A program made the position numbers and the translations under genes. A stretch of DNA of 64,000 nucleotides, taken from assembly GCA_019359395.1 (NCBI GenBank), contig JAHHHK010000029.1:1-64000 (forward strand), in the 5' to 3' direction. Origin of the DNA: Komarekiella atlantica HA4396-MV6. Lineage in GTDB: Bacteria; Cyanobacteriota; Cyanobacteriia; Cyanobacteriales; Nostocaceae. The notes below the pieces were generated by a model. It did no database searches and had not been told where the DNA came from. It saw only the letters and a program-made list of their open reading frames with translations. Positions 1-64,000 of the stretch are shown here, piece by piece; position 1 is the stretch's first letter; the number at the start of each line of letters is the position of its first letter.

Positions 1-404
1 TTGCTGTCATGGTTTTATAAGTGCGTTTGTTGATGAATGAATTAGGCTTTGTTTTTGCCTCTGAGAATAATTTACACTACTTTACAAAAGTTAATCAAGC
101 TGTGAATGTTTTGTAAAGCTGAACGAAAACATTAGTTTTATTTATGTGTTGGGCAGGGCGATCGCACGTAGTTACGGTAGCCCCACGGTATTAGAGCCAA
201 ATTGAAATCAAAGTCAGCAAATTGTGAGATATTCTAGTGTGCGATCGCGAAACTCACCACCATTCGCGCTAAATCTACAGTTGGCACAATTGCCCTGCTA
301 ACTACGTCAAATTTCCTGCTGTGCTAAGTCTGTTGCATCTCTAATGCAACCGATGCTCAGGGAATGAACGACTAACCAATTCACCAATCTTTTAATAAGT
401 TTAA
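1..404. other. intergenic region without a recognised gene
   Basis: This leading stretch has no convincing open frame. It holds two HIP1 octamers (near 158 and 241) and AT-rich sequence. The promoter of the hydrolase starting at 405 should lie here, but I see no clear -35/-10 pair. Confidence 0.5.
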
Positions 405-1607
405 ATGCCTGTAAACAATATGGCGAGAAGATTACATCACAAGACACTACTCAAGTGTTTTTTCCCGCTCCTGGTTTTGATATCGTTCGTCATAGTATTG
501 CTAGTTGATAATTTTACCCCTGCGATCGCGCAGTTACCCCGTCAGGAAATTCGCGGGGTGTGGATGACCAACAATGATTTTGACACACTCAAAAATCGGG
601 ATAAAGTGCAGGATGCCGTCAGCCAACTGCGGCGGCTAAATTTCAATACTATTTATCCCGTAGTATGGAATTCTGGTTATGTGATGTATCCCAGTGCAGT
701 GGGTCAACGTACAGGTATTCAGCCATTTGTCTTGCGAGGTGCAGATGGACATGATATTCTTGCAGACTTGATTGCCCAAGCCCATCGTCAGGGACTACTC
801 GTAATTCCCTGGTTTGAGTTTGGTTTCATGGCTCCCCCAACATCAGAACTAGCGTTAAATCATCCAGATTGGTTCACGCAAAAGCGAGATGGTAGCCAAA
901 CCTCAATTAGCGCTGCGGGTGAAGTGATGTGGCTCAATCCTTTCCATCCAGAAGTACAACAGTTTATCAGCAGTCTCGTGCTGGAAATCGTCAGCCAATA
1001 TGATGCCGATGGTATTCAGTTTGACGATCACATGAGTTTACCTTACGAATTTGGCTACGATAAATACACGGTTGACTTATACACTCAAGAAACCAAAAAT
1101 AATCCCCCCACAAATCCTCAAGACCAAGCATGGATGCGCTGGCGAGCAGATAAAATCACGGCGTTTATGGTAAAACTCAATCAAGCCGTGAAAGCTGTAA
1201 AACCCCAAGCAATCTTCTCCGTTTCTCCCAATTACTACGACTTTGCTTATAAATTTCAACTGCAAGACTGGCTTGCTTGGATGCGGCTCAATATTGTGGA
1301 CGAGCTAATTGTGCAAATTTATCGTCCCAATCTGCAAAGTTTTATCGCTAAAATGTCTCGCCCTGAAATTAAAGAAGCTCAGCAAATGATTCCAACTGGA
1401 GTTGGCATTATGACAGGGTTACAAAATAATCGAGTTCCCATGCAACAAATTAAGTCCCAAGTGCGGGCAGCTCAAGAACGTGGTTTGGGCGTAGCTTTCT
1501 TCTACTACAAAAGCCTTTGGGATGATGCCCCAGAACCTTTACCTGCTCGTCAGGCTGCATTTCAAACCTTCTTCCCTGCTCCCGCGTTCCGTTCTGCAAT
1601 GGAATAA
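405..1607 (+). CDS. secreted glycosyl hydrolase-like protein (GHL10 / DUF187 type)
   Basis: 400 aa. The N-terminus has a basic stretch and a hydrophobic segment ending in AIA-Q, about residues 15-43, which reads as a signal peptide. The mature part opens with EIRGVWMTNND, typical of the GHL10/DUF187 TIM-barrel family. It continues with GLLVIPWFEFGF and YDADGIQFDDHMS, whose acidic residues sit where the family has its active site. The family is thought to act on glycans outside the cytoplasm; the substrate here is unknown. A second in-frame ATG at 420 is an equally possible start. No ribosome site decides between them. Confidence 0.75.
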   Translation: MPVNNMARRLHHKTLLKCFFPLLVLISFVIVLLVDNFTPAIAQLPRQEIRGVWMTNNDFDTLKNRDKVQDAVSQLRRLNFNTIYPVVWNSGYVMYPSAVGQRTGIQPFVLRGADGHDILADLIAQAHRQGLLVIPWFEFGFMAPPTSELALNHPDWFTQKRDGSQTSISAAGEVMWLNPFHPEVQQFISSLVLEIVSQYDADGIQFDDHMSLPYEFGYDKYTVDLYTQETKNNPPTNPQDQAWMRWRADKITAFMVKLNQAVKAVKPQAIFSVSPNYYDFAYKFQLQDWLAWMRLNIVDELIVQIYRPNLQSFIAKMSRPEIKEAQQMIPTGVGIMTGLQNNRVPMQQIKSQVRAAQERGLGVAFFYYKSLWDDAPEPLPARQAAFQTFFPAPAFRSAME

Positions 1608-1636
1608 CCTTTCGGTATAGGTGCGTAGACAAAAGG

Positions 1637-2920
1637 CTATTCCTGTGCCCCAGCTTTTTGCAAACTCCGTACTACATTCCTATATCCATTAAATTCGGCA
1701 ATCATCAAAGCAGTATAACCACCTCGGTTTTTCAAATTCACACCTGCCCCAGCTTGAAGTAATATCTGCACAGCCTCGCTATAACCAGCTGAGGCAGCCC
1801 ACATTAGCGCTGTTGCCCCCGCTGAGTCTTGAAAATTCACATCTGCACCCTTTGTCAGGAGTAACTTTATTACTTCTGTGTAGTTACCTGTCGCTGCTTT
1901 GATTAAAGCTGTTTTGCCGTCATCTCCTGGAGTGTTAGGGTTCGCACCATACTCTAGCAGCACCTTTACTATTTTGGTGTCACCCTGCGATACCGCCAGT
2001 GTCAAAGGTATTTCACCGAGGTTTTTTTCATTAATATTCCCTCCAGAACGCAGCAGTGCCTCAACAATTTGGCTGTGTCCTTGTAATGCTGCTACAAACA
2101 GTGGTGTATCACCCAGGTGGTTTCTAATTTGCACATCTGCACCCCGGTTAAGTAACGCTTGCACCACATCAACGTAGCCTTCGACAACGGCAATGTGTAG
2201 GGCAGTTTCACCGTCTTGGTCTTGGAGATTAATCTCGGCATCTCGATCTAGTAAAGCATTTGCGATCGCACCATGTCCCGCAGCGGCGGCGGCAAACAAC
2301 GCGGTTCCACCACTGGAGTTTCTCATATTCACGTCGGCCCCTGCCTCTATCAGTGCTTGTACAACCTCTAAATGTCCCAAGTCTGCTGCTACCATCAAGG
2401 GCGTCTCACCCTCTTCATCTGGGATATTAACGTCTGCACCAGTTTGAAGGATTGCTTGGACAACTTCTGTGTTTCCCTGCTTAACTGCTAGTTTCAAAGC
2501 AGTATCATCATCTTTATCTGCGATATCTACTTGAGCACCAGCAGCCAATAATACTCTCACCATATCGACATAACCTTTGAGTACTGCTGCCATCAAAGCC
2601 GTGCTGCCATCTTCATTAGTAGCATTTACATCAGCACCTCTAGATACTAAAAGCTGCACAATGTCAAGCTGTCTAGCACTAACTGCTAACATTAAAGCAG
2701 TCAAATCATAGAGTTTTCTGGGCAAGTTGATATTTGCCCCAGCGTCCAGCAGCGATCGCACAATTTCGGTGTAGCCTAAATTAGCAGCAAACATTAAGGC
2801 TGTAGTACCATTGCGATCGCACGCATCTACCTTAGTACCCGCAGCTAGTAATCCACACAGCCGTTTGATATCACCACTTTTAGCAGCTATCAGCAGCAAA
2901 GTTTCGTTGTTTTCAGTCAT
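1637..2920 (-). CDS. ankyrin-repeat protein
   Basis: 427 aa made almost entirely of about 13 ankyrin repeats of 33 residues, with the usual G-TALMxAAxxGxxxxVxxLLxxGADVN pattern from the first to the last residue. No signal peptide, enzyme domain or membrane segment is visible, so it is probably a soluble protein-binding scaffold. It converges with the hydrolase gene upstream in the window (29 bp between stop codons). The binding partner cannot be inferred. Long uninterrupted ankyrin proteins are common in Nostoc-type genomes. Confidence 0.88.
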   Translation of the reverse strand: MTENNETLLLIAAKSGDIKRLCGLLAAGTKVDACDRNGTTALMFAANLGYTEIVRSLLDAGANINLPRKLYDLTALMLAVSARQLDIVQLLVSRGADVNATNEDGSTALMAAVLKGYVDMVRVLLAAGAQVDIADKDDDTALKLAVKQGNTEVVQAILQTGADVNIPDEEGETPLMVAADLGHLEVVQALIEAGADVNMRNSSGGTALFAAAAAGHGAIANALLDRDAEINLQDQDGETALHIAVVEGYVDVVQALLNRGADVQIRNHLGDTPLFVAALQGHSQIVEALLRSGGNINEKNLGEIPLTLAVSQGDTKIVKVLLEYGANPNTPGDDGKTALIKAATGNYTEVIKLLLTKGADVNFQDSAGATALMWAASAGYSEAVQILLQAGAGVNLKNRGGYTALMIAEFNGYRNVVRSLQKAGAQE

Positions 2921-3020
2921 GAATGAGATCCCGCACAGGCGAGTTTTGTTCGTCTACCCTCAAAATTAGTCTGAGATTGTTTATCCACTTTTGCAAGAGG
3001 GTGGACGGGAAAGAGGAGGA

Positions 3021-3055
3021 GGGGCAGGGGGCAGGGAGCAGGGGGCAGGGGGAGC
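3021..3055. repeat. heptamer tandem repeat (GGGGCAG type)
   Basis: Five consecutive 7-bp units, mostly GGGGCAG with one GGAGCAG. This is the short tandemly repeated (STRR) type known from heterocystous cyanobacteria. It lies in the divergent gap between the ankyrin gene and the DUF4079 gene. Confidence 0.8.
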
Positions 3056-3162
3056 AAAATCTTCCTCATTTTCCTGATTCTCTTTTACTCTGTGCAACTT
3101 TAAACACAGACAATAGAGTTATGCTAATTTTTATGAAGATTTAATATTTGGGCGAGGGCACG

Positions 3163-3633
3163 ATGAGTTTGGAACTTTCTCCATCGGTTAAATATGGGCT
3201 GAACTTCTTTCACCCAGTGATGATGTGGGCGCTATTGGCACTCTCAATTTATGCTGCTTACTTGGGGCTACAAGTACAGCGTACCAGAAATGCTCAGGGT
3301 GAAGAAAAAAAAGAACTGATCAAAGGTAGATATAACGTTAGACACTACCAAATGGGATCTATACTCTTAGCTTTGATGGTGGCGGGTGCGATCGGTGGTA
3401 TGGCTGTCACCTACATCAATAATGGTAAATTGTTTGTGGGGCCTCACCTGCTAGCAGGGCTAGGCATGACAGGTATGATTGCATTTTCTGCTTCCCTGTC
3501 TCCTTACATGCAAAAAGGGGCAAATTGGGCGCGTGCAACTCATATTCTGCTGAATTTTGCACTTTTAGGGCTTTTCGTTTGGCAGGCTATCTCTGGTGTG
3601 CAAATTGTTCAAAAAATTCTCACTCAGGCGTAG
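3163..3633 (+). CDS. DUF4079 family membrane protein
   Basis: 156 aa from the ATG at 3163; a TTG 15 bp upstream is possible but less likely. Four hydrophobic segments are visible (about residues 15-35, 63-82, 97-113 and 127-150), with a basic, charged loop after the first. Spacing and length fit DUF4079, a four-helix protein found in cyanobacteria and plastids whose function is unknown. GEEKKELIKGRYNVRHYQMGS and a conserved His in FVGPHLLAG resemble cytochrome b561-like bundles, but haem binding is only a guess. Confidence 0.7.
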   Translation: MSLELSPSVKYGLNFFHPVMMWALLALSIYAAYLGLQVQRTRNAQGEEKKELIKGRYNVRHYQMGSILLALMVAGAIGGMAVTYINNGKLFVGPHLLAGLGMTGMIAFSASLSPYMQKGANWARATHILLNFALLGLFVWQAISGVQIVQKILTQA

Positions 3634-3639
3634 TAAGTA

Positions 3640-3671
3640 GTCAAGAGTCCAGAGTTTTTTTGACTCTTGAC
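3640..3671. terminator. hairpin between convergent genes
   Basis: Perfect 10-bp arms GTCAAGAGTC (3640-3649) and GACTCTTGAC (3662-3671) enclose a T-rich loop, immediately after the DUF4079 stop and just before the stop of the convergent DUF1997 gene. The position suits a bidirectional terminator. The T run is in the loop rather than after the stem, so the call is moderate. Confidence 0.5.
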
Positions 3672-3685
3672 TCTTGACCATTGAT

Positions 3686-4357
3686 TCACCACTTTTTCTT
3701 AGAATTAACAGGAAAGGGTGTTCCCAAAAATTGATGAAAATCTTCTTGAACTTTGCGAGTTAAGCGGCGGGAGACTTGGCGGACTATTTGGTTAAGTAAG
3801 CGATCGCCTGTAGATTGAATTAAAGACTTGGGTAATCGCTGAATAAACCTGGGAAAATGAAGATTAACGACTAAATCCAATTCCCATTCAACTCGTGTAA
3901 GACTCTCACTGGTATCAGCATCATTTTCTATTAGCTGTAGTGCTGCTCGGTAGTCTACGTCATAGCCAGGAGGTTGGTAGTTAGGAATGGGAATTGTACG
4001 GATGCGGTAAATACCTTCCTCTGGAGGTAGTAATTCCAAACCAATTTTCGGCTCAACCTCATAACCAAAAGAAGCAAAACGACCAATTACTAAAGCGTAG
4101 CCATTTTCTCCCAGTGGTTGTACCTTCATAGGTTCAGCGCAGCGCGAAAACCATGAGGCGTGAGCATTAAGATACTCCGCTACCTGATGTGCTGGAGCAG
4201 GCATTTCCATAAAGTCTTGATAACGACCGTAAAATTTTGTTAGCGTCGCTACATTTGCTTCTGTTGATGCATTCTCAACTTCTGCTTGTCTAGATACCAC
4301 AGGTAAAACTGTTTTTGTTATTTCTAAGGATTGATATTCGCCGTTTGTCGAAAGCAT
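3686..4357 (-). CDS. DUF1997 family protein (SRPBCC-like)
   Basis: 223 aa. After a low-complexity N-terminus (about 40 residues) comes TKFYGRYQDFMEMPAPAHQVAEYL, then alternating strand-like segments such as GYALVIGRFASFGYEVEPKIGLELLP. A basic C-terminal helix (IVRQVSRRLTRKVQEDFH) closes the protein. This pattern matches DUF1997, a cyanobacterial and plant family related to lipid-binding START/SRPBCC folds. There is no signal peptide. The role is unknown. Confidence 0.7.
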   Translation of the reverse strand: MLSTNGEYQSLEITKTVLPVVSRQAEVENASTEANVATLTKFYGRYQDFMEMPAPAHQVAEYLNAHASWFSRCAEPMKVQPLGENGYALVIGRFASFGYEVEPKIGLELLPPEEGIYRIRTIPIPNYQPPGYDVDYRAALQLIENDADTSESLTRVEWELDLVVNLHFPRFIQRLPKSLIQSTGDRLLNQIVRQVSRRLTRKVQEDFHQFLGTPFPVNSKKKW

Positions 4358-4536
4358 AAATGCATTACTGTATATTTTGGCGTTCGTCTATATTAATAAT
4401 TCCCAGCTTACTTGGATCGTTTCGCACTAACATCCTATTTTGACGGAAACCTCAATAATCTGCCATGAACTCCATAGAATTACTAAAATTAAAGAACTGA
4501 ACAAGCACACATTAGTTTCCCAGGGTAGCGTTGATC

Positions 4537-5196
4537 ATGAAAGCATTTGTAGCAGGAGCAACAGGTGAAACAGGTCGCCGGATTGTGCAACAGCTAGTAG
4601 CGCGTAATATTCCCGTCCGAGCCTTGGTGAGGGATACGGAGAAAGCTAGGGGTATTTTGCCTCCAGAGACAGAGTTGGTGATAGGTGACGTGTTACAACC
4701 AGAAAGTTTGACTACTGCTTTGGGAGACAGTACAGTCTTGCTGTGTGCTACTGGCGCACAACCTAGCTTTGACCCCACTGGCCCCTACAAGGTAGATTTT
4801 GAAGGTACTAAAAATTTAGTAGATGCTGCTAAGGCAAAAGGAATTAAGCATTTTGTCTTTGTTTCTTCTTTGTGTACTTCCCAGTTATTCCATCCGCTGA
4901 ACTTGTTTTGGCTGATTTTGGTGTGGAAAAAGCAAGCTGAGGAGTACATCCAGAAAAGTGGTCTTACATATACGATTGTGCGACCTGGTGGGTTGAAGAA
5001 TGAAGATAACTCCAACGCCATTGTGATGCAGAGTGCTGATACCTTGTTCGACGGTAGTATCCCTAGAGAAAAAGTTGCTCAAGTTTGCGTTGAGGCGCTA
5101 TTTGAACCAGCCGCAGGCAATAAAGTTGTTGAGATTGTTGCTAAACCAGAGGCTACCTTTAAGAGCTTTGGGGAGCTATTTGCTAACGTCGCCTGA
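4537..5196 (+). CDS. atypical short-chain dehydrogenase, NAD(P)-binding (NmrA/Tic62-like)
   Basis: 219 aa from the ATG at 4537. The N-terminus reads MKAFVAGATGETGRRIVQQL, the GxxGxxG dinucleotide-binding loop of atypical SDRs. Further on are VRALVRD (NADP preference), a GDVLQPESL strand end and FVFVSSL. The family includes plant Tic62 and cyanobacterial Ycf39-like proteins, which often lack the YxxxK catalytic pair. This gene also has no clear YxxxK, so a sensing or chaperone-like redox role is as likely as catalysis. Confidence 0.82.
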   Translation: MKAFVAGATGETGRRIVQQLVARNIPVRALVRDTEKARGILPPETELVIGDVLQPESLTTALGDSTVLLCATGAQPSFDPTGPYKVDFEGTKNLVDAAKAKGIKHFVFVSSLCTSQLFHPLNLFWLILVWKKQAEEYIQKSGLTYTIVRPGGLKNEDNSNAIVMQSADTLFDGSIPREKVAQVCVEALFEPAAGNKVVEIVAKPEATFKSFGELFANVA

Positions 5197-5331
5197 TGAA
5201 ATAGTGCTGAGTTAGGAGTATGCGATCGCCAAAACTAAAACAGAGAAATTTGTTGATTAGTGTTGAAAGTTTAACAGGTTTTGCGATCGCCAACTTAATC
5301 GGGTTCGATTTCAACATAGGTGAAATATTGT

Positions 5332-6078
5332 ATGACACTGCAAATAAACCTAAATTTACCCCAAGAAGTTTGGCAACGTTTGCAAACAGCGAAAGCAATT
5401 GTCAACCAAAGCGTTAACTCTATAAATAACTCAGCACAGCACGCTGGAGAATCTTTAAAGGAAACTGCAACTACAACGACCGACAGAGCAATTGATACAG
5501 TTACAACAACCTTAGAACAAAGTTGGCAAACAGCTGAGCAAATTAAGAGTACAACATCGGGAGCAGTTACAACTGCAATTGCTTCGTCTGCGAGTGATTG
5601 GCTAACACAACATCCTGGATTTTTTAAGTTAGTTCAAATACTAGCTTGGGCAGCTAATCACCCAATTATTAGTTTATTAATCCTCCTTATCGGGCTGTCT
5701 TTACTTTGGAGCATCATCAAGGCAATTGTACATCTGATTGAAACAGCTAGTTGGTCGATACTCCAAGTACCATTAAAGTTAATTCAGGCATTTATTAAAT
5801 TTAGCTTTTTCTCTTTAAATAAAGTTGGCAACTTTGCTGTTCAAAGAATTACAGATAATAAAACAACTGATAATATGCCAGCTTTGCTACCTGTAAATTC
5901 TCTAACAATTTATCAAGATAAACAGCAACGTTTAGCAGAAATCTCTAGCCGCTTAGAGGCTATTCAAAAAGAACAAAATGAGCTTTTACAAGAAGCAGCA
6001 GACTTAATTGCTTCAGATGCGATTGATGTAATTCCAGAAATTAAACCGCTAAAAACCTTTGAATCACATCTTGGCTGA
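5332..6078 (+). CDS. hypothetical membrane protein, apolipoprotein/coiled-coil-like
   Basis: 248 aa from the ATG at 5332; a GTG 12 bp upstream is the alternative. The first 90 residues are rich in Thr, Ser, Gln and Ala and look like a long amphipathic helix. A hydrophobic segment follows (PIISLLILLIGLSLLWSII, about residues 120-140), then further amphipathic helix. A coiled coil, KQQRLAEISSRLEAIQKEQNELLQEA, lies near the end. I do not recognise the family. Its 3' end overlaps the 3' end of urtE by 38 bp on the other strand, so the two transcripts are antisense there. Confidence 0.6.
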   Translation: MTLQINLNLPQEVWQRLQTAKAIVNQSVNSINNSAQHAGESLKETATTTTDRAIDTVTTTLEQSWQTAEQIKSTTSGAVTTAIASSASDWLTQHPGFFKLVQILAWAANHPIISLLILLIGLSLLWSIIKAIVHLIETASWSILQVPLKLIQAFIKFSFFSLNKVGNFAVQRITDNKTTDNMPALLPVNSLTIYQDKQQRLAEISSRLEAIQKEQNELLQEAADLIASDAIDVIPEIKPLKTFESHLG

Positions 6079-6739
6079 GTTCATCGGTTGAACCAGAGGC
6101 GACAATACCACCTTTTTGCATAGCGTAATAGTAATCAGCCTGACGGACAAAGTGCAAGTGTTGCTCTACCAATAAGACAGAAATGCCTGTGGTTTCGACG
6201 ATGCGACGGACTGCGGCTTCAATTTCTAAAATAATTGAAGGTTGAATACCTTCGGTAGGTTCATCCAATACGAGTACTTGGGGTTGTCCCATTAAAGCAC
6301 GTGCGATCGCCAATTGTTGCTGCTGTCCCCCACTCAAATCACCACCCATCCGCGAAAGCATCGTTTTTAGTACAGGAAATAAGTTAAAAACTTCCTCTGG
6401 AATTTCTGCTTTTTTTACTTGCTTCCTTCTAGCTTCTAAGCCCAGCAGCAAATTTTCTTTTACAGTTAACCTGGGGATAATTTCTCGCCCTTGGGGAACA
6501 TAACCAATTCCCAACTTTGCCCTTTTATCTGGAGATTTAGAGTTGATTAATTCCCCAGCAAAGTTAATTGTGCCACTACGAGGTTTTAATAACCCTATAA
6601 TTGTTTTGAGCATGGTTGTTTTACCTACACCATTTCGTCCAATTAAACACACCATTTGCCCAGATGGTACGTTCAGATCTACATTGCGGAGAATATGGCT
6701 TTCACCATAATAAACGTTAAGGTTAGAAATTTTTAGCAT
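6041..6739 (-). CDS. urtE: urea ABC transporter ATPase UrtE
   Basis: 232 aa ABC ATPase of the LivF-like branch. Walker A is GRNGVGKTT (about residues 35-43), the signature is LSGGQQQQLAIARAL, Walker B is VLVLDEP, and the switch His is in VEQHLHF. LivF-like proteins and UrtE are near-identical in layout; the call rests on position at the end of the urtABCD series. Together with UrtD it powers urea import through UrtBC. It is separated from urtD by about 460 bp holding an Uma2 remnant in the opposite orientation, so it may have its own promoter. Confidence 0.9.
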   Translation of the reverse strand: MLKISNLNVYYGESHILRNVDLNVPSGQMVCLIGRNGVGKTTMLKTIIGLLKPRSGTINFAGELINSKSPDKRAKLGIGYVPQGREIIPRLTVKENLLLGLEARRKQVKKAEIPEEVFNLFPVLKTMLSRMGGDLSGGQQQQLAIARALMGQPQVLVLDEPTEGIQPSIILEIEAAVRRIVETTGISVLLVEQHLHFVRQADYYYAMQKGGIVASGSTDELSQDVIQRFLAV

Positions 6740-6744
6740 TGTAA

Positions 6745-7182
6745 GTTATCTATTTTTATTTAGTTGCTCACAAGGATACAGAAATTGAGGTGGCGGGACG
6801 ACGGGCGAGATGTCGTTTACCTGACCTAATGGTTCACACAGAAGAATCTTATGCTGCCCTTATTGGTGCGCCTCGCGCCACCCTCACCCGTGATATGCCG
6901 CCGCCCGCGCTAGTAATTGAAATTGTTTCTCCAGGAACGGCGAACCACGTTCGTGATTATCGCTACAAGCGGACAGAGTATGCCGCTAGGGAAATAATGG
7001 AGTATTGGATTGTTGACCCACAGATGCGGCAAATCACGATTTGCCAGTGGGTGGAAGGACAGTATGAGGATAAGCTATTTACAGGTGTGACTTGCATAGA
7101 ATCAGTGGTAATTGCTGATTGGGCGCTAACAGTAGAGCAAGTGTTTAACAGCGCAAACCTACCAGAATTACCAGGCAAATAG
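6745..7182 (+). pseudogene. truncated Uma2-family (DUF820) nuclease-like gene
   Basis: The frame is open from 6745 and reads LVAHKDTEIEVAGRRARCRLPDLMV without an ATG; the first usable codon is the GTG at 6790 (130 aa). Uma2 proteins usually have about 190 aa. Here the N-terminal third is gone, while the core survives (CRLPDLMV; LVIEIVSP; DYRYKRTEYA; EYWIVDP). It sits between urtE and urtD on the opposite strand. Most likely it is the remnant of a mobile-prone Uma2 gene, though a short product from GTG cannot be excluded. Confidence 0.65.
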
Positions 7183-7199
7183 AAAGTGCAATCGAGCTT

Positions 7200-7946
7200 T
7201 TATTCATGTTGTTGTCCTAGATATACTTCAATAACACGGGGATTATTTTGAACTTCCTCAAAACTGCCTTCACACAGTACTGAACCTTCATGTAAAACTG
7301 TGACTTTACGAGCAATTTGACGCACAAATTCCATATCATGTTCAATTACTAAAATTGAATGACTTTGGGCTAGTGCTAAGAGTAGTTCGCCAATATTGTA
7401 GGTTTCTTCATCTGTTAAACCGGCAACTGGTTCATCAACAAGTAATAAGTCTGGAGACTGTGCTACTAACATCCCAATTTCTAAACGTTGCTTTTCTCCG
7501 TGGGAAAGTAAAGTTGCTGGAATGTCCGCTTTAAGAGTTAAACCGATGGTTTCCAATAACCCTTTAATACTATTTTTTTCAGCAGCATGAGGACGTCCAA
7601 ACAAAGTAGAAAATGCATTTTTATTGCGGTTGCTAGTAATTTCTAGATTTTCACGAGGTGTTAAGTTAAGGTAAATTCGAGGCGTTTGAAACTTGCGTCC
7701 AATTCCCAACCGCGCAATTTGATGTTCAGGTAAAGAACGTAGATTTCTACCTTTAAATAAAACTCGCCCAACGGTTGGTTGTACCTTACCTGTAATGACA
7801 TCAAGAAACGTTGTTTTTCCAGCACCATTGGGGCCAATTACTACCCGCAATTCACCTAAATCCATACTAAAGTTCAGCTGGTTTAGGGCTTTAAAGCCGT
7901 CAAAACTAACGGTTACATTTTCAGTTTCCAATATTTTGGCGTTCAT
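7200..7946 (-). CDS. urtD: urea ABC transporter ATPase UrtD
   Basis: 248 aa from the ATG at 7946 (MNAKILETENVTVSF). A longer frame exists to 7988, but the shorter start overlaps the end of urtC by 26 bp, normal for coupled genes. Walker A is GPNGAGKTT, the signature region is LSHGEKQRLEIGM, Walker B is LLLVDEP, and the His switch is VIEHDMEF. It is a LivG-like ATPase and the partner of UrtE in urea uptake. The non-canonical signature LSHGEKQ is normal for UrtD/LivG. Confidence 0.92.
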   Translation of the reverse strand: MNAKILETENVTVSFDGFKALNQLNFSMDLGELRVVIGPNGAGKTTFLDVITGKVQPTVGRVLFKGRNLRSLPEHQIARLGIGRKFQTPRIYLNLTPRENLEITSNRNKNAFSTLFGRPHAAEKNSIKGLLETIGLTLKADIPATLLSHGEKQRLEIGMLVAQSPDLLLVDEPVAGLTDEETYNIGELLLALAQSHSILVIEHDMEFVRQIARKVTVLHEGSVLCEGSFEEVQNNPRVIEVYLGQQHE

Positions 7947-9042
7947 GTTGCACTTCGGCGTCTGCTTCCAAGGTGGGATATGTAGCAATTTGTTGACGAC
8001 GGTTGAAAAGAGGAATGTTTTGACTACGTAACCATCCCACTATGCCATCAGGAAGCACTGTGACGACTATCAAAAATAGTGCTCCCTGGAAAAATAACCA
8101 GATTTCGGCAAATTGTTCACTTAAAAAAGCGCGAGCATAATTTACTAATAAAGCTCCGACAATTGCCCCAATTAAAGTAGCACGCCCTCCTACCGCCACC
8201 CAAATCACCATTTCAATCGAAAAAGCAATATCCATCGCTCTGGGTGATACAGAACCACTCTGGAGGGTGTAAAATGCTCCTGCTATGCCTGCGATCGCAC
8301 CTGAAACAGCAAACACCACTACTTTAAAATCTGTAGGGTCATAGCCAGAAAATCTTACCCGACTTTCATCATCACGAATAGCTATTAATAATCTACCAAA
8401 GCGTCCACTTGTCAACCAGCGACACATTGCATAGGTGGCTGCAAGAAATATTACCGTCAGGATATAGAAAACAAATTGCGTTTTTGCATCACTAACAGTT
8501 GCACCAAACAAAGTTGTGAAATCTATCAGTCCATTCGTCCCATTAAAAAGTTGTTGTTGACCATTAAAAAAGTTGAAAAATACAATAGTTGCGGCTTGAG
8601 TCAAGATAGAAAAGTAAACTCCCTTGAGCCGATTACGAAATACTAAATATCCCAATATTCCCGCTAACAACCCTGGAATTAATACCACAGCAGCTATTGT
8701 CAAAGGAAAAGAATAAAAAGGTTGCCAAAACCAGGGAAGTTGCGTTACCCCATAAAGACTCATGAAATCAGGTAACTCACCAGTAGGGACTTGCAGTTTC
8801 AGGTACATTGCGATCGCATATCCACCCAAACCAAAGAAAATTCCATGTCCCAAACTCAGTAAACCAGTATAACCCCAAATCAAATCAATACCCAAAGCCA
8901 CAATAGCCAATGATAGAAATCGCCCCAACAAATTCAGGCGAAACTCCGAAAGCATCACTGGCATAATTAAGATTAGGACAAGTGCGATCGCAACCACCAC
9001 CCCCACCTCAATTAATATCAACCCTCCTCTCATCTTTCTCAT
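7921..9042 (-). CDS. urtC: urea ABC transporter permease UrtC
   Basis: 373 aa permease of the LivM type with about nine hydrophobic segments. LGHGIFFGLGGYAIAMYL and the cytoplasmic loop RLLIAIRDDESRVRFSGYDPTDFKV are the hallmarks of the permease contact to the ATPase. I place the start at ATG 9042 because GGAGG stands 8 nt upstream (9051-9055). An in-frame ATG at 9072 directly follows the urtB stop but has no ribosome site. The ten codons between them come from a repeat-like stretch. It forms the membrane channel with UrtB. Confidence 0.92.
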   Translation of the reverse strand: MRKMRGGLILIEVGVVVAIALVLILIMPVMLSEFRLNLLGRFLSLAIVALGIDLIWGYTGLLSLGHGIFFGLGGYAIAMYLKLQVPTGELPDFMSLYGVTQLPWFWQPFYSFPLTIAAVVLIPGLLAGILGYLVFRNRLKGVYFSILTQAATIVFFNFFNGQQQLFNGTNGLIDFTTLFGATVSDAKTQFVFYILTVIFLAATYAMCRWLTSGRFGRLLIAIRDDESRVRFSGYDPTDFKVVVFAVSGAIAGIAGAFYTLQSGSVSPRAMDIAFSIEMVIWVAVGGRATLIGAIVGALLVNYARAFLSEQFAEIWLFFQGALFLIVVTVLPDGIVGWLRSQNIPLFNRRQQIATYPTLEADAEVQHERQNIGN

Positions 9043-9072
9043 TCTCTGCGCCTCCGCGTCTCTGCGTGACAT

Positions 9073-10245
9073 TTAAACATCAACAGTACGGCCCTTTTGC
9101 GGAAAAATCCCCCCAGGCTTCCACTGCAAAAACACAATAATCAGCGCAAATACCATCACCTTCGCCATACTCGTCGTGGCAAAAAAAGTAAAGAAATCTG
9201 CCAAAGGCTTAACAGAACTCAACAACAAAGCCAGAGTACCAGAACCAATTAAAAAATTAGCTGTACCAATTCCCAACGCCGCCACAATAGTACCCGCCAA
9301 GTTGCCCACACCGCCGACGACAACAACCATAAAAGTATCGATAATATAGTTCTGTCCTGTATTTGGGCCGACAGAACCGAGCAAACTAATAGCACATCCA
9401 GCCACACCAGCTAAACCTGAACCCAGCGCAAAAGTCATAGCATCAACTTTTTGAGTTGGAATACCCAAACAAGCGCTCATACTCCGATTTTGTGTAACAG
9501 CCCGAATCCTTAAACCCCAGTTAGAACGTTGCAAAAATAGGTAAATTCCAGCTACACAAATTATCGTCAAAGCAATAATAAATAACCTAGCAAATGGCAA
9601 TTGCACACCACCCAACGATATCCCAGCTTGTAACCAAGTAGGAGCTGTTACATCTACATTTTGAGCGCCAAACCAAGGTTGAGTTACTGCTTGCTGATAA
9701 GTTTGACTTAATAAGTTGCCCGTTGCTATTGTCACCCCCAGTGATAGTAACAATATCACCGCCACAATCCAGTTACGAACTCTACCCAAATTCGTTCGGG
9801 AATTTAAAAGCCATAAACCTCCAAAAAATAGCAGAGAAAATAGAGCAATACCAATTACCATTACCCAATTAACACTGCGAACAAACTGCTGAAAAATCAA
9901 ACTTACTCCCCAAGTTGCTAATAAAGTTTCTAAAGGGCGTCCATACAGATAACGAATCACACCTCTTTCTAGAATTAGTCCCACAGCAGCCGTGAAAATA
10001 AAAGCGATAATTAACGCTAAAAATATATAACCTTCAAACCAAAATCCACCTAATTGTTTACATAAATTTTGGACAACAAATGTTGCATAAGCACCGAACA
10101 TCATCAATTCACCATGCGCCATATTGATGACACCCATCAATCCAAATATAATGGCTAGTCCCAACGCGGCAATTAATAATACAGCGCCAATACTAACACC
10201 ATTAAATACAGCTTCTAAAAAACCTGTTAACACTTTTTTCCTCAA
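9073..10245 (-). CDS. urtB: urea ABC transporter permease UrtB
   Basis: 390 aa permease of the LivH type. The N-terminal region reads AVFNGVSIGAVLLIAALGLAIIFGLMGVINMAHGELMMFGAY, the conserved helix and INMAHGE motif of this family. It has an extra central segment (about residues 130-190), as known in UrtB compared with LivH. The ATPase-contact loop is WGLRIRAVTQNRSMSACLGI. The urtC frame follows without a gap. A hairpin lies in the 127 bp between urtA and urtB and may lower expression of the membrane genes relative to the binding protein. Confidence 0.92.
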   Translation of the reverse strand: MRKKVLTGFLEAVFNGVSIGAVLLIAALGLAIIFGLMGVINMAHGELMMFGAYATFVVQNLCKQLGGFWFEGYIFLALIIAFIFTAAVGLILERGVIRYLYGRPLETLLATWGVSLIFQQFVRSVNWVMVIGIALFSLLFFGGLWLLNSRTNLGRVRNWIVAVILLLSLGVTIATGNLLSQTYQQAVTQPWFGAQNVDVTAPTWLQAGISLGGVQLPFARLFIIALTIICVAGIYLFLQRSNWGLRIRAVTQNRSMSACLGIPTQKVDAMTFALGSGLAGVAGCAISLLGSVGPNTGQNYIIDTFMVVVVGGVGNLAGTIVAALGIGTANFLIGSGTLALLLSSVKPLADFFTFFATTSMAKVMVFALIIVFLQWKPGGIFPQKGRTVDV

Positions 10246-10293
10246 CAGATATCAGCTTGTTGTTAGTAAATAGTCAATGCTCAACGTACTTTT

Positions 10294-10356
10294 CTTAGTG
10301 TCTTCGTGCCTTAGTGGTGATTTACTTTTGAAACACAGAGACACAAAGACACTAAG
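10294..10356 (-). terminator. hairpin between urtA and urtB (attenuator-like)
   Basis: Arms 10294-10308 and 10342-10356 are complementary at 14 of 15 positions (CTTAGTGTCTTCGTG against CACAAAGACACTAAG). The structure begins 16 bp beyond the urtA stop in the direction of transcription. It has no clear U tail. The arm sequence resembles a dispersed repeat common in Nostoc genomes. A role in partial termination or in stabilising the urtA message is an inference. Confidence 0.5.
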
Positions 10357-10372
10357 GTGAAAAGTCTTTGGC

Positions 10373-11689
10373 TTAGACTTTCTTGTATTTACCACCCTTA
10401 GCCGGGTCAGACCAATCACAAGCAAATCCTTTAGTTTCCTTTACATACTGATTCCAGGGAACTGGGTCAACTGGTGCAGGAGTAGCATAGACAATATCAA
10501 ACAAACCATCTTCTCTTACTTGACCAATTCGCACAATTTTGGATATGTGATTATTGGCGTTCATTGTCACTTTGCCTTCAGGTGCATCAATAGTTTGACC
10601 ATAAGCCGCAGTACGCACTTTAGCTAAATCAGTAGTGCCGGCTTTTTCTACTGCTTGTTTCCACAAATAAACTGCAATGTATGCCGCTTCCATTGGGTCA
10701 TTTGTTACCCGGTTTTCACCATACTCTTTCTTAAAAGCTGCGACAAACTTCTTGTTAGCAGGTGTGTCTACTGTTTGAAAGTAATTCCAAGCAGCATAAT
10801 GACCTTTGAGATACTCTACACCAATTGCTTTAACTTCTTCTTCAGCAATACTTACTGACATAGAAGGATATTTTTCTGGTGTTAATCCAGCGCCTTTTAG
10901 TTGTTTGAAAAAAGCAACATTACTATCACCATTTAGAGTATTGTAAATTACGCCACCATTAGGCAAGTTTTGCTTAATTTTAGTGATAATAGATGTAACT
11001 TCTGTGTTCCCTAGTGGTAAGTAATCTTCACCAACTGTTGTTCCGCCGAGAGCTTCTAATTGAGATTTAACTATTGTATTAGCAGTACGTGGAAAAACGT
11101 AGTCAGAGCCAACTAAAAAGAATTGTTTACCTTTATTTTTCAATAGCCAGTCAACAGACGGTTCAATTTGTTGATTTGGGGCTGCACCTGTGTAGAAAAT
11201 GTTTTTAGAACACTCTTGACCTTCATACTGCACAGGATACCAGAGCATGTGATTTTTGCTCTCAAATACTGGCTTAACATTCTTACGGCTAGCAGAAGTC
11301 CAACAACCAAAGATTACAGCAGTTTTATCTTGATCAATTAGCTTAGTTGCTTTTTCTCTAAAGGTATCCCAGTTAGAAGCACCATCTTCCACAATTGCTG
11401 TAATTTGTTTACCTAAAACACCACCAGCAGCGTTAATTTCCTTAATGGCTAGTTTTTCAGCATCTACAACGCTTTTTTCACTAATAGACATTGTGCCACT
11501 CAAAGAGTGCAAAATACCAACTTTGATCGTGTCACCACTAGTCGCGGCGACAGGAGAAGCATTGGTAGAGGCGGTTGGACTCTCTGTAGCAGTTGGAGAG
11601 TTATTCGCGCAAGCCTTCAGAAAAATGCTGCTACCAAAAGTTACAGAGCCGTAAATCAAAAAATTGCGTCGATTAAATCGTCTACTCAT
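10373..11689 (-). CDS. urtA: urea-binding lipoprotein UrtA
   Basis: 438 aa. The N-terminus carries a twin-arginine motif ([14 protein letters not shown]) followed by a hydrophobic stretch and a lipobox-like LKAC near residue 27. It may therefore be exported folded and anchored as a lipoprotein. A Thr/Ser/Ala-rich linker follows. The body starts with [20 protein letters not shown], the type I periplasmic-binding fold of the urea/amide (FmdD-like) branch, with [20 protein letters not shown] as a typical segment. It captures urea for UrtBCDE and is the first gene of the operon. Confidence 0.94.
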
Positions 11690-11717
11690 CTTTTTATCAA
11701 TTCTCTTCTCAATGAAT

Positions 11718-11738
11718 CAGCTTGCTATTAGCAAGCTG
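11718..11738 (-). promoter_or_regulatory. stem-loop in the urtA leader
   Basis: Perfect 8-bp arms CAGCTTGC and GCAAGCTG around a 5-nt loop, 28 bp upstream of the urtA start codon. If transcription begins near 11755, as the candidate promoter implies, this hairpin lies in the 5' leader. It could affect message stability or translation; no function is shown. Confidence 0.45.
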
Positions 11739-11761
11739 ACAATTTAAACCTTTAAACTGTG

Positions 11762-11804
11762 ATATTAGTGCGTTATTTGACAATTAAAAAGTTATTTTTG
11801 ATAC
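11762..11804 (-). promoter_or_regulatory. candidate NtcA-activated promoter of urtA
   Basis: Reading the minus strand, GTATCAAAAATAAC (11804-11791) fits the NtcA consensus GTA-N8-TAC except for one base (AAC for TAC). It is followed after 23 nt by the -10-like TAATAT (11767-11762). NtcA-dependent promoters have this site about 20-24 nt before the -10 box, and urea uptake genes in Anabaena are known to be under nitrogen control. The imperfect half-site keeps confidence moderate. Confidence 0.5.
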
Positions 11805-11871
11805 AATTTGTTCTGTTTTGTTAACCCAAAATTAACCAGGTTAAGAAGAATCAATATTTGTAAAATTATTA

Positions 11872-13038
11872 CTAGCGGTGAGGAGATAGCTGAGCAATAA
11901 TTTCGTCTTCTTTGCCTGCTGCAAAGTTAGCAAAGCGCCTTGCTAAGGGCGGTACAATCACTAGGGGGTTGCTAAAACCAGAGAAAACATGAATATCATC
12001 AAATCCGGGGACAGCACCAATTAAAGGTAATTTATCGCTACTAAATGCCACCAAACAATGATGCCAGATGCCTGGTAAGTTTCCCAAGGCTGGTAACACT
12101 TGAGTAATGCTTTTTCGCAGCCATTTTTCACTTGCTTCTGAGTTTACCTTGGCATGAGAATCTGTGAGAACACGGCTAATTTGGCCTAAGCGCAAGCTAC
12201 CATCTTGAAACTGAATTGCACCAGCATCTAAAATCGGTGGCACTGGCTCATTATCTGGTTGATTCCACAATTCATCAACTTGAGTAGATTCAGCTTCTAA
12301 TTCCAACCGTTGCAGATTAGCTGGCATAACTAAAGTGCGTAACCTCACATCAACGGGTGGAGTTTCGATAATTTCTGCGTGAGTAAAATATAGCTTGATA
12401 GGAATACCCGCTGATTTTAATAGTTGTCGGCTGAGTCCACCAGCACAAACGACAATGTTAGCGCTGTGGTAAGTTGTAGTAGTTGTTTTTACGCCATTTT
12501 GTGCTATTTGCAATACTTGAGTAATCTGCATTTCACCCCCGGCACGCAGAAAAGCTTGAATATAAGCTTGTGCTGTTTTTTCTGGGTGAATATGTCCATG
12601 TTTGACAGTTAAAGCGCCAGATATTGCCTCTCGATTTAGTAGTGGTTCCAAATCACAAGCTTCTTGTACACTAAGTAGGCGAGGTGGAATGGCAAAATGC
12701 GCGTAAGATGCAGCAGTTGCATCTGGGTCACTATCTGCTGAAATAGTTAGTAATAAGTCTAATTCGCGAAATTGGATATCAGCGTCTAACTCTTGAGATA
12801 GGATGTGATAAAGTGCGTTGGCGTAGCCAGTCGTAGACATCGCCTCTTGGCACAATTGCCGAGTTAGGGGTGTAGTACCTGACCAGTAAGCAAGCCCACC
12901 ATAACTATAACGAGTTGCATTTTGTGGTGTTTCGTATTGCTCTAATAAAAGTACAGCAAAACCCGTTTTGACTAATTCATAGGCAAGTGCAGCACCCGTA
13001 ATTCCACCACCAACTACAATCCAGTCGAAGGTTTTCAT
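11872..13038 (-). CDS. FAD-dependent oxidoreductase of the DAO/glycine-oxidase family
   Basis: 388 aa. The N-terminus FDWIVVGGGITGAALAYELVKTGFAVLLLEQ is the GxGxxG FAD-binding fold, and IVVCAGG and GLSRQLLKSAG follow in the middle. The C-terminus LIGAVPGFDDIHVFSGFSNPLVIVPPLARRFANF is the second FAD-contact region of DadA/ThiO-like enzymes. The substrate, probably an amino acid or other amine, cannot be told from the sequence. It lies upstream of urtA in the same orientation but is separated by the urtA promoter region. Confidence 0.82.
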   Translation of the reverse strand: MKTFDWIVVGGGITGAALAYELVKTGFAVLLLEQYETPQNATRYSYGGLAYWSGTTPLTRQLCQEAMSTTGYANALYHILSQELDADIQFRELDLLLTISADSDPDATAASYAHFAIPPRLLSVQEACDLEPLLNREAISGALTVKHGHIHPEKTAQAYIQAFLRAGGEMQITQVLQIAQNGVKTTTTTYHSANIVVCAGGLSRQLLKSAGIPIKLYFTHAEIIETPPVDVRLRTLVMPANLQRLELEAESTQVDELWNQPDNEPVPPILDAGAIQFQDGSLRLGQISRVLTDSHAKVNSEASEKWLRKSITQVLPALGNLPGIWHHCLVAFSSDKLPLIGAVPGFDDIHVFSGFSNPLVIVPPLARRFANFAAGKEDEIIAQLSPHR

Positions 13039-13150
13039 CTAATATATTCTGTGTAAATGACTTAAAAGATATTCTCCCGCAAAAATAGGCTATTGTTATT
13101 TGTGCAATCCAGATAGGCAACACGGGATATTGGTAAATTTTTTATAAATA

Positions 13151-13268
13151 AAACCACAGATGAACACAGATAAACACAGATAATTCATCGGTGTTTATCT
13201 GTCTTGAAAAGTTTTGCGCTCCTGTTACCCGGAGCTTCGCTTACTTTTCGCTGTGTTTATCTGTGGTT
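13151..13268. repeat. inverted 'ACACAGATAAACACAGAT' repeat with repeat-rich core
   Basis: The left side (13151-13182) has direct copies of ACACAGATAAAC. The right side (13253-13267, GTGTTTATCTGTGGT) is their reverse complement. Between them is a GC-richer stretch of the kind scattered in Nostoc intergenic DNA. No gene is present. Confidence 0.6.
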
Positions 13269-13279
13269 ACTTTTTTTGC

Positions 13280-13357
13280 TTATACCGATTCAATTAATGA
13301 TTGCAACAAATCCTTTGGTAGAGACGTTGTATTGCAACGTCTCTACATGGTCTATCT
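13280..13357. repeat. partial copy of the GAGACGTTGC palindromic miniature element
   Basis: Begins TATACCGATTCAATTAATG and includes the core palindrome at 13318-13346 (arms around GAGACGTTG / CAACGTCTC). It matches the left part and core of copies near 41152, 50092 and 60488, but the right end is missing here. It fills the gap between the FAD oxidoreductase and the HtrA-type gene together with the neighbouring repeat. Confidence 0.7.
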
Positions 13358-13432
13358 TGGTACTCAACGACGGCAGCTTCCGCCATAGACGCCCAGGCGG
13401 CTTGTCAAAGAAATCTGAACTTTGGTAACTAA

Positions 13433-14653
13433 CTACGAAGCATTTTGTAACTCAGCTGTGCGGACTGAAAGTTGCTGTGTCTGATTACCACGTTGAACTT
13501 TCAACTGCAAAGTTTGACCGAGGCGACTATCTTCGACAATATTTTGCAATTGTTCGGCTGTGGTGATTGATTTACCATCAATTTGAACAATTACATCGCC
13601 GCGCCGCATACCCGCTGTAGCAGCTGGGGAGTTGGGTATAACTCGCATTACCAAAACGCCGTTAACTTCTGGTATCTGGATAGGAGAATTAGGATCAGTG
13701 TTATTTTGCTTGGCTAGCTGGGGTGTCAAAGTTAGCATTTGCACACCTAAATAGGGGTGAGCAACTTTACCGTCGCGTTGCAGTTGAATTGCGATCGCTT
13801 TGGCTTTATCTATAGGAATAGCAAACCCAATACCCATTGCATCAGGGCGAATGGCTGTGTTGATCCCAATCACTTCACCGCGGCCATTCAGCAGTGGCCC
13901 GCCAGAATTACCAGGGTTAATCGCTGCATCGGTTTGAATAAACTCTAGGCGTTTATCAATAATGCCAACTTGAGCACTAGAACGCTTGAGGGTGCTAACA
14001 ATTCCCAAAGTCACGGTATTATCAAATCCTAAAGGATTGCCAACTGCGATCGCCCAGTCTCCTACTTGTACATTATTAGAAGAACCCAAAGGCGCAACTG
14101 GTAAATCATTACCAGCGTTAATCTTGACTACTGCCAAATCTGTGACTTCATCAATTCCTTGAACCTTCCCTTCAAAGGTGCGACCATCTTTGAGGCGGAC
14201 TGTCACCTTATCAGCTTTATCGACCACATGGGCATTAGTCAAAACTAACCCGCTCTTATCAATAATGAAACCGGAGCCTAAACCGCGCAATTGCTCAGAA
14301 GGCATTTGTTGAGGTAAGCCCTCACCAAAAAACCGACGGAACAACGGGTCTTCAAAAAATGGATCAACACGCCGAGTAATTGTACGTTCTGTATCAATGC
14401 GTACAACTGCTGTACCAACACGATTTACTGCTGCTGTCACAAAGCTACTGCTACCCATAGCAGCATTTGCTGGTGACTGGCGTTGAGCAATCAGTTCTGG
14501 TGCATCACTAGCAGTAATGGTGGGCGCGGGTTCTGCTTGAGAAGGCAATACCTGGAGGCTGCTAACCGTTAATATAACTCCAAGCGCGATCGCTAACACA
14601 TGAGTACAGAATTGGCGTACAGACCAGGGTAGTTTGGAAATTCGCATAATCAC
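13433..14653 (-). CDS. HtrA/Deg-type serine protease with one PDZ domain
   Basis: 406 aa. A signal or anchor segment spans about residues 15-40 (ending SQAEP). The trypsin-like domain follows, with all three catalytic residues in motif: LTNAHVV (His), DLAVVKI (Asp) and NPGNSGGPL (Ser). One PDZ domain occupies the last 110 residues (YLGVQM to QLKVQRG, with [13 protein letters not shown]). Cyanobacteria carry three such proteases (HtrA, HhoA, HhoB) that handle damaged envelope proteins; which one this is cannot be told here. ATG at 14647 is an alternative start. Confidence 0.92.
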
Positions 14654-14895
14654 AACCTAATTTAGAAACGTAATTTTGTTATTTAGTCGTGACAAATCTT
14701 TCTACAGTTATTTTTGCAGGATTGACGTTTACTCTGTGCTTCAAGTTTCGCCTACCTCCCCAACATTGGAGTTGAGGCATAGTGCAAATTACCTGTAATC
14801 AAATTAATTGAATTTTTAGCCCAAAAGCTATTATGGAGATTCACCCTTGAGAGGTACGGATCTCACCCAATAATGTGAGGATTTGAAAAACTCTT

Positions 14896-14956
14896 CCCCA
14901 ATCCCCAGTCCCCAATCTCCAGTCCCCAATCCCCAATCCCCAATCCCCAGTCCCCT
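14896..14956. repeat. heptamer tandem repeat (CCCCAAT / CCCCAGT type)
   Basis: About eight consecutive 7-bp units alternating between CCCCAAT and CCCCAGT, an STRR array in the divergent region between the HtrA-type gene and the metal-sensor gene. It ends 41 bp before the ATG of the latter, so any promoter of that gene must lie within or beyond the array. Confidence 0.85.
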
Positions 14957-14997
14957 ATTAGGCTAGGATCTGAGTACTACCAGCATTTTGATTACCC

Positions 14998-15399
14998 ATG
15001 AATGGATTAAACCGATTAGGTCAAGAATCCTTGCCCATATCCCAGCAAGCAGAACACTCCCACAGTCACAATACAGACCACAAGCATACAGATCATACTC
15101 CTGAAGATGGAGAGTCGGTTCATCCTCATGTCCATAGTGAAGAGTCGTTACGGCGAATTGTCAATCGGTTATCGCGTATAGAAGGGCATGTTCGCGGCAT
15201 TAAGACAATGGTGCAGCAAAGTAGCCCTTGTCCTGATGTTTTGTTGCAAATTGCCGCAGTCCGGGGCGCACTAGACCGGGTAGCACGAATAGTTCTAGAT
15301 GAACATTTAACTGAGTGTATTGCCAGAGCCGCCAAGGAGGGCAATATGGAAGTTGAAATTCAACAGTTAAAAGCTGCTTTAGATCGTTTTTTGCCTTAA
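14998..15399 (+). CDS. CsoR/RcnR-family metal sensor, InrS-like
   Basis: 133 aa. The first 45 residues are rich in His (HSHNTDHKHTDHTP, HPHVHSEE). The body is the all-helical DUF156 fold beginning LRRIVNRLSRIEGHVRGIKTMV. Cys in SSPCPDV, and His and Cys in DEHLTEC, are the metal-site residues of the CsoR group. The His-rich head plus Cys-His-Cys set resembles cyanobacterial InrS, a nickel-responsive repressor. Copper or another metal remains possible. No metal exporter gene is next to it, so the target promoter is unknown. Confidence 0.85.
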   Translation: MNGLNRLGQESLPISQQAEHSHSHNTDHKHTDHTPEDGESVHPHVHSEESLRRIVNRLSRIEGHVRGIKTMVQQSSPCPDVLLQIAAVRGALDRVARIVLDEHLTECIARAAKEGNMEVEIQQLKAALDRFLP

Positions 15400-15485
15400 G
15401 TTAGGCCAAAAAACTATTACACAGTGAATTGAACAATAATATAAAAAGATTCCTGAATTATTAGAATTGGGAATCTGAGTCAACT

Positions 15486-16298
15486 ATGATTTCAAAAAAT
15501 TATCAATTTCATTATTGTTTAATTGGTAATGCAGACAAACCACTAATTCTTTTTCTGCATGGCTTCATGGGTAATATTGATGAGTTTGATGAAGTCATAA
15601 AATTACTATCCAACGAATTTTCTTATCTAATCCTTGACCTTCCAGGACATGGCAAAACTCAAGTTTTGGGTGGGGATAATTATTATACAATTGAAAATAC
15701 TGCTTATGCATTAATTCACTTACTAGACAAGTTAAACATTGCAAAATGCTTTTTAGTTGGTTATTCAATGGGTGGGAGATTGGGCTTATACCTGACTCTG
15801 CACTTTCCAGAACGTTTTTATAAGGTAGTATTAGAGTCAGCTTCCCCAGGTTTGCCGACAGAAACAGAAAGATTAGAACGAATTAAACGTGATACGCAAA
15901 TAGGGAAGAAATTAATTAGAAACAATAACAAAATTGATTTTGCAACTTTTTTGGCAAATTGGTACAATGAGCCAATTTTTGGTTCTATAAAAAACCATCC
16001 ACAATATGAACGCATGATAGAAAGCCGATTGCAAAATAATCCAATGGAATTAGATAAATCACTGCGCTTCATGGGTACTGGATGCCAACCATCTTTGTGG
16101 GCAAAGCTTAAAGAAAATATAATTCCCATGCTTTTGCTTGCTGGTGAATATGATGAAAAATTTATAGATATTAATATAAAAATGACTAAAATATGTGAAT
16201 TTTCCCGGTTAGAGATAATTGATCATGCTGGGCATAATATTCACTTTGAAAATACCGTGGCATTTGTGCAAAATGTCAATTATTTTTTTACGCAGTAA
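15486..16298 (+). CDS. menH: alpha/beta hydrolase, probable MenH (SHCHC synthase)
   Basis: 270 aa. FLHGFMGNIDEF is the oxyanion-hole strand, DLPGHGKT the next loop and GYSMGGRLGLYL the nucleophile elbow with the catalytic Ser. Asp in AGEYDEKF and His in DHAGHNIHFEN complete the triad. The GFMG, DLPGHG and GYSMGGR set is characteristic of MenH, which makes SHCHC in menaquinone/phylloquinone synthesis, a pathway cyanobacteria need for photosystem I. No other men gene is nearby. The gene is AT-richer than its neighbours. Confidence 0.72.
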   Translation: MISKNYQFHYCLIGNADKPLILFLHGFMGNIDEFDEVIKLLSNEFSYLILDLPGHGKTQVLGGDNYYTIENTAYALIHLLDKLNIAKCFLVGYSMGGRLGLYLTLHFPERFYKVVLESASPGLPTETERLERIKRDTQIGKKLIRNNNKIDFATFLANWYNEPIFGSIKNHPQYERMIESRLQNNPMELDKSLRFMGTGCQPSLWAKLKENIIPMLLLAGEYDEKFIDINIKMTKICEFSRLEIIDHAGHNIHFENTVAFVQNVNYFFTQ

Positions 16299-16316
16299 GT
16301 TAAAACTAGAATAATT

Positions 16317-17045
16317 TCACTGCTTTGGTTGCTTCTCTACTTGCTTACTGGAAGGAGTTGGAGATGGGGTTAACTTCTGTGATGCTGGTTGCTTAGCTGC
16401 GTTTAATTCCTCTTGTAACATTTTCTGATAAATCTTTGGCAAAGAGCTACTAATAGAATTAGTTTCAATGCCATATCCTAAACTTGTCCAAGTGGGAGAG
16501 AGTCGCCGCAAAACATCATTTAACTTTCCCTGACGCAGTAGTTGAGAAATATCAGTTCCCCAAACTTGCGAATCATTTAACCAACGGTAAACTACTTTAT
16601 CTTGATACTCTGGTTCAAAACTATAAGCAGCCCAAAACATTAATTGCATTGGATTTGGGTGATAACGGGGGGCTATGTTATACCAGGTAGTATTGATGAT
16701 TTGATATCTACCAGCAGCGGTAGAACAATTACCCGTATTAGGGCCTATGACAATTGTGACGCATATTTCAGGATGTCGGCTGAGGTCGTTAATCTGCTGT
16801 CCACCATACAACAGCGAATAGGGACGGCTGCTATTGGCCTCACTTGCTGAGATGGTTCGCATCAAAGCACGGATATAAGGATCGCCCCCTTTCATCACCA
16901 AAGGTGGCTGTTTGACTTCAAAGACAGGATCGGAAGGCGATCGCAGTTCACCATAAATGTACCACTGTAACAAACACACCAAGCCGAGAAGCGCGGCTAT
17001 TGGGCCAATTAGTTTTTCGACGCCCTTGAATTTAAAGCCTTTCAG
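16317..17045 (-). CDS. membrane-anchored lysozyme-like glycoside hydrolase, apparent CTG start
   Basis: About 242 aa if started at CTG 17045. Upstream of the first ordinary start codons the frame continues with KGFKFKGVEKLIGPIAALLG and the anchor helix, and AAGGAG sits 6 nt before the CTG. The next in-frame candidates (TTG or GTG near 16980) would cut into the helix. The outer domain has RALMRTISASEANSSRPYSLLYGG and STAAGRYQIINTTWYNIA, matching cyanobacterial muramidase-like proteins with the catalytic Glu in SASEAN. The tail is rich in Gln, Pro and Ser. It probably cuts peptidoglycan outside the inner membrane. Confidence 0.75.
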   Translation of the reverse strand: MKGFKFKGVEKLIGPIAALLGLVCLLQWYIYGELRSPSDPVFEVKQPPLVMKGGDPYIRALMRTISASEANSSRPYSLLYGGQQINDLSRHPEICVTIVIGPNTGNCSTAAGRYQIINTTWYNIAPRYHPNPMQLMFWAAYSFEPEYQDKVVYRWLNDSQVWGTDISQLLRQGKLNDVLRRLSPTWTSLGYGIETNSISSSLPKIYQKMLQEELNAAKQPASQKLTPSPTPSSKQVEKQPKQ

Positions 17046-17201
17046 GTTTGACTCCTTCCTATTCGCTCTCTGTAGCTAACAACAACCATTGACGCACTTA
17101 TTTCGGCAAAGTTCACCATTGTGATTGCTGCGTGCGATCGCTTCTAAGCTGTCAAGCTAAGAACTAGGAATAAATACTCCTAATTCCTAGCTTAGTACTG
17201 A

Positions 17202-18845
17202 TTAGACTGCACAATTCAACTCGCCAGCTTTTTGGGTGAAGCGGCGATTCTCCCGATAATCCACGGGACAATCTATCACCGCAGGCACATCTTGAGCGAG
17301 GGCTTCTTTGAGTATGGGAATCAAATCATCAGCAGATTCAACTCGGTAGCCTTTTAAACCCATGCTCTCGGCCAATTTGACAAAATCGGGATTGCCAAAA
17401 TGCACAAAAGATGAGTTTCCTTTACCAAATTGATTTTCTTGCTTCCACTCGATTAGCCCATAGCCACCATCATTAAAAATTAAAGTCACAAAAGGAGTAC
17501 CGACACGCAAAGCAGTTTCTAATTCTTGGCAATTCATCATAAAACCGCCATCGCCAGTAGCCGCTACGACTTTGCGGTTAGGGTGAACAAGTTTTGCTGC
17601 TAAAGCGCCGGGAATGGCAATACCCATTGCCGCAAAGCCATTGGAAATAATGCAAGTATTAGGACTATGACAGTGATAATGACGGGCAATCCACATTTTA
17701 TGTGCACCAACATCAGAGATGACGATATCGTCTGGGCCCATTACTTGCCGCAAGTCATAAATTAACTTTTGTGGTTTAATGGGAAACCCTTCATCATAGG
17801 CGTGTTCTTCATAGTCAGCACGAATATCTCCCCTTAAGCTGATTGCAAAAGGATTGGCTTTTCCGTGGCGATCTGCCAATTTTAAGATTTCGTAGAGGGA
17901 ATCAGAAATATCTCCTACTACTTCTGCATGAGGAATATAACTACTATCAATTTCCGCTGGATTTACTCCAATATGCACAATCGGAATTTCACCATCGGGA
18001 TTCCATCTTTTGGGAGAAAACTCTATCAAATCATAACCAATAGCAATTACTAAATCTGTGTTATCAAAGCCACAAGTGATGAAATCTCTTTGCTGTAATC
18101 CCACTGACCACAAGGCTAAGTTATGAGTGTAGGGAATTACGCCTTTGCCCATAAAAGTATTAGCAACAGGAATATTCATGCTAGTAGCAAATTGCGTCAC
18201 AGCATCGCTTGCTTGAGAGCGAATTGCTCCATTTCCCACTAAGATTAAAGGATTAATTGCTTGGGAAATTGCCGCTGCTGCTGCCCGAATACTAGCAAAA
18301 GAAGCATAAGTTTTTTCGCTATTATCTTTATGTAAAGGTTTGCCTTCTACAGGCATAGCAGCAATATTTTCTGGCAAATCAATGTGAACTGCACCAGGTT
18401 TTTCACTTTGCGATCGCTTAAAGGCTTTCCGTACAACTTCGGGTGTAATACTCGGTCGCACTATCTGCTTAGTCCATTTAGTAACAGGAGCAAACATTGC
18501 CACCAAATCCAAATATTGATGGGATTCAATGTGCATTCTATCTGTTCCCACTTGACCAGTAATCGCCACTAAAGGCGCACCATCAAGGTTAGCATCTGCT
18601 ACCCCAGTCATCAAGTTGGTTGCCCCAGGCCCAAGCGTAGAAAGGCACACGCCAGCTTTTCCTGTCAGGCGTCCGTAGACATCCGCCATAAAAGCCGCAC
18701 CCTGTTCGTGACGGGTAGTAATAAATTGAATGGAAGAATGTTTCAATGCTTCCAAAACATGCAGGTTTTCTTCGCCAGGGAGTCCAAAAACGTATTGCAC
18801 CCCTTCATTTTCCAAACACTGCACTAAAAGTTCAGCCGTATTCAT
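17202..18845 (-). CDS. TPP-dependent decarboxylase, probable 2-oxoglutarate decarboxylase (acetolactate-synthase-like)
   Basis: 547 aa ThDP enzyme. The activating Glu is in TTRHEQGAAFMAD (about residue 47), the middle FAD/Rossmann-like domain follows, and the ThDP motif GDGGFMMNCQELETALRVG is near the C-terminus. By sequence it would be labelled acetolactate synthase. The next gene upstream on the same strand is an SSADH-like dehydrogenase. This pairing is the one shown in Synechococcus sp. PCC 7002 to turn 2-oxoglutarate into succinate. I therefore favour 2-oxoglutarate decarboxylase, closing the TCA cycle; acetolactate synthase remains the alternative. Confidence 0.8.
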   Translation of the reverse strand: MNTAELLVQCLENEGVQYVFGLPGEENLHVLEALKHSSIQFITTRHEQGAAFMADVYGRLTGKAGVCLSTLGPGATNLMTGVADANLDGAPLVAITGQVGTDRMHIESHQYLDLVAMFAPVTKWTKQIVRPSITPEVVRKAFKRSQSEKPGAVHIDLPENIAAMPVEGKPLHKDNSEKTYASFASIRAAAAAISQAINPLILVGNGAIRSQASDAVTQFATSMNIPVANTFMGKGVIPYTHNLALWSVGLQQRDFITCGFDNTDLVIAIGYDLIEFSPKRWNPDGEIPIVHIGVNPAEIDSSYIPHAEVVGDISDSLYEILKLADRHGKANPFAISLRGDIRADYEEHAYDEGFPIKPQKLIYDLRQVMGPDDIVISDVGAHKMWIARHYHCHSPNTCIISNGFAAMGIAIPGALAAKLVHPNRKVVAATGDGGFMMNCQELETALRVGTPFVTLIFNDGGYGLIEWKQENQFGKGNSSFVHFGNPDFVKLAESMGLKGYRVESADDLIPILKEALAQDVPAVIDCPVDYRENRRFTQKAGELNCAV

Positions 18846-18874
18846 TTGATTTCCTCACTAGCGATGAACAAAAT

Positions 18875-19066
18875 TGGGGACTGGGGGTTGGGGACTGGGG
18901 ACTGGGGACTGGGAGTGAGTTTTTCTAATACCAATATTCAACACCCAATCCCTAATACCTAATCCCTAATACCTAATCCCTAATACCTAATCCCTAATAC
19001 CCAATACCCAATACCCAATACCCAATACCCAGTACCCAGTACCCGATCCCCAGTACCCGATACCCA
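18875..19066. repeat. two heptamer arrays between the decarboxylase and the dehydrogenase genes
   Basis: 18875-18912 has GGGGACT-type units. 18941-19066 has some 18 units of CCTAATC, CCTAATA, CCCAATA and CCCAGTA type, changing type along the array. The larger array runs right up to the stop codon of the dehydrogenase, so nearly the whole gap between the two functionally linked genes is tandem repeat. Confidence 0.85.
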
Positions 19067-19067
19067 A

Positions 19068-20435
19068 TCACTTCACCCATACAGTTTTAACATTGACAAA
19101 TTCATGTATACCCTGGATACTCAGTTCTCTGCCATACCCAGAACGTTTAGTACCACCGAAGGGTAATCGTGGATCGGATTTAACCATACCGTTGATAAAT
19201 ACTGCACCTGCTTCAATTTCCTCAACTAAGCGATCGCGTTCTTGCTCATTTGTTGTCCAAGCACTTGCGCCTAAACCAAAGGGTGTAGCATTAGCGAGTT
19301 TAATAGCAGCATCAATATTCGGAACCCGGAATAACAATGCTACCGGGCCAAAAAATTCTTCTTTGGCAATTGAACTGTCATGGGGGATATCTTTGATAAT
19401 CGTTGGTGGATAAAAGTTCCCCGAACGATCTGATAAAGGATGTCCACCTGTGAGGACTTTACCACCGCTATCAATAGCAGTTTGCACTTGTTGGTCTAAA
19501 TCTTGGAGGATACCGGGGGTTGCTAATGGGCCTAAATCTGTGTCTAATTGCATGGGATCGCCAACTTTCAGCGCCTCGAATTTTTCTAAAAGTAATTTTT
19601 CAAATTTGTCAGCGATCGCTTCTGCTACAATAAACCGTTTCGCTGCAATACATGATTGCCCATTATTTAACATCCGCGCTGTAGTAGCTGTGACAACTGC
19701 TGTCTCTAAATCAGCACTTGCTAACACAATAAATGGATCGCTTCCTCCCAATTCCAAGACAGTTTTTTTGATTTGTTTTCCCGCAGCAGCAGCCAGGGAT
19801 GCGCCTGCTGGGTCACTTCCCGTCAAGGTAGCGGCTTTTACCCGCTCATCAGCCATTAAATCGGCGACTTTGGCAGCACCGATCAACAGAGTTTGAAATG
19901 CACCTTGCGGAAAACCGGCTCGTTGGATAATGTCTTCAATTGCTAAGGCGCACTGCGGCACATTGGAAGCGTGTTTGAGTAAGCCGACGTTTCCCGCCAT
20001 TAGTGCAGGTGCAGCAAAACGGAAAACTTGCCAAAAAGGGAAATTCCACGGCATCACCGCGAGAATTGCGCCCAATGGTTGGTAGCGGACAAAGCTATGG
20101 CTGGCATCGGTTTTTACAGCAACATCAGCCAAAAAACTAGGTGCGTGTTCGGCATAGTAGCGGCAAACGGCGGCGCATTTTTCTACTTCTGCGATCGCTG
20201 CTTTGAACGGTTTGCCCATTTCCAGAGTCATCACTTTCGCAAATTCTGCTTTCTCTTGCTCTAGAATATCCGCAGCTTTTTGCAAAGCGTGCGATCGCTG
20301 AGAAAAACTAGTTTGGCGATATTCCTCAAAAGCCTGATGTGCCAAATCGAGTCTGGCGGCAATTTCTGCATCGTTAAGTGGCTCAAAGGTTTTGAGCGTT
20401 TCCCCAGTGGCGGGATTAATGGTAGCGATAGCCAT
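19068..20435 (-). CDS. gabD: succinic semialdehyde dehydrogenase (NAD(P)+)
   Basis: 455 aa aldehyde dehydrogenase. AVMPWNFPFWQVFRF is the cofactor-binding start, LTGSDPAGASLA and ELGGSDPFIVL hold the general-base Glu, and NNGQSCIAAKRFIV the catalytic Cys. Length and the RLPFGGTKRSGYGRELS end fit the SSADH/YneI-like group rather than betaine or retinal dehydrogenases. It would oxidise succinic semialdehyde made by the downstream decarboxylase to succinate. A 16-bp perfect palindrome lies 48 bp upstream of its start. Confidence 0.85.
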   Translation of the reverse strand: MAIATINPATGETLKTFEPLNDAEIAARLDLAHQAFEEYRQTSFSQRSHALQKAADILEQEKAEFAKVMTLEMGKPFKAAIAEVEKCAAVCRYYAEHAPSFLADVAVKTDASHSFVRYQPLGAILAVMPWNFPFWQVFRFAAPALMAGNVGLLKHASNVPQCALAIEDIIQRAGFPQGAFQTLLIGAAKVADLMADERVKAATLTGSDPAGASLAAAAGKQIKKTVLELGGSDPFIVLASADLETAVVTATTARMLNNGQSCIAAKRFIVAEAIADKFEKLLLEKFEALKVGDPMQLDTDLGPLATPGILQDLDQQVQTAIDSGGKVLTGGHPLSDRSGNFYPPTIIKDIPHDSSIAKEEFFGPVALLFRVPNIDAAIKLANATPFGLGASAWTTNEQERDRLVEEIEAGAVFINGMVKSDPRLPFGGTKRSGYGRELSIQGIHEFVNVKTVWVK

Positions 20436-20482
20436 TACCTAACCTCCCGTTAAAAATAGCTTCAGGTAAACTTCATAGTGTT

Positions 20483-20498
20483 ACACATATATATGTGT
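20483..20498. promoter_or_regulatory. 16-bp palindrome upstream of the SSADH gene
   Basis: ACACATATATATGTGT is a perfect palindrome 48 bp upstream of the dehydrogenase start codon, where an operator would be expected. No known cyanobacterial regulator is assigned to this sequence by me. Alternating purine-pyrimidine DNA of this kind also occurs by chance in AT-rich gaps. Confidence 0.35.
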
Positions 20499-20866
20499 GG
20501 AAGCTACCACCTAAATTTTAGTCTTTTAGCCAAGAATTGGTGGCTCAATATTACAATTTTGCAATTAACTGAGAAACAAAATATACGGAATAACCGTGTA
20601 TTTATCGTTAAACAAATTTAAATAAAAAACATCCATGTTACAGACTCTACAAGCAACTCATAATAAACAAAACACATATTCTACATTGAATTTTTGCAGA
20701 CAAAATCAGATAATAAACTAGCGATTTCCCAAAATTAAAAATCAACTCTTTTCGACAATTCAAATTATTTTCCTCAGCACTCCCCCACTTTGGTTGTTGA
20801 GCGGCTTGTGCCGAGCGAAGTCGAGGTAAGTCGAAACATCACTCCTCTACTCACCACTAAATTTAG
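20499..20866. other. intergenic region with an AGCGAAGTCGA repeat
   Basis: AT-rich up to about 20790. Positions 20794-20840 then carry TTGTTGAGCGGCTTGTGCCG followed by AGCGAAGTCGA and AAGTCGAAAC, nearly identical to 52063-52110 and related to pieces near 51940 and 54090. No gene is seen. Confidence 0.6.
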
Positions 20867-22546
20867 TCAATGACTGGCGGGAAAATGTGATGTTCCTGAC
20901 ATTTCTGTATCCTGATTGATGAATTTCTCTTGGCGCATCTTCGTCTGATAAACCTTCACCAATCGATCAATACCTTTGAAACGATGATCCCCCATTTCCT
21001 GGAAGTATGAAGGTTGCGAAAGCATTTTATAAGTGGCTTCGCTAATCACGCATTCACCAGGGGAACAGACTGCTTCCATGCGAGCAGCAAGATTAATCGT
21101 AGCGCCCAATGCCGTATAGTCTACCCTCTGCGAACTACCAACATCTCCCACTACAGCCTTACCACTATTTATAGCAATACGTAATTGTAGCGGTTCGTGC
21201 CAAAAACCATTGGCGTTGAGACGTGCTAGACGAGTGAGCATTCCCTTAGCCGCAGTAGTTGCGCGATCGGCGTGATCTGGTTGCGGCTCTGGAGCGCCAA
21301 AGAATGCCATGATACAATCTCCGATATATTTATCCAAAGTGCCGCCACAGCCGAACACTTCTTGTAGCATCTCTTCAAATAAATTATTTAATAGTTGAGC
21401 GATCGCAGTTGGTGTTAACTTTTCAGAAATTGCCGTAAAGCCAACCAAATCCGCAAATAAAATGCTGATTTCGCTCTCGGCGGGAGCTAAACGACCACCT
21501 GGCAAACCGCCTACAGATATCAACTGCTGTACCACAGCTGGAGAATGATAGCGTTCTAGTCGGTGACGAATCACCTCTTCAGTTCTGAGTTTCTCTACCA
21601 ATAGCCAACGTTGCACACTAGACGCTACAAGGTTTGCCAAAGCCGAAAAAAAGCTGAGTTCTTCCTCGCCTTCATTTGCCCAATGATAAGAAGAAAGATG
21701 GGCATCGGCATAAAGAACACCTACAACTTTATTTTCATCCCATAAAGGCACTGCCATTGCGCTGCGAATGCCTTTAACTAAAATACTGTGTTCACTAGAA
21801 AACCGTTCATCTTTATGGGTATCAGCCGTTTGAATGACAACTTTTTCCTCAAATACCTTTTGGCAGATACTACGACTAATCCAACTGCCATCAGCCGCAA
21901 GATGTTTTTGTTGGAAAATATTTCTGGTAGCAGCGTTAACTAACTCTAACTGACCGCAACCACTGACATCAATTAATAATGCTAAACGGTCAATACTATC
22001 AAGGTAACGAAAAACGACTTGTTGCACCTGAGAGAAAATCTCTTCTATAGACGCCGCAGCACAGAGATTTTTAGCTATATCCACTAAGTCTTTGAGACGG
22101 GCAATGGTTTTATCTTTATTACTGATGTTGCCATCTTTGCTATCAGCTTCAATCCACTGCTGCTGTAGTTGTTCAACATTGCGAAAGATTGTTCTTTGCT
22201 CATTATTTTCTGTAGCTAGCACATACTTAGGCGTTAACTGTGCCGCCGGAGTGACAAGTAGCACTGCTAAGCTAACATTGCCCAGCCAAATAACATCGCC
22301 ATGATATAACTCTTGGGGGCAGCGAACAAGACATTGATTCACTTGCGTCCCGTTTTTGCTACCTAGATCCTCGATCATCCACACACCGATAGCTGTTCTA
22401 ACAAGCCGTGCATGATTGCGGGAAACTCCGACAAAAGGTAAGTATAAGTCACATTCTGGCAACCGACCAATTGTGAATACATCTTGATCTACTGTAACCG
22501 TTGTCTCGGTATCTCCTTCTCGTAGGCATAGCGTGAGTTCAGTCAT
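20867..22546 (-). CDS. FHA-GAF adenylate cyclase (class III)
   Basis: 559 aa in three parts. An FHA domain spans about residues 15-80 (FTIGRLPECDLYLPFVGVSR, HARLV, GSKNGTQVN). A GAF domain spans about 155-315 (SAMAVPLWDENKVVGVLYAD). A class III cyclase spans about 355-535, with metal-binding Asp in LFADLVGFT, Lys in DKYIGDCIMAFFGA and Asp/Thr in VDYTALGATINLAARME; these adenine-contact residues point to cAMP rather than cGMP. It has no membrane segment. FHA suggests docking to phospho-Thr proteins, so it may link kinase signalling to cAMP. Confidence 0.9.
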   Translation of the reverse strand: MTELTLCLREGDTETTVTVDQDVFTIGRLPECDLYLPFVGVSRNHARLVRTAIGVWMIEDLGSKNGTQVNQCLVRCPQELYHGDVIWLGNVSLAVLLVTPAAQLTPKYVLATENNEQRTIFRNVEQLQQQWIEADSKDGNISNKDKTIARLKDLVDIAKNLCAAASIEEIFSQVQQVVFRYLDSIDRLALLIDVSGCGQLELVNAATRNIFQQKHLAADGSWISRSICQKVFEEKVVIQTADTHKDERFSSEHSILVKGIRSAMAVPLWDENKVVGVLYADAHLSSYHWANEGEEELSFFSALANLVASSVQRWLLVEKLRTEEVIRHRLERYHSPAVVQQLISVGGLPGGRLAPAESEISILFADLVGFTAISEKLTPTAIAQLLNNLFEEMLQEVFGCGGTLDKYIGDCIMAFFGAPEPQPDHADRATTAAKGMLTRLARLNANGFWHEPLQLRIAINSGKAVVGDVGSSQRVDYTALGATINLAARMEAVCSPGECVISEATYKMLSQPSYFQEMGDHRFKGIDRLVKVYQTKMRQEKFINQDTEMSGTSHFPASH

Positions 22547-23041
22547 GAGTATGATATGTCTATCTTGGAAGCTGGGGGCGCAAGCAAGTTTAATCTCAGG
22601 TATACGCCAAGGGTTAACCCTTCACCTTTTCTTTATGGCACTGTTGACGGCATTACGACAACTGTATGTAGTAAATATCACCTAGATACTAATTTTAAAT
22701 ATAAAAGAAGAATGACAAGCGATCGCCACAAACAAGAACTTGTGAAGCAAGGACTATCCATACTACTGCCAAAAACACAAAACTCTATCTTAAACTACAG
22801 AACTTTTTTGCCAAACTAATCAAAATCATCATAATTTCAGTAAATAAAAAGAGACTTATGTGTTCTTCATAATATAACTATGAATTCTTCATGATTTATT
22901 TATCATAATTATCTCTGAGTAAATAATATAAAAGCAGCATTTAAGTTTTGCACATTTAAACATTGCGTTTAGACGTACATTCGTGGCAATTAGTAATTGA
23001 CCGATTATCAATTACTAAGTACAAAAACTACATAAAAGCTT
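22547..23041. other. divergent intergenic region, no supported gene
   Basis: AT-rich gap between the cyclase (leftward) and the VanZ-type gene (rightward), so it should hold both promoters. An 87-codon frame at 22556 has no ribosome site or family features and is not called. One HIP1-like GCGATCGC lies near 22719. Confidence 0.5.
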
Positions 23042-24529
23042 ATGATTAAACGCCAAAATTTCTATCAAGCTTATTCTGATTTACTGATTGTTATTATCAG
23101 CATATTACTAGTACTATTCGCTACACTTCATCCTTTTAATTTTTCAGTTCCAGATAGTTTCTCACTGGTAAAACTTTTTGCAAGTTTTAATAATACCAGT
23201 TATTTTCAAGACCAAGTAAATAATGTTTTGCTGTTTATACCTATAGGTTTCAGTCTCACTAGTCTTTTGCAGAAACTCAGGATGAAAATAGTTGTACAAA
23301 TTTTCATAGCTACCCTGGTGAGCGCTGGATTATCACTAACAGTTGAATTTTTGCAAGTATTTCTACCTACCAGAACGCCTACTCCAGCGGATATTATGAA
23401 TAATACTATTGGAGGGCTGTTAGGTTTTATTTGCTTTTATCTATGGAATCATCAAAGCTTTGCTAATACAGTATCGCATTTAGAAAATAGTAAGTCTAGC
23501 CGTTCCAACGAACAAGTAGCAGCCTATTTTTTAGGATATATATTTCTGATATTTTTGATTTCGCTGTTTTGGCAAAGTACGACAAATTTGAGTAATTGGG
23601 ATGTCAATTATCCGTTAACAATTGGTAACGAACGCACAGGAGACAGACCTTGGCAAGGATATGTATCTGAAGTCTATATTACTGATAGAGCCATATCAAC
23701 AAATGAGGTAGCACAAGGATTAGCTGACTCAAGTTACTTTGATAAACTTGGTACTTCTTTGTTAGCTTCTTACCGATTAAATGGTAAATGCTGCTATACA
23801 GAACAGACTGGACAACTGCCAGAACTATTGTGGCAAGGAAAGCCTTCAGATATGCAGGATGGTAAAGGGGCTTTTCTCAGTTCTAGTCATTGGCTACAAA
23901 CAGCTACTCCTGTTGCGTCTCTCAGCAAGAGAATCAGTAAAACATCTGAATTTACGCTCAGTGCTACCGTTTCTACTGCTAACACAGAGCAGTTAGGCCC
24001 TGCCCGTATTGTCTCAGTTTCCGGTAATTCTCTGCGTCGTAATTTGACATTAGCGCAGCAGGGAAATAACTTAGATTTTCGATTACGAACGCCAATTACT
24101 GGAGAAAATGGGTCAGAGTTAAAACTGAATATACCTAATATTTTTGTAGATACTAACCCTCATCACATAGTCGTTACTTATGTCAGAGCGACTATTCAAG
24201 TTTATGTAGATAATTTACAGAATTATTACTCTTTTAACTTACTGGATTTAATTCCCAAAAAGCAGAAAGTTTTTTACTATGCACTAACTTTTATACCTAT
24301 AGGAGTAGGCTTAGCCATAATAGTTTTACTAGCAAAAGCAAAGTTGATGTTTTCTAAGCTATTGGTTTATGGTGGGATGTTAATACCTTCTCTGATGCTG
24401 GAAGGTATTTTAATAAGCGAAAGTGGCAAACACCTCAGCCTGAAAAATTTATTACTAGGAATATTATTTACATCTGGAGCTATGCTGATTGTAAGAGTGC
24501 GGGCAGCTCAATTAAGAATGAGAAATTAA
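23042..24529 (+). CDS. VanZ-domain membrane protein with LamG-like module
   Basis: 495 aa. Residues 10-130 form a VanZ-like unit of four helices with the family signature TPTPADIMNNTIGGLLGF. After a fifth helix (about 155-175) comes a roughly 210-residue extracytoplasmic part with WQGYVSEVYITDRAIS, FTLSATVSTA and PHHIVVTYVRATIQVYVDN, the pattern of LamG/concanavalin-type lectin folds. Three more helices close the protein. VanZ-LamG fusions occur in cyanobacteria; function is unknown, but sugar or envelope sensing is plausible. Confidence 0.78.
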   Translation: MIKRQNFYQAYSDLLIVIISILLVLFATLHPFNFSVPDSFSLVKLFASFNNTSYFQDQVNNVLLFIPIGFSLTSLLQKLRMKIVVQIFIATLVSAGLSLTVEFLQVFLPTRTPTPADIMNNTIGGLLGFICFYLWNHQSFANTVSHLENSKSSRSNEQVAAYFLGYIFLIFLISLFWQSTTNLSNWDVNYPLTIGNERTGDRPWQGYVSEVYITDRAISTNEVAQGLADSSYFDKLGTSLLASYRLNGKCCYTEQTGQLPELLWQGKPSDMQDGKGAFLSSSHWLQTATPVASLSKRISKTSEFTLSATVSTANTEQLGPARIVSVSGNSLRRNLTLAQQGNNLDFRLRTPITGENGSELKLNIPNIFVDTNPHHIVVTYVRATIQVYVDNLQNYYSFNLLDLIPKKQKVFYYALTFIPIGVGLAIIVLLAKAKLMFSKLLVYGGMLIPSLMLEGILISESGKHLSLKNLLLGILFTSGAMLIVRVRAAQLRMRN

Positions 24530-24556
24530 CAATTTTTGATTTTCTGCCCTACTTTC

Positions 24557-25438
24557 TTAATTAGGTGGTAATTCTAAAGGAAGTGTACCCAATAATCCTT
24601 TACGGAAATCTGTTAAAAGTTGCCTTGCAGTTCGTTCTACATCACCTTTATAACGATGTTCTGCTAAGGCGTGTAAATAAATATCTCCAGTATCGGATGT
24701 AGAATCGAGCTGGTAACGCGATTGTAAAGGTTTCTTCGGTAATAAATCAGTAGCTACGGCTTCAAGATAGTTCAGTAAATCTACTAATGCTGCTGCTACT
24801 AGCTGATTATCGTAAGAGGCTTCACCGATATCATCACATATCGCTAATTTTAAGGCTGCTTCTTGGTCTTCCATCCTTGCAGGAATGACACCAGGAGCAT
24901 CTAGTAGTTCCAAATGCTCGGAAATTCGCACCCAACGCAGTTGACGAGTTACCCCAGGACGGGCTGCACTTTCCACTACCCGTTTTCCCAACAGACGATT
25001 AATTAAAGCTGATTTACCAACATTGGGAAAACCAATTACCACAGCACGGACTGGACGCGGTAACATGCCGCGATCGCGTCTTCTTTGATTAAGTGCCACC
25101 CCAGCGGCTTGCGCTGCCTGCATTATTTCTGCTATACCTTTACCATGTTGAGCGTTGGTAAAATGGGGGACTTCTCCTTGACGCTTAAACCAATCTATCC
25201 ATAGCGATCGCACTTGTGGAGTAATCATGTCTACGCGGTTGATTACCAATACCCGCGCCTTACTCCCCACCCACTCACTTATTTGCGGATGGTGTGTCGC
25301 CAAAGGAATCCGGGCGTCTCGTACCTCTAAAACCACATCTACCCGCTTCAGCTGTTCTTTGAGATTTTTTTCAGCTTTAGCAATGTGACCTGGATACCAT
25401 TGAATCAGATTTAATTTATAGTTTTGAGTTATAGCCAT
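24557..25438 (-). CDS. ylqF: ribosome biogenesis GTPase YlqF/RbgA
   Basis: 293 aa circularly permuted GTPase. The order of G motifs is NRVD (G4, residues about 67-70), then GFPNVGKSALINRL (G1), TRQ (G2) and DAPG (G3). This G4-G1-G2-G3 order defines the YlqF/YawG group. The N-terminus NLIQWYPGHIAKAEKNLKEQL is the family's opening motif. In bacteria it helps late maturation of the 50S subunit. The C-terminal helical region is present, so the gene looks complete. Confidence 0.93.
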   Translation of the reverse strand: MAITQNYKLNLIQWYPGHIAKAEKNLKEQLKRVDVVLEVRDARIPLATHHPQISEWVGSKARVLVINRVDMITPQVRSLWIDWFKRQGEVPHFTNAQHGKGIAEIMQAAQAAGVALNQRRRDRGMLPRPVRAVVIGFPNVGKSALINRLLGKRVVESAARPGVTRQLRWVRISEHLELLDAPGVIPARMEDQEAALKLAICDDIGEASYDNQLVAAALVDLLNYLEAVATDLLPKKPLQSRYQLDSTSDTGDIYLHALAEHRYKGDVERTARQLLTDFRKGLLGTLPLELPPN

Positions 25439-25452
25439 TTGTTAATTACGAA

Positions 25453-25836
25453 TTACGAATTATCATCTAAGGTTTGATGTAAAATCAAACGATTACCATC
25501 GGGATCATAAGCATAAATTTCTCTGCCATGAGAAGCAATAGAAATATTTCCCGGTGGGGGATAGCCCAAAGCAGTTAGGTGAGCGATCGCATCTTCCAAG
25601 TTACTCACCTCTAAACATAAACTTATCTTACTTTCGACAATACTTCCAAATTCAGATTCGTGTATTTTTTTAGGTTTAAAAATACCTAATCGCAAACTAG
25701 CTAGATGAAACTCAGCATAAACATTTGGAATTAAAGTTGCTGGTTTTTGTTCTAACAGCTTGGTATAAAAACTCACCAAATCCTCAAAATTAATCGCTGC
25801 TATAGTGGCGATCGCATCAGTATATTGGAAACCCAT
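25453..25836 (-). CDS. VOC-family (glyoxalase-like) protein
   Basis: 127 aa from ATG 25836; an upstream frame to 25845 is open. It forms one VOC unit, two babbab modules: AINFEDLVSFYTKLLEQKP, then SLCLEVSNLEDAIAHLTALGY and GREIYAYDPDGNRLILHQ. The last segment, YDPDGNRL, is the typical metal-site strand. Possible roles are a dioxygenase or lyase-like enzyme or a binding protein. It sits 15 bp after the YlqF gene start on the same strand. Confidence 0.78.
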   Translation of the reverse strand: MGFQYTDAIATIAAINFEDLVSFYTKLLEQKPATLIPNVYAEFHLASLRLGIFKPKKIHESEFGSIVESKISLCLEVSNLEDAIAHLTALGYPPPGNISIASHGREIYAYDPDGNRLILHQTLDDNS

Positions 25837-25974
25837 ACTTACCAAATATTGCCCTTATAAAACATTGTTTTTCCAAATATCCCGCCACAATAGCATGATA
25901 GTTCTTTCTAGGCGTTACACAAAGGATAAAATTGAGGCACTGAGATTTAAAACTCCTTATCCTCTCCGCGCCTC

Positions 25975-26071
25975 TTTCTTGGAAAGTTCTGTTCGCCGGA
26001 AGCCGGCGCACCCTGCGGGATCTTGCTACAGACTTTCCGCTGCGTGTTAGCGTAGCGGGGCGTAGCCCAAT
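25975..26071. repeat. composite GC-rich intergenic repeat
   Basis: Contains CGCCGGAAGCCGGCG (near-palindrome), CCCTGCGGG and GTTAGCGTAGCGGGGCGTAG, modules of the kind repeated in Nostoc gaps; similar pieces are at 13216-13255 and 61741-61830. It lies between the two VOC genes and has no coding signal. Confidence 0.6.
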
Positions 26072-26104
26072 AAATCATCCGACAAATACAACACCTCTTT
26101 TTAA

Positions 26105-26641
26105 CTACTTAACTGTAGCTGATTGATGTTGCAGATCCCGCACAGGATCGCCCAAAGAGCGCACATTCGCGGCAAACTCTAACAAAATACCATCAGGATC
26201 AAAGAAATAAATTGAGGAAATAAATGTATTTTCGTCAAGTTCTGGAGTATAACCAGAGGGGACATCTGCATGGTGTAAAACAGGCGTCGTTTGTACACCT
26301 TTGGCAATCAGTTTTTCTCTGTACTCCTCAATTTTTTCCAGTGGAACATTAAATGCCAAATGATTTAATGAACCATGTGCGGTGGTTACATTACCAGTCT
26401 GAAAGGCATCAAGTCCCACAGACGCAATACCAGGTGCAGCTTGCGGTGCTGAGGGGAACCAGAAAAAAGCCAAAGCATCCCCATTACCAATGTCAAAAAA
26501 GAAATGCTGTCCACCATCTGGTAAAGCAATGGTTTTGATCAACTTCAAGCCTAATGTATTGGTGTAAAAGTCCACAGTCCGTGCCATGTCTTTACATACC
26601 AAAGCAATGTGGTTGATTCCTTTAATTTGAAAATCTGTCAT
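26105..26641 (-). CDS. VOC-family (glyoxalase/dioxygenase superfamily) protein
   Basis: 178 aa. INHIALVCKDMARTVDFYTNTLGLKLIKTI is the first module, with a His metal ligand in NHIAL. HLAFNVPLEKIEEYREKL and IYFFDPDGILLEFAANV, with the Glu ligand, form the second. The layout matches glyoxalase/bleomycin-resistance/dioxygenase proteins with one domain. The substrate is unknown. It is only distantly like the VOC gene at 25453 and does not look like a recent duplicate. Confidence 0.83.
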   Translation of the reverse strand: MTDFQIKGINHIALVCKDMARTVDFYTNTLGLKLIKTIALPDGGQHFFFDIGNGDALAFFWFPSAPQAAPGIASVGLDAFQTGNVTTAHGSLNHLAFNVPLEKIEEYREKLIAKGVQTTPVLHHADVPSGYTPELDENTFISSIYFFDPDGILLEFAANVRSLGDPVRDLQHQSATVK

Positions 26642-26683
26642 ATTAATTACCTGTTTCTCAGATCTACTTTTACTTATGTTTCT

Positions 26684-27523
26684 TTAAGCAGCATTTATCC
26701 TATCCCAACCAGTGTAGACATTAAACCGTTCTCCGCGCAGAAATCCAATTAAGGTAATTCCGAATTCTTGAGCCACAGACACCGCCAAACTGCTGGGAGC
26801 AGAAACCGAACAGACAATCGGAACTCCAACAGTTGTAGACTTTTGCAAAATCTCAAAACTAGAGCGTCCACTAACCATAACAATATGATTATTTAGAGGC
26901 AATTCATCGCTGAGCAAAGCTGTACCGATCAATTTATCCAAAGCATTGTGACGCCCAACATCCTCCCGCAGATTTAACAGCTGTCCTTGAGCATCGAAGG
27001 TAGCCGCAGCGTGCAAACCCCCTGTAGCAGTGAAGATACCTTGAGCAGCGCGAAGTTGATTCGGTAAGCTGTAAATAATTTCCGGCGTCACCTTTAAACC
27101 TTGAGGTATCACTGAACAACCCCGCATACGCAAAGCCTCAAGACTAGCTTTACCGCAAACTCCGCAAGCACTGGAGGTGTAAAAGTGACGCTCCAAAGGC
27201 TGTAAATCTGGAATTAATCCATCTCTGAGTTCCACATTCACGATGTTGTAGCGCTGCTGACCATCAACTGAGTCATCCACACAGTAGCTCATGCGTCGGA
27301 TATCTTCTCTACAGCTAATCACGCCCTCACTGTAGAGAAAACCAGCAGCTAGTTCAAAATCTGCCCCCGGTGTCCGCATGGTGACAGCTACCGTTTTTTG
27401 AAGAGGGAGAAGGCGAATTTCTAGGGGTTCTTCGGTGGTGAGATGGTCTAAACGAGGTCGTGCCTGACCTTTTTCTACCACCCAGACAGTGGCTTTAGTC
27501 TTACTTCCTGGAGGCTTAGTCAT
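26684..27523 (-). CDS. fdhD: formate dehydrogenase accessory sulfurtransferase FdhD
   Basis: 279 aa. EPLEIRLLPLQKTVAVTMRTPGADFELAAGFLYSEG is the family's opening. SSACGVCGKASLE holds the CxxC loop that carries sulfur from IscS to the molybdenum cofactor. GLHAAATFDAQGQLLNLREDVGRHNALDKLIG and SGRSSFEILQK complete the family pattern. FdhD activates FdhF-type molybdoenzymes, and one such gene is at 28338-30563 on the same strand, with an Uma2 gene between. Confidence 0.93.
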   Translation of the reverse strand: MTKPPGSKTKATVWVVEKGQARPRLDHLTTEEPLEIRLLPLQKTVAVTMRTPGADFELAAGFLYSEGVISCREDIRRMSYCVDDSVDGQQRYNIVNVELRDGLIPDLQPLERHFYTSSACGVCGKASLEALRMRGCSVIPQGLKVTPEIIYSLPNQLRAAQGIFTATGGLHAAATFDAQGQLLNLREDVGRHNALDKLIGTALLSDELPLNNHIVMVSGRSSFEILQKSTTVGVPIVCSVSAPSSLAVSVAQEFGITLIGFLRGERFNVYTGWDRINAA

Positions 27524-27613
27524 TTAGCTTTTTCCAGGTATACATCAGCATTTTAATAATCACAAACTCCTGAAAGCGATCGCCTACTTTCAAATTCTAG
27601 ACATCATCAACTT

Positions 27614-28303
27614 TTATAAATTTTCTGGGTCAATATTTAATTCTCGCAATTTTGCTGCTAAACGTTCAGCACGTTGTGTTGCTTGTTCAGCACGTTGTGC
27701 TTCTTGTTCGGCAAATTCTTCAGGTGTAGGAATTAAATATCTTTCTGCGGTGAAATAGCGCAACTGATTTTCATGAACACCCAAGTACAAGCTTAGCTGC
27801 TGACTCCACAATAAACCTTGGGGGTTAGATTCTATAGGTTGATATGTACCACCAACCAAGATAAAACCAGCAAATTCTAAATTATTTGGGTCAAACCAGA
27901 AATATTCGGGAGTGCGAAAGATATCTTGATAAATTTGTTTTTTTAAGCCCTTGTCTGTCGCTGCTGTTGAATTTGAAAGCAGTTCTATAATCAAATTTGG
28001 ATATTTGCCGTCTTCTTGCCAAACAACCCAACTATTACGGGGTTTGCGTTCAGTATCCAACACGACAAAGAAATCTGGGCCGCGAAAGTCTTCTGACTTC
28101 CGCTGGCGTGGACTGTAATAAATGCTAAGATTGCCAGCTGCAAAAAAGTTGTTGTAGTCTCGCCACCACCAATCAATGCATTTCAACAACAGCAGCATTT
28201 GTTGTAAATGTAAGTAGCTTTCCAACTGCGGTTCGTCACTATATAAATCTGCTGGAGGAAATATTAGATCTTTTGGCGGTTCAAAATCTTTGGCGACAGA
28301 CAT
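27614..28303 (-). CDS. Uma2-family (DUF820) restriction-endonuclease-like protein
   Basis: 229 aa. The PD-(D/E)xK-like core is visible: FRGPDFFVVLD (Asp), NLIIELLSNSTAATDKGLKKQIYQDIFRTPEYFWFDP (Glu, Lys), then YLGVHENQLRYF. The last 45 residues (EFAEQEAQRAEQATQRAERLAAKLREL) form a charged helix, probably a coiled coil. Uma2 proteins are very numerous in cyanobacteria and of unknown biological role. This one is complete, unlike the fragment at 6745. Confidence 0.85.
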   Translation of the reverse strand: MSVAKDFEPPKDLIFPPADLYSDEPQLESYLHLQQMLLLLKCIDWWWRDYNNFFAAGNLSIYYSPRQRKSEDFRGPDFFVVLDTERKPRNSWVVWQEDGKYPNLIIELLSNSTAATDKGLKKQIYQDIFRTPEYFWFDPNNLEFAGFILVGGTYQPIESNPQGLLWSQQLSLYLGVHENQLRYFTAERYLIPTPEEFAEQEAQRAEQATQRAERLAAKLRELNIDPENL

Positions 28304-28337
28304 GGCTGTAAGTTTGGGGTTATATAGATTTACTATT

Positions 28338-30563
28338 TTAAGTTTGTTTTTGCAGACGTACTACTGCGTTATAATCGGGAACTCCTTCCAAAGAACGCTT
28401 ACTTTTATCTAATAGCACATTCCCTTCTGGCCAATGTACTTGCAAGTTGCCTGACTGAATTGGTGCGACGTAAACTTCCCCGTGTAACTCGCCTAAATCA
28501 TTTTTGAGAATTATGCGATCGCCATCTTTTAATCCCAACTTTACCGCATCTTCTGCATTTATTAACACCGCCTCGCGTACTGCTCCAGTTATTGCATCCT
28601 TGCGTTCTTGCACCATACTATTAAACTGCTTACCCCGGCGCGTTGCTACTAAAAAACAGCCCTCTGGTAATTCAATTTGTGGTGGCAACAATACTCCAAA
28701 GTGCGCCTTCCCGTCTGGTGTGGGAAAATTCCAACCAAAGCACAAATGTGAGCCGCCATACTGAAATTGGTCGCCAGCTTGCTGTAAGTGTTGAATACCA
28801 GCGTATTGTGGGACAACTTGGGCAATCTCTTGACGTATAGCAGCAGTATCAGCAAAAGTCAGCTTGTCTGCCAAATCTGGTTGCACCCACCTTGCCAACT
28901 CCATAAACACCTCCCACTCTGGACGTGCTTCTCCAATGCGTGGCCCCGGAATTTCTGGGCTAAAAATTACTCGGCGTTCGGTATTAGTTTCCGTCACTCC
29001 CCCAGGTATTTCGTAGCGAGTAGTAGCAGGTAAAAGTATCACTGTGTCAGCTGGTTCCACTAACATCTGACTGGAGAGAACAATATCCATATGCACCCGT
29101 AGCGGTATTTGCTTCAGTGCACCTTCTACATAATCGGGTTCTGGTAACACCTCTAAAAAATTCCCCCCCACGGAGAACAACACATCTAATTTTCCCCGAT
29201 GTGCTGCATCAATCATTTCTGGAGCTATTAAACCTTTACTTGCTGGCACTTCAAAACCCCAACCCTGGCTTAACTGTGTAGCATTTTCTGGAGTGATGGA
29301 CTTACCACCAGGAAAAACAGTTGCGTAACATCCCATCTCTGCACCACCCTGCACCCCAGAGTGACCACGAATCGGCATCAAACCGCAGCCTTCCCGACCG
29401 ACAAAACCTTTAGTCAGAGCAAGATTGATAATACTTCTGACATTATCTTCACCGCATTCATGCTGGGTAATACCCATACTCCAAACAAATACAGCTTTGT
29501 TGGCTTCCCCAACCATTTTGGCAAAAGCATACATTTCATCGCGGGATGTTCCCGAAAGCCGCTCTAACTCTTCCCAAGATTGGCTTTCTAGTGAGGTCTT
29601 GAGTTCTGCAAACCCAGTTGTATGCAAGTCAATAAATGACTGGTCTACCCAATTGTTGGCAATTGTATGCTTAATTGTGCCATTTAAAAATGCTATGTCC
29701 CCGCCCATGTTCACCAAAAAGAAGTCTTCGGCAAACTTAGTACCAAAAAGAGCACTTTCTGGAATCGAGGGAACCCAGTAGCGTTCCATTCCTGGCTCAC
29801 GGTAGGTATTAATCACCACAATCTTGGTGCCAGCTTTCTTCGCATAGTGCAGATACTTGACAGTAACAGGCTGATTATTGGCAACATTTGAGCCAATGAA
29901 GACTAACAAATCAGTACCAATCCAGTCTTTATAAGAACAAGTAGTAGCCGCCGCACCAAGGGCAGCCTTTAGCCCCGCCGTACTGGGAGAATGGCAGATA
30001 CGGGCGGCGTTATCAATATTGTTGCTTCCCATTGCCCGCACAGCTTTTTGAGTGGCGTAGTAAGTTTCGTTAACGGTACCACGACTGGTAACGTAAAAGC
30101 TGAGGCGGTCTGGTGTGGTAGCGCGGATACGACTAGCAATTACCTCCAAAGCCTCATTCCAGCTAACGCGGCGAAAGCCTTTTTCCCCACGTTGACGCAT
30201 CATCGGGTAAGGAAGTCTTCCCAAGTCTCGTAATTGGGCACTTTTTTGCTTTTGTAATTGGGAAACATCCTCTAACAGTGCAAGGTCAAAAGCTGGCATG
30301 GTATTCATCCGCAACAATCGCAACCGGACATTGCAGAGATGGATGCCATCTAATGTCCAATCTTTCATTCCGGTTGTTCCGAGAGCGCAGCCATCACAAA
30401 CACCTTTGTCCAAGATGTTCCACGCGTAAGGCAGCTGGTCACGAGATAGCCAAATGGCTCGAAACACTTCCCAGTAATTGTTAGGGTACTGCTCGCCAAT
30501 GCCGAAGGGCTTCCAACTTGCCCAGTTTACAGGTGTCCAACGCTTTTTGGGTTTAGGCAACAT
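28338..30563 (-). CDS. YdeP/FdhF-like molybdopterin oxidoreductase
   Basis: 741 aa, DMSO-reductase superfamily. The N-terminus has GVCDGCALGTTGMKDW and then LPYPMMRQRGEKGFRRVSWNEALEVIA, the set seen in YdeP (formate-dehydrogenase-alpha-like) proteins. RICHSPSTAGLKAALG, SNVANNQPV and the C-terminal cofactor domain (FNSMVQERKDAITGAVREAVLINAEDA) follow. No selenocysteine codon or electron-transfer subunit genes are present. FdhD at 26684 would sulfurate it. True substrate is uncertain: formate is possible, but YdeP-like enzymes are poorly characterised. Confidence 0.85.
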   Translation of the reverse strand: MLPKPKKRWTPVNWASWKPFGIGEQYPNNYWEVFRAIWLSRDQLPYAWNILDKGVCDGCALGTTGMKDWTLDGIHLCNVRLRLLRMNTMPAFDLALLEDVSQLQKQKSAQLRDLGRLPYPMMRQRGEKGFRRVSWNEALEVIASRIRATTPDRLSFYVTSRGTVNETYYATQKAVRAMGSNNIDNAARICHSPSTAGLKAALGAAATTCSYKDWIGTDLLVFIGSNVANNQPVTVKYLHYAKKAGTKIVVINTYREPGMERYWVPSIPESALFGTKFAEDFFLVNMGGDIAFLNGTIKHTIANNWVDQSFIDLHTTGFAELKTSLESQSWEELERLSGTSRDEMYAFAKMVGEANKAVFVWSMGITQHECGEDNVRSIINLALTKGFVGREGCGLMPIRGHSGVQGGAEMGCYATVFPGGKSITPENATQLSQGWGFEVPASKGLIAPEMIDAAHRGKLDVLFSVGGNFLEVLPEPDYVEGALKQIPLRVHMDIVLSSQMLVEPADTVILLPATTRYEIPGGVTETNTERRVIFSPEIPGPRIGEARPEWEVFMELARWVQPDLADKLTFADTAAIRQEIAQVVPQYAGIQHLQQAGDQFQYGGSHLCFGWNFPTPDGKAHFGVLLPPQIELPEGCFLVATRRGKQFNSMVQERKDAITGAVREAVLINAEDAVKLGLKDGDRIILKNDLGELHGEVYVAPIQSGNLQVHWPEGNVLLDKSKRSLEGVPDYNAVVRLQKQT

Positions 30564-31014
30564 AAGGTAGGGATGAAGAAAGTATTTGCTGAGTGTAAAA
30601 CTAGTGTGCCACCGAAATTAACCTGATATCGTTTTACCTTTTTAATCTTCGCTTTGTTGTAATCAAGTTGGTGAATAAAAAATCAGGAATATTTAAGTTG
30701 CATTATTTCTTTTTGCTCATATATGTATGTTTGGATACTTACATATATTTTATTTATTGTTTTGCCTATAAATATTCAGTAAACCTTAACATTAAATGAT
30801 GAAATTTCAGTAAATTTATTCCTCAGCATTCTATCTTTAGATAGATGTAAGAATCCACTCTAGAGACAGAGTGGTTTAGATAATTTTTGAAGTTATTCTA
30901 TAAAAAATTCAAGCACAAGTAGCAAAACTAACACTACAAGATAGCTAAGAATTTTTTCTAAAAAATCTAAAACGTTTAGAACTTCTCATTTTTTTACTTA
31001 CCTTTATCAACACC
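30564..31014. other. divergent intergenic region with two inverted repeats
   Basis: AT-rich. An inverted repeat ATATATGTA / TACATATAT (30719-30727 and 30740-30748) lies 156 bp upstream of the molybdoenzyme gene. A hairpin CCACTCT / AGAGTGG (30855-30861 and 30868-30874) lies 140 bp before the next gene. Both could be control sites. No gene is seen. Confidence 0.45.
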
Positions 31015-31710
31015 ATGACTAACAAAAACGATTACCAAAGCTATAATCGCGAAGTTCAACAGGATTCATATAAAGACGCTAACGGACATATTCACACTAA
31101 CGTTAAAAAAACAGAAGAAACTATTAACAATGTTCCTGTCGGGTCTAACTCTAATTCCTACAGGAATGGTTATGTTGACGCTCAAGAAAATTTAGCGGCT
31201 CGTGATAATAGTAATGCTGCTAGTGGGTTGTTAGTTGGCTTGCTTCTCGCTTCGCTAGTAGGTTTAGTTGGTGGTGTTCTTTTCTTTCTAAATCAACGTA
31301 ATGACACTCCAGCCCCAGTTACATCTCCAATAGTGGTTCCTCAAAGACCAGAAGCTAAACAACCTCCTGAAAAAGAAACCACTATTATCGAAAAAACTAG
31401 GGATGTGCTTGTTCCAGTTCCACAACAGCAAGCACCAGCACCTCAACCCCCAGCAGCGCCTCCTCAGCAAGACATTAATATTTCTATTCCCAATCCTGCG
31501 CCAACACCAGTTAATCAGCAACCAGCACCTTCAATACCTGAAGCTCCTAAACAGTCTGAAAGCCAGAGTAATAGTACTTCCACTCAAGAAAAAAACAACA
31601 ATACTAGCATCTCCACTCCTGCTCAAAATAAATCAAATCAAACTGACACATTATCCGGTAGCAGTTCAGAGAGCACTGGCACTAAGAGTACAGAAAATTC
31701 CGCTCAATAA
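31015..31710 (+). CDS. hypothetical single-pass membrane protein with Pro/Gln-rich tail
   Basis: 231 aa. Residues 1-65 are polar (YQSYNREVQQDSYKDANG, HIHTNVKK). One hydrophobic helix, GLLVGLLLASLVGLVGGVLFFL, spans about residues 70-92. The remaining 140 residues are low-complexity Pro/Gln and Ser/Thr/Asn, with several PAP and QQ runs. The proline-rich part is probably outside the cell membrane, like a spacer through the wall. I do not recognise a family. A strong terminator follows at 31752. Confidence 0.65.
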   Translation: MTNKNDYQSYNREVQQDSYKDANGHIHTNVKKTEETINNVPVGSNSNSYRNGYVDAQENLAARDNSNAASGLLVGLLLASLVGLVGGVLFFLNQRNDTPAPVTSPIVVPQRPEAKQPPEKETTIIEKTRDVLVPVPQQQAPAPQPPAAPPQQDINISIPNPAPTPVNQQPAPSIPEAPKQSESQSNSTSTQEKNNNTSISTPAQNKSNQTDTLSGSSSESTGTKSTENSAQ

Positions 31711-31751
31711 TAGTTAAAAAAAACTAGACAACTCCAACTTTTAATTAGTAT

Positions 31752-31781
31752 CCCTCTCCAAATCAAGGAGAGGATTTTTTT
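31752..31781 (+). terminator. intrinsic terminator after the Pro-rich membrane protein gene
   Basis: 7-bp GC-rich stem CCTCTCC (31753-31759) / GGAGAGG (31767-31773), 7-nt loop, then A and seven T. It is 42 bp after the stop codon and classical in form. Confidence 0.85.
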
Positions 31782-32100
31782 ATATTCAAAACTGCTGCTT
31801 GATATAACCTATTAAGTTAAGTTTATTTTGGCGTATTTACTTAGACATAGCTTAAAAATAGAGTTTGGATAAACAACGATTGCGATCGCTAGTCAAAATT
31901 AAAGCCAATGCTCCTAATATTTATACCCGAATATATACTTATAACATCACCGTATGGTATCCTATAAAAAAGTATAATAAGGAAAATTTCAGTATTATCG
32001 GCAGTTAAACCACGGTTCGCTTATTGTAGGTAAATTACGTATACCAAAAGTAAATTCATGAAGTTGCTTGCATCAATAATTAACATTAGGAAAATTTAAA
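31782..32100. other. intergenic region before the GMQAAIGN gene pair
   Basis: AT-rich, with one HIP1 octamer near 31882. A stretch at 31950-31985 (CGTATGGTATCCTATAAAAA and following) could hold a promoter, but no motif is decisive. No open frame of interest. Confidence 0.4.
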
Positions 32101-32526
32101 ATGACCAGTAATCCAGGTGGTATTTCACAATCCAACACAGGTCAAATGTCTGGCGGAATGCAGGCAGCTATCGGCAACAATAGTCAGCAGAATATGCAAG
32201 CTCAGACAGTACCAGCTGAAAAAACACTTTCCCAAGAAGACGTACTCAGGCTGCTAGGCGAAATTCAGCAGATTCTTCAAGGGTCTACTTTACCCGAAGA
32301 TGTTAAGCAAAAAGCCAGCAATCGATTAGGAGCCGCAGTTGATGAGGTTCAGCAGAAAGAGCCTGATAAGCAATTGGCTGCGGGGAACCTGAAACGGATG
32401 ACAGAAACTCTTGAAGATGCAAGTAAAACTTTAAATGCAGGCCAAGGACTTGTAGAAAAAGTCCAACCTATTTTAGGGCAACTGCTGGGTTGGTTAAATG
32501 TTGCAAAATCTTTCTTTGGACTTTAA
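32101..32526 (+). CDS. small helical protein with GMQAAIGN motif (gene 1 of pair)
   Basis: 141 aa. The N-terminal 40 residues are polar and contain SGGMQAAIGNNSQQNMQAQ. The rest is predicted helical: LSQEDVLRLLGEIQQILQGSTLPEDVKQKASNRLGAAVDEVQQKEPDKQLAAGNLKRMTETLEDASKTL, ending VQPILGQLLGWLNVAKSFFGL. From memory, similar helical tails occur on cyanobacterial signalling and pentapeptide proteins; I could not verify this. The next gene begins 12 bp later and shares the GMQAAIGN segment, so the two probably work together. No enzyme motif is present. Confidence 0.75.
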   Translation: MTSNPGGISQSNTGQMSGGMQAAIGNNSQQNMQAQTVPAEKTLSQEDVLRLLGEIQQILQGSTLPEDVKQKASNRLGAAVDEVQQKEPDKQLAAGNLKRMTETLEDASKTLNAGQGLVEKVQPILGQLLGWLNVAKSFFGL

Positions 32527-32538
32527 CAGAGTGAGCTT

Positions 32539-33852
32539 GTGAGCCAATTGCCATCGTCTGACTCTAATAATTCACCACCAAAATCTGAGCCTAGTATCCA
32601 GCAAAATGCTGAAGATTCAACGGTAGACAGCGGAATGCAGGCTGCTATTGGCAATGATAATAATCAGAATCAAACACATAGCAGTTCAAGTGGAAACATT
32701 GTCAACGTTCACCTTGGCTTAAATCCTCATATAAAAGCACCAATTCAAGACAGATTACCACCATTGCGGATGTCTCGCAGAGCTTTTATCCCTACGGCTA
32801 TTGGGACATCGATGGGACTAACTGCTGGTTGGTTTGCTAGTAAAAATCAGCCACGTATTACTTGGAAAATGGTTAGCCGTTTGGGTGAAGATACCAAGAA
32901 CTTGATACTTTGGAAAGCTCCAGGAATGATCCGCGATCGCATCAAGGTTATGACAGATGGTAACTTTACTATTGACCTAGTTAGCACTGGAGATACAGAA
33001 GAAATACTTAAAGATGTTAGCGATGGAAAGATAGAATGTGGCTACAGTGGAGTTTACTATAACAGTGAAAGATTCAGAGTTTTATTTTTTGGTTGCGCCA
33101 TTCCTTTTGGTCTAAACCCTCAAGAACAAAATGCTTGGCTTTATTACAAAGATAAGCCTGACGATGAATTGACTTTTATGCAAAAAATCTATCCAAGATT
33201 GGGTTTAAACGTGATTCCTTTTCCAGCAGGAGCTACAGGGGCACAAATGGGAGGATGGTTTAACAAAGAAATCAACTCAATAGAAGATTTCAATGCCATA
33301 ACCATGCGGATTCCTGGATTAGGAGGAGATGTGTTACAAGAATTGCGTGTCAAAACAGAGAAAAACTTAGGTTTCAGCATTGCGATTAATCAAATTGCAG
33401 ATAAAGTCAGAGACGAAACACTTGATGCTGCTGAGTGGATTGGGCCATATGATGATTTTCAATTGGGACTACATAATGTATTTAAATATTACTACTATCC
33501 AGGTTGGTGGGAACCAGGTACGACCTATGATATACAGGTTAATACAGATGCCTGGAAAGACTTACCGGAAAAATATCAAGAAATATTTAAGGCCGTTTGC
33601 CTTGAAACTCATATAAGAATATTAGCTGAATACGATCAGAAAAATAGTGAAAAATTACAAGAACTAAAGTCACTGGGCATTAAACTAAAACCATTTAAGA
33701 AGGAAATTTTGATAAGAGCTAAAGAAGAAACAGATAAACTATTGAAATACTATGCTGAAAAAGATCCATTATTTGGAGAAGTTTATAAGGAATGGTTAAC
33801 GTTTAAAGATGGTATAAAAAAATGGTCGAATTTAAATAGAGAGTATTTATAG
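32539..33852 (+). CDS. TRAP-type solute-binding protein with GMQAAIGN head (gene 2 of pair)
   Basis: 437 aa starting with GTG. Residues 1-75 are a polar head with SGMQAAIGNDNNQNQ. Then comes MSRRAFIPTAIGTSMGLTAGW, a twin-arginine-like segment placed internally. From about residue 105 the body is a DctP-type fold: ITWKMVSRLGEDTKN, FPAGATGAQMGGWFNKEINSIEDF, GPYDDFQLGLHNVFKYYYYPGWWEPGTTYDIQVN. TRAP binding proteins usually feed organic acids to DctQM permeases. No permease gene is present in this window. A 75-residue head before the export signal is unusual and may keep the protein in the cytoplasm side or on the membrane. Confidence 0.8.
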   Translation: MSQLPSSDSNNSPPKSEPSIQQNAEDSTVDSGMQAAIGNDNNQNQTHSSSSGNIVNVHLGLNPHIKAPIQDRLPPLRMSRRAFIPTAIGTSMGLTAGWFASKNQPRITWKMVSRLGEDTKNLILWKAPGMIRDRIKVMTDGNFTIDLVSTGDTEEILKDVSDGKIECGYSGVYYNSERFRVLFFGCAIPFGLNPQEQNAWLYYKDKPDDELTFMQKIYPRLGLNVIPFPAGATGAQMGGWFNKEINSIEDFNAITMRIPGLGGDVLQELRVKTEKNLGFSIAINQIADKVRDETLDAAEWIGPYDDFQLGLHNVFKYYYYPGWWEPGTTYDIQVNTDAWKDLPEKYQEIFKAVCLETHIRILAEYDQKNSEKLQELKSLGIKLKPFKKEILIRAKEETDKLLKYYAEKDPLFGEVYKEWLTFKDGIKKWSNLNREYL

Positions 33853-34061
33853 AAATGTTATCTAAATTGTGAAAATTATTTTATTACTGTATTGCGTCTA
33901 CCCAGTTCGATTAATTTTGTAGATATACAATCGCCATCATATCCGTGAAGTCATTGTCATGAGCGATCGCACTTAAATCAAAAAATCAGCTAAAACTGCG
34001 ATCGCCATCAAAATGCTACCTTAAAGGCAAGGTCATTTGCTCAAGTTTTGAGGAAAGCGCT

Positions 34062-35144
34062 ATGACTACAACGCTATCTGTGCCTAATTCTATCGAATCC
34101 TTGCTAGGTAAAGAAGCACAAGACTTGCTTACCTACAAGGCAAAAGTTTCTCAAGATTTACTACATTTGCCGGGGCCAGACTTTATAGATCGAGTTTGGA
34201 TAAATAGCGATCGCAATCCTCAAGTATTGCGTAATCTCCAGCAACTTTACTCTAATGGTCGTTTAGCTAACACTGGCTATCTGTCTATTTTACCAGTAGA
34301 CCAAGGCATTGAACACTCAGCAGGTGCATCTTTTGCACCAAATCCGATTTACTTTGATCCAGAAAATATTATCAAACTAGCGATCGCAGCAGAGTGTAAT
34401 GCTGTAGCTACCACTTTAGGAGTATTGGGTAGCGTTTCGCGCAAATATGCCCACAAAATCCCCTTTGTCGCCAAAATAAATCATAACGAACTGTTGACTT
34501 TCCCCAATCAATTTGACCAAGTATTGTTTGCTGATGTCGAACAAGCTTGGAATTTGGGTGCAGCAGCAGTGGGTGCGACAATTTACTTTGGTTCAGACCA
34601 ATCTACCAGACAAATTCAGGAAGTCAGCAAAGCTTTTAAACGCGCCCATGAACTTGGTTTAGTAACTATTCTCTGGTGCTATCTGCGTAACAACGCTTTT
34701 AAACAAGATAAAGATTATCACATTGCCGCTGACCTCACCGGACAAGCGAATCATTTGGGTGTGACGATTGAAGCTGATATCATCAAACAAAAGTTACCCG
34801 AATGCAATAATGGTTATGGTGCAGTCGCCAAAGCCACTGGAAAAAGTTACGGCAAAACCGACGAGCGAGTTTACACAGAATTGACAACCGACCACCCAAT
34901 TGATTTGACTCGTTACCAGGTGCTAAATTGCTACTCTGGACGTGCAGGACTGATTAATTCTGGTGGGGCGACTGGTAAAAATGATTTTGCGGAAGCAGTT
35001 CGCACCGCTGTAATTAACAAACGAGCTGGTGGTACAGGCTTGATTTCTGGGCGCAAGACTTTCCAGCGTCCATTTGAAGAAGGGGTAAAACTGTTTCACG
35101 CCATTCAAGATGTTTACTTATCACCTGATGTAACCATAGCTTAG
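34062..35144 (+). CDS. fbaB: class I fructose-bisphosphate aldolase
   Basis: 360 aa. [43 protein letters not shown], and [27 protein letters not shown] belong to the DhnA-type (archaeal-like) class I aldolase family, which uses a Schiff-base Lys. [26 protein letters not shown] contains the phosphate-binding glycines. It splits or forms fructose 1,6-bisphosphate in glycolysis and the Calvin cycle. Cyanobacteria usually also have a class II enzyme, so this copy may serve special conditions. Neighbouring genes are unrelated. Confidence 0.88.
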
Positions 35145-35163
35145 GCGTTTGGTAGAAAAAACC

Positions 35164-35191
35164 GAGAGACGTTGCATTGCAACGTCTCTAC
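35164..35191. repeat. GAGACGTTGC palindrome, core only
   Basis: A nearly perfect palindrome (GAGACGTTGC then GCAACGTCTC, AT centre) 20 bp after the aldolase stop. Unlike copies near 41152 and 50092, the flanking element is not recognisable here. It can form a strong hairpin and may act at the 3' end of the aldolase message. Confidence 0.8.
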
Positions 35192-35313
35192 TAATTGGGT
35201 AATGCCCACCTTACTTTTTATATATAAGTAACCAGCCTAGGGGAAGACGTTAGCCTAATGAAAATTTTTTAACATTCAGTCATTTGTTAAAGAATTAAGG
35301 GGGAATTTTCCCA

Positions 35314-35874
35314 ATGTTGGAAATCCAGAAAATATTTAATGCAATACGCGGCAAAATAGGAATAGTATTGCTAGCTAGTTTAGTATGGCTAATTAGTTTA
35401 CCTGCGGCTTCACCTCAAGCAGATGGTTATTATTCAGAAAAAGCACATCAGGTAGAATTAAATAAGCCTTATTCTTTTACTAAAGAACGCAGGGTTACAC
35501 AAACCGAGCATTCCAAGCCTTATTATGCCACCAATAATCATCAGAAAAAGGCAAATCTCGCAGAAACAGACGATGATTATATTGAGAAGAGAAAGCGAAC
35601 AGCACAAAGCATTCCTCAAGATTTAAGAAGTAGAAGTCGGGAAAAAACTGAAGAACGCAGAGTAATACAAACTGAGCCTTTTAAGCCTTATTATACGAGC
35701 AAAGAACGCAGAATAGCACAAGCTGAGCCTTTTAAGCCTTATTATGCGAGCAAAGAACGTTATAAAAAAGGAAATGTACTAAGAAATGACGAGAATTATA
35801 CCGACAATGGCAAGCGATCGCCAGAAGCGACTCCTAGAGTTTTGAGAGATGACGCTCAGCAAGGAATTCCATAA
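35314..35874 (+). CDS. secreted protein with internal FKPYY repeats
   Basis: 186 aa. Signal peptide about residues 1-32 (IGIVLLASLVWLISLPAASP). The mature part has four related units ending KPYYxxxx: RRVTQTEHSKPYYATNN, then EERRVIQTEPFKPYYTSK and ERRIAQAEPFKPYYASKERY, and an earlier shorter NKPYSFTK. It is very basic and polar, with no enzyme motif. The two adjacent units look recently duplicated. I do not recognise the family; a structural or envelope-associated role is a guess. Confidence 0.65.
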   Translation: MLEIQKIFNAIRGKIGIVLLASLVWLISLPAASPQADGYYSEKAHQVELNKPYSFTKERRVTQTEHSKPYYATNNHQKKANLAETDDDYIEKRKRTAQSIPQDLRSRSREKTEERRVIQTEPFKPYYTSKERRIAQAEPFKPYYASKERYKKGNVLRNDENYTDNGKRSPEATPRVLRDDAQQGIP

Positions 35875-35984
35875 TTTATTTCTTGGAGTTCGCTAAACAA
35901 GCTAAAGAGTTCTAAAAAGGCAAATCTCGGTAGAGATTCTAGGATATTCTAAGATAAGTGAAAGATTTGCCAAAGAAAGTAAGA

Positions 35985-37151
35985 ATGAAGCTGGCAGCAA
36001 GAGTAAGTAAGGTAACACCTTCTTTGACCTTAGCGATCGCAGCCAAGGCTAAGGCACTGAAGGCAGACGGCATAGATGTTTGCAGTTTTAGCGCTGGAGA
36101 ACCAGATTTTGACACCCCAGCGCATATCAAAGCCGCAGCAGTGAAAGCTTTGGATGAAGGCAAAACCAAGTATGGCCCCGCCGCCGGAGAACCAAAGTTA
36201 AGGGATGCGATCGCCCACAAGCTGAAAACTGATAATGGTCTTGATTACAAGTCAGAGAATGTCATCGTCACCAACGGCGGTAAGCATTCTCTATACAACT
36301 TGATGGTGGCACTAATTGATCTAGGTGATGAAGTAATCATCCCTGCACCTTACTGGCTTAGTTATCCCGAAATGGTAACTTTAGTAGGTGGGATACCAGT
36401 AATTGTAACTACAGATGCAACAACTGGATATAAAATTACCCCCGAACAACTCCGCAAGTCAATCACGCCTAAAACCAAGCTATTTATCCTCAACTCCCCA
36501 TCCAACCCCACAGGGATGGTTTACACGCCAGATGAAATCAAAGCACTGGCGCAGGTAATAGTTGATGCAGATATCTTAGTCGTCTCTGACGAGATTTACG
36601 AAAAGATTCTCTACGACGGTGCAGAACATATCAGCATCGGTTCTCTTGGTAAAGAAATCTTTGACCGCACCTTGATTAGTAATGGGTTTGCCAAAGCTTA
36701 CTCAATGACAGGATGGCGTCTTGGCTATTTAGCTGGGCCAGCCGAGATTATTAAAGCCGCGAGTACCATCCAAGGACATAGTACATCTAACGTGTGTACC
36801 TTTGCTCAATATGGGGCGATCGCTGCTTTGGAAGGTTCCCAAGACTGTGTAGAAGAAATGCGCCAAGCTTTCGCCAAACGCCGACAGGTAATGTTAGATA
36901 GACTCAACGCCATTCCTGGATTGAGTACAGCAAAACCAGATGGCGCTTTTTATCTATTCCCCGACATCAGCAAAACTGGTCTAAAATCCCTGGAATTTTG
37001 TGACGCTTTACTTGAAGAACGCCAAGTTGCAGTCATTCCCGGAATCGCCTTTGGTGCTGATTACAATATTCGTCTTTCCTACGCCACAGATATGGCAACA
37101 ATTGAAAAAGGGATGGATAGGTTAGAGAAATTTGTCAAGTCGCGGATTTAG
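35985..37151 (+). CDS. aspC: aspartate aminotransferase (class I, PLP)
   Basis: 388 aa from ATG 35985; a GTG 27 bp upstream is open, but the family usually starts at this Met. [45 protein letters not shown] and [21 protein letters not shown] (PLP Lys in [10 protein letters not shown]) are the fold type I aspartate/prephenate aminotransferase set, subgroup 1-gamma. It transfers amino groups between aspartate and 2-oxoglutarate; bifunctional prephenate use is known in relatives. It stands alone between the repeat protein and the toxin-antitoxin pair. Confidence 0.92.
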
Positions 37152-37254
37152 TTAGTTGTTAGTTGTGAGGAGAATTTACCAACTCTCGAACTCTACCTTT
37201 TCCATTCAGAACTGGTGGAGTTCATTTTCCAAACTGAAGTTCCGAGTTCTGATA

Positions 37255-37665
37255 TTATGCTGAATTTTGCATCAAAGGGTATGGTTGAATCAAAATCTGT
37301 GCCGGAATCCCCAATTGTTGATGCAAACCCCGAATCATCTCCAACGTTAGCGCCTGCTTGCGATGCAAAATGTCGGCAATTTCTGATTTACTGCCAATAA
37401 CAGGCTCTAATTCATCTACAGACAACCCACGGGATTCGAGATAATATAAGACTGCTTCAATAGGATCTGGTGCTTCGATTGGGTAATGCCTTTGCTCGTA
37501 TACTTCCACAAGCGTAGTTAAAACTTCCAAGCGGTCAAACTCTGGTGTATTTAGTTCCGCATCAAATAATCTTTCAATTTCATCAAGCGCAGCACGATAA
37601 TCAGCTTCAGTGCGGATCGGACGGGTTTCAAGCATAGATATTACTGCCTCAAATACTTGTTGCAT
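37255..37665 (-). CDS. higA: HigA-type antitoxin (HTH) of a HigBA module
   Basis: 136 aa. The N-terminus is an acidic helix (EADYRAALDEIERLFDAELNTPEFDRLEVLTTLVEVYEQRHYP). The C-terminal half has an XRE-like helix-turn-helix: GLSVDELEPVIGSKSEIADILHRKQALTLEMIRGLHQQLGIP. That layout is the usual long HigA. It overlaps the toxin gene by 17 bp. The antitoxin binds the toxin and represses the shared promoter. Confidence 0.85.
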   Translation of the reverse strand: MQQVFEAVISMLETRPIRTEADYRAALDEIERLFDAELNTPEFDRLEVLTTLVEVYEQRHYPIEAPDPIEAVLYYLESRGLSVDELEPVIGSKSEIADILHRKQALTLEMIRGLHQQLGIPAQILIQPYPLMQNSA

Positions 37666-37945
37666 CTACGTTATCGTATTCTTTATGCGTTCCAAGAAAA
37701 CGAATAAAAATAATTCCAATATCATAACGAACATGAACAATTAAGCGATAATCGTTACCTTTGATATTAAAAACAACACGGTTATTAGCAAGAATACTGG
37801 CATTGCGATAGGTACTTTTAATATTTGCCGGATTATCCCATTCTGCACGAGATGCTTCATCAAACCAAGCCTTTAATGGCTGTTCAGCATCGGGATATAC
37901 TTCCCAAAACTTTCGTAATGTGCTGCGGGCAATGATTCGCATCAT
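37649..37945 (-). CDS. higB: HigB-type toxin (mRNA interferase) of a HigBA module
   Basis: 98 aa from ATG 37945 (MMRIIARSTLRKFWEVYPDAEQPLKAWFDEASRAEW). The tail is GNDYRLIVHVRYDIGIIFIRFLGTHKEYDNVDA, the characteristic HigB strand-and-Tyr/Asp end of the RelE-like fold. Toxin before antitoxin, with an overlap, is the HigBA order. The toxin cleaves mRNA on the ribosome. A longer frame to 37987 reads a Cys-rich stretch and is unlikely to be translated. Confidence 0.86.
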   Translation of the reverse strand: MMRIIARSTLRKFWEVYPDAEQPLKAWFDEASRAEWDNPANIKSTYRNASILANNRVVFNIKGNDYRLIVHVRYDIGIIFIRFLGTHKEYDNVDATSI

Positions 37946-38116
37946 GAAATTATAATTACAACGATTACAGCACTGAGGGTATGACAATTATGCTTTTAAG
38001 GTTTGCAGCATAAGGATTATACAAGGGTGCATTATTCTAACTTTAGTGGAGAATAGATTCCGCATTCTTGTACAATCCTTGTTCCCCCTCTCTCTGCCTA
38101 CCCGGCTTCTCTTCTC

Positions 38117-39304
38117 CTAAACCAACCCCATCTCTTGCAAACCTTGACGTAGCCTCTTGGCTTCTTCGGGGTTGTATTTTTCGTGGAGGGCGATCGCTTT
38201 TTTAAAGACTGTTAAACTATCTTGGTGATTGCCAGCTTTGAGTAATACTACACCCAAATTTTGATAGGCTTCAGCATAGTTGGGATTTAATTTGATTGCT
38301 GCTTGGTAAGCAGCGATCGCCTCAGTCAACAATCCCATTGCTTTGAATATCATCCCCAAATTATAATGTCCGACAACAAAAGTAGGGTCAATCTTCAAAG
38401 TTGTGGCGTAAGCATTTTTTGCACCGTTTAAATCTCCCCCTGCTTTGAGTAAGTTACCCAGATTGTTGTATGCTCCTAATTTCAGCATGGGGTAAATTGG
38501 CAACTTAATCGCGGCTTGATAGTGAGAAATAGCCTGTGGGAAATTTCGCAAACGACTATGGGCAATACCTAAATGGTATTGGAGTTCGTATAAAATATCG
38601 TAGTTTTCTTCACTAGCCGCAACTCCTCGTTTCAGCAACTCCATACCTTCGGCAATTTTCCCAGTTTCCACATACAGCGCCCCCAACTTACTGCAAACAT
38701 AGGGATCATCAGGATGAGTAGCCAGAAACGCTTCCATCGCGGCGGCGGCTTTGGCATATTTGTTGTTTTGGGCGATCGCGTTTTTTTGATATCCTGTGTG
38801 TAAAATTGCTACCCCTGGTAAATAACCTACCTGCCAATTGGGGTCTTTCATTAACATTACTGACACACTGTCATCTACCAAAGCATGGTAGGGACGTTCA
38901 AAGCGAATATCTGGGTGATTGCGAAATAGTCGGGAAACTAGAGAATAGGGAGATTGTTCTGCACCAACTTCTTGGCGGACGAGGTTGATTAGCAAATATT
39001 CATCTCTGGCGATCGCTTCTTTCAATTGCGGTACAATTCCTGATGTCAGCATCTCATCAGCATCCAATACCAAAACCCAGTCACCTGTAACGTATTTAAG
39101 CGCTGCATTCCGAGCAGCACTAAAGTCATTGCACCATTGAAAGTGATGGACTTTTGCACCGAATTGTTTGGCAATATAGGGAGTACGATCAATTGAGCCT
39201 GTATCTACAATTACCATTTCATCTACTACTTTTCTGACACTGCTCAGACATTTAGACAGTGTTGCTGCTTCATTTTTGACAATCATGCACAGACTGAGAC
39301 TCAT
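38117..39304 (-). CDS. glycosyltransferase family 2 with C-terminal TPRs
   Basis: 395 aa. GT2 domain in residues 1-210: LSLCMIVKNEAATLSKCLSSV, VDTGSIDRTPYIAKQFGAKV, NDFSAARNAALKYVTGDWVLVLDADEML (DxD). After it are five or more TPR units, e.g. AISHYQAAIKLPIYPMLKLGAYNNLGNLLKAGGDLNGA and NPNYAEAYQNLGVVLLKAGNHQDSL. No membrane helices. This is the SunS-like/O-GlcNAc-type cytoplasmic arrangement widespread in Nostoc. Acceptor and sugar are unknown; TPRs may hold a protein partner. Confidence 0.85.
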   Translation of the reverse strand: MSLSLCMIVKNEAATLSKCLSSVRKVVDEMVIVDTGSIDRTPYIAKQFGAKVHHFQWCNDFSAARNAALKYVTGDWVLVLDADEMLTSGIVPQLKEAIARDEYLLINLVRQEVGAEQSPYSLVSRLFRNHPDIRFERPYHALVDDSVSVMLMKDPNWQVGYLPGVAILHTGYQKNAIAQNNKYAKAAAAMEAFLATHPDDPYVCSKLGALYVETGKIAEGMELLKRGVAASEENYDILYELQYHLGIAHSRLRNFPQAISHYQAAIKLPIYPMLKLGAYNNLGNLLKAGGDLNGAKNAYATTLKIDPTFVVGHYNLGMIFKAMGLLTEAIAAYQAAIKLNPNYAEAYQNLGVVLLKAGNHQDSLTVFKKAIALHEKYNPEEAKRLRQGLQEMGLV

Positions 39305-39311
39305 ATAATGC

Positions 39312-39339
39312 GTAATTCGTAATTCGTAATTCGTAATTC
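39312..39339. repeat. four tandem GTAATTC heptamers
   Basis: Four exact copies of GTAATTC, eight bp upstream of the GT2 gene start. Two related GAATTAC units occur at 25446-25459. The array would lie in the 5' leader or promoter of the GT2 gene. Confidence 0.85.
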
Positions 39340-39583
39340 GTTATTAATATACACAGATAAATGCTGAATACAGGCGGTTTTGAGTATGTTGTCTGGTTTT
39401 AGAAAAAATACATACTTTCCCAATTTGATATCATAAGCTGATCACTATCCCCTTACCTTATGTAATTCAAGTTTACAACTCGCTTATACTATTATCTTTG
39501 CTTATACTTAGTACTTTAATTCTGTGCAAAAATCAAGATTAAGAATCAGTGAGTGAGTAATTCTAGCGGAAAGGGTAAATGTA

Positions 39584-41008
39584 ATGCAGGGTCAAACCGT
39601 GGGTGGACGTTACCAAATTCTCACTCAACTAGGACAAGGGGGATTTGGTAAGACTTACTTAGCTCAAGACATGCAAAGACCAGGAAATCCGCACTGTGTT
39701 GTTAAGCATTTTAAACCACTCTCTACCGATCCATACACATTAGAGCAAGCCAAACGTTTATTTGACCTAGAAGCAGCCACCCTAGAAACATTGGGAAAGT
39801 GCGATCAAATTCCCCAACTTTTAGCTCACTTTGAAGACAATCAAGAATTTTATTTAGTTCAAGAATTTATTGTAGGTCACGACCTCAGTCAAGAAATACC
39901 TCCTATAGGCAACCTCCTAACTGAAGCTGAGGTAATTCAACTTTTAAAAGACATTTTGGAAGTTCTCGCAGTTGTTCATCGACACAATGTAATTCACCGA
40001 GATATTAAACCTGCCAATATTCGGCGAAGAAAATCAGATAACAAAATAGTGTTAATTGACTTTGGAGCAGTCAAACAAATCAGTACTCAGATAGCGAATT
40101 CTCAAGGCAAAGCAAGTGTTACTGTTGTGATTGGCACTCATGGTTATATGCCAAGTGAACAAGCCAATCAAGTCCCAAATTTGAGTAGCGACATCTATGC
40201 GGTGGGAATTATTGCTATCCAAGCCTTGACTGGAATTAATCCTGCTGTTGATGGTGGGCAAAGATTACCCAGATCCACTACAGGAGAAATTGATTGGCGA
40301 AACCAAGCACAAGTTAGCCCGGAGCTAGCAGAAATTATTGATAAAATGGTGCGTTATGACTTTCGTCAACGTTACTCTACAGCCGAGTCAGTATTGCATG
40401 TTTTAAATAGGCTAGAACAAATACCAGTTACGGCAATTGAACAAACATCTTTGCGATTTGCACCACCGAGAAAACTTTTGCTTGCACTAGGAATAATCGC
40501 AGCAGTTGCTATGGTTGTTATATTTTTATCCCAATTAATCACCCCAGCTTCCAAGTTTTTGATCTATGAAAATTCTAGTTATGGAATAAAGATAAACTAT
40601 CCTGAGAATTGGGCAAGACAAGATGTAGCAAACCCTGTCACTGGAGAGTTAGTTACATTCTTATCACCAAAACAAAGTGACGCTGATAAATTTCAAGAAA
40701 AGCTAACTATTAGTACAGAACCACTTTCTAGCACCTTAGATGAATCTAGAGATTTATTTATACAGGAAATTAAGAATAGTTTGTCAGGGGCTAATATTTT
40801 GGATACGAGTGAAACAACTCTGGCGAATAAAAGAGCGAATAAATTAGTTTTTACTGGGAAAAGTGGAGAGAATAGTTTAAAAAATCTCCAAGTTTGGACT
40901 TTAAGGGGCGATCAAGCATACGTCATCACCTATACAGCAGCAATAGATGATTATGATAAGTTTGTGCAAACAGCAGAAACAATGATTAAATCATTTGAAA
41001 TTAATTAA
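39584..41008 (+). CDS. Ser/Thr protein kinase with extracytoplasmic PsbP/Mog1-like domain
   Basis: 474 aa. Kinase domain in residues 8-280: LGQGGFGKTYLA (Gly loop), CVVKHF (Lys), HRDIKPANI (catalytic loop), LIDFGAVKQ (DFG), TVVIGTHGYMPSEQ and SSDIYAVGIIAIQALTG. One membrane helix (LLALGIIAAVAMVVIFLSQLI, about 300-320) is followed by about 150 residues, YENSSYGIKINYPENWARQDV to QTAETMIKSFEIN, which look like the PsbP/Mog1 fold. It is a Hanks-type receptor kinase of the PknB group. The ligand of the outer domain is unknown. Confidence 0.9.
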   Translation: MQGQTVGGRYQILTQLGQGGFGKTYLAQDMQRPGNPHCVVKHFKPLSTDPYTLEQAKRLFDLEAATLETLGKCDQIPQLLAHFEDNQEFYLVQEFIVGHDLSQEIPPIGNLLTEAEVIQLLKDILEVLAVVHRHNVIHRDIKPANIRRRKSDNKIVLIDFGAVKQISTQIANSQGKASVTVVIGTHGYMPSEQANQVPNLSSDIYAVGIIAIQALTGINPAVDGGQRLPRSTTGEIDWRNQAQVSPELAEIIDKMVRYDFRQRYSTAESVLHVLNRLEQIPVTAIEQTSLRFAPPRKLLLALGIIAAVAMVVIFLSQLITPASKFLIYENSSYGIKINYPENWARQDVANPVTGELVTFLSPKQSDADKFQEKLTISTEPLSSTLDESRDLFIQEIKNSLSGANILDTSETTLANKRANKLVFTGKSGENSLKNLQVWTLRGDQAYVITYTAAIDDYDKFVQTAETMIKSFEIN

Positions 41009-41087
41009 TTATGCAAGAAGCAGGAAAATTTTAGATTTTACAGCAGATTTCAGGTAAATAAAGTACATAAATAAAACCCGAAACTCT

Positions 41088-41115
41088 GTAGAGACGTTAC
41101 ATCTACGGTCTCTAC
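41088..41115. repeat. degenerate GAGACGTTGC palindrome
   Basis: GTAGAGACGTTAC then GGTCTCTAC, a decayed version of the palindromic core that occurs intact 75 bp further at 41190-41218. Directly follows the kinase gene. Confidence 0.65.
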
Positions 41116-41151
41116 TGCTGCTGTATATTTTAGATTTTGGATTGAATAATC

Positions 41152-41470
41152 TAATACCAATTAAAAAAACAATGTGACAGATAGACCATGTAGAGACGTT
41201 GCATTGCAACGTCTCTACCAGAGGATTTGTTGCAATCATTACATGACTTACGCACAGGTAACGGAAAATCGTAGACGCGGAGCGGCTTGCCGCAGCGAAG
41301 CCAGTGCGTTGGGCGGGTTCCCCGACTTGAAGCAACTGGCGCGACACAGAGGGCACGGTGAAACAGCGCTGCGGGAGGGTTTCCCTCCGCAGGCGACTGT
41401 AAACCCGAAGGGAGAAATAAGAGTTTCAGAGAGTTTTTGCGTAAGTCCTACATTAATTGAATCGGTATAA
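41152..41470. mobile_element. GAGACGTTGC miniature element, interrupted by a second element
   Basis: The outer element starts AATACCAATTAAAA (41153) and its core palindrome is 41190-41218. Its right end, CATTAATTGAATCGGTATAA, is at 41451-41470. An uninterrupted relative at 50092-50212 has these parts joined. The two halves are split by the 209-bp insert 41242-41450. The terminal TATACCAA/TTGGTATA-like ends resemble inverted repeats of a MITE. Confidence 0.75.
41242..41450. mobile_element. 209-bp MITE-like insert with GACTTACGCA terminal repeats and 5-bp target duplication
   Basis: Left end CATGACTTACGCACAG; right end, reverse-complemented, TAGGACTTACGCAAA. CATTA stands on both sides (41237-41241 and 41451-41455), and removing one copy plus the insert restores the outer element. 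The interior is GC-rich repeat DNA with no intact transposase, so movement would need an enzyme encoded elsewhere. Confidence 0.75.
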
Positions 41471-41558
41471 AATCCGGTTTGGAAAGTTCTGAGCAAAGCG
41501 TAAAATTGCAAATTCAAAATTGAATGAGCAGAGGAGTGGGAGATCAGCGGCTCGTTCA

Positions 41559-41825
41559 CGAATATCAAACACTCGTCCGCGAATATCAAACACTCGTCCA
41601 CGAATATCAAACACTCGTCCACGAATATCAAACACTCGTCCACGAATATCAAACACTCGTCCACGAATATCAAACACTCGTCTGCGAATATCAAAGACTC
41701 GTCCGCGAATATCAAAGACTCGTCCGCGAATATCAAAGACTCGTCCGCGAATATCAAACACTCGTCCGCGAATATCAAACACTCGTCCGCGAATATCAAA
41801 CACTCGTCCGCGAATATCAAAGACT
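41559..41825. repeat. 21-bp minisatellite, 13 copies
   Basis: Thirteen head-to-tail units of CGAATATCAAACACTCGTCCR (20 bases shown; 21-bp period) starting every 21 bp from 41559 to 41811, the last one incomplete. Units differ at only a few positions (AAACA/AAAGA, CCACG/CCGCG). Because 21 is a multiple of three and the unit has few stops, five of six frames are open through it. One frame gives a 121-codon product of HEYQTLV heptads; there is no good ribosome site, so I do not call a gene. Confidence 0.9.
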
Positions 41826-41908
41826 AAACTTATGGCAGAATATTAAAGCTTTTTCCTTAAATCTCACCTCAGTAGAGCAAAATCGATAAATACGAGGTTG
41901 AGTTATTG

Positions 41909-43540
41909 TTAAAGCTTTTTAATTAACTCCAGCACTTTTTGGTAATCTTCTGTTTTTCCTTGTTCTTGAAAGAGGTTAGCGGCTTTTTGTAAATCTGCGA
42001 TCGCCCATTGCTTGTCTCCCAAGGCAGCGCGGACAATTCCCTTGCTGTAGTAGGCTTGAGCATAGTTAGGATTAATCTTCAGGGCTTGGTTGTAGTCAGA
42101 AATTGCTCCTTGCAAATCTTCTAAGTTAGAACGGGCAATTCCCCGGCTATAGTAGACATTGGCATAATTGGGATTAATCTTCAGGGCTTCGTTGTAATCA
42201 GAAATTGCTCCTTCCAAGTCTCCCAAGGCAGTGCGGGCAATTCCTCGATTGTTGTAGGCTAAAGCATAGTTGGGATTAAGCTTGAGGGCTTGGTTGTAAT
42301 CGGCAATGGCTCCTTGTTTGTCTCCTGAAGCAGAGCGAGTATTTCCCCGGTTGATGTAGGCTTGGATATAGTTGGGATTAATGTTGAGAGCTTGGCTGTA
42401 ATCAGCGATCGCTCCTTGCAAGTCTCCCAAGTTAGAGCGGGCATTTCCCCGGTTGTTGTAGGCTAAAGTATCTTTGACATTGAGGCGAATTGCTTCGGTT
42501 AAAGCTGCGATCGCTCCTTTATAGTCTTTTAACAAAGAACGAGCAACGCCCTGGATACGTATGGCATCTGCTTTCTTTCCTTGTGTAGCAAATAATTCTG
42601 TAGCTTTTTGTAAATCCTCAACAGCTTTTTGGTTGTCTCCCGACTTGCTGCGGGTCAATCCCAGCCTGTAGTAAGCTTGGGCTAAGTTGGGATTGATGTT
42701 AATGGCTTTAGTGTAATCAGCGATCGCTCCTTGATAGTCCCCTTTGTCATACTTGTCTTCAGCCTGAATAAAAAAGTCATCAGCTTTCGGTGCTGTGGCT
42801 TTTGGTGTGCTAGGAGGACTGACGCCCACATCTGTTTTAGCGCTAGCTGACAGTCTCAAAAAAGTATTAATGGGAACGCCCAAATTAAAACCTGTTTTGA
42901 TAATAATATTGGGATTTTGGTCGGAAATTTGAAAGTTTTCCATAGTATCCCCCATACCATGAATTCCGACTACTTCGCCTTTGTCATTCAACACCGGGCC
43001 GCCACTCATCCCCGGTAACGTATCATTGCTGTAGACTAAAGCGTAGCCATCACGCAGGGGTTTTGAGGCATTAGCAGTAATTTGCCCCGCGACAAAGTTA
43101 TAAATCGAGTTGGAAATGACTGCGGTTGCTTTGGGGAAACCTGCTACATAAGCTGTAGCACCTTCTATGGCTTCGTCCGAGTTGCCGATTTTGGCAACAG
43201 CGTAACTTTGGTTACTGGTAAACTGCACAATCGCTAAATCAACTTCTGGCAGCTTTTTCACAGTTTTGTAATCGAGTGGATAGCGCTGGCCATCTGGGGT
43301 GACAATTTCATAGTTATCTTCAGTTTCGATGACATGCTTAGCTGTCAGAACAGTGTACGTGTCTCCCTCCCGCTGAATAATTACCCCAGTCCCAGAACCG
43401 CTGGGATTGTCAATTAGTACAGTAATTGCTTTGGCAACCTTACTTACCTCAGTTGAGGATAGGGCGATCGCTATTTGGGGTTGTACAAAAGCGATTGATA
43501 CTCCCATCAGTGCCGATGCCAGTGCGTAATCAAATTTCAT
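41909..43540 (-). CDS. secreted trypsin-like protease with TPR tail (copy A)
   Basis: 543 aa. Signal peptide about residues 1-27. The protease domain has His69 in LTAKHVIE, Asp101 in EVDLAIVQF and Ser179 in PGMSGGPVLN, so the triad is complete. A linker (TPKATAPKADDFF) leads to about eight TPR units (residues 255-530), many ending in ALKINPNYA. The family is common in Nostocales and probably acts outside the cytoplasm, with the TPRs binding partners. It is a close paralog of the gene at 44572 and ends with the same QGKTEDYQKVLELIKKL tail. Confidence 0.85.
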   Translation of the reverse strand: MKFDYALASALMGVSIAFVQPQIAIALSSTEVSKVAKAITVLIDNPSGSGTGVIIQREGDTYTVLTAKHVIETEDNYEIVTPDGQRYPLDYKTVKKLPEVDLAIVQFTSNQSYAVAKIGNSDEAIEGATAYVAGFPKATAVISNSIYNFVAGQITANASKPLRDGYALVYSNDTLPGMSGGPVLNDKGEVVGIHGMGDTMENFQISDQNPNIIIKTGFNLGVPINTFLRLSASAKTDVGVSPPSTPKATAPKADDFFIQAEDKYDKGDYQGAIADYTKAININPNLAQAYYRLGLTRSKSGDNQKAVEDLQKATELFATQGKKADAIRIQGVARSLLKDYKGAIAALTEAIRLNVKDTLAYNNRGNARSNLGDLQGAIADYSQALNINPNYIQAYINRGNTRSASGDKQGAIADYNQALKLNPNYALAYNNRGIARTALGDLEGAISDYNEALKINPNYANVYYSRGIARSNLEDLQGAISDYNQALKINPNYAQAYYSKGIVRAALGDKQWAIADLQKAANLFQEQGKTEDYQKVLELIKKL

Positions 43541-43903
43541 AATTTAATTCCCAATAGGCATTAATTTAACTTTGGTAGTAAACAGGTTTACTTTACTTTA
43601 CTTTTTGCACCATACCCAACTTACTGCTAAAGCTTGTTGGTAATCATCTGGTTTTCTTTGTTCTAGATCAAGGTTAGCTGCTTTTCGTAAATCCGCGATG
43701 CCCCCTGCTGATCTCCCAACTCAGAGCAGGCAGTTACCTGGTTGTAATGGGCTGGGGCATCGTAGGGCTAAAATTAAAGATGGTTGTTAGTTCAAAAATG
43801 CAGCCACCATACCTTTTGGTTAAGGGAGAAATTTACCTTTATACTCTTTTCCCAGACCACAAACGAGATAAGAAGGCTTCTGCACCACTACTTGAGATAG
43901 ATC
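43541..43903. other. gap between trypsin-TPR copy A and the Uma2 gene
   Basis: Holds the decayed paralog end (43605-43775) and the putative promoters of copy A (leftward) and the Uma2 gene (rightward). The Uma2 gene appears to have entered between an older array of trypsin-TPR genes. No further feature is recognised. Confidence 0.5.
43605..43775 (-). pseudogene. decayed 3' end of a third trypsin-TPR paralog
   Basis: On the minus strand the DNA aligns with the last TPR and tail of both neighbours. It reads APAHYNQVTACSELGDQQG, then after a one-base loss in the position of the GCGATCGC site, IADLRKAANLDLEQRKPDDYQQALA. Compare copy B: APAYTGRGIARFQLGDKQGAIADLQKAANLNLEQGKTDDYQQLLE. No intact frame covers it. 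It lies between the two complete copies, so the family was once at least three genes in tandem here. Confidence 0.75.
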
Positions 43904-44527
43904 ATGGCTCAAGCTTTACCCAAACAAGTAACCTTTGATGAATTCATCGAGTGGCTGCCAGAAAACTCAGAGGTACGCTACGAACTACATGATGGAGTAA
44001 TTATCCAGATGCCAAAGCCGACTGGGAAGCACTCAAATGTCACTGGCTTCTTGATAGAGGAATTAGTTTTAATTATTATCCAAATGGGAAAGCGCGGTAT
44101 TTGGACAATTCCCAGAGAATCCATTGTCAAGCCTACCAATGAAAAATCAGGCTACGAGCCGGACATCATTGTTTTAGATCAAGAGGCTATCAGCAGCGAA
44201 CCTCGTTGGGAGCGTGAATCAATTATTGAGAATGCTACGAGCGTGAAATTAATTGTTGAAGTTGTCAGTACTAACTGGCGTGATGATTATCATAAAAAGC
44301 TTGCTGACTATGAAGAGATGGGTATTCCTGAATACTGGATTGTGGACTATGCCGCGTTGGGCGGACGGGCATTTCTTGGCAACCCCAAGCAGCCAGCTAT
44401 CTTTATTTACCAATTGGTTGAAGGTGAATATCAAGTTAACCAGTTTAGACAAGGAGATCGCTTAATATCACCAATATTCCCAGATTTAAACTTGACTGCT
44501 GACCAGATTTCTCAGGTGGGAAGTTGA
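43904..44527 (+). CDS. Uma2-family (DUF820) restriction-endonuclease-like protein
   Basis: 207 aa, full length. VTFDEFIEWLPENSEVRYELHDGVIIQM is the family's start. YEPDIIVLD (Asp), LIVEVVSTNWRDDYHKKLADYEEMGIPEYWIVDY (Glu and Lys, then the typical PEYWIVD) form the core. It is transcribed opposite to the two trypsin-TPR genes on its sides. The biological role of Uma2 is unsettled; they spread readily in cyanobacterial genomes, often linked to accessory regions. Confidence 0.88.
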   Translation: MAQALPKQVTFDEFIEWLPENSEVRYELHDGVIIQMPKPTGKHSNVTGFLIEELVLIIIQMGKRGIWTIPRESIVKPTNEKSGYEPDIIVLDQEAISSEPRWERESIIENATSVKLIVEVVSTNWRDDYHKKLADYEEMGIPEYWIVDYAALGGRAFLGNPKQPAIFIYQLVEGEYQVNQFRQGDRLISPIFPDLNLTADQISQVGS

Positions 44528-44571
44528 TATGGCGATCGCTGCGCCCCAGAGATCCTGTCTCTCCTTAGTTC

Positions 44572-46098
44572 TTACCCTTGAAGCTTTTTAATCAACTCCA
44601 ATAGTTGTTGGTAATCATCTGTTTTGCCTTGTTCCAAATTGAGATTAGCGGCTTTTTGTAAGTCCGCGATCGCTCCTTGTTTATCTCCCAGCTGAAAACG
44701 CGCAATTCCCCGACCAGTGTAAGCTGGGGCAAAGTTGGGATTAATCCGCAAAGCTTGATTAAAATCAGTAATTGCTCCTTTTTTGTCTCCCAAATCAAAG
44801 CGGGCAATTCCGCGTCCGGCGTAGGGTGGGGCCAGGTTAGGATTCAGCTTGGTAGCTGTGGTGAAATCAGCGATCGCAGCCTGTTTGTCTCCTAACTGAT
44901 AGCGAGAAATCCCCCGACCCCCGTAGGCTTCGGCATAGTTGGGATTAATCTTTAAGGCTTGGTTAAAATCAGCGATCGCACCTTGGCTGTCATCCAGGCT
45001 ATTACGGGCAATTCCCCGGTTGTTGTAGGCATAAACAAACTTAGGATTAATCTTCAAAGCTAAGGTATAATCATTGATTGCTCCTTTGTTGTCTCCCAAG
45101 GCAGAGCGAGCCAGACCCCGGTTATTATAAGGATCAGCATCTTTGGAATTAATCTTTAGAGCTCTGTTATAGTCGTCAACTGCCCCCTGGAAGTCTCCTA
45201 AGTTATAGCGGGCAAGACCCCGATTATTGTAGGCATTGAGATAGTTGGGATTCAGGCGAATTGCTGTAGTGTAGTTAGCGATCGCACCTTTAAAATCTCC
45301 TTGATCATATTTGTCCCCACCTTGAATATAGAAGTCGTCTGGTTTCGGTGCTGTTGCTACGGGTGTAGTGGGAGGACTAACGCCCACATCTACCCCAGCT
45401 TGAGATGAAAGTCTCAAAAAGGTATTGATCGGAATCCCCAAATTAAAACCTGATTTGACATAAGCAACTGTGGAATTGATTTTAGAGGTTTCGATATCCG
45501 CTTCATCTGCTCTACCATGAACTCCCACCAATTCCCCTCTGTCATTCAACACCGGGCCGCCGCTCATCCCCGGTAGCGTATTATTGTTGTAGACCAAAGC
45601 ATAGCCATCGCGCAGAGGTTTTGAGGCGTTAGCAGTAATTCGCCCATCTGTAAAATTGTAGATTGTACTAGAAATTGCTGCCGTCACTTGAGGAAAACCA
45701 GCTACATAAGCTGTTGTACCTTCTGCGGAGTCATCTGAGTTGCCTATCTTGGCAACAGTGTAACTTTGATTGCTGGTAAACTCTATAATGGCTAAGTCTA
45801 CCTCTGGCAGCTTTTTCACCCTATTGTAATCGAGTGGATAACGCTGACCATCTGGGGTGACGATTTCATATTTAGCTTGAGTTTCGATGACATGCTTAGC
45901 TGTCAGAACAGTATAAGTGTCGCCCTGTTGCTGAATAATTACCCCAGTCCCAGAACCATTTTGATTCTCAATCAGCACCGTGATTCCTTTAGCAACTTTC
46001 GCCACCTCAGATGAGGAAAGTGCTACGACAATTTGTGGCTGCACTAGGGTAATTGACACTCCAATAATTGCTGGTACAAGTGCATAATTTAATTTCAT
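44572..46098 (-). CDS. secreted trypsin-like protease with TPR tail (copy B)
   Basis: 508 aa, closely similar to the gene at 41909. Signal peptide about residues 1-27; His69 (LTAKHVIE), Asp101 (EVDLAIIEF) and Ser179 (PGMSGGPVLN) at identical positions. The tail holds about seven TPRs, one fewer than copy A, ending LEQGKTDDYQQLLELIKKLQG. The repeats of copy B differ from those of copy A more than the protease domains do, so TPR number seems to change independently. Its substrates are unknown. Confidence 0.85.
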   Translation of the reverse strand: MKLNYALVPAIIGVSITLVQPQIVVALSSSEVAKVAKGITVLIENQNGSGTGVIIQQQGDTYTVLTAKHVIETQAKYEIVTPDGQRYPLDYNRVKKLPEVDLAIIEFTSNQSYTVAKIGNSDDSAEGTTAYVAGFPQVTAAISSTIYNFTDGRITANASKPLRDGYALVYNNNTLPGMSGGPVLNDRGELVGVHGRADEADIETSKINSTVAYVKSGFNLGIPINTFLRLSSQAGVDVGVSPPTTPVATAPKPDDFYIQGGDKYDQGDFKGAIANYTTAIRLNPNYLNAYNNRGLARYNLGDFQGAVDDYNRALKINSKDADPYNNRGLARSALGDNKGAINDYTLALKINPKFVYAYNNRGIARNSLDDSQGAIADFNQALKINPNYAEAYGGRGISRYQLGDKQAAIADFTTATKLNPNLAPPYAGRGIARFDLGDKKGAITDFNQALRINPNFAPAYTGRGIARFQLGDKQGAIADLQKAANLNLEQGKTDDYQQLLELIKKLQG

Positions 46099-46435
46099 AA
46101 TTTAATTTTTAAGAGGTATTAATCGACTTTACAAGTAAATAGCTCTATCTCAGTCCACACTTTTTATGGTTTGCTTAGCATCAGCCGTCACCTCAAGAAA
46201 GCAGGTGGAATAGGGAATTAAGACAAAGGAGAATAATGTATAAGTAGAAGGGCTTAATTAATCAGAGCTAGTAGTAAGGGATTTATCCCTTGAAAACCTT
46301 ATATAGAGCGATAAATAGCTCACTACGAACAAAAGCTTTATCTTATATTTAATTACGTCTACCTACTTAACTGTTTTTTGAGAATTAGTATAAGTCATAT
46401 CTAAACTGCAACTTCCATTCATTTAAGCTTTGAAC
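46099..46435. other. intergenic region with a small hairpin
   Basis: AT-rich region between copy B and the lone trypsin-like gene. AAGGGAT / ATCCCTT arms at 46277-46283 and 46286-46292 form a small hairpin. Promoter of copy B should be here. No open frame of interest. Confidence 0.4.
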
Positions 46436-47215
46436 TTAAAACTTGGAGCTTTTAACTCGAATGTCCGCCTTTAGTGCAGATGTCGGAATTGGCACAGCCC
46501 AACTCAAACGAATAATCATCTGATGCAACCGTTCATCTGCTTCCATGCCATCCTGAAACACAGAAGGAGCATCCCACAGAGGATAAGCCTGCATCCCATT
46601 CACACCCACAACTTCACCGCGACGATTCAACAATGGGCCACCACTCATGCCCTTTTCGAGATTATTGGTGTACCCCACTTGATAGCCTCCTTCTAAAGGT
46701 TTGGGTAACACTAACGAAACCTCACCTTTAGCAAATGCAAAGACTTTTTCCTGAGATTCTTCTTCAGTAGCCTGAAACCCAGCAACAAATACCTCATCTC
46801 CCACTGCTGGGGAAGAACCAAAGGATGCCACAGCATAGATAGTACCAGTACTCTGAAATTGTAATAAAGCTAAATCATTTTTTCCAAAGTTTAAGCCTTT
46901 GGATAAATTAGCTGTATGGATGCTACCATCCGGTGTTTGAATGCGATACGGGGCGTCGCCTGCTTGCAACACATGAGCATTGGTTAATACTGTATAAACA
47001 GAACCTTGTTTTTGCAGCAAAATTCCTGAACCTAAGAAATCTGCTGATAACACTTTGACGGTGATAGATTGCGCCTGTTGGTATTGTTTTGAATGCGGAA
47101 CCTGGCAATCATGGTTTGTACATGGAGCAGAAATACTGACGACTGGCGTCGATGCTGACAGTGCCATAGATAAGCTGCCAATATACAAAACCAGTCTCAG
47201 TTTACGCCAATTCAT
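46436..47215 (-). CDS. secreted trypsin-like protease without TPRs
   Basis: 259 aa. Signal peptide about residues 1-30. The triad reads LTNAHVLQ (His), NDLALLQF (Asp) and KGMSGGPLLN (Ser). It is shorter than its TPR-bearing neighbours and lacks any C-terminal repeats; sequence identity to them is low apart from the protease motifs. Its start is 40 bp downstream of the COP23 gene stop on the same strand, so the two may be one transcript. Confidence 0.85.
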   Translation of the reverse strand: MNWRKLRLVLYIGSLSMALSASTPVVSISAPCTNHDCQVPHSKQYQQAQSITVKVLSADFLGSGILLQKQGSVYTVLTNAHVLQAGDAPYRIQTPDGSIHTANLSKGLNFGKNDLALLQFQSTGTIYAVASFGSSPAVGDEVFVAGFQATEEESQEKVFAFAKGEVSLVLPKPLEGGYQVGYTNNLEKGMSGGPLLNRRGEVVGVNGMQAYPLWDAPSVFQDGMEADERLHQMIIRLSWAVPIPTSALKADIRVKSSKF

Positions 47216-47254
47216 CTGAGTTCCCAGGTAATACGAAATTGCGGTGCGATCGCA

Positions 47255-47854
47255 TCAAGGAGTATTACCTGAATCTTGATTGGAGTCACTACTTGATTCA
47301 ACTGTAGCGTTATTTAGGTACGCATCAAATTCGATATTTAGCGCTTCCTCACTACTTTCATTTAGTACATTTCCAGCTACTAACCCCCGGCGATTTAATA
47401 GCCTTCGCACAGTATCTCTGGCATTACTACCACGCCTGAGAGTGAATAACAAAGTGCTATCTGTACAAGCAGCGTTTTGATTAATAGCAGCGCATACTAC
47501 AGATTCCCCTCTCAGTATCCCAGTTCTGATGTACTTTAAAGTACCGTTGTCATAACTTCTCTGAAATCTGCGAGATACCTCTTGACAACGGCGTTCACCT
47601 GTCCACTCTTTTGAGAAGTATTCCTGAGAAACCCATCTAATCATTGGCACGTTCCTCCCATCCTGAGTCCGAGCAAATGTGATTGGTATGCCCTTGCTCT
47701 TTTCACAGTAGAAGGTTGTGCCTCCAGCATAGCTAGGCTGACCGATGGTTGTAGTTGTGGTCAACACAGTCAGTGAAGCTATTGCAATTCCTGTCAACTC
47801 TTGACCAAATAACTTTAGTCTCATCATGAATGCGCGGCTTGTTAAAAAGAACAT
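47255..47854 (-). CDS. COP23-domain secreted protein
   Basis: 199 aa. Signal peptide about residues 10-43 (ending YAGG). TFYCEKSKGIPITFARTQDGRNVPMIRWVSQEYF, ERRCQEVSRRFQRSYDNGTLKYIRTGILRGESVVCAA and CTDSTLLFTLRRGSNARDTVRRLLNRRG match COP23, first described as a circadian-oscillating membrane protein in cyanobacteria. Four Cys are probably in two disulfides. COP23 genes often lie beside trypsin-like genes, as here; function is unknown. First gene of a likely COP23-trypsin pair. Confidence 0.85.
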   Translation of the reverse strand: MFFLTSRAFMMRLKLFGQELTGIAIASLTVLTTTTTIGQPSYAGGTTFYCEKSKGIPITFARTQDGRNVPMIRWVSQEYFSKEWTGERRCQEVSRRFQRSYDNGTLKYIRTGILRGESVVCAAINQNAACTDSTLLFTLRRGSNARDTVRRLLNRRGLVAGNVLNESSEEALNIEFDAYLNNATVESSSDSNQDSGNTP

Positions 47855-48078
47855 CAGTTATACTACGGATACGTCAAAACAGTGACAATATTTTCTAAGT
47901 ATTTGTTCCCGATATTGACCCTATGAGTTAGATAACCACTGTATTGTAAATTAAATCGATCATCATTTAAGTAAATAAAACAAATTTATTAGCCTCGGCT
48001 AAGCATTTCTTAATTAGCTATTACTTTTTCTTGATTTATACTAAATTACAATACTTAGTATGCATAATAATATCTGAA

Positions 48079-49365
48079 ATGAAATATTCGTTTTTTAAAA
48101 GAAATACAGAATTACTTAGCCAAAAGCTCAAAGAAAACTTGCGATCGCTCAAACAATGGTATTCAGATACACCAGAAAGAGCGCTCTTAGAGGCTTACCA
48201 AGCAGCTCAAAGCATAAGAAACATTGAAATACAGCATTTTAATCACAAAAAAATATCTCCAAAATCAGCAGATTATACTGAAAATGTAATGTCTTACTGG
48301 CAAGGATACCTGAATAAAAAGTTAACTTTTATCAAGGTAAAACTTGCAGAATTTAGGCTAAGCCGGGGAATCATAAATATCTCTAATTCTACTTTATTAG
48401 AAAAATTAAAATTTATTGATCAAGTCGTAGAAAAATATAATATCAAAGACGAACTAATTAGCAATATCCCAGTCATACCACCTTCACAATCACTACAAAT
48501 TAAACAGACTAAAGTTAGCAACCAGCCAGAATCATCTGAGATGAATGGCGTTAAAGTTCCACCTTTAACTCAAAAAACTGGAGCCTTACCAAGGTCTATT
48601 GGCAGAACAATTAATAAAATTAAAGCAGATTTTGCGCCACAGGCAGAAGAAGATTTTATCAGAAATTACCGGATTTCTAGGAATAGGACAAAAACTGCTG
48701 TAAAATTTTTGATACTTTTAATTATTGTGCCACTTTTAACCCAGCAAATATCTAAACAGTTTTTAATAGCTCCCATACTGGATCGAATCAGAGGTGATAA
48801 TGAAATTCAGATTTTTCTAAATTCTGACATGGAAGTAGAAGCTCTCCAAAAATTAAAAAATTTTGAAAAACAATTGAGATTTCAGTATTTACTTCATCAA
48901 GCACCATCACTCTCGTCAGAGGTAATTAAAGAAAGTGTCAAAAATAAAGCAGTTGAGATAGCTGATGAATTTCGTTTTAAAAGTAATAGCGCCATTAGCA
49001 ATGTTTTTGCTGATTTGATCTCACTAGTTGCTTTTAGTGCGGTAATTGCTTCGAGCAAAAGAGAAATTGTAACTGTAAAATTATTTCTAGATAATATTGT
49101 CTATGGTCTGAGTGACAGTGCCAAAGCATTTTTAATTATTTTGTTTACAGATATATTTGTCGGATTTCACTCGCCACATGGATGGGAGGTTGTTCTGGAA
49201 GCTTTGGCAGAACATTTAGGTTTACCAGCTAGTAGAAACGCCATATTTCTATTTATTGCTACATTTCCTGTAATTTTAAATACTATCTTTAAATACTGGA
49301 TATTCCGTTATCTGAGTCGCTTGTCTCCGTCAGCATTAGCGACATTGAAGGAGATGGATGAGTGA
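48079..49365 (+). CDS. pxcA: proton extrusion protein PxcA (CemA family)
   Basis: 428 aa from ATG 48079; the frame is open 48 bp further upstream from TTG. The N-terminal half is hydrophilic and helical (SYWQGYLNKKLTFIKVKLAEFRLSRG). The C-terminal half has four hydrophobic segments, with FLILLIIVPLLTQQISKQFL and GFHSPHGWEVVLEALAEHLGLP as CemA-family landmarks. PxcA supports light-dependent proton export and helps inorganic carbon use. It stands alone; the gene is AT-rich, as usual for pxcA. Confidence 0.9.
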   Translation: MKYSFFKRNTELLSQKLKENLRSLKQWYSDTPERALLEAYQAAQSIRNIEIQHFNHKKISPKSADYTENVMSYWQGYLNKKLTFIKVKLAEFRLSRGIINISNSTLLEKLKFIDQVVEKYNIKDELISNIPVIPPSQSLQIKQTKVSNQPESSEMNGVKVPPLTQKTGALPRSIGRTINKIKADFAPQAEEDFIRNYRISRNRTKTAVKFLILLIIVPLLTQQISKQFLIAPILDRIRGDNEIQIFLNSDMEVEALQKLKNFEKQLRFQYLLHQAPSLSSEVIKESVKNKAVEIADEFRFKSNSAISNVFADLISLVAFSAVIASSKREIVTVKLFLDNIVYGLSDSAKAFLIILFTDIFVGFHSPHGWEVVLEALAEHLGLPASRNAIFLFIATFPVILNTIFKYWIFRYLSRLSPSALATLKEMDE

Positions 49366-49378
49366 AATTCCTTCCTTA

Positions 49379-49409
49379 GATTCCCAACTTTTTTAAGAAG
49401 TCGGGAATC
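49379..49409. terminator. hairpin after pxcA, degenerate GATTCCC-type repeat
   Basis: GATTCCC-AACTTTTTTAAG then AAGTCGGGAATC, imperfect arms over 31 bp, 14 bp after the pxcA stop. It is related to the GATCCCCGACTTC palindrome at 56244-56276. Position suggests use as terminator or message end. Confidence 0.55.
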
Positions 49410-49491
49410 TTGTTGTTGTTCAGAAGTCGGTAATCTTGTTGTTCATAATCCTAGTTATTTATGAGCTAATTATTGCTAAATTTATAAAAAA

Positions 49492-50037
49492 ATGACACGT
49501 TGTGTCTTGAATTCGTTAGGCTATTTATATCCTGGTTCTTTTCATGCTATGGATTTAGAAGGCAAAGCCACCGCCCCAACTGCTACAGACAACGTTGAAT
49601 TTGCTCAACCAACTACTAATCGTAAGCCACTGGAACTACTGCGAGATACTGAGGCTTTACTGCGTCGCCCAACCGTAGCAACTCTAGTGCCAATCTTACC
49701 ATCAAAGCTGAGTAACAGATTCCAAGCAGCCTCATCTTTAGCAGATGACTCCTTAAAGGAACTGGCAACAATTGAGCTAAACAATATTAGCGATTTTGAT
49801 CTGCGACCTGCAAGAATTCTTGTTAGCTTAAGCTTTATTGGTTTTGGGGCGCTAATGATACTAGTGCTATTGCTTTACCTAAACACGTTACATCCAGAAC
49901 TCAGTACGGTTGAACAAATTCGGCAGTATTGGTATCAATATATTTGGTTTGTCAGCTTGGGTGTTGCAGGGATGTTTATCTTAGGTCGTGAGGCGATGCG
50001 TCCTATTCCCAAGCGGCGCAAGTCATATAAGCGATAA
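49492..50037 (+). CDS. hypothetical protein with two C-terminal membrane helices
   Basis: 181 aa; ATG 49549 (MDLEGKATA) is an alternative start, with no ribosome site for either. About 100 polar residues (LLRDTEALLRRPTVATLVPILPSKL) precede two helices, ARILVSLSFIGFGALMILVLLLYL and YIWFVSLGVAGMFILGREAMRP, and a basic end. The family is known to me only as conserved in cyanobacteria. No function. Confidence 0.6.
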   Translation: MTRCVLNSLGYLYPGSFHAMDLEGKATAPTATDNVEFAQPTTNRKPLELLRDTEALLRRPTVATLVPILPSKLSNRFQAASSLADDSLKELATIELNNISDFDLRPARILVSLSFIGFGALMILVLLLYLNTLHPELSTVEQIRQYWYQYIWFVSLGVAGMFILGREAMRPIPKRRKSYKR

Positions 50038-50091
50038 ATCTATCTGAGTAAGCGCTGTCTTTGATGTTGATTAGCAAAGATAATATACATA

Positions 50092-50212
50092 TAATACCAA
50101 TTAAAATAATACCAATTAAAAAAAATAATGTGACAAACAGAACATGTAGAGACGTTGCAATGCAACGTCTCTAACAGAGGATTTGTTACAATCATTAATT
50201 CAGTTGGTATAA
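50092..50212. mobile_element. complete copy of the GAGACGTTGC miniature element
   Basis: Left end AATACCAATTAAAA (written twice in succession), core palindrome about 50146-50174, right end AATTCAGTTGGTATAA. The ends are imperfect inverted repeats of each other. It is the uninterrupted counterpart of the split copy at 41152. Confidence 0.75.
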
Positions 50213-50266
50213 GATTTAAAATGCCGAATATAACTGGGTATAAGCACAATATTGGAGTTATGTTAA

Positions 50267-51136
50267 ATGAATCATGATGCTTTCATCGTTCCCCCAGGTT
50301 CAAAGATTTCTCTACCAAAAGATTATGACCCAGCTTATAAAACTCAATTTCATGAAAAAACTGATGCTGCAAGCAAATTGCAGGCAGATGTTATTAAATT
50401 AGCAAATTACCAAAATATTCTTTATGCTCAAAATACTTATGCTTTATTAATTATTTTTCAGGCAATGGATGCTGCTGGGAAAGATAGTACAATTAAACAT
50501 GTGATGTCTGGTGTAAATCCCCAAGGATGTCAGGTATATAGTTTCAAGGAACCTAGTGCGGAAGAACTAGACCATGACTATTTGTGGCGTTCAATGAAAG
50601 CCTTGCCAGAACGAGGTCGAATTGGAATATTCAACCGCTCATACTATGAAGAAGTGCTAGTAGTTCGTGTCCATCCAGAAATTCTCAAAAAACAACAACT
50701 ACCTCAAATCCCTAATGGAAATCGGATTTGGAAGCAGCGTTTTGAAGAAATCAATAACTTTGAAAAATACTTGGTAAATAATGGTGTTATCATCCTGAAG
50801 TTTTTTCTCAACATCTCTAAATCTGAGCAGAAAAAACGCTTTTCTGAAAGGATTGAATTGCCTGATAAAAATTGGAAGTTTTCAGCTAGTGATGTCAAAG
50901 AACGAGCTTTTTGGGATGATTATATGAATGCTTATGAAGAAGTTTTTAATAATACTAGTACTGAATGGGCCCCCTGGTATATTGTTCCTGCCGATCGCAA
51001 ATGGTTTACACGCTTGGTAGTCGCTGATATTATCTGCACAAAATTACAAGAACTAAATCTGAAATACCCCACTCTTCTTGAAGAGCATAAACAGCAACTT
51101 TTACAGGCGAAACAGATTCTAGAGCAAGAAAACTAA
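50267..51136 (+). CDS. ppk2: polyphosphate kinase 2 family protein
   Basis: 289 aa. Walker A-like DAAGKDSTI (about residue 70), lid-type loop [31 protein letters not shown] with the Asp-less Walker B region, and [45 protein letters not shown] are diagnostic PPK2 segments. PPK2 enzymes phosphorylate nucleotides using polyphosphate. The single-domain size fits class I or III; substrate (ADP or AMP) cannot be decided here. An upstream GGAG sits before the ATG. Confidence 0.92.
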
Positions 51137-51272
51137 CTCTCAACTCAACAGGAAAATACCGAAACGGCTTAACTATACTGTATAATACACGTGGTTAAAC
51201 AAGAATAAATTCAGATTTATCAAAGCTACTTGTAACTAAGAAGTTTGGCTAAATAATCACAGCCGAAAAATC

Positions 51273-51896
51273 ATGGCAAAAATGGCAGAAAATGCCAACA
51301 GTCATCCACCTCAATTTGCTAATGCTGCCTTTGATATAGTAGCTCTGGCAGCTTCAGCGGGTGGGTTGACTGCTATAACTAAAGTTTTATCGAATCTGCC
51401 CGCAGAATTTACAGCCGCGATCGCCGTCGTCCAACACCTAGATCCCAGACATCGCTCACTAATGGCAGAAATTCTCAGTCGGCGCACGGCTTTGAGTGTC
51501 AAGCAGGCAGAAGAGGGAAACAACCTCACCCCAGGAATAGTTTATGTTGCCCCACCCAACCGTCACCTCCTGGTCAACTGTAATGGTACACTTTCCTTAT
51601 CCCAATCGGAATTGGTACATTTTCTGCGCCCTTCTGCTGACCTATTATTTGAATCAGTTGCAGCCAGTTACAAAGACCGAGCGATCGCCGTTGTACTCAG
51701 CGGAACCGGTAGCGACGGAGCAATGGGTGTAGAAGCAATTCACAAAATGGGCGGTACAGTTATTGCCCAAGACGAAAAAACCGCCGAATTTTACGGGATG
51801 CCCTCCGCAGCAATTCAAACTGGCTATGTAGATTTCATTCTCCCCTTAAATGAAATTTCCCATGCTTTAGTAACTCTAGTCATGGGTAATAGTTGA
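51273..51896 (+). CDS. CheB-type methylesterase, stand-alone catalytic domain
   Basis: 207 aa. AASAGGLTAITKVL (nucleophile Ser), VVQHLDPRHRSLMAEIL (His) and SGTGSDGAMGVEAI (Asp) give the complete CheB triad. There is no receiver domain, so it is not controlled by phosphotransfer in the classical way. The next gene codes for CheR-PAS, a common CheB+CheR pair in cyanobacteria and other bacteria. It probably removes methyl groups from a receptor or signalling protein elsewhere. Confidence 0.92.
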   Translation: MAKMAENANSHPPQFANAAFDIVALAASAGGLTAITKVLSNLPAEFTAAIAVVQHLDPRHRSLMAEILSRRTALSVKQAEEGNNLTPGIVYVAPPNRHLLVNCNGTLSLSQSELVHFLRPSADLLFESVAASYKDRAIAVVLSGTGSDGAMGVEAIHKMGGTVIAQDEKTAEFYGMPSAAIQTGYVDFILPLNEISHALVTLVMGNS

Positions 51897-51900
51897 AGGG

Positions 51901-52115
51901 GGCTGGGTATTGGGGACTGGGGAACTTGTACTGAGCGAAGTCGAAGTATGGGGAATGAGGAACTTGTACTGAGTTTCGACTACGCGGCAGTTGAGCGAAG
52001 TCGAAACACTGCCGCTCTGCACCTCTGCCCCTCTGCTCCTTTACCGCTCTACCTCCCCTGCCCGGTTGTTGAGCGGCTTGTGCCGAGCGAAGTCAGGTAA
52101 GTCGAAACACTGCTC
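51901..52115. repeat. composite repeat block between the CheB-type and CheR-type genes
   Basis: GGGGACT heptamers, TACTGAGCGAAGTCGAA, CGCGGCAGTTGAGCGAAGTCG and TTGTTGAGCGGCTTGTGCCG. Several modules recur at 20794-20840 and 54073-54198. No gene. Confidence 0.7.
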
Positions 52116-52129
52116 CCCTCCCCTATCCT

Positions 52130-54028
52130 ATGACTTTCACAGAAAGAGATCCTGAATTTGAAAATCTGCTGGTTTATCTCAGACAAAGCCGAGGCTTTGA
52201 TTTCACAGGCTATAAACGTTCAACCTTGATGCGTCGGGTACGTAAGCGGATACAGTTATTAAGTATAGAAAGTTTTGGCGATTATCTGGATTATTTAGAG
52301 GTTTATCCAGAAGAATTCAATTGTCTATTCAACACTATCTTAATTAACGTCACCGGCTTTTTTCGGGATACCTGTGCTTGGGAATACCTAGCAGAGCATG
52401 TACTGTCCAATATAATTAGAAAGAAGCAAAATACTGACCAAATCCGCATCTGGAGTGCTGGCTGTTCCTCTGGAGAAGAGGCTTATACTTTAGCAATACT
52501 GATGGCTGAAATGTTAGGAGCTGAGGAATTTCGCCAACGGGTGAAAATTTACGCCACAGATGTAGATGAAGAAGCTCTAAACCAGGCTCGCCAAGCTGTA
52601 TATTCAGCCAAAGATGTCCAGGCAGTTTCAAATGAACTGCGGCAAAAATATTTTGAGCTTGTAGGCAACCGCTATGTTTTTCGTCAAGATCTGCGCCGTT
52701 CGGTGATTTTTGGTCGTCATGACTTACTTCAAGATGCGCCGATTTCCCGCTTAGATCTGCTAGTTAGCCGCAACACACTGATGTATTTTAACTCTGAGGC
52801 TCAGGGGCGGATTTTGGCTCGGTTTCATTTCGCCCTTAATGATGCAGGCTATTTGTTTTTAGGAAAAGCAGAGATGCTGTTGATGCATTCGAGTCTGTTT
52901 ACTCCAATAGACTTGAAAAACCGAATATTTACGAAGATATCTTCAGTTAATATGCGCGATCGCCTCCTAATTATGGCAAATTCAGCAGATGATGAATCTA
53001 GCGGCCGTTTGTCTCGAAATATCCGCCTGCGAGACATGGGTTTTGATACAGCACCGATCGCCCAAGTAGTCATTGATATTAATGGTACTCTGGTGATGGT
53101 GAACGAGCAGGCGCGAAGTTTGTTTACTCTTTCACCTAGAGATTTATCGCGTCCCTTCCAAGATCTCGAACTTTCTTATCGACCATTGGAGTTGCGATCG
53201 CTGATTGAACAGGCTTATACTGAACGCCGCACCATCCATCTAACAAATGTAGAGCGTTATTTATCTAACACAGAAAAGCAATATTTAGATGTGCGGATTA
53301 CGCCCTTGCAAGACACTGACAACAGTTTTTTAGGTGTCAGTATTGCTTTTCATGATGTCACCCGTTACATTCAACTCCAAGAAGCATTGCAACGCTCTAG
53401 ACAAGAATTAGAAACCACCAACGAAGAACTTCAATCTACTAATGAAGAACTAGAAACTACTAACGAAGAACTACAATCCACTAACGAAGAATTAGAAACC
53501 ACCAACGAAGAACTCCAATCTACTAATGAAGAATTGGAGACAATGAATGAAGAATTGCAATCTACCAATGAAGAATTACAAACAATTAATCGCGAACTCT
53601 CACAACGCACTGTAGAACTAAACCGGACAAATATTTTCCTCATCTCTATTCTCAGAAGTCTCCAAACCGGCATAGTAGTCATTGATAACAGCTATAACAT
53701 CTTAATTTGGAACTACATGGCAGAGGATTTGTGGGGCTTACGAACTGAAGAAGTTTTAGGAAAATCTATCTTTAGTTTAGATATTGGGCTGCCCGTTGAG
53801 CAATTGCGATCGCCACTTCGTGAATCCCTATCTAAAAAAACACAGTTTCAAGAAATGATTCTTGATGCCACCAATCGTCGCGGCAGACAAATCAAATGTT
53901 ACATGGCAACTACTCCCTTACTCGGCATTGAAATAGAGGGAGCAGTTTTAATGATGGTAGATGTAGAGAGAGTTAACAGTATGATTTCTGCACAAGAAAT
54001 TGAGGAACGACGACAACAGCAGCAATAA
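52130..54028 (+). CDS. CheR methyltransferase with PAS domains and long coiled coil
   Basis: 632 aa. CheR in about residues 8-270: RRVRKRIQLL, RDTCAWEYL, IRIWSAGCSSGEEAYTLAIL (SAM motif), IYATDVDEEAL. A first PAS follows (VVIDINGTLVMVNEQARSLF, about 310-405). The coiled coil (about 410-500) is built of ten near-identical 7-residue pieces, ELETTNEELQSTN. A second PAS comes after it (VVIDNSYNILIWNYMAEDLWGL). There is no histidine kinase domain, unlike longer relatives. It probably works with the CheB-type protein upstream. Confidence 0.92.
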   Translation: MTFTERDPEFENLLVYLRQSRGFDFTGYKRSTLMRRVRKRIQLLSIESFGDYLDYLEVYPEEFNCLFNTILINVTGFFRDTCAWEYLAEHVLSNIIRKKQNTDQIRIWSAGCSSGEEAYTLAILMAEMLGAEEFRQRVKIYATDVDEEALNQARQAVYSAKDVQAVSNELRQKYFELVGNRYVFRQDLRRSVIFGRHDLLQDAPISRLDLLVSRNTLMYFNSEAQGRILARFHFALNDAGYLFLGKAEMLLMHSSLFTPIDLKNRIFTKISSVNMRDRLLIMANSADDESSGRLSRNIRLRDMGFDTAPIAQVVIDINGTLVMVNEQARSLFTLSPRDLSRPFQDLELSYRPLELRSLIEQAYTERRTIHLTNVERYLSNTEKQYLDVRITPLQDTDNSFLGVSIAFHDVTRYIQLQEALQRSRQELETTNEELQSTNEELETTNEELQSTNEELETTNEELQSTNEELETMNEELQSTNEELQTINRELSQRTVELNRTNIFLISILRSLQTGIVVIDNSYNILIWNYMAEDLWGLRTEEVLGKSIFSLDIGLPVEQLRSPLRESLSKKTQFQEMILDATNRRGRQIKCYMATTPLLGIEIEGAVLMMVDVERVNSMISAQEIEERRQQQQ

Positions 54029-54072
54029 GGGGGCGAGGGGCAGGGGAGGTAGAGGTGAAAATAAAAAATTTC

Positions 54073-54198
54073 TTCCCAGTCCCCAGTCCCCATACTTCGA
54101 CTTCGCGGCAGTTGAGCGTAGTCGAAACTCAGTACAAGTTCCCCAGTCCCCATACTTCGACTTCGCTCAGTACAAGTTCCCCAGTCCCCAATCCCCAT
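54073..54198. repeat. composite repeat block after the CheR-type gene
   Basis: Two copies of a unit made of CCCCAGTCCCCATACTTCGA and CTTCGC, separated by GCAGTTGAGCGTAGTCG and TCAGTACAAGTTCCCC, ending in CCCCAGT/CCCCAAT heptamers. It forms the mirror image of parts of 51901-52115, flanking the CheR-PAS gene in inverted orientation. Confidence 0.7.
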
Positions 54199-54214
54199 TA
54201 TGGATGCACAGGGA

Positions 54215-55552
54215 TTACAATACCTGCTCAAAAGCCTCAATTAGGCGGTCAACTTCCTCAAGTGTGTTGTAATGTACCATGCTCACGCGTACTATTCCAT
54301 TTTGCGAAGCTAACCCCAAGTATTCAATTAACCGTTTAGCATAAAAGTCTCCGTAGCGAATTCCGATGTAATGTTGGTCAATTTTGATAGGGATGGTTGA
54401 GCTATCAATTCCATCTACTACAAAAGATATAGTGGGTACACGCGTGTGGTTAGCCTGCAATTGACCGAGCACACGTACATTAGACTTGTCGTTGAGGTAG
54501 TCTAGTAAGCGATCGCCTATCTTCTCTTCATGCATACTGATTAAATCAAAGACCTGCACCATTTGACTTCTCAAATCAGGTGTAGTTTGATTGCCATAAT
54601 GTATTTGTGCTAATTCACTCAAATAATCACACAAACCTAACATTCCATAACTCAATTCAAAATTGACATTACCTAATTGAAACTTATAAGGAATATCTGT
54701 CTGAGCAATAAAATAATGATTAAGACCAGGCATTTTTAACAAATGTTCTTCTTTGCCATAAAGTAAAGCATGATGTGAGCCGTAAACTTTATAAAAACTC
54801 AAAGCATAGAAATCCACATCTAAATCTTGAACATCAACTAGTTTGTGCGGTGCATAAGCAACACCATCTACACAAATCATTGCCCCACGTTCATGTACAA
54901 ATGCAGCAATTTCTTTAATAGGGTTAATAGTTCCCAAAATATTAGAAGCATGAGTTAATGCTACCAGTTTTGTGCGTTGACTCATTAATGGTTCTAAATC
55001 TTCTAAATGCAATTCCAAAGTATCTGGACAGATTTGCCAGACTTTAATCTTCATTCCTTGTTTTTCTAGAGCAACCCAAGCCCCAATATTGGCTTCATGG
55101 TCACAATTAGTAACAATAATCTCATCACCAGGCGCGAAAGTTTGACTCAAACACATTGAGAGAACTTTCAACATCATTGTAGTCGATGGCCCCATGACTA
55201 TTTCTCTAGGAGACTTGGCATTAATAAAAGTAGCCATTCCCTTTGTTGCTAATGCCAAGCGTTCTCCTGCTAGCTGAGAAATTGCATAAGAAGCACCCAA
55301 CTGGACATCAGATGTCAACAGAAATTCACTAATCCTATCTACTACTTTCTTTAAGGTTTGTGAACCGCCAGCATTATCAAAAAAAGTCCATTCACCAGCT
55401 AAGGCAGGAAAATATTGACGAACTTTATCAAGATTCAAGACCAAAGTAGAAACCCTCAAGCGAATATACAAAGATGAGTAAAATAACAGATGATGAAGGT
55501 TGAGGTAAGAACGAAAAACTTTTATTCTTAACTTTTCTTCATTCTTCATCAT
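54215..55552 (-). CDS. class V aminotransferase, cysteine desulfurase-like
   Basis: 445 aa. Homology begins about residue 38 (LDKVRQYFPALAGEWTFFDNAGGSQTLKKV). GPSTTMMLKVL, NCDHEANIGAWVAL, ALTHASNILGTINPIKEIAAFVHERGAMICVDGVAYAPHKLVDV and DFYALSFYKVYGSHHALLYGK (PLP Lys in SFYKVYG) are the fold type I class V set. The N-terminal 35 residues are unlike the family and probably are not translated, or belong to an upstream ATG call. The usual catalytic Cys loop of SufS is not evident, so it may be a cysteine-lyase-like or other PLP enzyme. Confidence 0.82.
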   Translation of the reverse strand: MMKNEEKLRIKVFRSYLNLHHLLFYSSLYIRLRVSTLVLNLDKVRQYFPALAGEWTFFDNAGGSQTLKKVVDRISEFLLTSDVQLGASYAISQLAGERLALATKGMATFINAKSPREIVMGPSTTMMLKVLSMCLSQTFAPGDEIIVTNCDHEANIGAWVALEKQGMKIKVWQICPDTLELHLEDLEPLMSQRTKLVALTHASNILGTINPIKEIAAFVHERGAMICVDGVAYAPHKLVDVQDLDVDFYALSFYKVYGSHHALLYGKEEHLLKMPGLNHYFIAQTDIPYKFQLGNVNFELSYGMLGLCDYLSELAQIHYGNQTTPDLRSQMVQVFDLISMHEEKIGDRLLDYLNDKSNVRVLGQLQANHTRVPTISFVVDGIDSSTIPIKIDQHYIGIRYGDFYAKRLIEYLGLASQNGIVRVSMVHYNTLEEVDRLIEAFEQVL

Positions 55553-55835
55553 GTATTCTTTAGCCTAGCTTACCTTTTAGCAAGTTATCCAGAGAGCATC
55601 TGCATACTTTTTTGTTTACAACTTGTTACTCATGATTCTTAGTTTGTGAAAATACCTCTATAGAGGGTGTCCATGAGATCTGAAAAAGTGTCTAACTAAA
55701 GTATCTGGGTTGCAGCAAACATTTATGTTTTGATTCTTCACAATTTACTTCAAGTTTTTTGATAAGTTAAAGGTAGAGCCAAAAAATTTATTATCTTGAC
55801 TCTTAATGCCTTGATCAAAAGCGAGGTAACGAGCT

Positions 55836-56057
55836 ATGGATATTGCAGTTAAATACGACATCGAGGTTATCAAGGAAGAAGCACGTCAACTTGCTCAAAA
55901 GGGACTTGTTAACCGTCAGCAGCCAATCTATACTCTTTGTAAATACATTCCTGATCATGAATGGGTGTATTTTGAGCTTGAGTTAGAAAAAAACGAGTTT
56001 TTACTCAGAGATAGAATTATCGACCTGCTAGATCATGAATACTGGGAAGATGATTGA
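55836..56057 (+). CDS. DUF4327 family small protein
   Basis: 73 aa. MDIAVKYDIEVIKEEARQLAQKGLVNRQQPIYTLCKYIPDHEWVYFELELEKNEFLLRDRIIDLLDHEYW is typical of DUF4327, a short cyanobacterial family of unknown function. Two acidic helices flank the conserved IYTLCKYIP. A hairpin terminator follows. Confidence 0.8.
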   Translation: MDIAVKYDIEVIKEEARQLAQKGLVNRQQPIYTLCKYIPDHEWVYFELELEKNEFLLRDRIIDLLDHEYWEDD

Positions 56058-56130
56058 AGCTGTACTTAGAAATCAGAACACGTTAGTAACATCTTCAATA
56101 AAATCAAAATTAAAAGTCAAAATCTCAACA

Positions 56131-56164
56131 AAAAAAGCCCTCGAATTAATTTGGGGGTTTTAAA
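56131..56164 (+). terminator. intrinsic terminator after the DUF4327 gene
   Basis: AAAGCCCTCGAATT pairs with AATTTGGGGGTTT (one bulged G, one wobble), followed by TTTT. It is 75 bp after the stop. Confidence 0.65.
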
Positions 56165-56243
56165 AAAGGTTTTATCGGTGGTTAGATCCCCTTAAGAGAT
56201 CCCTTTAAGAGATCCCCGACTTCTTTAAGAGATCCCCTTTAAG

Positions 56244-56276
56244 AGATCCCCGACTTCTTTAAGAAGTTGGGGATCT
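56244..56276. repeat. GATCCCCGACTTC palindromic repeat
   Basis: AGATCCCCGACTTCTT followed by AAGAAGTTGGGGATCT, an almost perfect inverted repeat. Shorter AAGAGATCCCC units precede it (56183-56243). It lies 20 bp before the argD stop (reading leftwards, after it), so it would form a strong 3' hairpin on argD mRNA. Confidence 0.75.
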
Positions 56277-56295
56277 AATAAATAGCCAGCAATGT

Positions 56296-57576
56296 TTACG
56301 CTGTAATGGTTGCTAATGCCTTGTCAACAGCTTGCAGTGCGGTATTGACTTCTGCTTCTGTCACAATCAACGGAGGTACGAACCGGACAACTTTTGGCCC
56401 TGCTGGTACGAGCAATACGCCTTCGTCTATGGCGGCTTTGACGATATCAGCTGCGGTTAGCTGAGTGGATGCTTGCAACTCCAAACCATTGATCAAACCC
56501 CAACCCCGAACTTCGGCGATTTGATGAGGATATTTCGTGGCGATCGCTTTTAATCCAGATCGCAACTGTTCACCTCGTTCTTCCACATTCTGTAAAATAT
56601 TCTCCCGCTCTATTGTCTGACAGACACTAAGCGCTACTCCACACACGAAAGGATTTCCGCCAAAGGTGCTGGCGTGTTCTCCTGGTTGAAAAATATCACA
56701 GAATTTTTTGCTCATCATTGCACCGATGGGGATACCGCCACCCAAGCCTTTGGCACTGGTGAAAATATCCGGTTCAACGCCAAGATGTTCATAACCCCAT
56801 AATTTGCCACTGCGCCCCATGCCAACTTGCACTTCATCAAAAATTAGTAATATGCCAGTTTCATCACAAATCTGCCGCAGCTTTTTAAAATAGGCAACAT
56901 CTCCTGGACGTACCCCACCTTCTCCCTGCAATGGCTCTATTAAAATCGCCGCCACACGATAATCGCCTTCATCCAACTCGCTAATTGCCACTTCCACAGC
57001 GTTAATATCGTTGTAATTTACGTAGTGGAAACCAGGAACTAAGGGATCAAAGTACTTTTGATACTTTGGTTGTCCTGTAGCGGTAATTGTTGCCAAAGTC
57101 CGTCCGTGGAAACTGGCATTGGCGGTTAAAATAATCGGTTTTTCAATTTCTAGAACTGTGTGGGCATATTTCCGCGCCAGTTTAATTGCTGCTTCGTTAG
57201 CCTCAGCTCCAGAGTTGCAGAAAAATACGCGATCGGCACAAGAATGTTGAATAATCCATTTTGCCAATTCACCTTGCTCAGGAATGTAGTACAAATTAGA
57301 GACATGGTGCAGCTTTTGGATTTGGCGAGTCACCGCTTCTACCATAGCTGGGTGGGCATGTCCCAATGTACAAGTGGCAATTCCAGCCACAAAGTCCAGA
57401 TATTCACGCCCCTGTGTATCCCAAACCCGGCAACCAGCGCCCCGTTCTAGGGCTAAAGGAAACCGGGCGTATGTAGACATTACAGCTTCATTAAAGCTAT
57501 CTGCATCAAAGGGACTAGATGCTACACCTGAATCTGGGGGGTTCGTGGCTTGTTCAACCAGAGTTTGTAGGCTCAC
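56296..57576 (-). CDS. argD: acetylornithine aminotransferase
   Basis: 426 aa. DTQGREYLDFVAGIATCTLGHAHPAMVEAVTRQIQKLHH, SNLYYIPEQGELAKWI, FCNSGAEANEAAIKLARKYA, ILIFDEVQVGMGRSGKLWGYEHLGVEPDIFTSAKGLGGGIPIGAM (PLP Lys in SAKGLGG) and STFGGNPFVCGVALS are the class III aminotransferase ArgD set. It makes N-acetylornithine in arginine synthesis. It is not linked to other arg genes here. The first 30 residues are a weakly conserved head. Confidence 0.9.
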   Translation of the reverse strand: MSLQTLVEQATNPPDSGVASSPFDADSFNEAVMSTYARFPLALERGAGCRVWDTQGREYLDFVAGIATCTLGHAHPAMVEAVTRQIQKLHHVSNLYYIPEQGELAKWIIQHSCADRVFFCNSGAEANEAAIKLARKYAHTVLEIEKPIILTANASFHGRTLATITATGQPKYQKYFDPLVPGFHYVNYNDINAVEVAISELDEGDYRVAAILIEPLQGEGGVRPGDVAYFKKLRQICDETGILLIFDEVQVGMGRSGKLWGYEHLGVEPDIFTSAKGLGGGIPIGAMMSKKFCDIFQPGEHASTFGGNPFVCGVALSVCQTIERENILQNVEERGEQLRSGLKAIATKYPHQIAEVRGWGLINGLELQASTQLTAADIVKAAIDEGVLLVPAGPKVVRFVPPLIVTEAEVNTALQAVDKALATITA

Positions 57577-57724
57577 TACCGCTCCTCCTGAAGTTTTTCA
57601 TCATTATAGTTATCTACTAGTTTCCTAGAAATCTTTAAAAATTACTTTTTATTTCCCGCAACTTATACTTCCTCTTAAAGCTAATGCTCAGATATTCTCA
57701 AACGTGTGGTAGTGGTGAAAAATT

Positions 57725-58789
57725 TTGTACTCAACACTAGAGCAAAAATATCAACGTATCCAAAAGGAGTTAATGGCTGGGGCGATCGCTCTCGGCGGTG
57801 TGCTCCTAATTGGCACTTTGTGGTATTGGTTAGTAGAAGGCTGGTCATGGCAAGACGCGGCTTACATGACAGTCATCACCTTAGCTACGGTAGGATATGG
57901 AGAGACACAGCCACTAGGTAGTCGAGGACGATTGTTTACAATTGCCTTAATTTTGTTGGGTGTGGTAAATATCGGTTACATTGTCAATAGATTTACGGAA
58001 GCCATAATAGAAGGCTATTTTCAAGAAGGAATTCGGCTACGACAACAAAAGCGATTAATGGAATCCCTAACACAACACTACATCATTTGTGGATTTAGTC
58101 GGACTGGTCGTCAAATTGCCAAAGAATTTCGGTCAGAAGGCGTGTCTTTTGTAGTGATTGATTCTGAGACGGAATCTGTGCAAAGGGCCCAAGCAGAAGG
58201 TTATACAGCATACCAAGGTGATGCTACATTAGATGACACACTTTTGAAAGTCGGCATTGAACGGGCAATTTGTATTGTCGCAGCCTTACCTTCAGATGCA
58301 GAAAATTTATATACAGTTTTATCAGCGAAAACACTGAATCCAGGAATTCGGGCGATCGCACGGGCAAGTACAGAAGAAGCTTTACAAAAGTTACAACGCG
58401 GTGGTGCAGATGAAGTGATTTCTCCCTATATTACCGGCGGGAAGCGGATGGCTGCGGCGGCACTTAGACCCCAAGTTTTAGATTTTGTGGACGGGATTCT
58501 TACAGGTGCAGACCGCCAGTTGTATATGGAAGAATTTTTACTCGACCCGGCTTTCTGTCCTTTTGTCGGTCAAACTTTACAAAAAGCCAGATTGCGATCG
58601 CAAACTGGGGCATTAGTTCTAGCAATTCGTCGCGCTGATGGCAATCTCATCGGCGGCCCTACTGGCGAGACAGTTTTAATGCCGGGCGATCAGCTAATCT
58701 GCATGGGTACATCTGAACAGTTACGTAGCCTTAATCAAATTCTTGGCCCAATTGGTTCGCAGCAATTGCGTAAACCTAAAAATACTTGA
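57725..58789 (+). CDS. two-helix potassium channel with RCK (TrkA-N/TrkA-C) domain
   Basis: 354 aa starting at TTG (57725); ATG 57773 would cut the first helix. The two helices enclose the pore ITLATVGYGETQP, with the TVGYG K+ filter. From about residue 115 is TrkA-N: HYIICGFSRTGRQIAKEF (GxGxxG-like), FVVIDSE, GDATLDDTLLKVGI. A TrkA-C domain spans about 265-345 (GQTLQKARLRSQTGALVLAIRRADG). This is the MthK-like arrangement, gated by a ligand such as Ca2+ or nucleotide. A promoter is not evident. Confidence 0.9.
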   Translation: MYSTLEQKYQRIQKELMAGAIALGGVLLIGTLWYWLVEGWSWQDAAYMTVITLATVGYGETQPLGSRGRLFTIALILLGVVNIGYIVNRFTEAIIEGYFQEGIRLRQQKRLMESLTQHYIICGFSRTGRQIAKEFRSEGVSFVVIDSETESVQRAQAEGYTAYQGDATLDDTLLKVGIERAICIVAALPSDAENLYTVLSAKTLNPGIRAIARASTEEALQKLQRGGADEVISPYITGGKRMAAAALRPQVLDFVDGILTGADRQLYMEEFLLDPAFCPFVGQTLQKARLRSQTGALVLAIRRADGNLIGGPTGETVLMPGDQLICMGTSEQLRSLNQILGPIGSQQLRKPKNT

Positions 58790-58842
58790 TGGGTGCAAGG
58801 GAAACAGGGGAAGTTGGGGGGATAAGTAACCTTGACTCTTGA

Positions 58843-59868
58843 CTAATCTAATGCTGCCTTCACTTTCGCATCCCAGCCCATTGCCTGCATCCAGCAAGGA
58901 TAGATAGGTTTGAGATCTGTCAGAGTATCGAGTTTTTCTACCTCGTGAGCCGATAACTTGAGTTCGGCTGCACCTATATTGTCTGACAACTGCTGTATTT
59001 TGTTAGCACCAATGATCACTGAGGAAATAAAAGGTTTGGTAAGAATCCAAGCAATTGCTATCTGAGCAGATGATGCACCGTGATTTTCCCCAATCTGCTG
59101 TAGCAAATCTACTACTTCGTAGCCCTTCTCAACATCAATAGGCGGAAACTGGAACTTGTGGCGACGAGAATCTTCAGAAACAGGTTTCTCTCGCGTATAC
59201 TTGCCGCTAAGAAAACCGCTAGCCAGTGGACTCCAAACCAAAATACCAATTCCTGTATCTTCCACAAACGGTACAATCTCGTGTTCGATATCCCGTCCCA
59301 GTAGCGAGTAATACATCTGCGCTCCGACAAAGCGGGCATACCCATAACGTTCTTGAATTCCCAGTATGCGGGCGGCTTTCCAAGCAGTGAAATTAGAAAA
59401 TCCGATGTAGCGAATAAGTCCTCGCCGCACTAGGTCATCCAAAGCGCGGACTGTTTCCTCTAGTGGTGTTAAGGGATCGGGAATATGGAGTTGATAGAGG
59501 TCAATGTAATCCGTTCCCAGTCTTTTTAAACTTGCCTCAGCAGCAGCGATGATGTGGCGATAGGAAAGACCCGTGTCTGTGAGTGCATTGCCTGTACGAA
59601 ATCCTACTTTGGTAGCAATTACAGCTTCATGACGATGGTTTTCTAATGCCTTACCTAGCATGATTTCCGACTGTCCGCCTGTGTAAGCATCTGCCGTATC
59701 AAATAGGTTGATGCCTGCATCTAGGACACGGTTGACCATTTGGTTTGCCATTGTTTGGTCAATGTTGTTGGTAATACCAGGAACCAGTTCACCAGTACCA
59801 AAGGTCATCGCACCGAAGGCGAGGCGGGAGACTACTAAACCTGTGTTTCCGAGAGTTGTGTATTGCAT
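58843..59868 (-). CDS. aldo/keto reductase
   Basis: 341 aa. MQYTTLGNTGLVVSRLAFGAMTFG, LFDTADAYTGGQSEIMLGKAL (Asp, Tyr), VIATKVGFRT (Lys), YIDLYQLHIPDP (His) give the tetrad of the aldo/keto reductase barrel. IGFSNFTAWKAARIL and SSVIIGANKIQQLSDNIGA are family segments; NADPH binding lies in the last. It is most like the YajO/general-stress-protein-69-like group. First of four genes in the same orientation with redox themes; the substrate is unknown. Confidence 0.88.
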   Translation of the reverse strand: MQYTTLGNTGLVVSRLAFGAMTFGTGELVPGITNNIDQTMANQMVNRVLDAGINLFDTADAYTGGQSEIMLGKALENHRHEAVIATKVGFRTGNALTDTGLSYRHIIAAAEASLKRLGTDYIDLYQLHIPDPLTPLEETVRALDDLVRRGLIRYIGFSNFTAWKAARILGIQERYGYARFVGAQMYYSLLGRDIEHEIVPFVEDTGIGILVWSPLASGFLSGKYTREKPVSEDSRRHKFQFPPIDVEKGYEVVDLLQQIGENHGASSAQIAIAWILTKPFISSVIIGANKIQQLSDNIGAAELKLSAHEVEKLDTLTDLKPIYPCWMQAMGWDAKVKAALD

Positions 59869-59888
59869 AAAGTAATTTCCACTGTTAC

Positions 59889-60431
59889 TTACTTTGAAAG
59901 GTTGAATCCTTTGGAAAAATTGTCTCCCCAGGCTTCATTGAATACTATTGGGTTGTAGTATTCTCGGAACAGCAAGATTTTGCCGTTACGGAATTGGAAT
60001 AAACCTGCATAGATATTGTTGTAAGGTTTGCCAGTTGCTAGAACTTCGATTTCCCCACGGTATTCTGCATAAACGGTGTTTGGATCAAGCATGGGATAGA
60101 TGGCTAAGTCAGGGAAAACCATTCTGCCAACATTGCTGGGGAGTCCGCTGTAGTGCTTTGCGATCGCAGTTTTGCCCTCAACCCGTTTGGGAAAGCCAGG
60201 TGGTGAATAGGGCATATCCTGTACACCATTTTCATCCCACAACTCAAGCCATGCATCCATACGCTTCCGAGACAGAAGGTTGAGGAAATCGCGCACCACT
60301 CGCACATTTTTCTGCCGGATTTGATTATCTTTAGTCATTGCAGATGCACTCTGATGAATTACCCCCACTGCTGCCAAAATGCCAGCCACTAAGAAATTTC
60401 TAACAACGATACGCCGAGTCTTTAACGCCAT
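59889..60431 (-). CDS. SnoaL/NTF2-like protein with Tat-like signal
   Basis: 180 aa from ATG 60431 (MALKTRRIVVRNFLVAGILAAV); a longer frame to 60500 reads unlike a protein start. RR followed by a hydrophobic run and ASA-M looks like a twin-arginine export signal. The body is one NTF2-fold domain: VRVVRDFLNLLSRKRMDAWLELWDENGVQDMPYSPPGFPKRVEG, with YAEYRGEIEVLATGKPYNNIYAGLFQFRNGKILLFREYYNP. SnoaL-like proteins isomerise or bind small ring compounds. It sits between an aldo/keto reductase and an SDR. Confidence 0.8.
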   Translation of the reverse strand: MALKTRRIVVRNFLVAGILAAVGVIHQSASAMTKDNQIRQKNVRVVRDFLNLLSRKRMDAWLELWDENGVQDMPYSPPGFPKRVEGKTAIAKHYSGLPSNVGRMVFPDLAIYPMLDPNTVYAEYRGEIEVLATGKPYNNIYAGLFQFRNGKILLFREYYNPIVFNEAWGDNFSKGFNLSK

Positions 60432-60487
60432 AAAAAGTTGTGGAATACTGTTATTTTTGCGCTTGTGGATAAGATGGGTGTCTGTGT

Positions 60488-60595
60488 AATATCGATTCAA
60501 TTAATTAATGCGACAAATCCTTTGTAGAGACATTGCAATGCAACGTCTCTACACACGGTCTATATGTCACATCCTTTTTTTAATCGGTCTAATAT
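60488..60595. mobile_element. copy of the GAGACGTTGC miniature element (one core mismatch)
   Basis: ATATCGATTCAATTAATTA, then the core around 60524-60552 (GAGACATTGC with GCAACGTCTC), then ATGTCACATCC and TTAATCGGTCTAATATT. Orientation opposite to the copies at 41152 and 50092. It lies between the SnoaL-like gene and the SDR gene in the putative cluster. Confidence 0.7.
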
Positions 60596-60617
60596 TTATG
60601 AAAAATTGAAATCTGAA

Positions 60618-61568
60618 CTACTTGGTCAAATAACCACCTGTAGCATCTACGTCCATACCTGTGATGCAACTCGCTTCATCAGAACTCAACCACATTACAG
60701 CTCTAGCAATTTCTTCTACATTGACAATTCGTTTGATGGGATAATCTTGAGAAACTTCCTTAAAATTTGTGTTCCAAGCTGCTAGCGCCCGACGCAACAT
60801 TGGAGTATCGACTGCGCCAGGAGAAATCGAATTGACGCGAATATTTTTGTCTGCGTACTCCAAGGCTGCAACTTTGGTCAGAGAGATAACAGCATGTTTG
60901 CTAGCGCTATAAGGCGCAATAGTTGCAAAGCCGACGTGTCCAGAAACAGAGGCATTATTTACAATGATCCCGCCGCCTTGCCGCAGCATGTGAGGGATTT
61001 CATACTTTATGGAAAGGAACACACCCGTTGCATTAGTATTGAGCGAGTCCATCCAATCTTGAAGCGATCGCTCCGCAATAGTTGCAGGTTTGCTCTCAGC
61101 ACCCGCGTTATTGAAAGCAATATCGATGCGATCGTACTTTTGAACGCAGGTGTCAATGAATGACTTCACATCTTGCTCACTACGAACATCAGCTCTTTGA
61201 TAGCTAGCGCGGCCCCCTTGGGCATTGATTTCCTGGGCAATCTTCTCGCCCAAAGTTGAGCGACGGCCGCAGAAGTGAACAATCGCTCCTTCTTTGGCAA
61301 ATGCTCGTGCTGTCGCTTCCCCAATGCCAGAAGTTGCCCCTGTGATCAATACAACCTTGCCTGCAAATTTACCGTTGCGATCAGTAGCGACTTTGGGTTC
61401 CAGCGGCTTTTGAGTATTCGCTTGGGCACGTCCAGCCAAGAATGTGGCAGCTACTCCAGCAACAGAAGCACCGCCAACAAGTATCCGTCGCCGAGCAACT
61501 CCCTTGGTTAACCTTTTACCGCTGTGGTTCATCTCTAAAGATGATGCATTCTCAAACTTGTCTGCCAT
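60618..61568 (-). CDS. short-chain dehydrogenase with Tat-like signal
   Basis: 316 aa. The first 60 residues hold RRRILVGGASVAGVAATFLAGRAQA, a hydrophobic stretch after three Arg that could be a Tat signal. The SDR core is LITGATSGIGEATARAFAKEG (cofactor), FNNAGAE, NNASVSGHVGFATIAPYSASKHAVISLTKVAALEY (catalytic Ser, Tyr, Lys) and RVNSISPGAVDTPMLRR. It is a classical SDR with about 50 extra N-terminal residues. Export of a folded nucleotide-bound SDR would be unusual but is what Tat is for. Confidence 0.86.
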   Translation of the reverse strand: MADKFENASSLEMNHSGKRLTKGVARRRILVGGASVAGVAATFLAGRAQANTQKPLEPKVATDRNGKFAGKVVLITGATSGIGEATARAFAKEGAIVHFCGRRSTLGEKIAQEINAQGGRASYQRADVRSEQDVKSFIDTCVQKYDRIDIAFNNAGAESKPATIAERSLQDWMDSLNTNATGVFLSIKYEIPHMLRQGGGIIVNNASVSGHVGFATIAPYSASKHAVISLTKVAALEYADKNIRVNSISPGAVDTPMLRRALAAWNTNFKEVSQDYPIKRIVNVEEIARAVMWLSSDEASCITGMDVDATGGYLTK

Positions 61569-61931
61569 GCACTCCTCCTAAATTATTGCTGACCCAGTTG
61601 CTTTGTGGCTGTTGTCTTTAGATTAATGGAGGCATAATGAAAATTCAGGGCCGATTCTTGCTTATCAATGTCAAAATCTTGCTTAGTTAGCGCAATAAAT
61701 GAGAATACAGAAGTCAGAATTTCCAAAGTTCTGATGTCTGACGACAAGCCGCCCTCCGGGCGTCTACGGAGGAAGCCTCCGCACCCTGCGGGTTCGCGTA
61801 GCGTTCCGTAGGAAAGCAAGCTACAGACTTCTTTCAGAATTCAGAATGCAATCAATAAGGGATAAGCGCGGATGACTCTAGTAGAGACGCGATTAATCGC
61901 GTCTCTACTCCTGAATTGTTTCTTGATAACA
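61569..61931. other. gap between the SDR and AraC genes, with two repeats
   Basis: 61741-61835 carries a composite GC-rich repeat (CCGCCCTCCGGGCG, CCTCCGCACCCTGCGGG, GCGTAGCGTTCC). 61881-61908 is another palindrome, GAGACGCGATTAATCGCGTC, related to the GAGACGTTGC family. No gene. Confidence 0.6.
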
Positions 61932-62777
61932 TCAAAAACTGTCCCGGTAAACCTTTGGTGTTGTGCCTGTGGCTTTGCGAAACTGGGCACTAAAGTGGCT
62001 CTTGTTGTCAAAACCAACTCGGTAAGCTACTTCAGCAACGGTAAGTCTAGTAACAGACAGTAGAAACTTTGCTCTTTCCATGCGTTGCTGGGTGAGGTAG
62101 CGATGGGGTGGTTGTCCTATTGCAGTTTTGAAGGTACGGGCGAAGTGAAAGGGACTCATGTGAACCACGGCAGCCAAGTCAGCAATGGTCAAATCTTGCG
62201 TCAGCCGATCTTCGATGAAATCTTTGAGTTGATTGAGTTGCACTTGGCTGAGAGGCCCGTCTTCTAGTGCAGGTTTGCTGGATAAACTACTATAGTTACG
62301 TAGCAGATGAACGGCTAACAGGTTCCTCAACGACTCTGTGTAAAGTTTCCCTGCTAGTCCACCATTGAGAATCTCAGACTTAAATAACTGCGCGACGTGC
62401 AGGATGGTAGGATCTGCGAACATGATGCGATGCTCAATCTCAAAGTTGTTTGGTAAGGAACAATCTGCTGCTACTCGGTTGAGCAAATCTGGAGCCAGCG
62501 TTATGTGAACACATTCAGTTGGTTTCTCCCAACGCGACCAGACAAATCCACCAGAAGAATAGAGGAAGACACTTGCTGGCGGAAGTGGGGTTGTTTTACT
62601 TGATCCATTATTTATGCGCCAAGTTACTCGTTCTTGAGGAGCAAGTGCAACACCGATGAGGTTTTTGGCAGGACGAAAATCAACTTCATCTGGTGGCAGT
62701 AGCGAATACTCGACGGATACTCCTTGCCACAAAGCTTGAAGATAGTAAGGAGAGGACAGGATACTGACAGACTGCAT
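61932..62777 (-). CDS. AraC-family transcriptional regulator
   Basis: 281 aa. C-terminal double helix-turn-helix in residues about 180-281: LKDFIEDRLTQDLTIADLAAVVHMSPFHFARTFKTAIGQPPHRYLTQQRMERAKFLLSVTRLTVAEVAYRVGFDNKSHFSAQFRKATGTTPKVYRDSF. The N-terminal 170 residues, a ligand or dimer part, have no clear family match. It is in the same orientation as the SDR, SnoaL-like and aldo/keto reductase genes and may regulate them. Confidence 0.9.
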   Translation of the reverse strand: MQSVSILSSPYYLQALWQGVSVEYSLLPPDEVDFRPAKNLIGVALAPQERVTWRINNGSSKTTPLPPASVFLYSSGGFVWSRWEKPTECVHITLAPDLLNRVAADCSLPNNFEIEHRIMFADPTILHVAQLFKSEILNGGLAGKLYTESLRNLLAVHLLRNYSSLSSKPALEDGPLSQVQLNQLKDFIEDRLTQDLTIADLAAVVHMSPFHFARTFKTAIGQPPHRYLTQQRMERAKFLLSVTRLTVAEVAYRVGFDNKSHFSAQFRKATGTTPKVYRDSF

Positions 62778-62831
62778 TGTTTGCGTTCGTCTCTAACACA
62801 CATTTATAGAGTATAGCGATAGCCAGTAGTG

Positions 62832-63331
62832 TTAGGACACAAAGTATTTGAGAACAGATTCTATGGCTTGTCGCAAGTCAGGGGAGTCAGATAGTAGATG
62901 ACGAATATGACTTTTGAGCCAAGCCCAACAGTTTTCAATGCGGTTGAGGTCTGGCGAATAAGGAGGCAAATACAATAACTGACAGCCAGCATTTGCAATT
63001 AATTCAGCAATATGTCCTCCGTGATGAAACGTTGCGTTATCAAGAATAATCACCTGTCCTGGTTTGAGAACGGGAATTAAGCAAGTTGACACCCAGGTTT
63101 CAAAGACTACACGGTTACAAGCCCCTTCAACAGTAAATGGTGCTATTAACTGTTGCTGACAATAGGCAGCAATCATATTTACTCGACCAGTTCTGCGTCC
63201 TGACTTAAGTGCTTCAAACCTCTGACCTCGTTTACACCAACCATAACCGTAATCATCCCTTGCATCCATTCCTGATTCATCTACATACACTCGTTGTGAA
63301 GAAGGAATTTTTGCTAATTGTTGAACAAAGA
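62832..63331 (-). CDS. IS630 transposase, C-terminal DDE part
   Basis: Open from about 63331 in this frame; the part from 63290 gives 152 aa. VYVDESG (Asp), VIILDNATFHHGG (Asp) and PYSPDLNRIENCWAWLKSHIR (Glu) are the DDE catalytic residues. Upstream the frame continues with DLWRERERDEAKRAIFVQQLAKIPSSQ. No start codon with a ribosome site is present, so it must be made by a frameshift from the first part. Confidence 0.85.
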
Positions 63332-63360
63332 TAGCTCGTTTGGCTTCATCCCGTTCACGC

Positions 63361-63711
63361 TCACGCCATAAGTCTTTTTTTTCGAGACCAACCTATTTTC
63401 TTCAACCCGCGTGAAATCGTCCTCTTACTGATTTTCTCTGGCCACAGTTGTGCCATTTGAACTTGTGTCTTGTCCCCGTGTATCTTTGCAAACTGGCTAA
63501 AATTTTCCCAATCAGTGATTTTGGCGTTTGTTGTTTTGGGACGATTCGACTTGGGTTGGTAGTCCCCGGTTTGGGCTTGCCTTTGTAACCATAGATTGAT
63601 CGTGTTGCGACTTATTTGGAATGTTTGAGCCGCTTCGCTTTTCTTCATTCCATCTAATACGATCGCATTAATTACTTTTTGCCGTAAGTCATAACTATAG
63701 GGTTTAGCCAT
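63361..63711 (-). CDS. IS630 transposase, N-terminal helix-turn-helix part
   Basis: 116 aa from ATG 63711. KPYSYDLRQKVINAIVLDGMKKSEAAQTFQISRNTINLWLQR is the HTH. The frame ends LKKIGWSRKKRLMA after a run of eight A (63375-63382 on the complement). A shift of +1 or -2 at this run continues into the DDE part. Alone, the product would bind DNA ends without catalysis. Confidence 0.85.
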   Translation of the reverse strand: MAKPYSYDLRQKVINAIVLDGMKKSEAAQTFQISRNTINLWLQRQAQTGDYQPKSNRPKTTNAKITDWENFSQFAKIHGDKTQVQMAQLWPEKISKRTISRGLKKIGWSRKKRLMA

Positions 63712-63884
63712 CGACTGCATCAAAGTTCGATTATTTCTTTTCAGTATACGTCCTAACAGTTTTGTCCACTGCTATATCTTCAAGTTTCTCAGAAATAGCC
63801 GAATTTAAACCCATGAATCGAAAATACCTCTCTTATCTCGATTTTGCACCTGAGTATAGTGAGTGCGATCGCATTATTTATTCA

Positions 63885-64000
63885 TCATCCCTTGTCTAGC
63901 CACTCCAAAATACTGGCTTGACTCTCTGCTAATCCTTTATAAACCAGTGACTCCGATGTCATAGACTGAATGGCAGTATACAGCTTAGGACGTAGCACTG
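63885..64000 (-). CDS. 3' end of a gene running off the window
   Basis: 37 codons open to the right edge, reading LRPKLYTAIQSMTSESLVYKGLAESQASILEWLDKG and stop. Base use and the amphipathic pattern look like real coding sequence. The family cannot be named from this piece. Confidence 0.5.
   Translation of the reverse strand, partial: VLRPKLYTAIQSMTSESLVYKGLAESQASILEWLDKG

Follow-up and report, generated by a model that had tools for sequence, protein, structure and literature searches.

A candidate two-part receptor: a TRAP-type binding protein and a small helical protein with matching N-terminal heads

Two neighbouring genes of Komarekiella atlantica HA4396-MV6 raise the question why a TRAP-type solute-binding protein should stand without a transporter and carry, near its N-terminus, nearly the same short polar segment (the head) as the small helical protein encoded just upstream. 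The first-pass annotation of the window (the whole stretch of 64,000 nucleotides that was analysed) suggested that the head is a recognition tag bringing the two proteins, or a third one, together, and that the binding protein serves sensing rather than import. Judged by sequence, this head-matched conflict-type pair with a TRAP-type sensor is real and conserved, belongs as one variant to a widespread kind of conflict-type pair, and was not found described in the literature searched.

Both genes lie on the + strand. The 12-bp gap claimed between them agrees with the coordinates, GMQAAIGN stands near the N-terminus of both proteins, and the near-identical polar segments quoted in the first-pass annotation are exact (SGGMQAAIGNNSQQN in ORF1, SGMQAAIGNDNNQN in ORF2). 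The features of the locus, in window positions, are:

32101-32526, + strand: gene 1 (ORF1, P0001), ATG start, 141 aa; head and four-helix bundle
32149..32199, + strand: gene 1 head, residues 17-33, SGGMQAAIGNNSQQNMQ, common to gene 2
32230..32523, + strand: gene 1 four-helix bundle, residues 44-141, last helix moderately hydrophobic
32539-33852, + strand: gene 2 (ORF2, P0002), GTG start, 437 aa; headed orphan DctP
32629..32676, + strand: gene 2 head, residues 31-46, SGMQAAIGNDNNQNQT, common to gene 1
32767..32850, + strand: gene 2 twin-arginine segment, residues 77-104, RMSRRAFIPTAIGTSMGLTAGWFASKNQ, without a lipobox cysteine; proposed uncleaved anchor
32851..33849, + strand: gene 2 DctP-type domain (PF03480), residues 105-437, predicted extracytoplasmic

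A Pfam scan placed PF03480 (DctP) at residues 132-408 of gene 2 (E 5.2e-35), in line with the DctP-type fold read earlier from the letters, and the twin arginine is internal as described, at residues 80-81 behind about 75 polar residues. Gene 2 had no PADLOC match. Gene 1 gave 0 Pfam matches above the curated cut-off and 0 NCBIfam matches, and the Pfam scan found no TRADD-N or Death-like adaptor domain in it. The genome holds one ordinary TRAP system, on another contig (C50), with DctM at 25339-26604 and, beside it, a DctP of the lipoprotein type at 23297-24145. This DctM had no match in the 64 kb window at E<=1e-5, which for DctM agrees with the first-pass remark that permease genes are absent. 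No other bundle gene besides gene 1 was found in the Komarekiella genome, so that no separate CHAT or TIR effector of the bundle kind is at hand.

The back-translated motif, with at most one mismatch, occurred at 12 places in the 7.78 Mb genome, and the ten outside the pair were without a head. One of these ten reads IQAAIGH and lies inside a 388-residue open frame. A degenerate pattern, G-M-Q-[A/G]-[A/V/T/I/M]-x-G-[N/D/E/K], matched gene 1 and gene 2 only in the whole genome; to the reach of the patterns tried, the pair thus looks closed on itself. The local score between the two window heads (57) was equalled by 1 of 20,000 shuffles of the ORF2 N-terminus. Chance origin of the shared head was rejected on the genome motif scans, the shuffles and the permutations given below.

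The intact pair occurs in seven genomes (the own genome counted). Both heads are retained in all of them, the ORF2 head differing slightly at L099 and L100. Komarekiella delphini-convector and Nostoc sp. MG11 are among the organisms that carry the pair. By simple counts over these seven genomes, pN/pS was 0.08 in the gene 1 head versus 0.24 and 0.46 in its flanks, and 0.24 in the gene 2 head versus 0.37 and 0.45 in the two adjoining linkers; elsewhere it was 0.28 in the DctP domain and 0.13 in the bundle. Amino-acid changes are selected against more strongly in the heads than in the sequence around them.

Relatives of gene 1 and the matching of heads

AlphaFold2, run on a shallow alignment of 7 close sequences, predicted gene 1 helices at residues 45-61, 66-84, 90-113 and 118-138, forming a four-helix bundle (residues 45-138, block means 63-89), and residues 1-40 had pLDDT <50 and were predicted to be disordered. 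Profile A1 was built from 18 rows of bundle relatives; in 17 of them the most hydrophobic 17 residues fall within the last helix (0.85-1.79), and in L072 they lie elsewhere. Foldseek gave no match of the gene 1 bundle to the PDB at E<=0.001. The best hit of profile A1 among PDB sequences was a proteasome subunit (E 0.0044), which was taken as chance. The PADLOC candidate-defence model PDC-M14B matched residues 25-128 of gene 1 (E 1.3e-8, model positions 158-262 of 267 only), and PDC-M14B models matched six of eight bundle proteins scanned (gene 1, L052, L066, L071, L077 and L085), with no match in L083 or L086. The match falls in the bundle part of the proteins; gene 1 covers part of the model, and the defence role of PDC-M14B is putative. 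No paper under the name PDC-M14 was found in the literature searched.

By single-sequence search, relatives of gene 1 turned up in 36 of 243 order genomes (E<=0.001, own genome counted). With profile A1 they were found in 107 of 211 genomes of the family (E<=1e-6, own counted) and in 35 of 339 across the phylum, where 12 of the 35 matches (small genomes, 2.6e-8 to 9.9e-7, frames of about 500 aa) are probably chance. The bundle is either standalone or fused, and often lies directly upstream of a gene with a matching head. Fusions joined it to CHAT (L052, L083, L215), TIR (L071, also PADLOC ThsB), pentapeptide repeats (L049, L059, L066, L074), LRR-Roc-COR (L062) and DUF4062 (L070), and a head-like stretch usually precedes the bundle in these fused proteins.

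The 112 fetched loci (L043-L091, L099-L101 and L175-L234, a few regions appearing twice, e.g. L074/L232, L045/L101 and L048/L100) contained 110 bundle ORFs. For 66 of them, an ORF of >=100 aa followed on the same strand within 130 bp, and 46 of these 66 were standalone; the other 44 had no neighbour under that rule. Removal of pairs alike in both heads reduced the 66 pairs to 44 non-redundant ones, and Pfam scans covered 30 of the 44 partners. Downstream partners carried NACHT (L050, L056 with two genes, L058, L064, L070, L077, L180, L185, L202, L224), nSTAND1 with or without WD40 (L060, L085, L207, L212), NB-ARC (L197), iSTAND (L193), FGE-sulfatase (L066, L189, L203), TRADD-like_N (L073, L075), PIN-TPR-GreABC (L183), TPR (L052, L055) or SH3 (L204) domains; L191 and L226 had weak NTPase matches alone, and L205, L215 and L219 had no Pfam match. 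At L056, three headed genes stand in a row.

Each pair was scored by local alignment of the bundle-side head against the partner N-terminus. The mean score of the 44 cognate pairs was 64.0 versus 36.1 for non-cognate combinations, and the cognate mean was reached in 0 of 20,000 permutations (highest permutation mean 46.1). The same held for the standalone pairs (n = 29) and the fused pairs (n = 15) taken separately, each with 0 of 20,000. Thirty-nine of the 44 cognate pairs scored above 41, the 99th percentile against 255 unrelated N-termini; the five that did not, counted by hand from the score list, were L047, L071, L188, L207 and L216. The cognate partner topped its row in just 11 of 44 pairs since head classes (GMQ, GQAGRD, QGDNN, GQAIAAG and others) recur at several loci, and specificity, if any, would thus lie at class level. 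When classes were assigned by regular expressions, the two heads fell into the same class in 33 of 44 pairs. Among the eleven misses are broken or mis-started loci (L047, L203, L207), and several missed heads look matched by eye, outside the patterns; alignment scores were therefore relied on instead of these classes. L071 is also among the misses, and its neighbour has a response-regulator-like start and is probably no partner.

GMQ-class heads precede DctP, nSTAND1, NACHT and NB-ARC proteins. The recurrence of the head at the N-terminus of unrelated paired proteins, which the first-pass annotation had proposed as a check, was thus found in the scored pairs, and matched heads before unrelated domains lend support to the head as a putative recognition tag. 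Shared descent of paired heads could account for part of the matching.

DctP proteins with exchanged N-termini

Searches with gene 2 covered 217 family and 243 order genomes. Two groups of DctP proteins emerged, ordinary ones, about 370 aa long and in most cases 40-45% identical, and headed ones, whose frames are longer; the score cut between them (330) was chosen after the gap was seen. We kept 47 DctP loci (L095-L141) and dropped L109, L114, L127 and L129, where the start of the mature domain was unrecognisable. Ordinary DctPs had a lipobox in 25 of 25 cases and a twin arginine (RR) in 24 of 25. Headed DctPs had RR in 18 of 18 within the 60 residues before the domain, a lipobox in 0 of 18, and no cysteine after the last basic pair in any of the 18.

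In a tree of 44 rows, the 18 headed DctPs fell on one side of a 100/100 branch; the tree tool gave a long-branch warning for L128, L110, L126 and L111. Within the set of proteins with a helical N-domain, the seven GMQ-headed rows group as a 100/99 clade (fork 96/92), so that the head most simply replaced a helical domain. The GMQ head, with a bundle gene 12 bp upstream, is present at all seven intact loci (L095-L101). At the other eleven (L102-L108, L110, L125, L126, L128) a helical domain of about 120 aa replaces the head, partly so in L104; the gene just upstream is in no case a bundle gene, and stretches of 9-14 kb fetched for nine helical-domain loci contained none either. The helical N-domain is rare, occurring in 3 of 118 family genomes by single-sequence search, always on DctP, and in 8 of 243 order genomes by profile.

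Other arrangements were seen as well. L252, from one of the eight order genomes, has the helical N-domain, a plain hydrophobic stretch, PBP_like_2 and a second hydrophobic stretch. L259, of 742 aa, has an N-terminal Ser/Thr kinase (Pkinase, E 1e-31), an RR segment without a lipobox, and DctP (E 3.8e-38), and L114 has an additional N-terminal hydrophobic stretch ahead of RR. When L259 and L114 were added to the tree, the all-headed split was 92/86 and L259 sat on a long branch beside the ordinary group, which suggests that receptor conversion may have occurred more than once. Transport gives little reason for three different modules of cytoplasmic type (head, helical domain, kinase) to precede DctP.

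DctM was present in 0 of 28 headed-DctP stretches, which represent 21 distinct loci; the 64 kb window is one of them, and the others had flanks of about 1.5 to 6 kb. Among 26 ordinary DctP stretches, flanked by about 1.5 kb, 9 contained DctM. Constant linkage of a permease to the pair in relatives, the finding that the first-pass annotation had named as contrary to its reading, was accordingly not seen in any of the 28. A decayed TRAP operon was rejected as an explanation, since DctM is absent from these 28 stretches and headed DctPs form a separate clade.

The best solved relative of gene 2 was 7ug8, 'Ketoacid-binding protein' (E 2.5e-67), followed by 4yzz, 4yic and 2hzk. Of 15 columns of the presumed ligand site, picked by the author from the alignment and from work on TakP, 14 were invariant in 18 of 18 headed rows, and one Phe was His in 2 rows. 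These residues presumably contact 2-oxo acids and metal, as in TakP. Taken together, the closest solved relative, the conserved columns and the contacts in TakP make a 2-oxo acid the first guess for the ligand, one that we regard as evenly balanced; that the DctP domain resembles 2-oxo-acid binders would be no proof of the ligand.

The loss of the lipobox, the retention of RR and of the ligand-site residues, the lack of DctM in the stretches examined and the exchange of modules before DctP are, like the pair, its shared heads and their matching within the family, read directly from sequence. The lost lipobox, the kept ligand-site residues and the fusion of kinase, predicted anchor and DctP also back the earlier suggestion of a role in sensing rather than import.

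A proposed receptor and its rivals

We hold with about even confidence that the pair encodes a two-part receptor system, in which a DctP receptor and a bundle protein are coupled by their heads, with death or dormancy as the likeliest outcome. We infer topology, ligand, head-to-head contact, cross-beta nature and output as follows. Gene 2 would be a TRAP-type solute-binding protein separated from its transporter. Its twin-arginine signal, having no lipoprotein site, would act as an uncleaved anchor with the DctP domain outside the cytoplasm and the head inside, a topology that we consider likely. When a small 2-oxo acid or related carboxylate is bound or lost, the receptors would change or cluster, and their heads would assemble in the cytoplasm with the matching head of gene 1. 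Such coupling of the two proteins from head to head appears quite likely; that it takes the form of a RHIM-like cross-beta stack, the form we propose as probable should the heads assemble, has somewhat less than an even chance. Head assembly would gather the four-helix bundles, and the output could be an action of the bundle itself at the membrane, by way of its hydrophobic last helix, or the recruitment of another protein. Since fusions elsewhere join this bundle to CHAT and TIR, cell death or dormancy would be the likeliest programme, although we put this output forward tentatively.

The two-part receptor is supported by head matching, conflict-type partners and fusions, and slowly evolving heads, and equally by lipobox loss, the separate headed clade, the absence of DctM, the conserved ligand-site columns and the 7ug8 relative. 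L259 (kinase) and L252 (PBP_like_2) follow the same plan. It is weakened by the failure of the window heads to match BASS3 and the rarity of the RHIM tetrad (both below), by matching at class level, by the lack of another bundle gene in the genome, by the AlphaFold2 model of gene 2 (pLDDT 32) and by the long-branch warning in the DctP tree. Two further observations count against it: the best 17-residue mean hydropathy after the twin arginine of the window protein is 1.02, a weak hydrophobic stretch that may not anchor, and AxA follows this stretch in 2 of 18 headed proteins (L100, L126), making cleavage possible.

The weakly hydrophobic RR segment would also suit a cytoplasmic sensor, where this segment is a relic, the DctP domain reads an internal 2-oxo acid and the heads still assemble. 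2-oxo acids are internal signals, and partner N-termini are, judged by eye, mostly without an export signal. However, RR is retained in 18 of 18 headed proteins, and in L259 and L252 the cytoplasmic module and the binding domain are separated by an RR segment or a plain hydrophobic stretch; we consider such a sensor unlikely. That gene 2 instead feeds the C50 TRAP permease as an orphan transport receptor, its head serving to tether or localise it with gene 1, would agree with the single DctM of the genome and with the retained ligand-site residues. This we regard as improbable: the C50 contig has its own lipoprotein-type DctP next to DctM, headed DctPs are a separate clade with exchanged N-terminal modules, and another DctP is joined to a kinase (L259).

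The heads themselves allow two other readings. As a tag for a third protein (adaptor, protease or chaperone) rather than a self-assembling motif, an alternative already raised in the first-pass annotation, a short, polar and predicted disordered head would make sense, class-level matching would be expected if one reader served a whole class, and some relatives have a third headed gene in the row (L056). No third headed gene was found in the genome by the patterns tried, a search that a headless reader would escape, and we rate this reading as rather unlikely. It is highly improbable that the heads are a functionless spacer, alike through common ancestry of the paired genes. Their low complexity, rich in Q, N and G, and their within-class likeness across many loci are what such a spacer would give, but they change more slowly than the flanking linkers, they precede unrelated domains in matched form, and the lineage of the window pair has, along with the bundle gene, the head where its relatives carry another domain.

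Returning to the two-part receptor, its boldest version is a ligand-gated, prion-like transmembrane receptor with an uncleaved twin-arginine anchor and a RHIM-like stack seeded on the bundle, one of a wider cyanobacterial set of binding-domain receptors with interchangeable cytoplasmic modules (head, helical adaptor, kinase). We offer this version as a doubtful but possible one.

Comparison with known systems

Gene 2 shares with the TRAP receptor DctP (PF03480; TakP/2hzl and 7ug8 type) the domain family, the ligand-site residues and the twin arginine. It differs in having no DctM in the stretches examined, no lipobox, an N-terminal head and a separate clade, which suggests that TRAP receptors can become non-transport receptors. 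A matching tag linked to the neighbouring gene would, by analogy, correspond to a layout known elsewhere in bacterial immune-like gene pairs.

RHIM signalling (RIPK1/RIPK3) works by heterotypic assembly via short motifs. This idea of short-motif heterotypic assembly, as it appears in passages of PMC7889193, is the likeness to the window pair; the pair differs in that its sequence likeness is partial and its cross-beta nature is what we infer. The RHIM tetrad pattern was present in 6 bundle-side and 4 partner-side heads of 44, compared with 12 of 362 N-termini of long ORFs, a control set that includes long partner and fused ORFs.

Passages of PMC7889193 and PMC8086366 describe NLR amyloid signalosomes with BASS motifs from actinobacteria and cyanobacteria, the motif lying at the N-terminus of the NLR and the C-terminus of the effector, and a RHIM-like BASS3 peptide printed in PMC8086366 aggregates in vitro. 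As in the signalosomes described there (PMC7889193), the window pair has adjacent genes with one short common motif and an alpha-helical partner with a hydrophobic helix. The other partner is of NLR type in many relatives of the pair, but in the window it is a DctP protein and not an NLR (NACHT/NB-ARC/STAND), and the motif is N-terminal in both proteins instead of C-terminal in the effector. Scored by shuffling against that one published BASS3 peptide, 12 of 90 heads had P<0.05 and 5 of 90 had P<0.01 (expected about 4.5 and 0.9), the four best being partner-side GMQ heads (L191, L216, L207, L212). The window heads did not go beyond chance against this single peptide (P 0.20 and 0.25). Together with the RHIM counts, these scores make amyloid likeness suggestive for the head class, not for the window pair.

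Conflict systems with effector-associated domains, TRADD-N, FGS and iSTAND are described in parts of Kaur et al. 2020 and 2021 (PMC7159879, PMC8195603), and the partner repertoire given there overlaps that of the bundle genes. A search of these two papers limited to RHIM, amyloid and DctP turned up no account of the bundle, the heads or DctP. The EACC1 system, in the part of Kaur et al. 2020 (PMC7159879) that treats it, has TM helices with a periplasmic-binding-protein domain.

Matched head pairs offer a testable pool for how signalling motifs keep their specificity. Bacterial systems of NLR type that use shared tags presumably detect invaders within the cell. In the window pair the position of the NLR is taken by a nutrient-type receptor that is probably outward-facing, and the same tag logic may thus let multicellular bacteria couple the chemistry outside the cell to a module for death or dormancy.

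Upstream neighbor and broken copies of the pair

31015-31710: protein rich in proline and glutamine, encoded upstream of the pair and containing a single hydrophobic stretch

A gene for such a proline/glutamine-rich protein also lies upstream of the pair in three loci (L043, L044, and L047). In three others (L045, L046, and L048) a different gene occupies its place, and the protein was therefore ruled out as a member of the pair. The pair itself was disrupted in related records L047 (6001-7058) and L109, where the end of gene 1 differs and the DctP frame lacks both the head, the short N-terminal motif matched between the two genes, and the anchor. Elsewhere in the window, short tandem repeats were observed at 41248-41889 with both strands open (IFADECL and VHEYQTL units in the ORF list).

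DctP and helical N-domains in other proteins

L252, 3521-5326, +: helical N-domain of headed DctPs, hydrophobic stretch, PBP_like_2 domain, C-terminal hydrophobic stretch
L259, 1464-3692, +: Ser/Thr kinase, twin-arginine segment, and DctP in a single 742-aa protein

The 742-aa protein may be a receptor kinase that spans the membrane and carries its TRAP-type domain on the outside.

Headed or apparently headed proteins with other domains

L253, 4949-5341 and 5383-7854, +: gene pair with an apparent common head of its own (GRNYxET...)
L191, 751-5433, +: 1560-aa partner with GMQAAIGDGNFQIQ head

From the sequences, the GRNYxET... motif looks like a head common to both L253 genes, the second of which encodes a signal-peptidase-like domain together with NACHT. 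Immediately upstream of this pair is a short gene for a helical N-domain. The 1560-aa partner, encoded downstream of a bundle gene, yielded a partial PADLOC match to Avs4.
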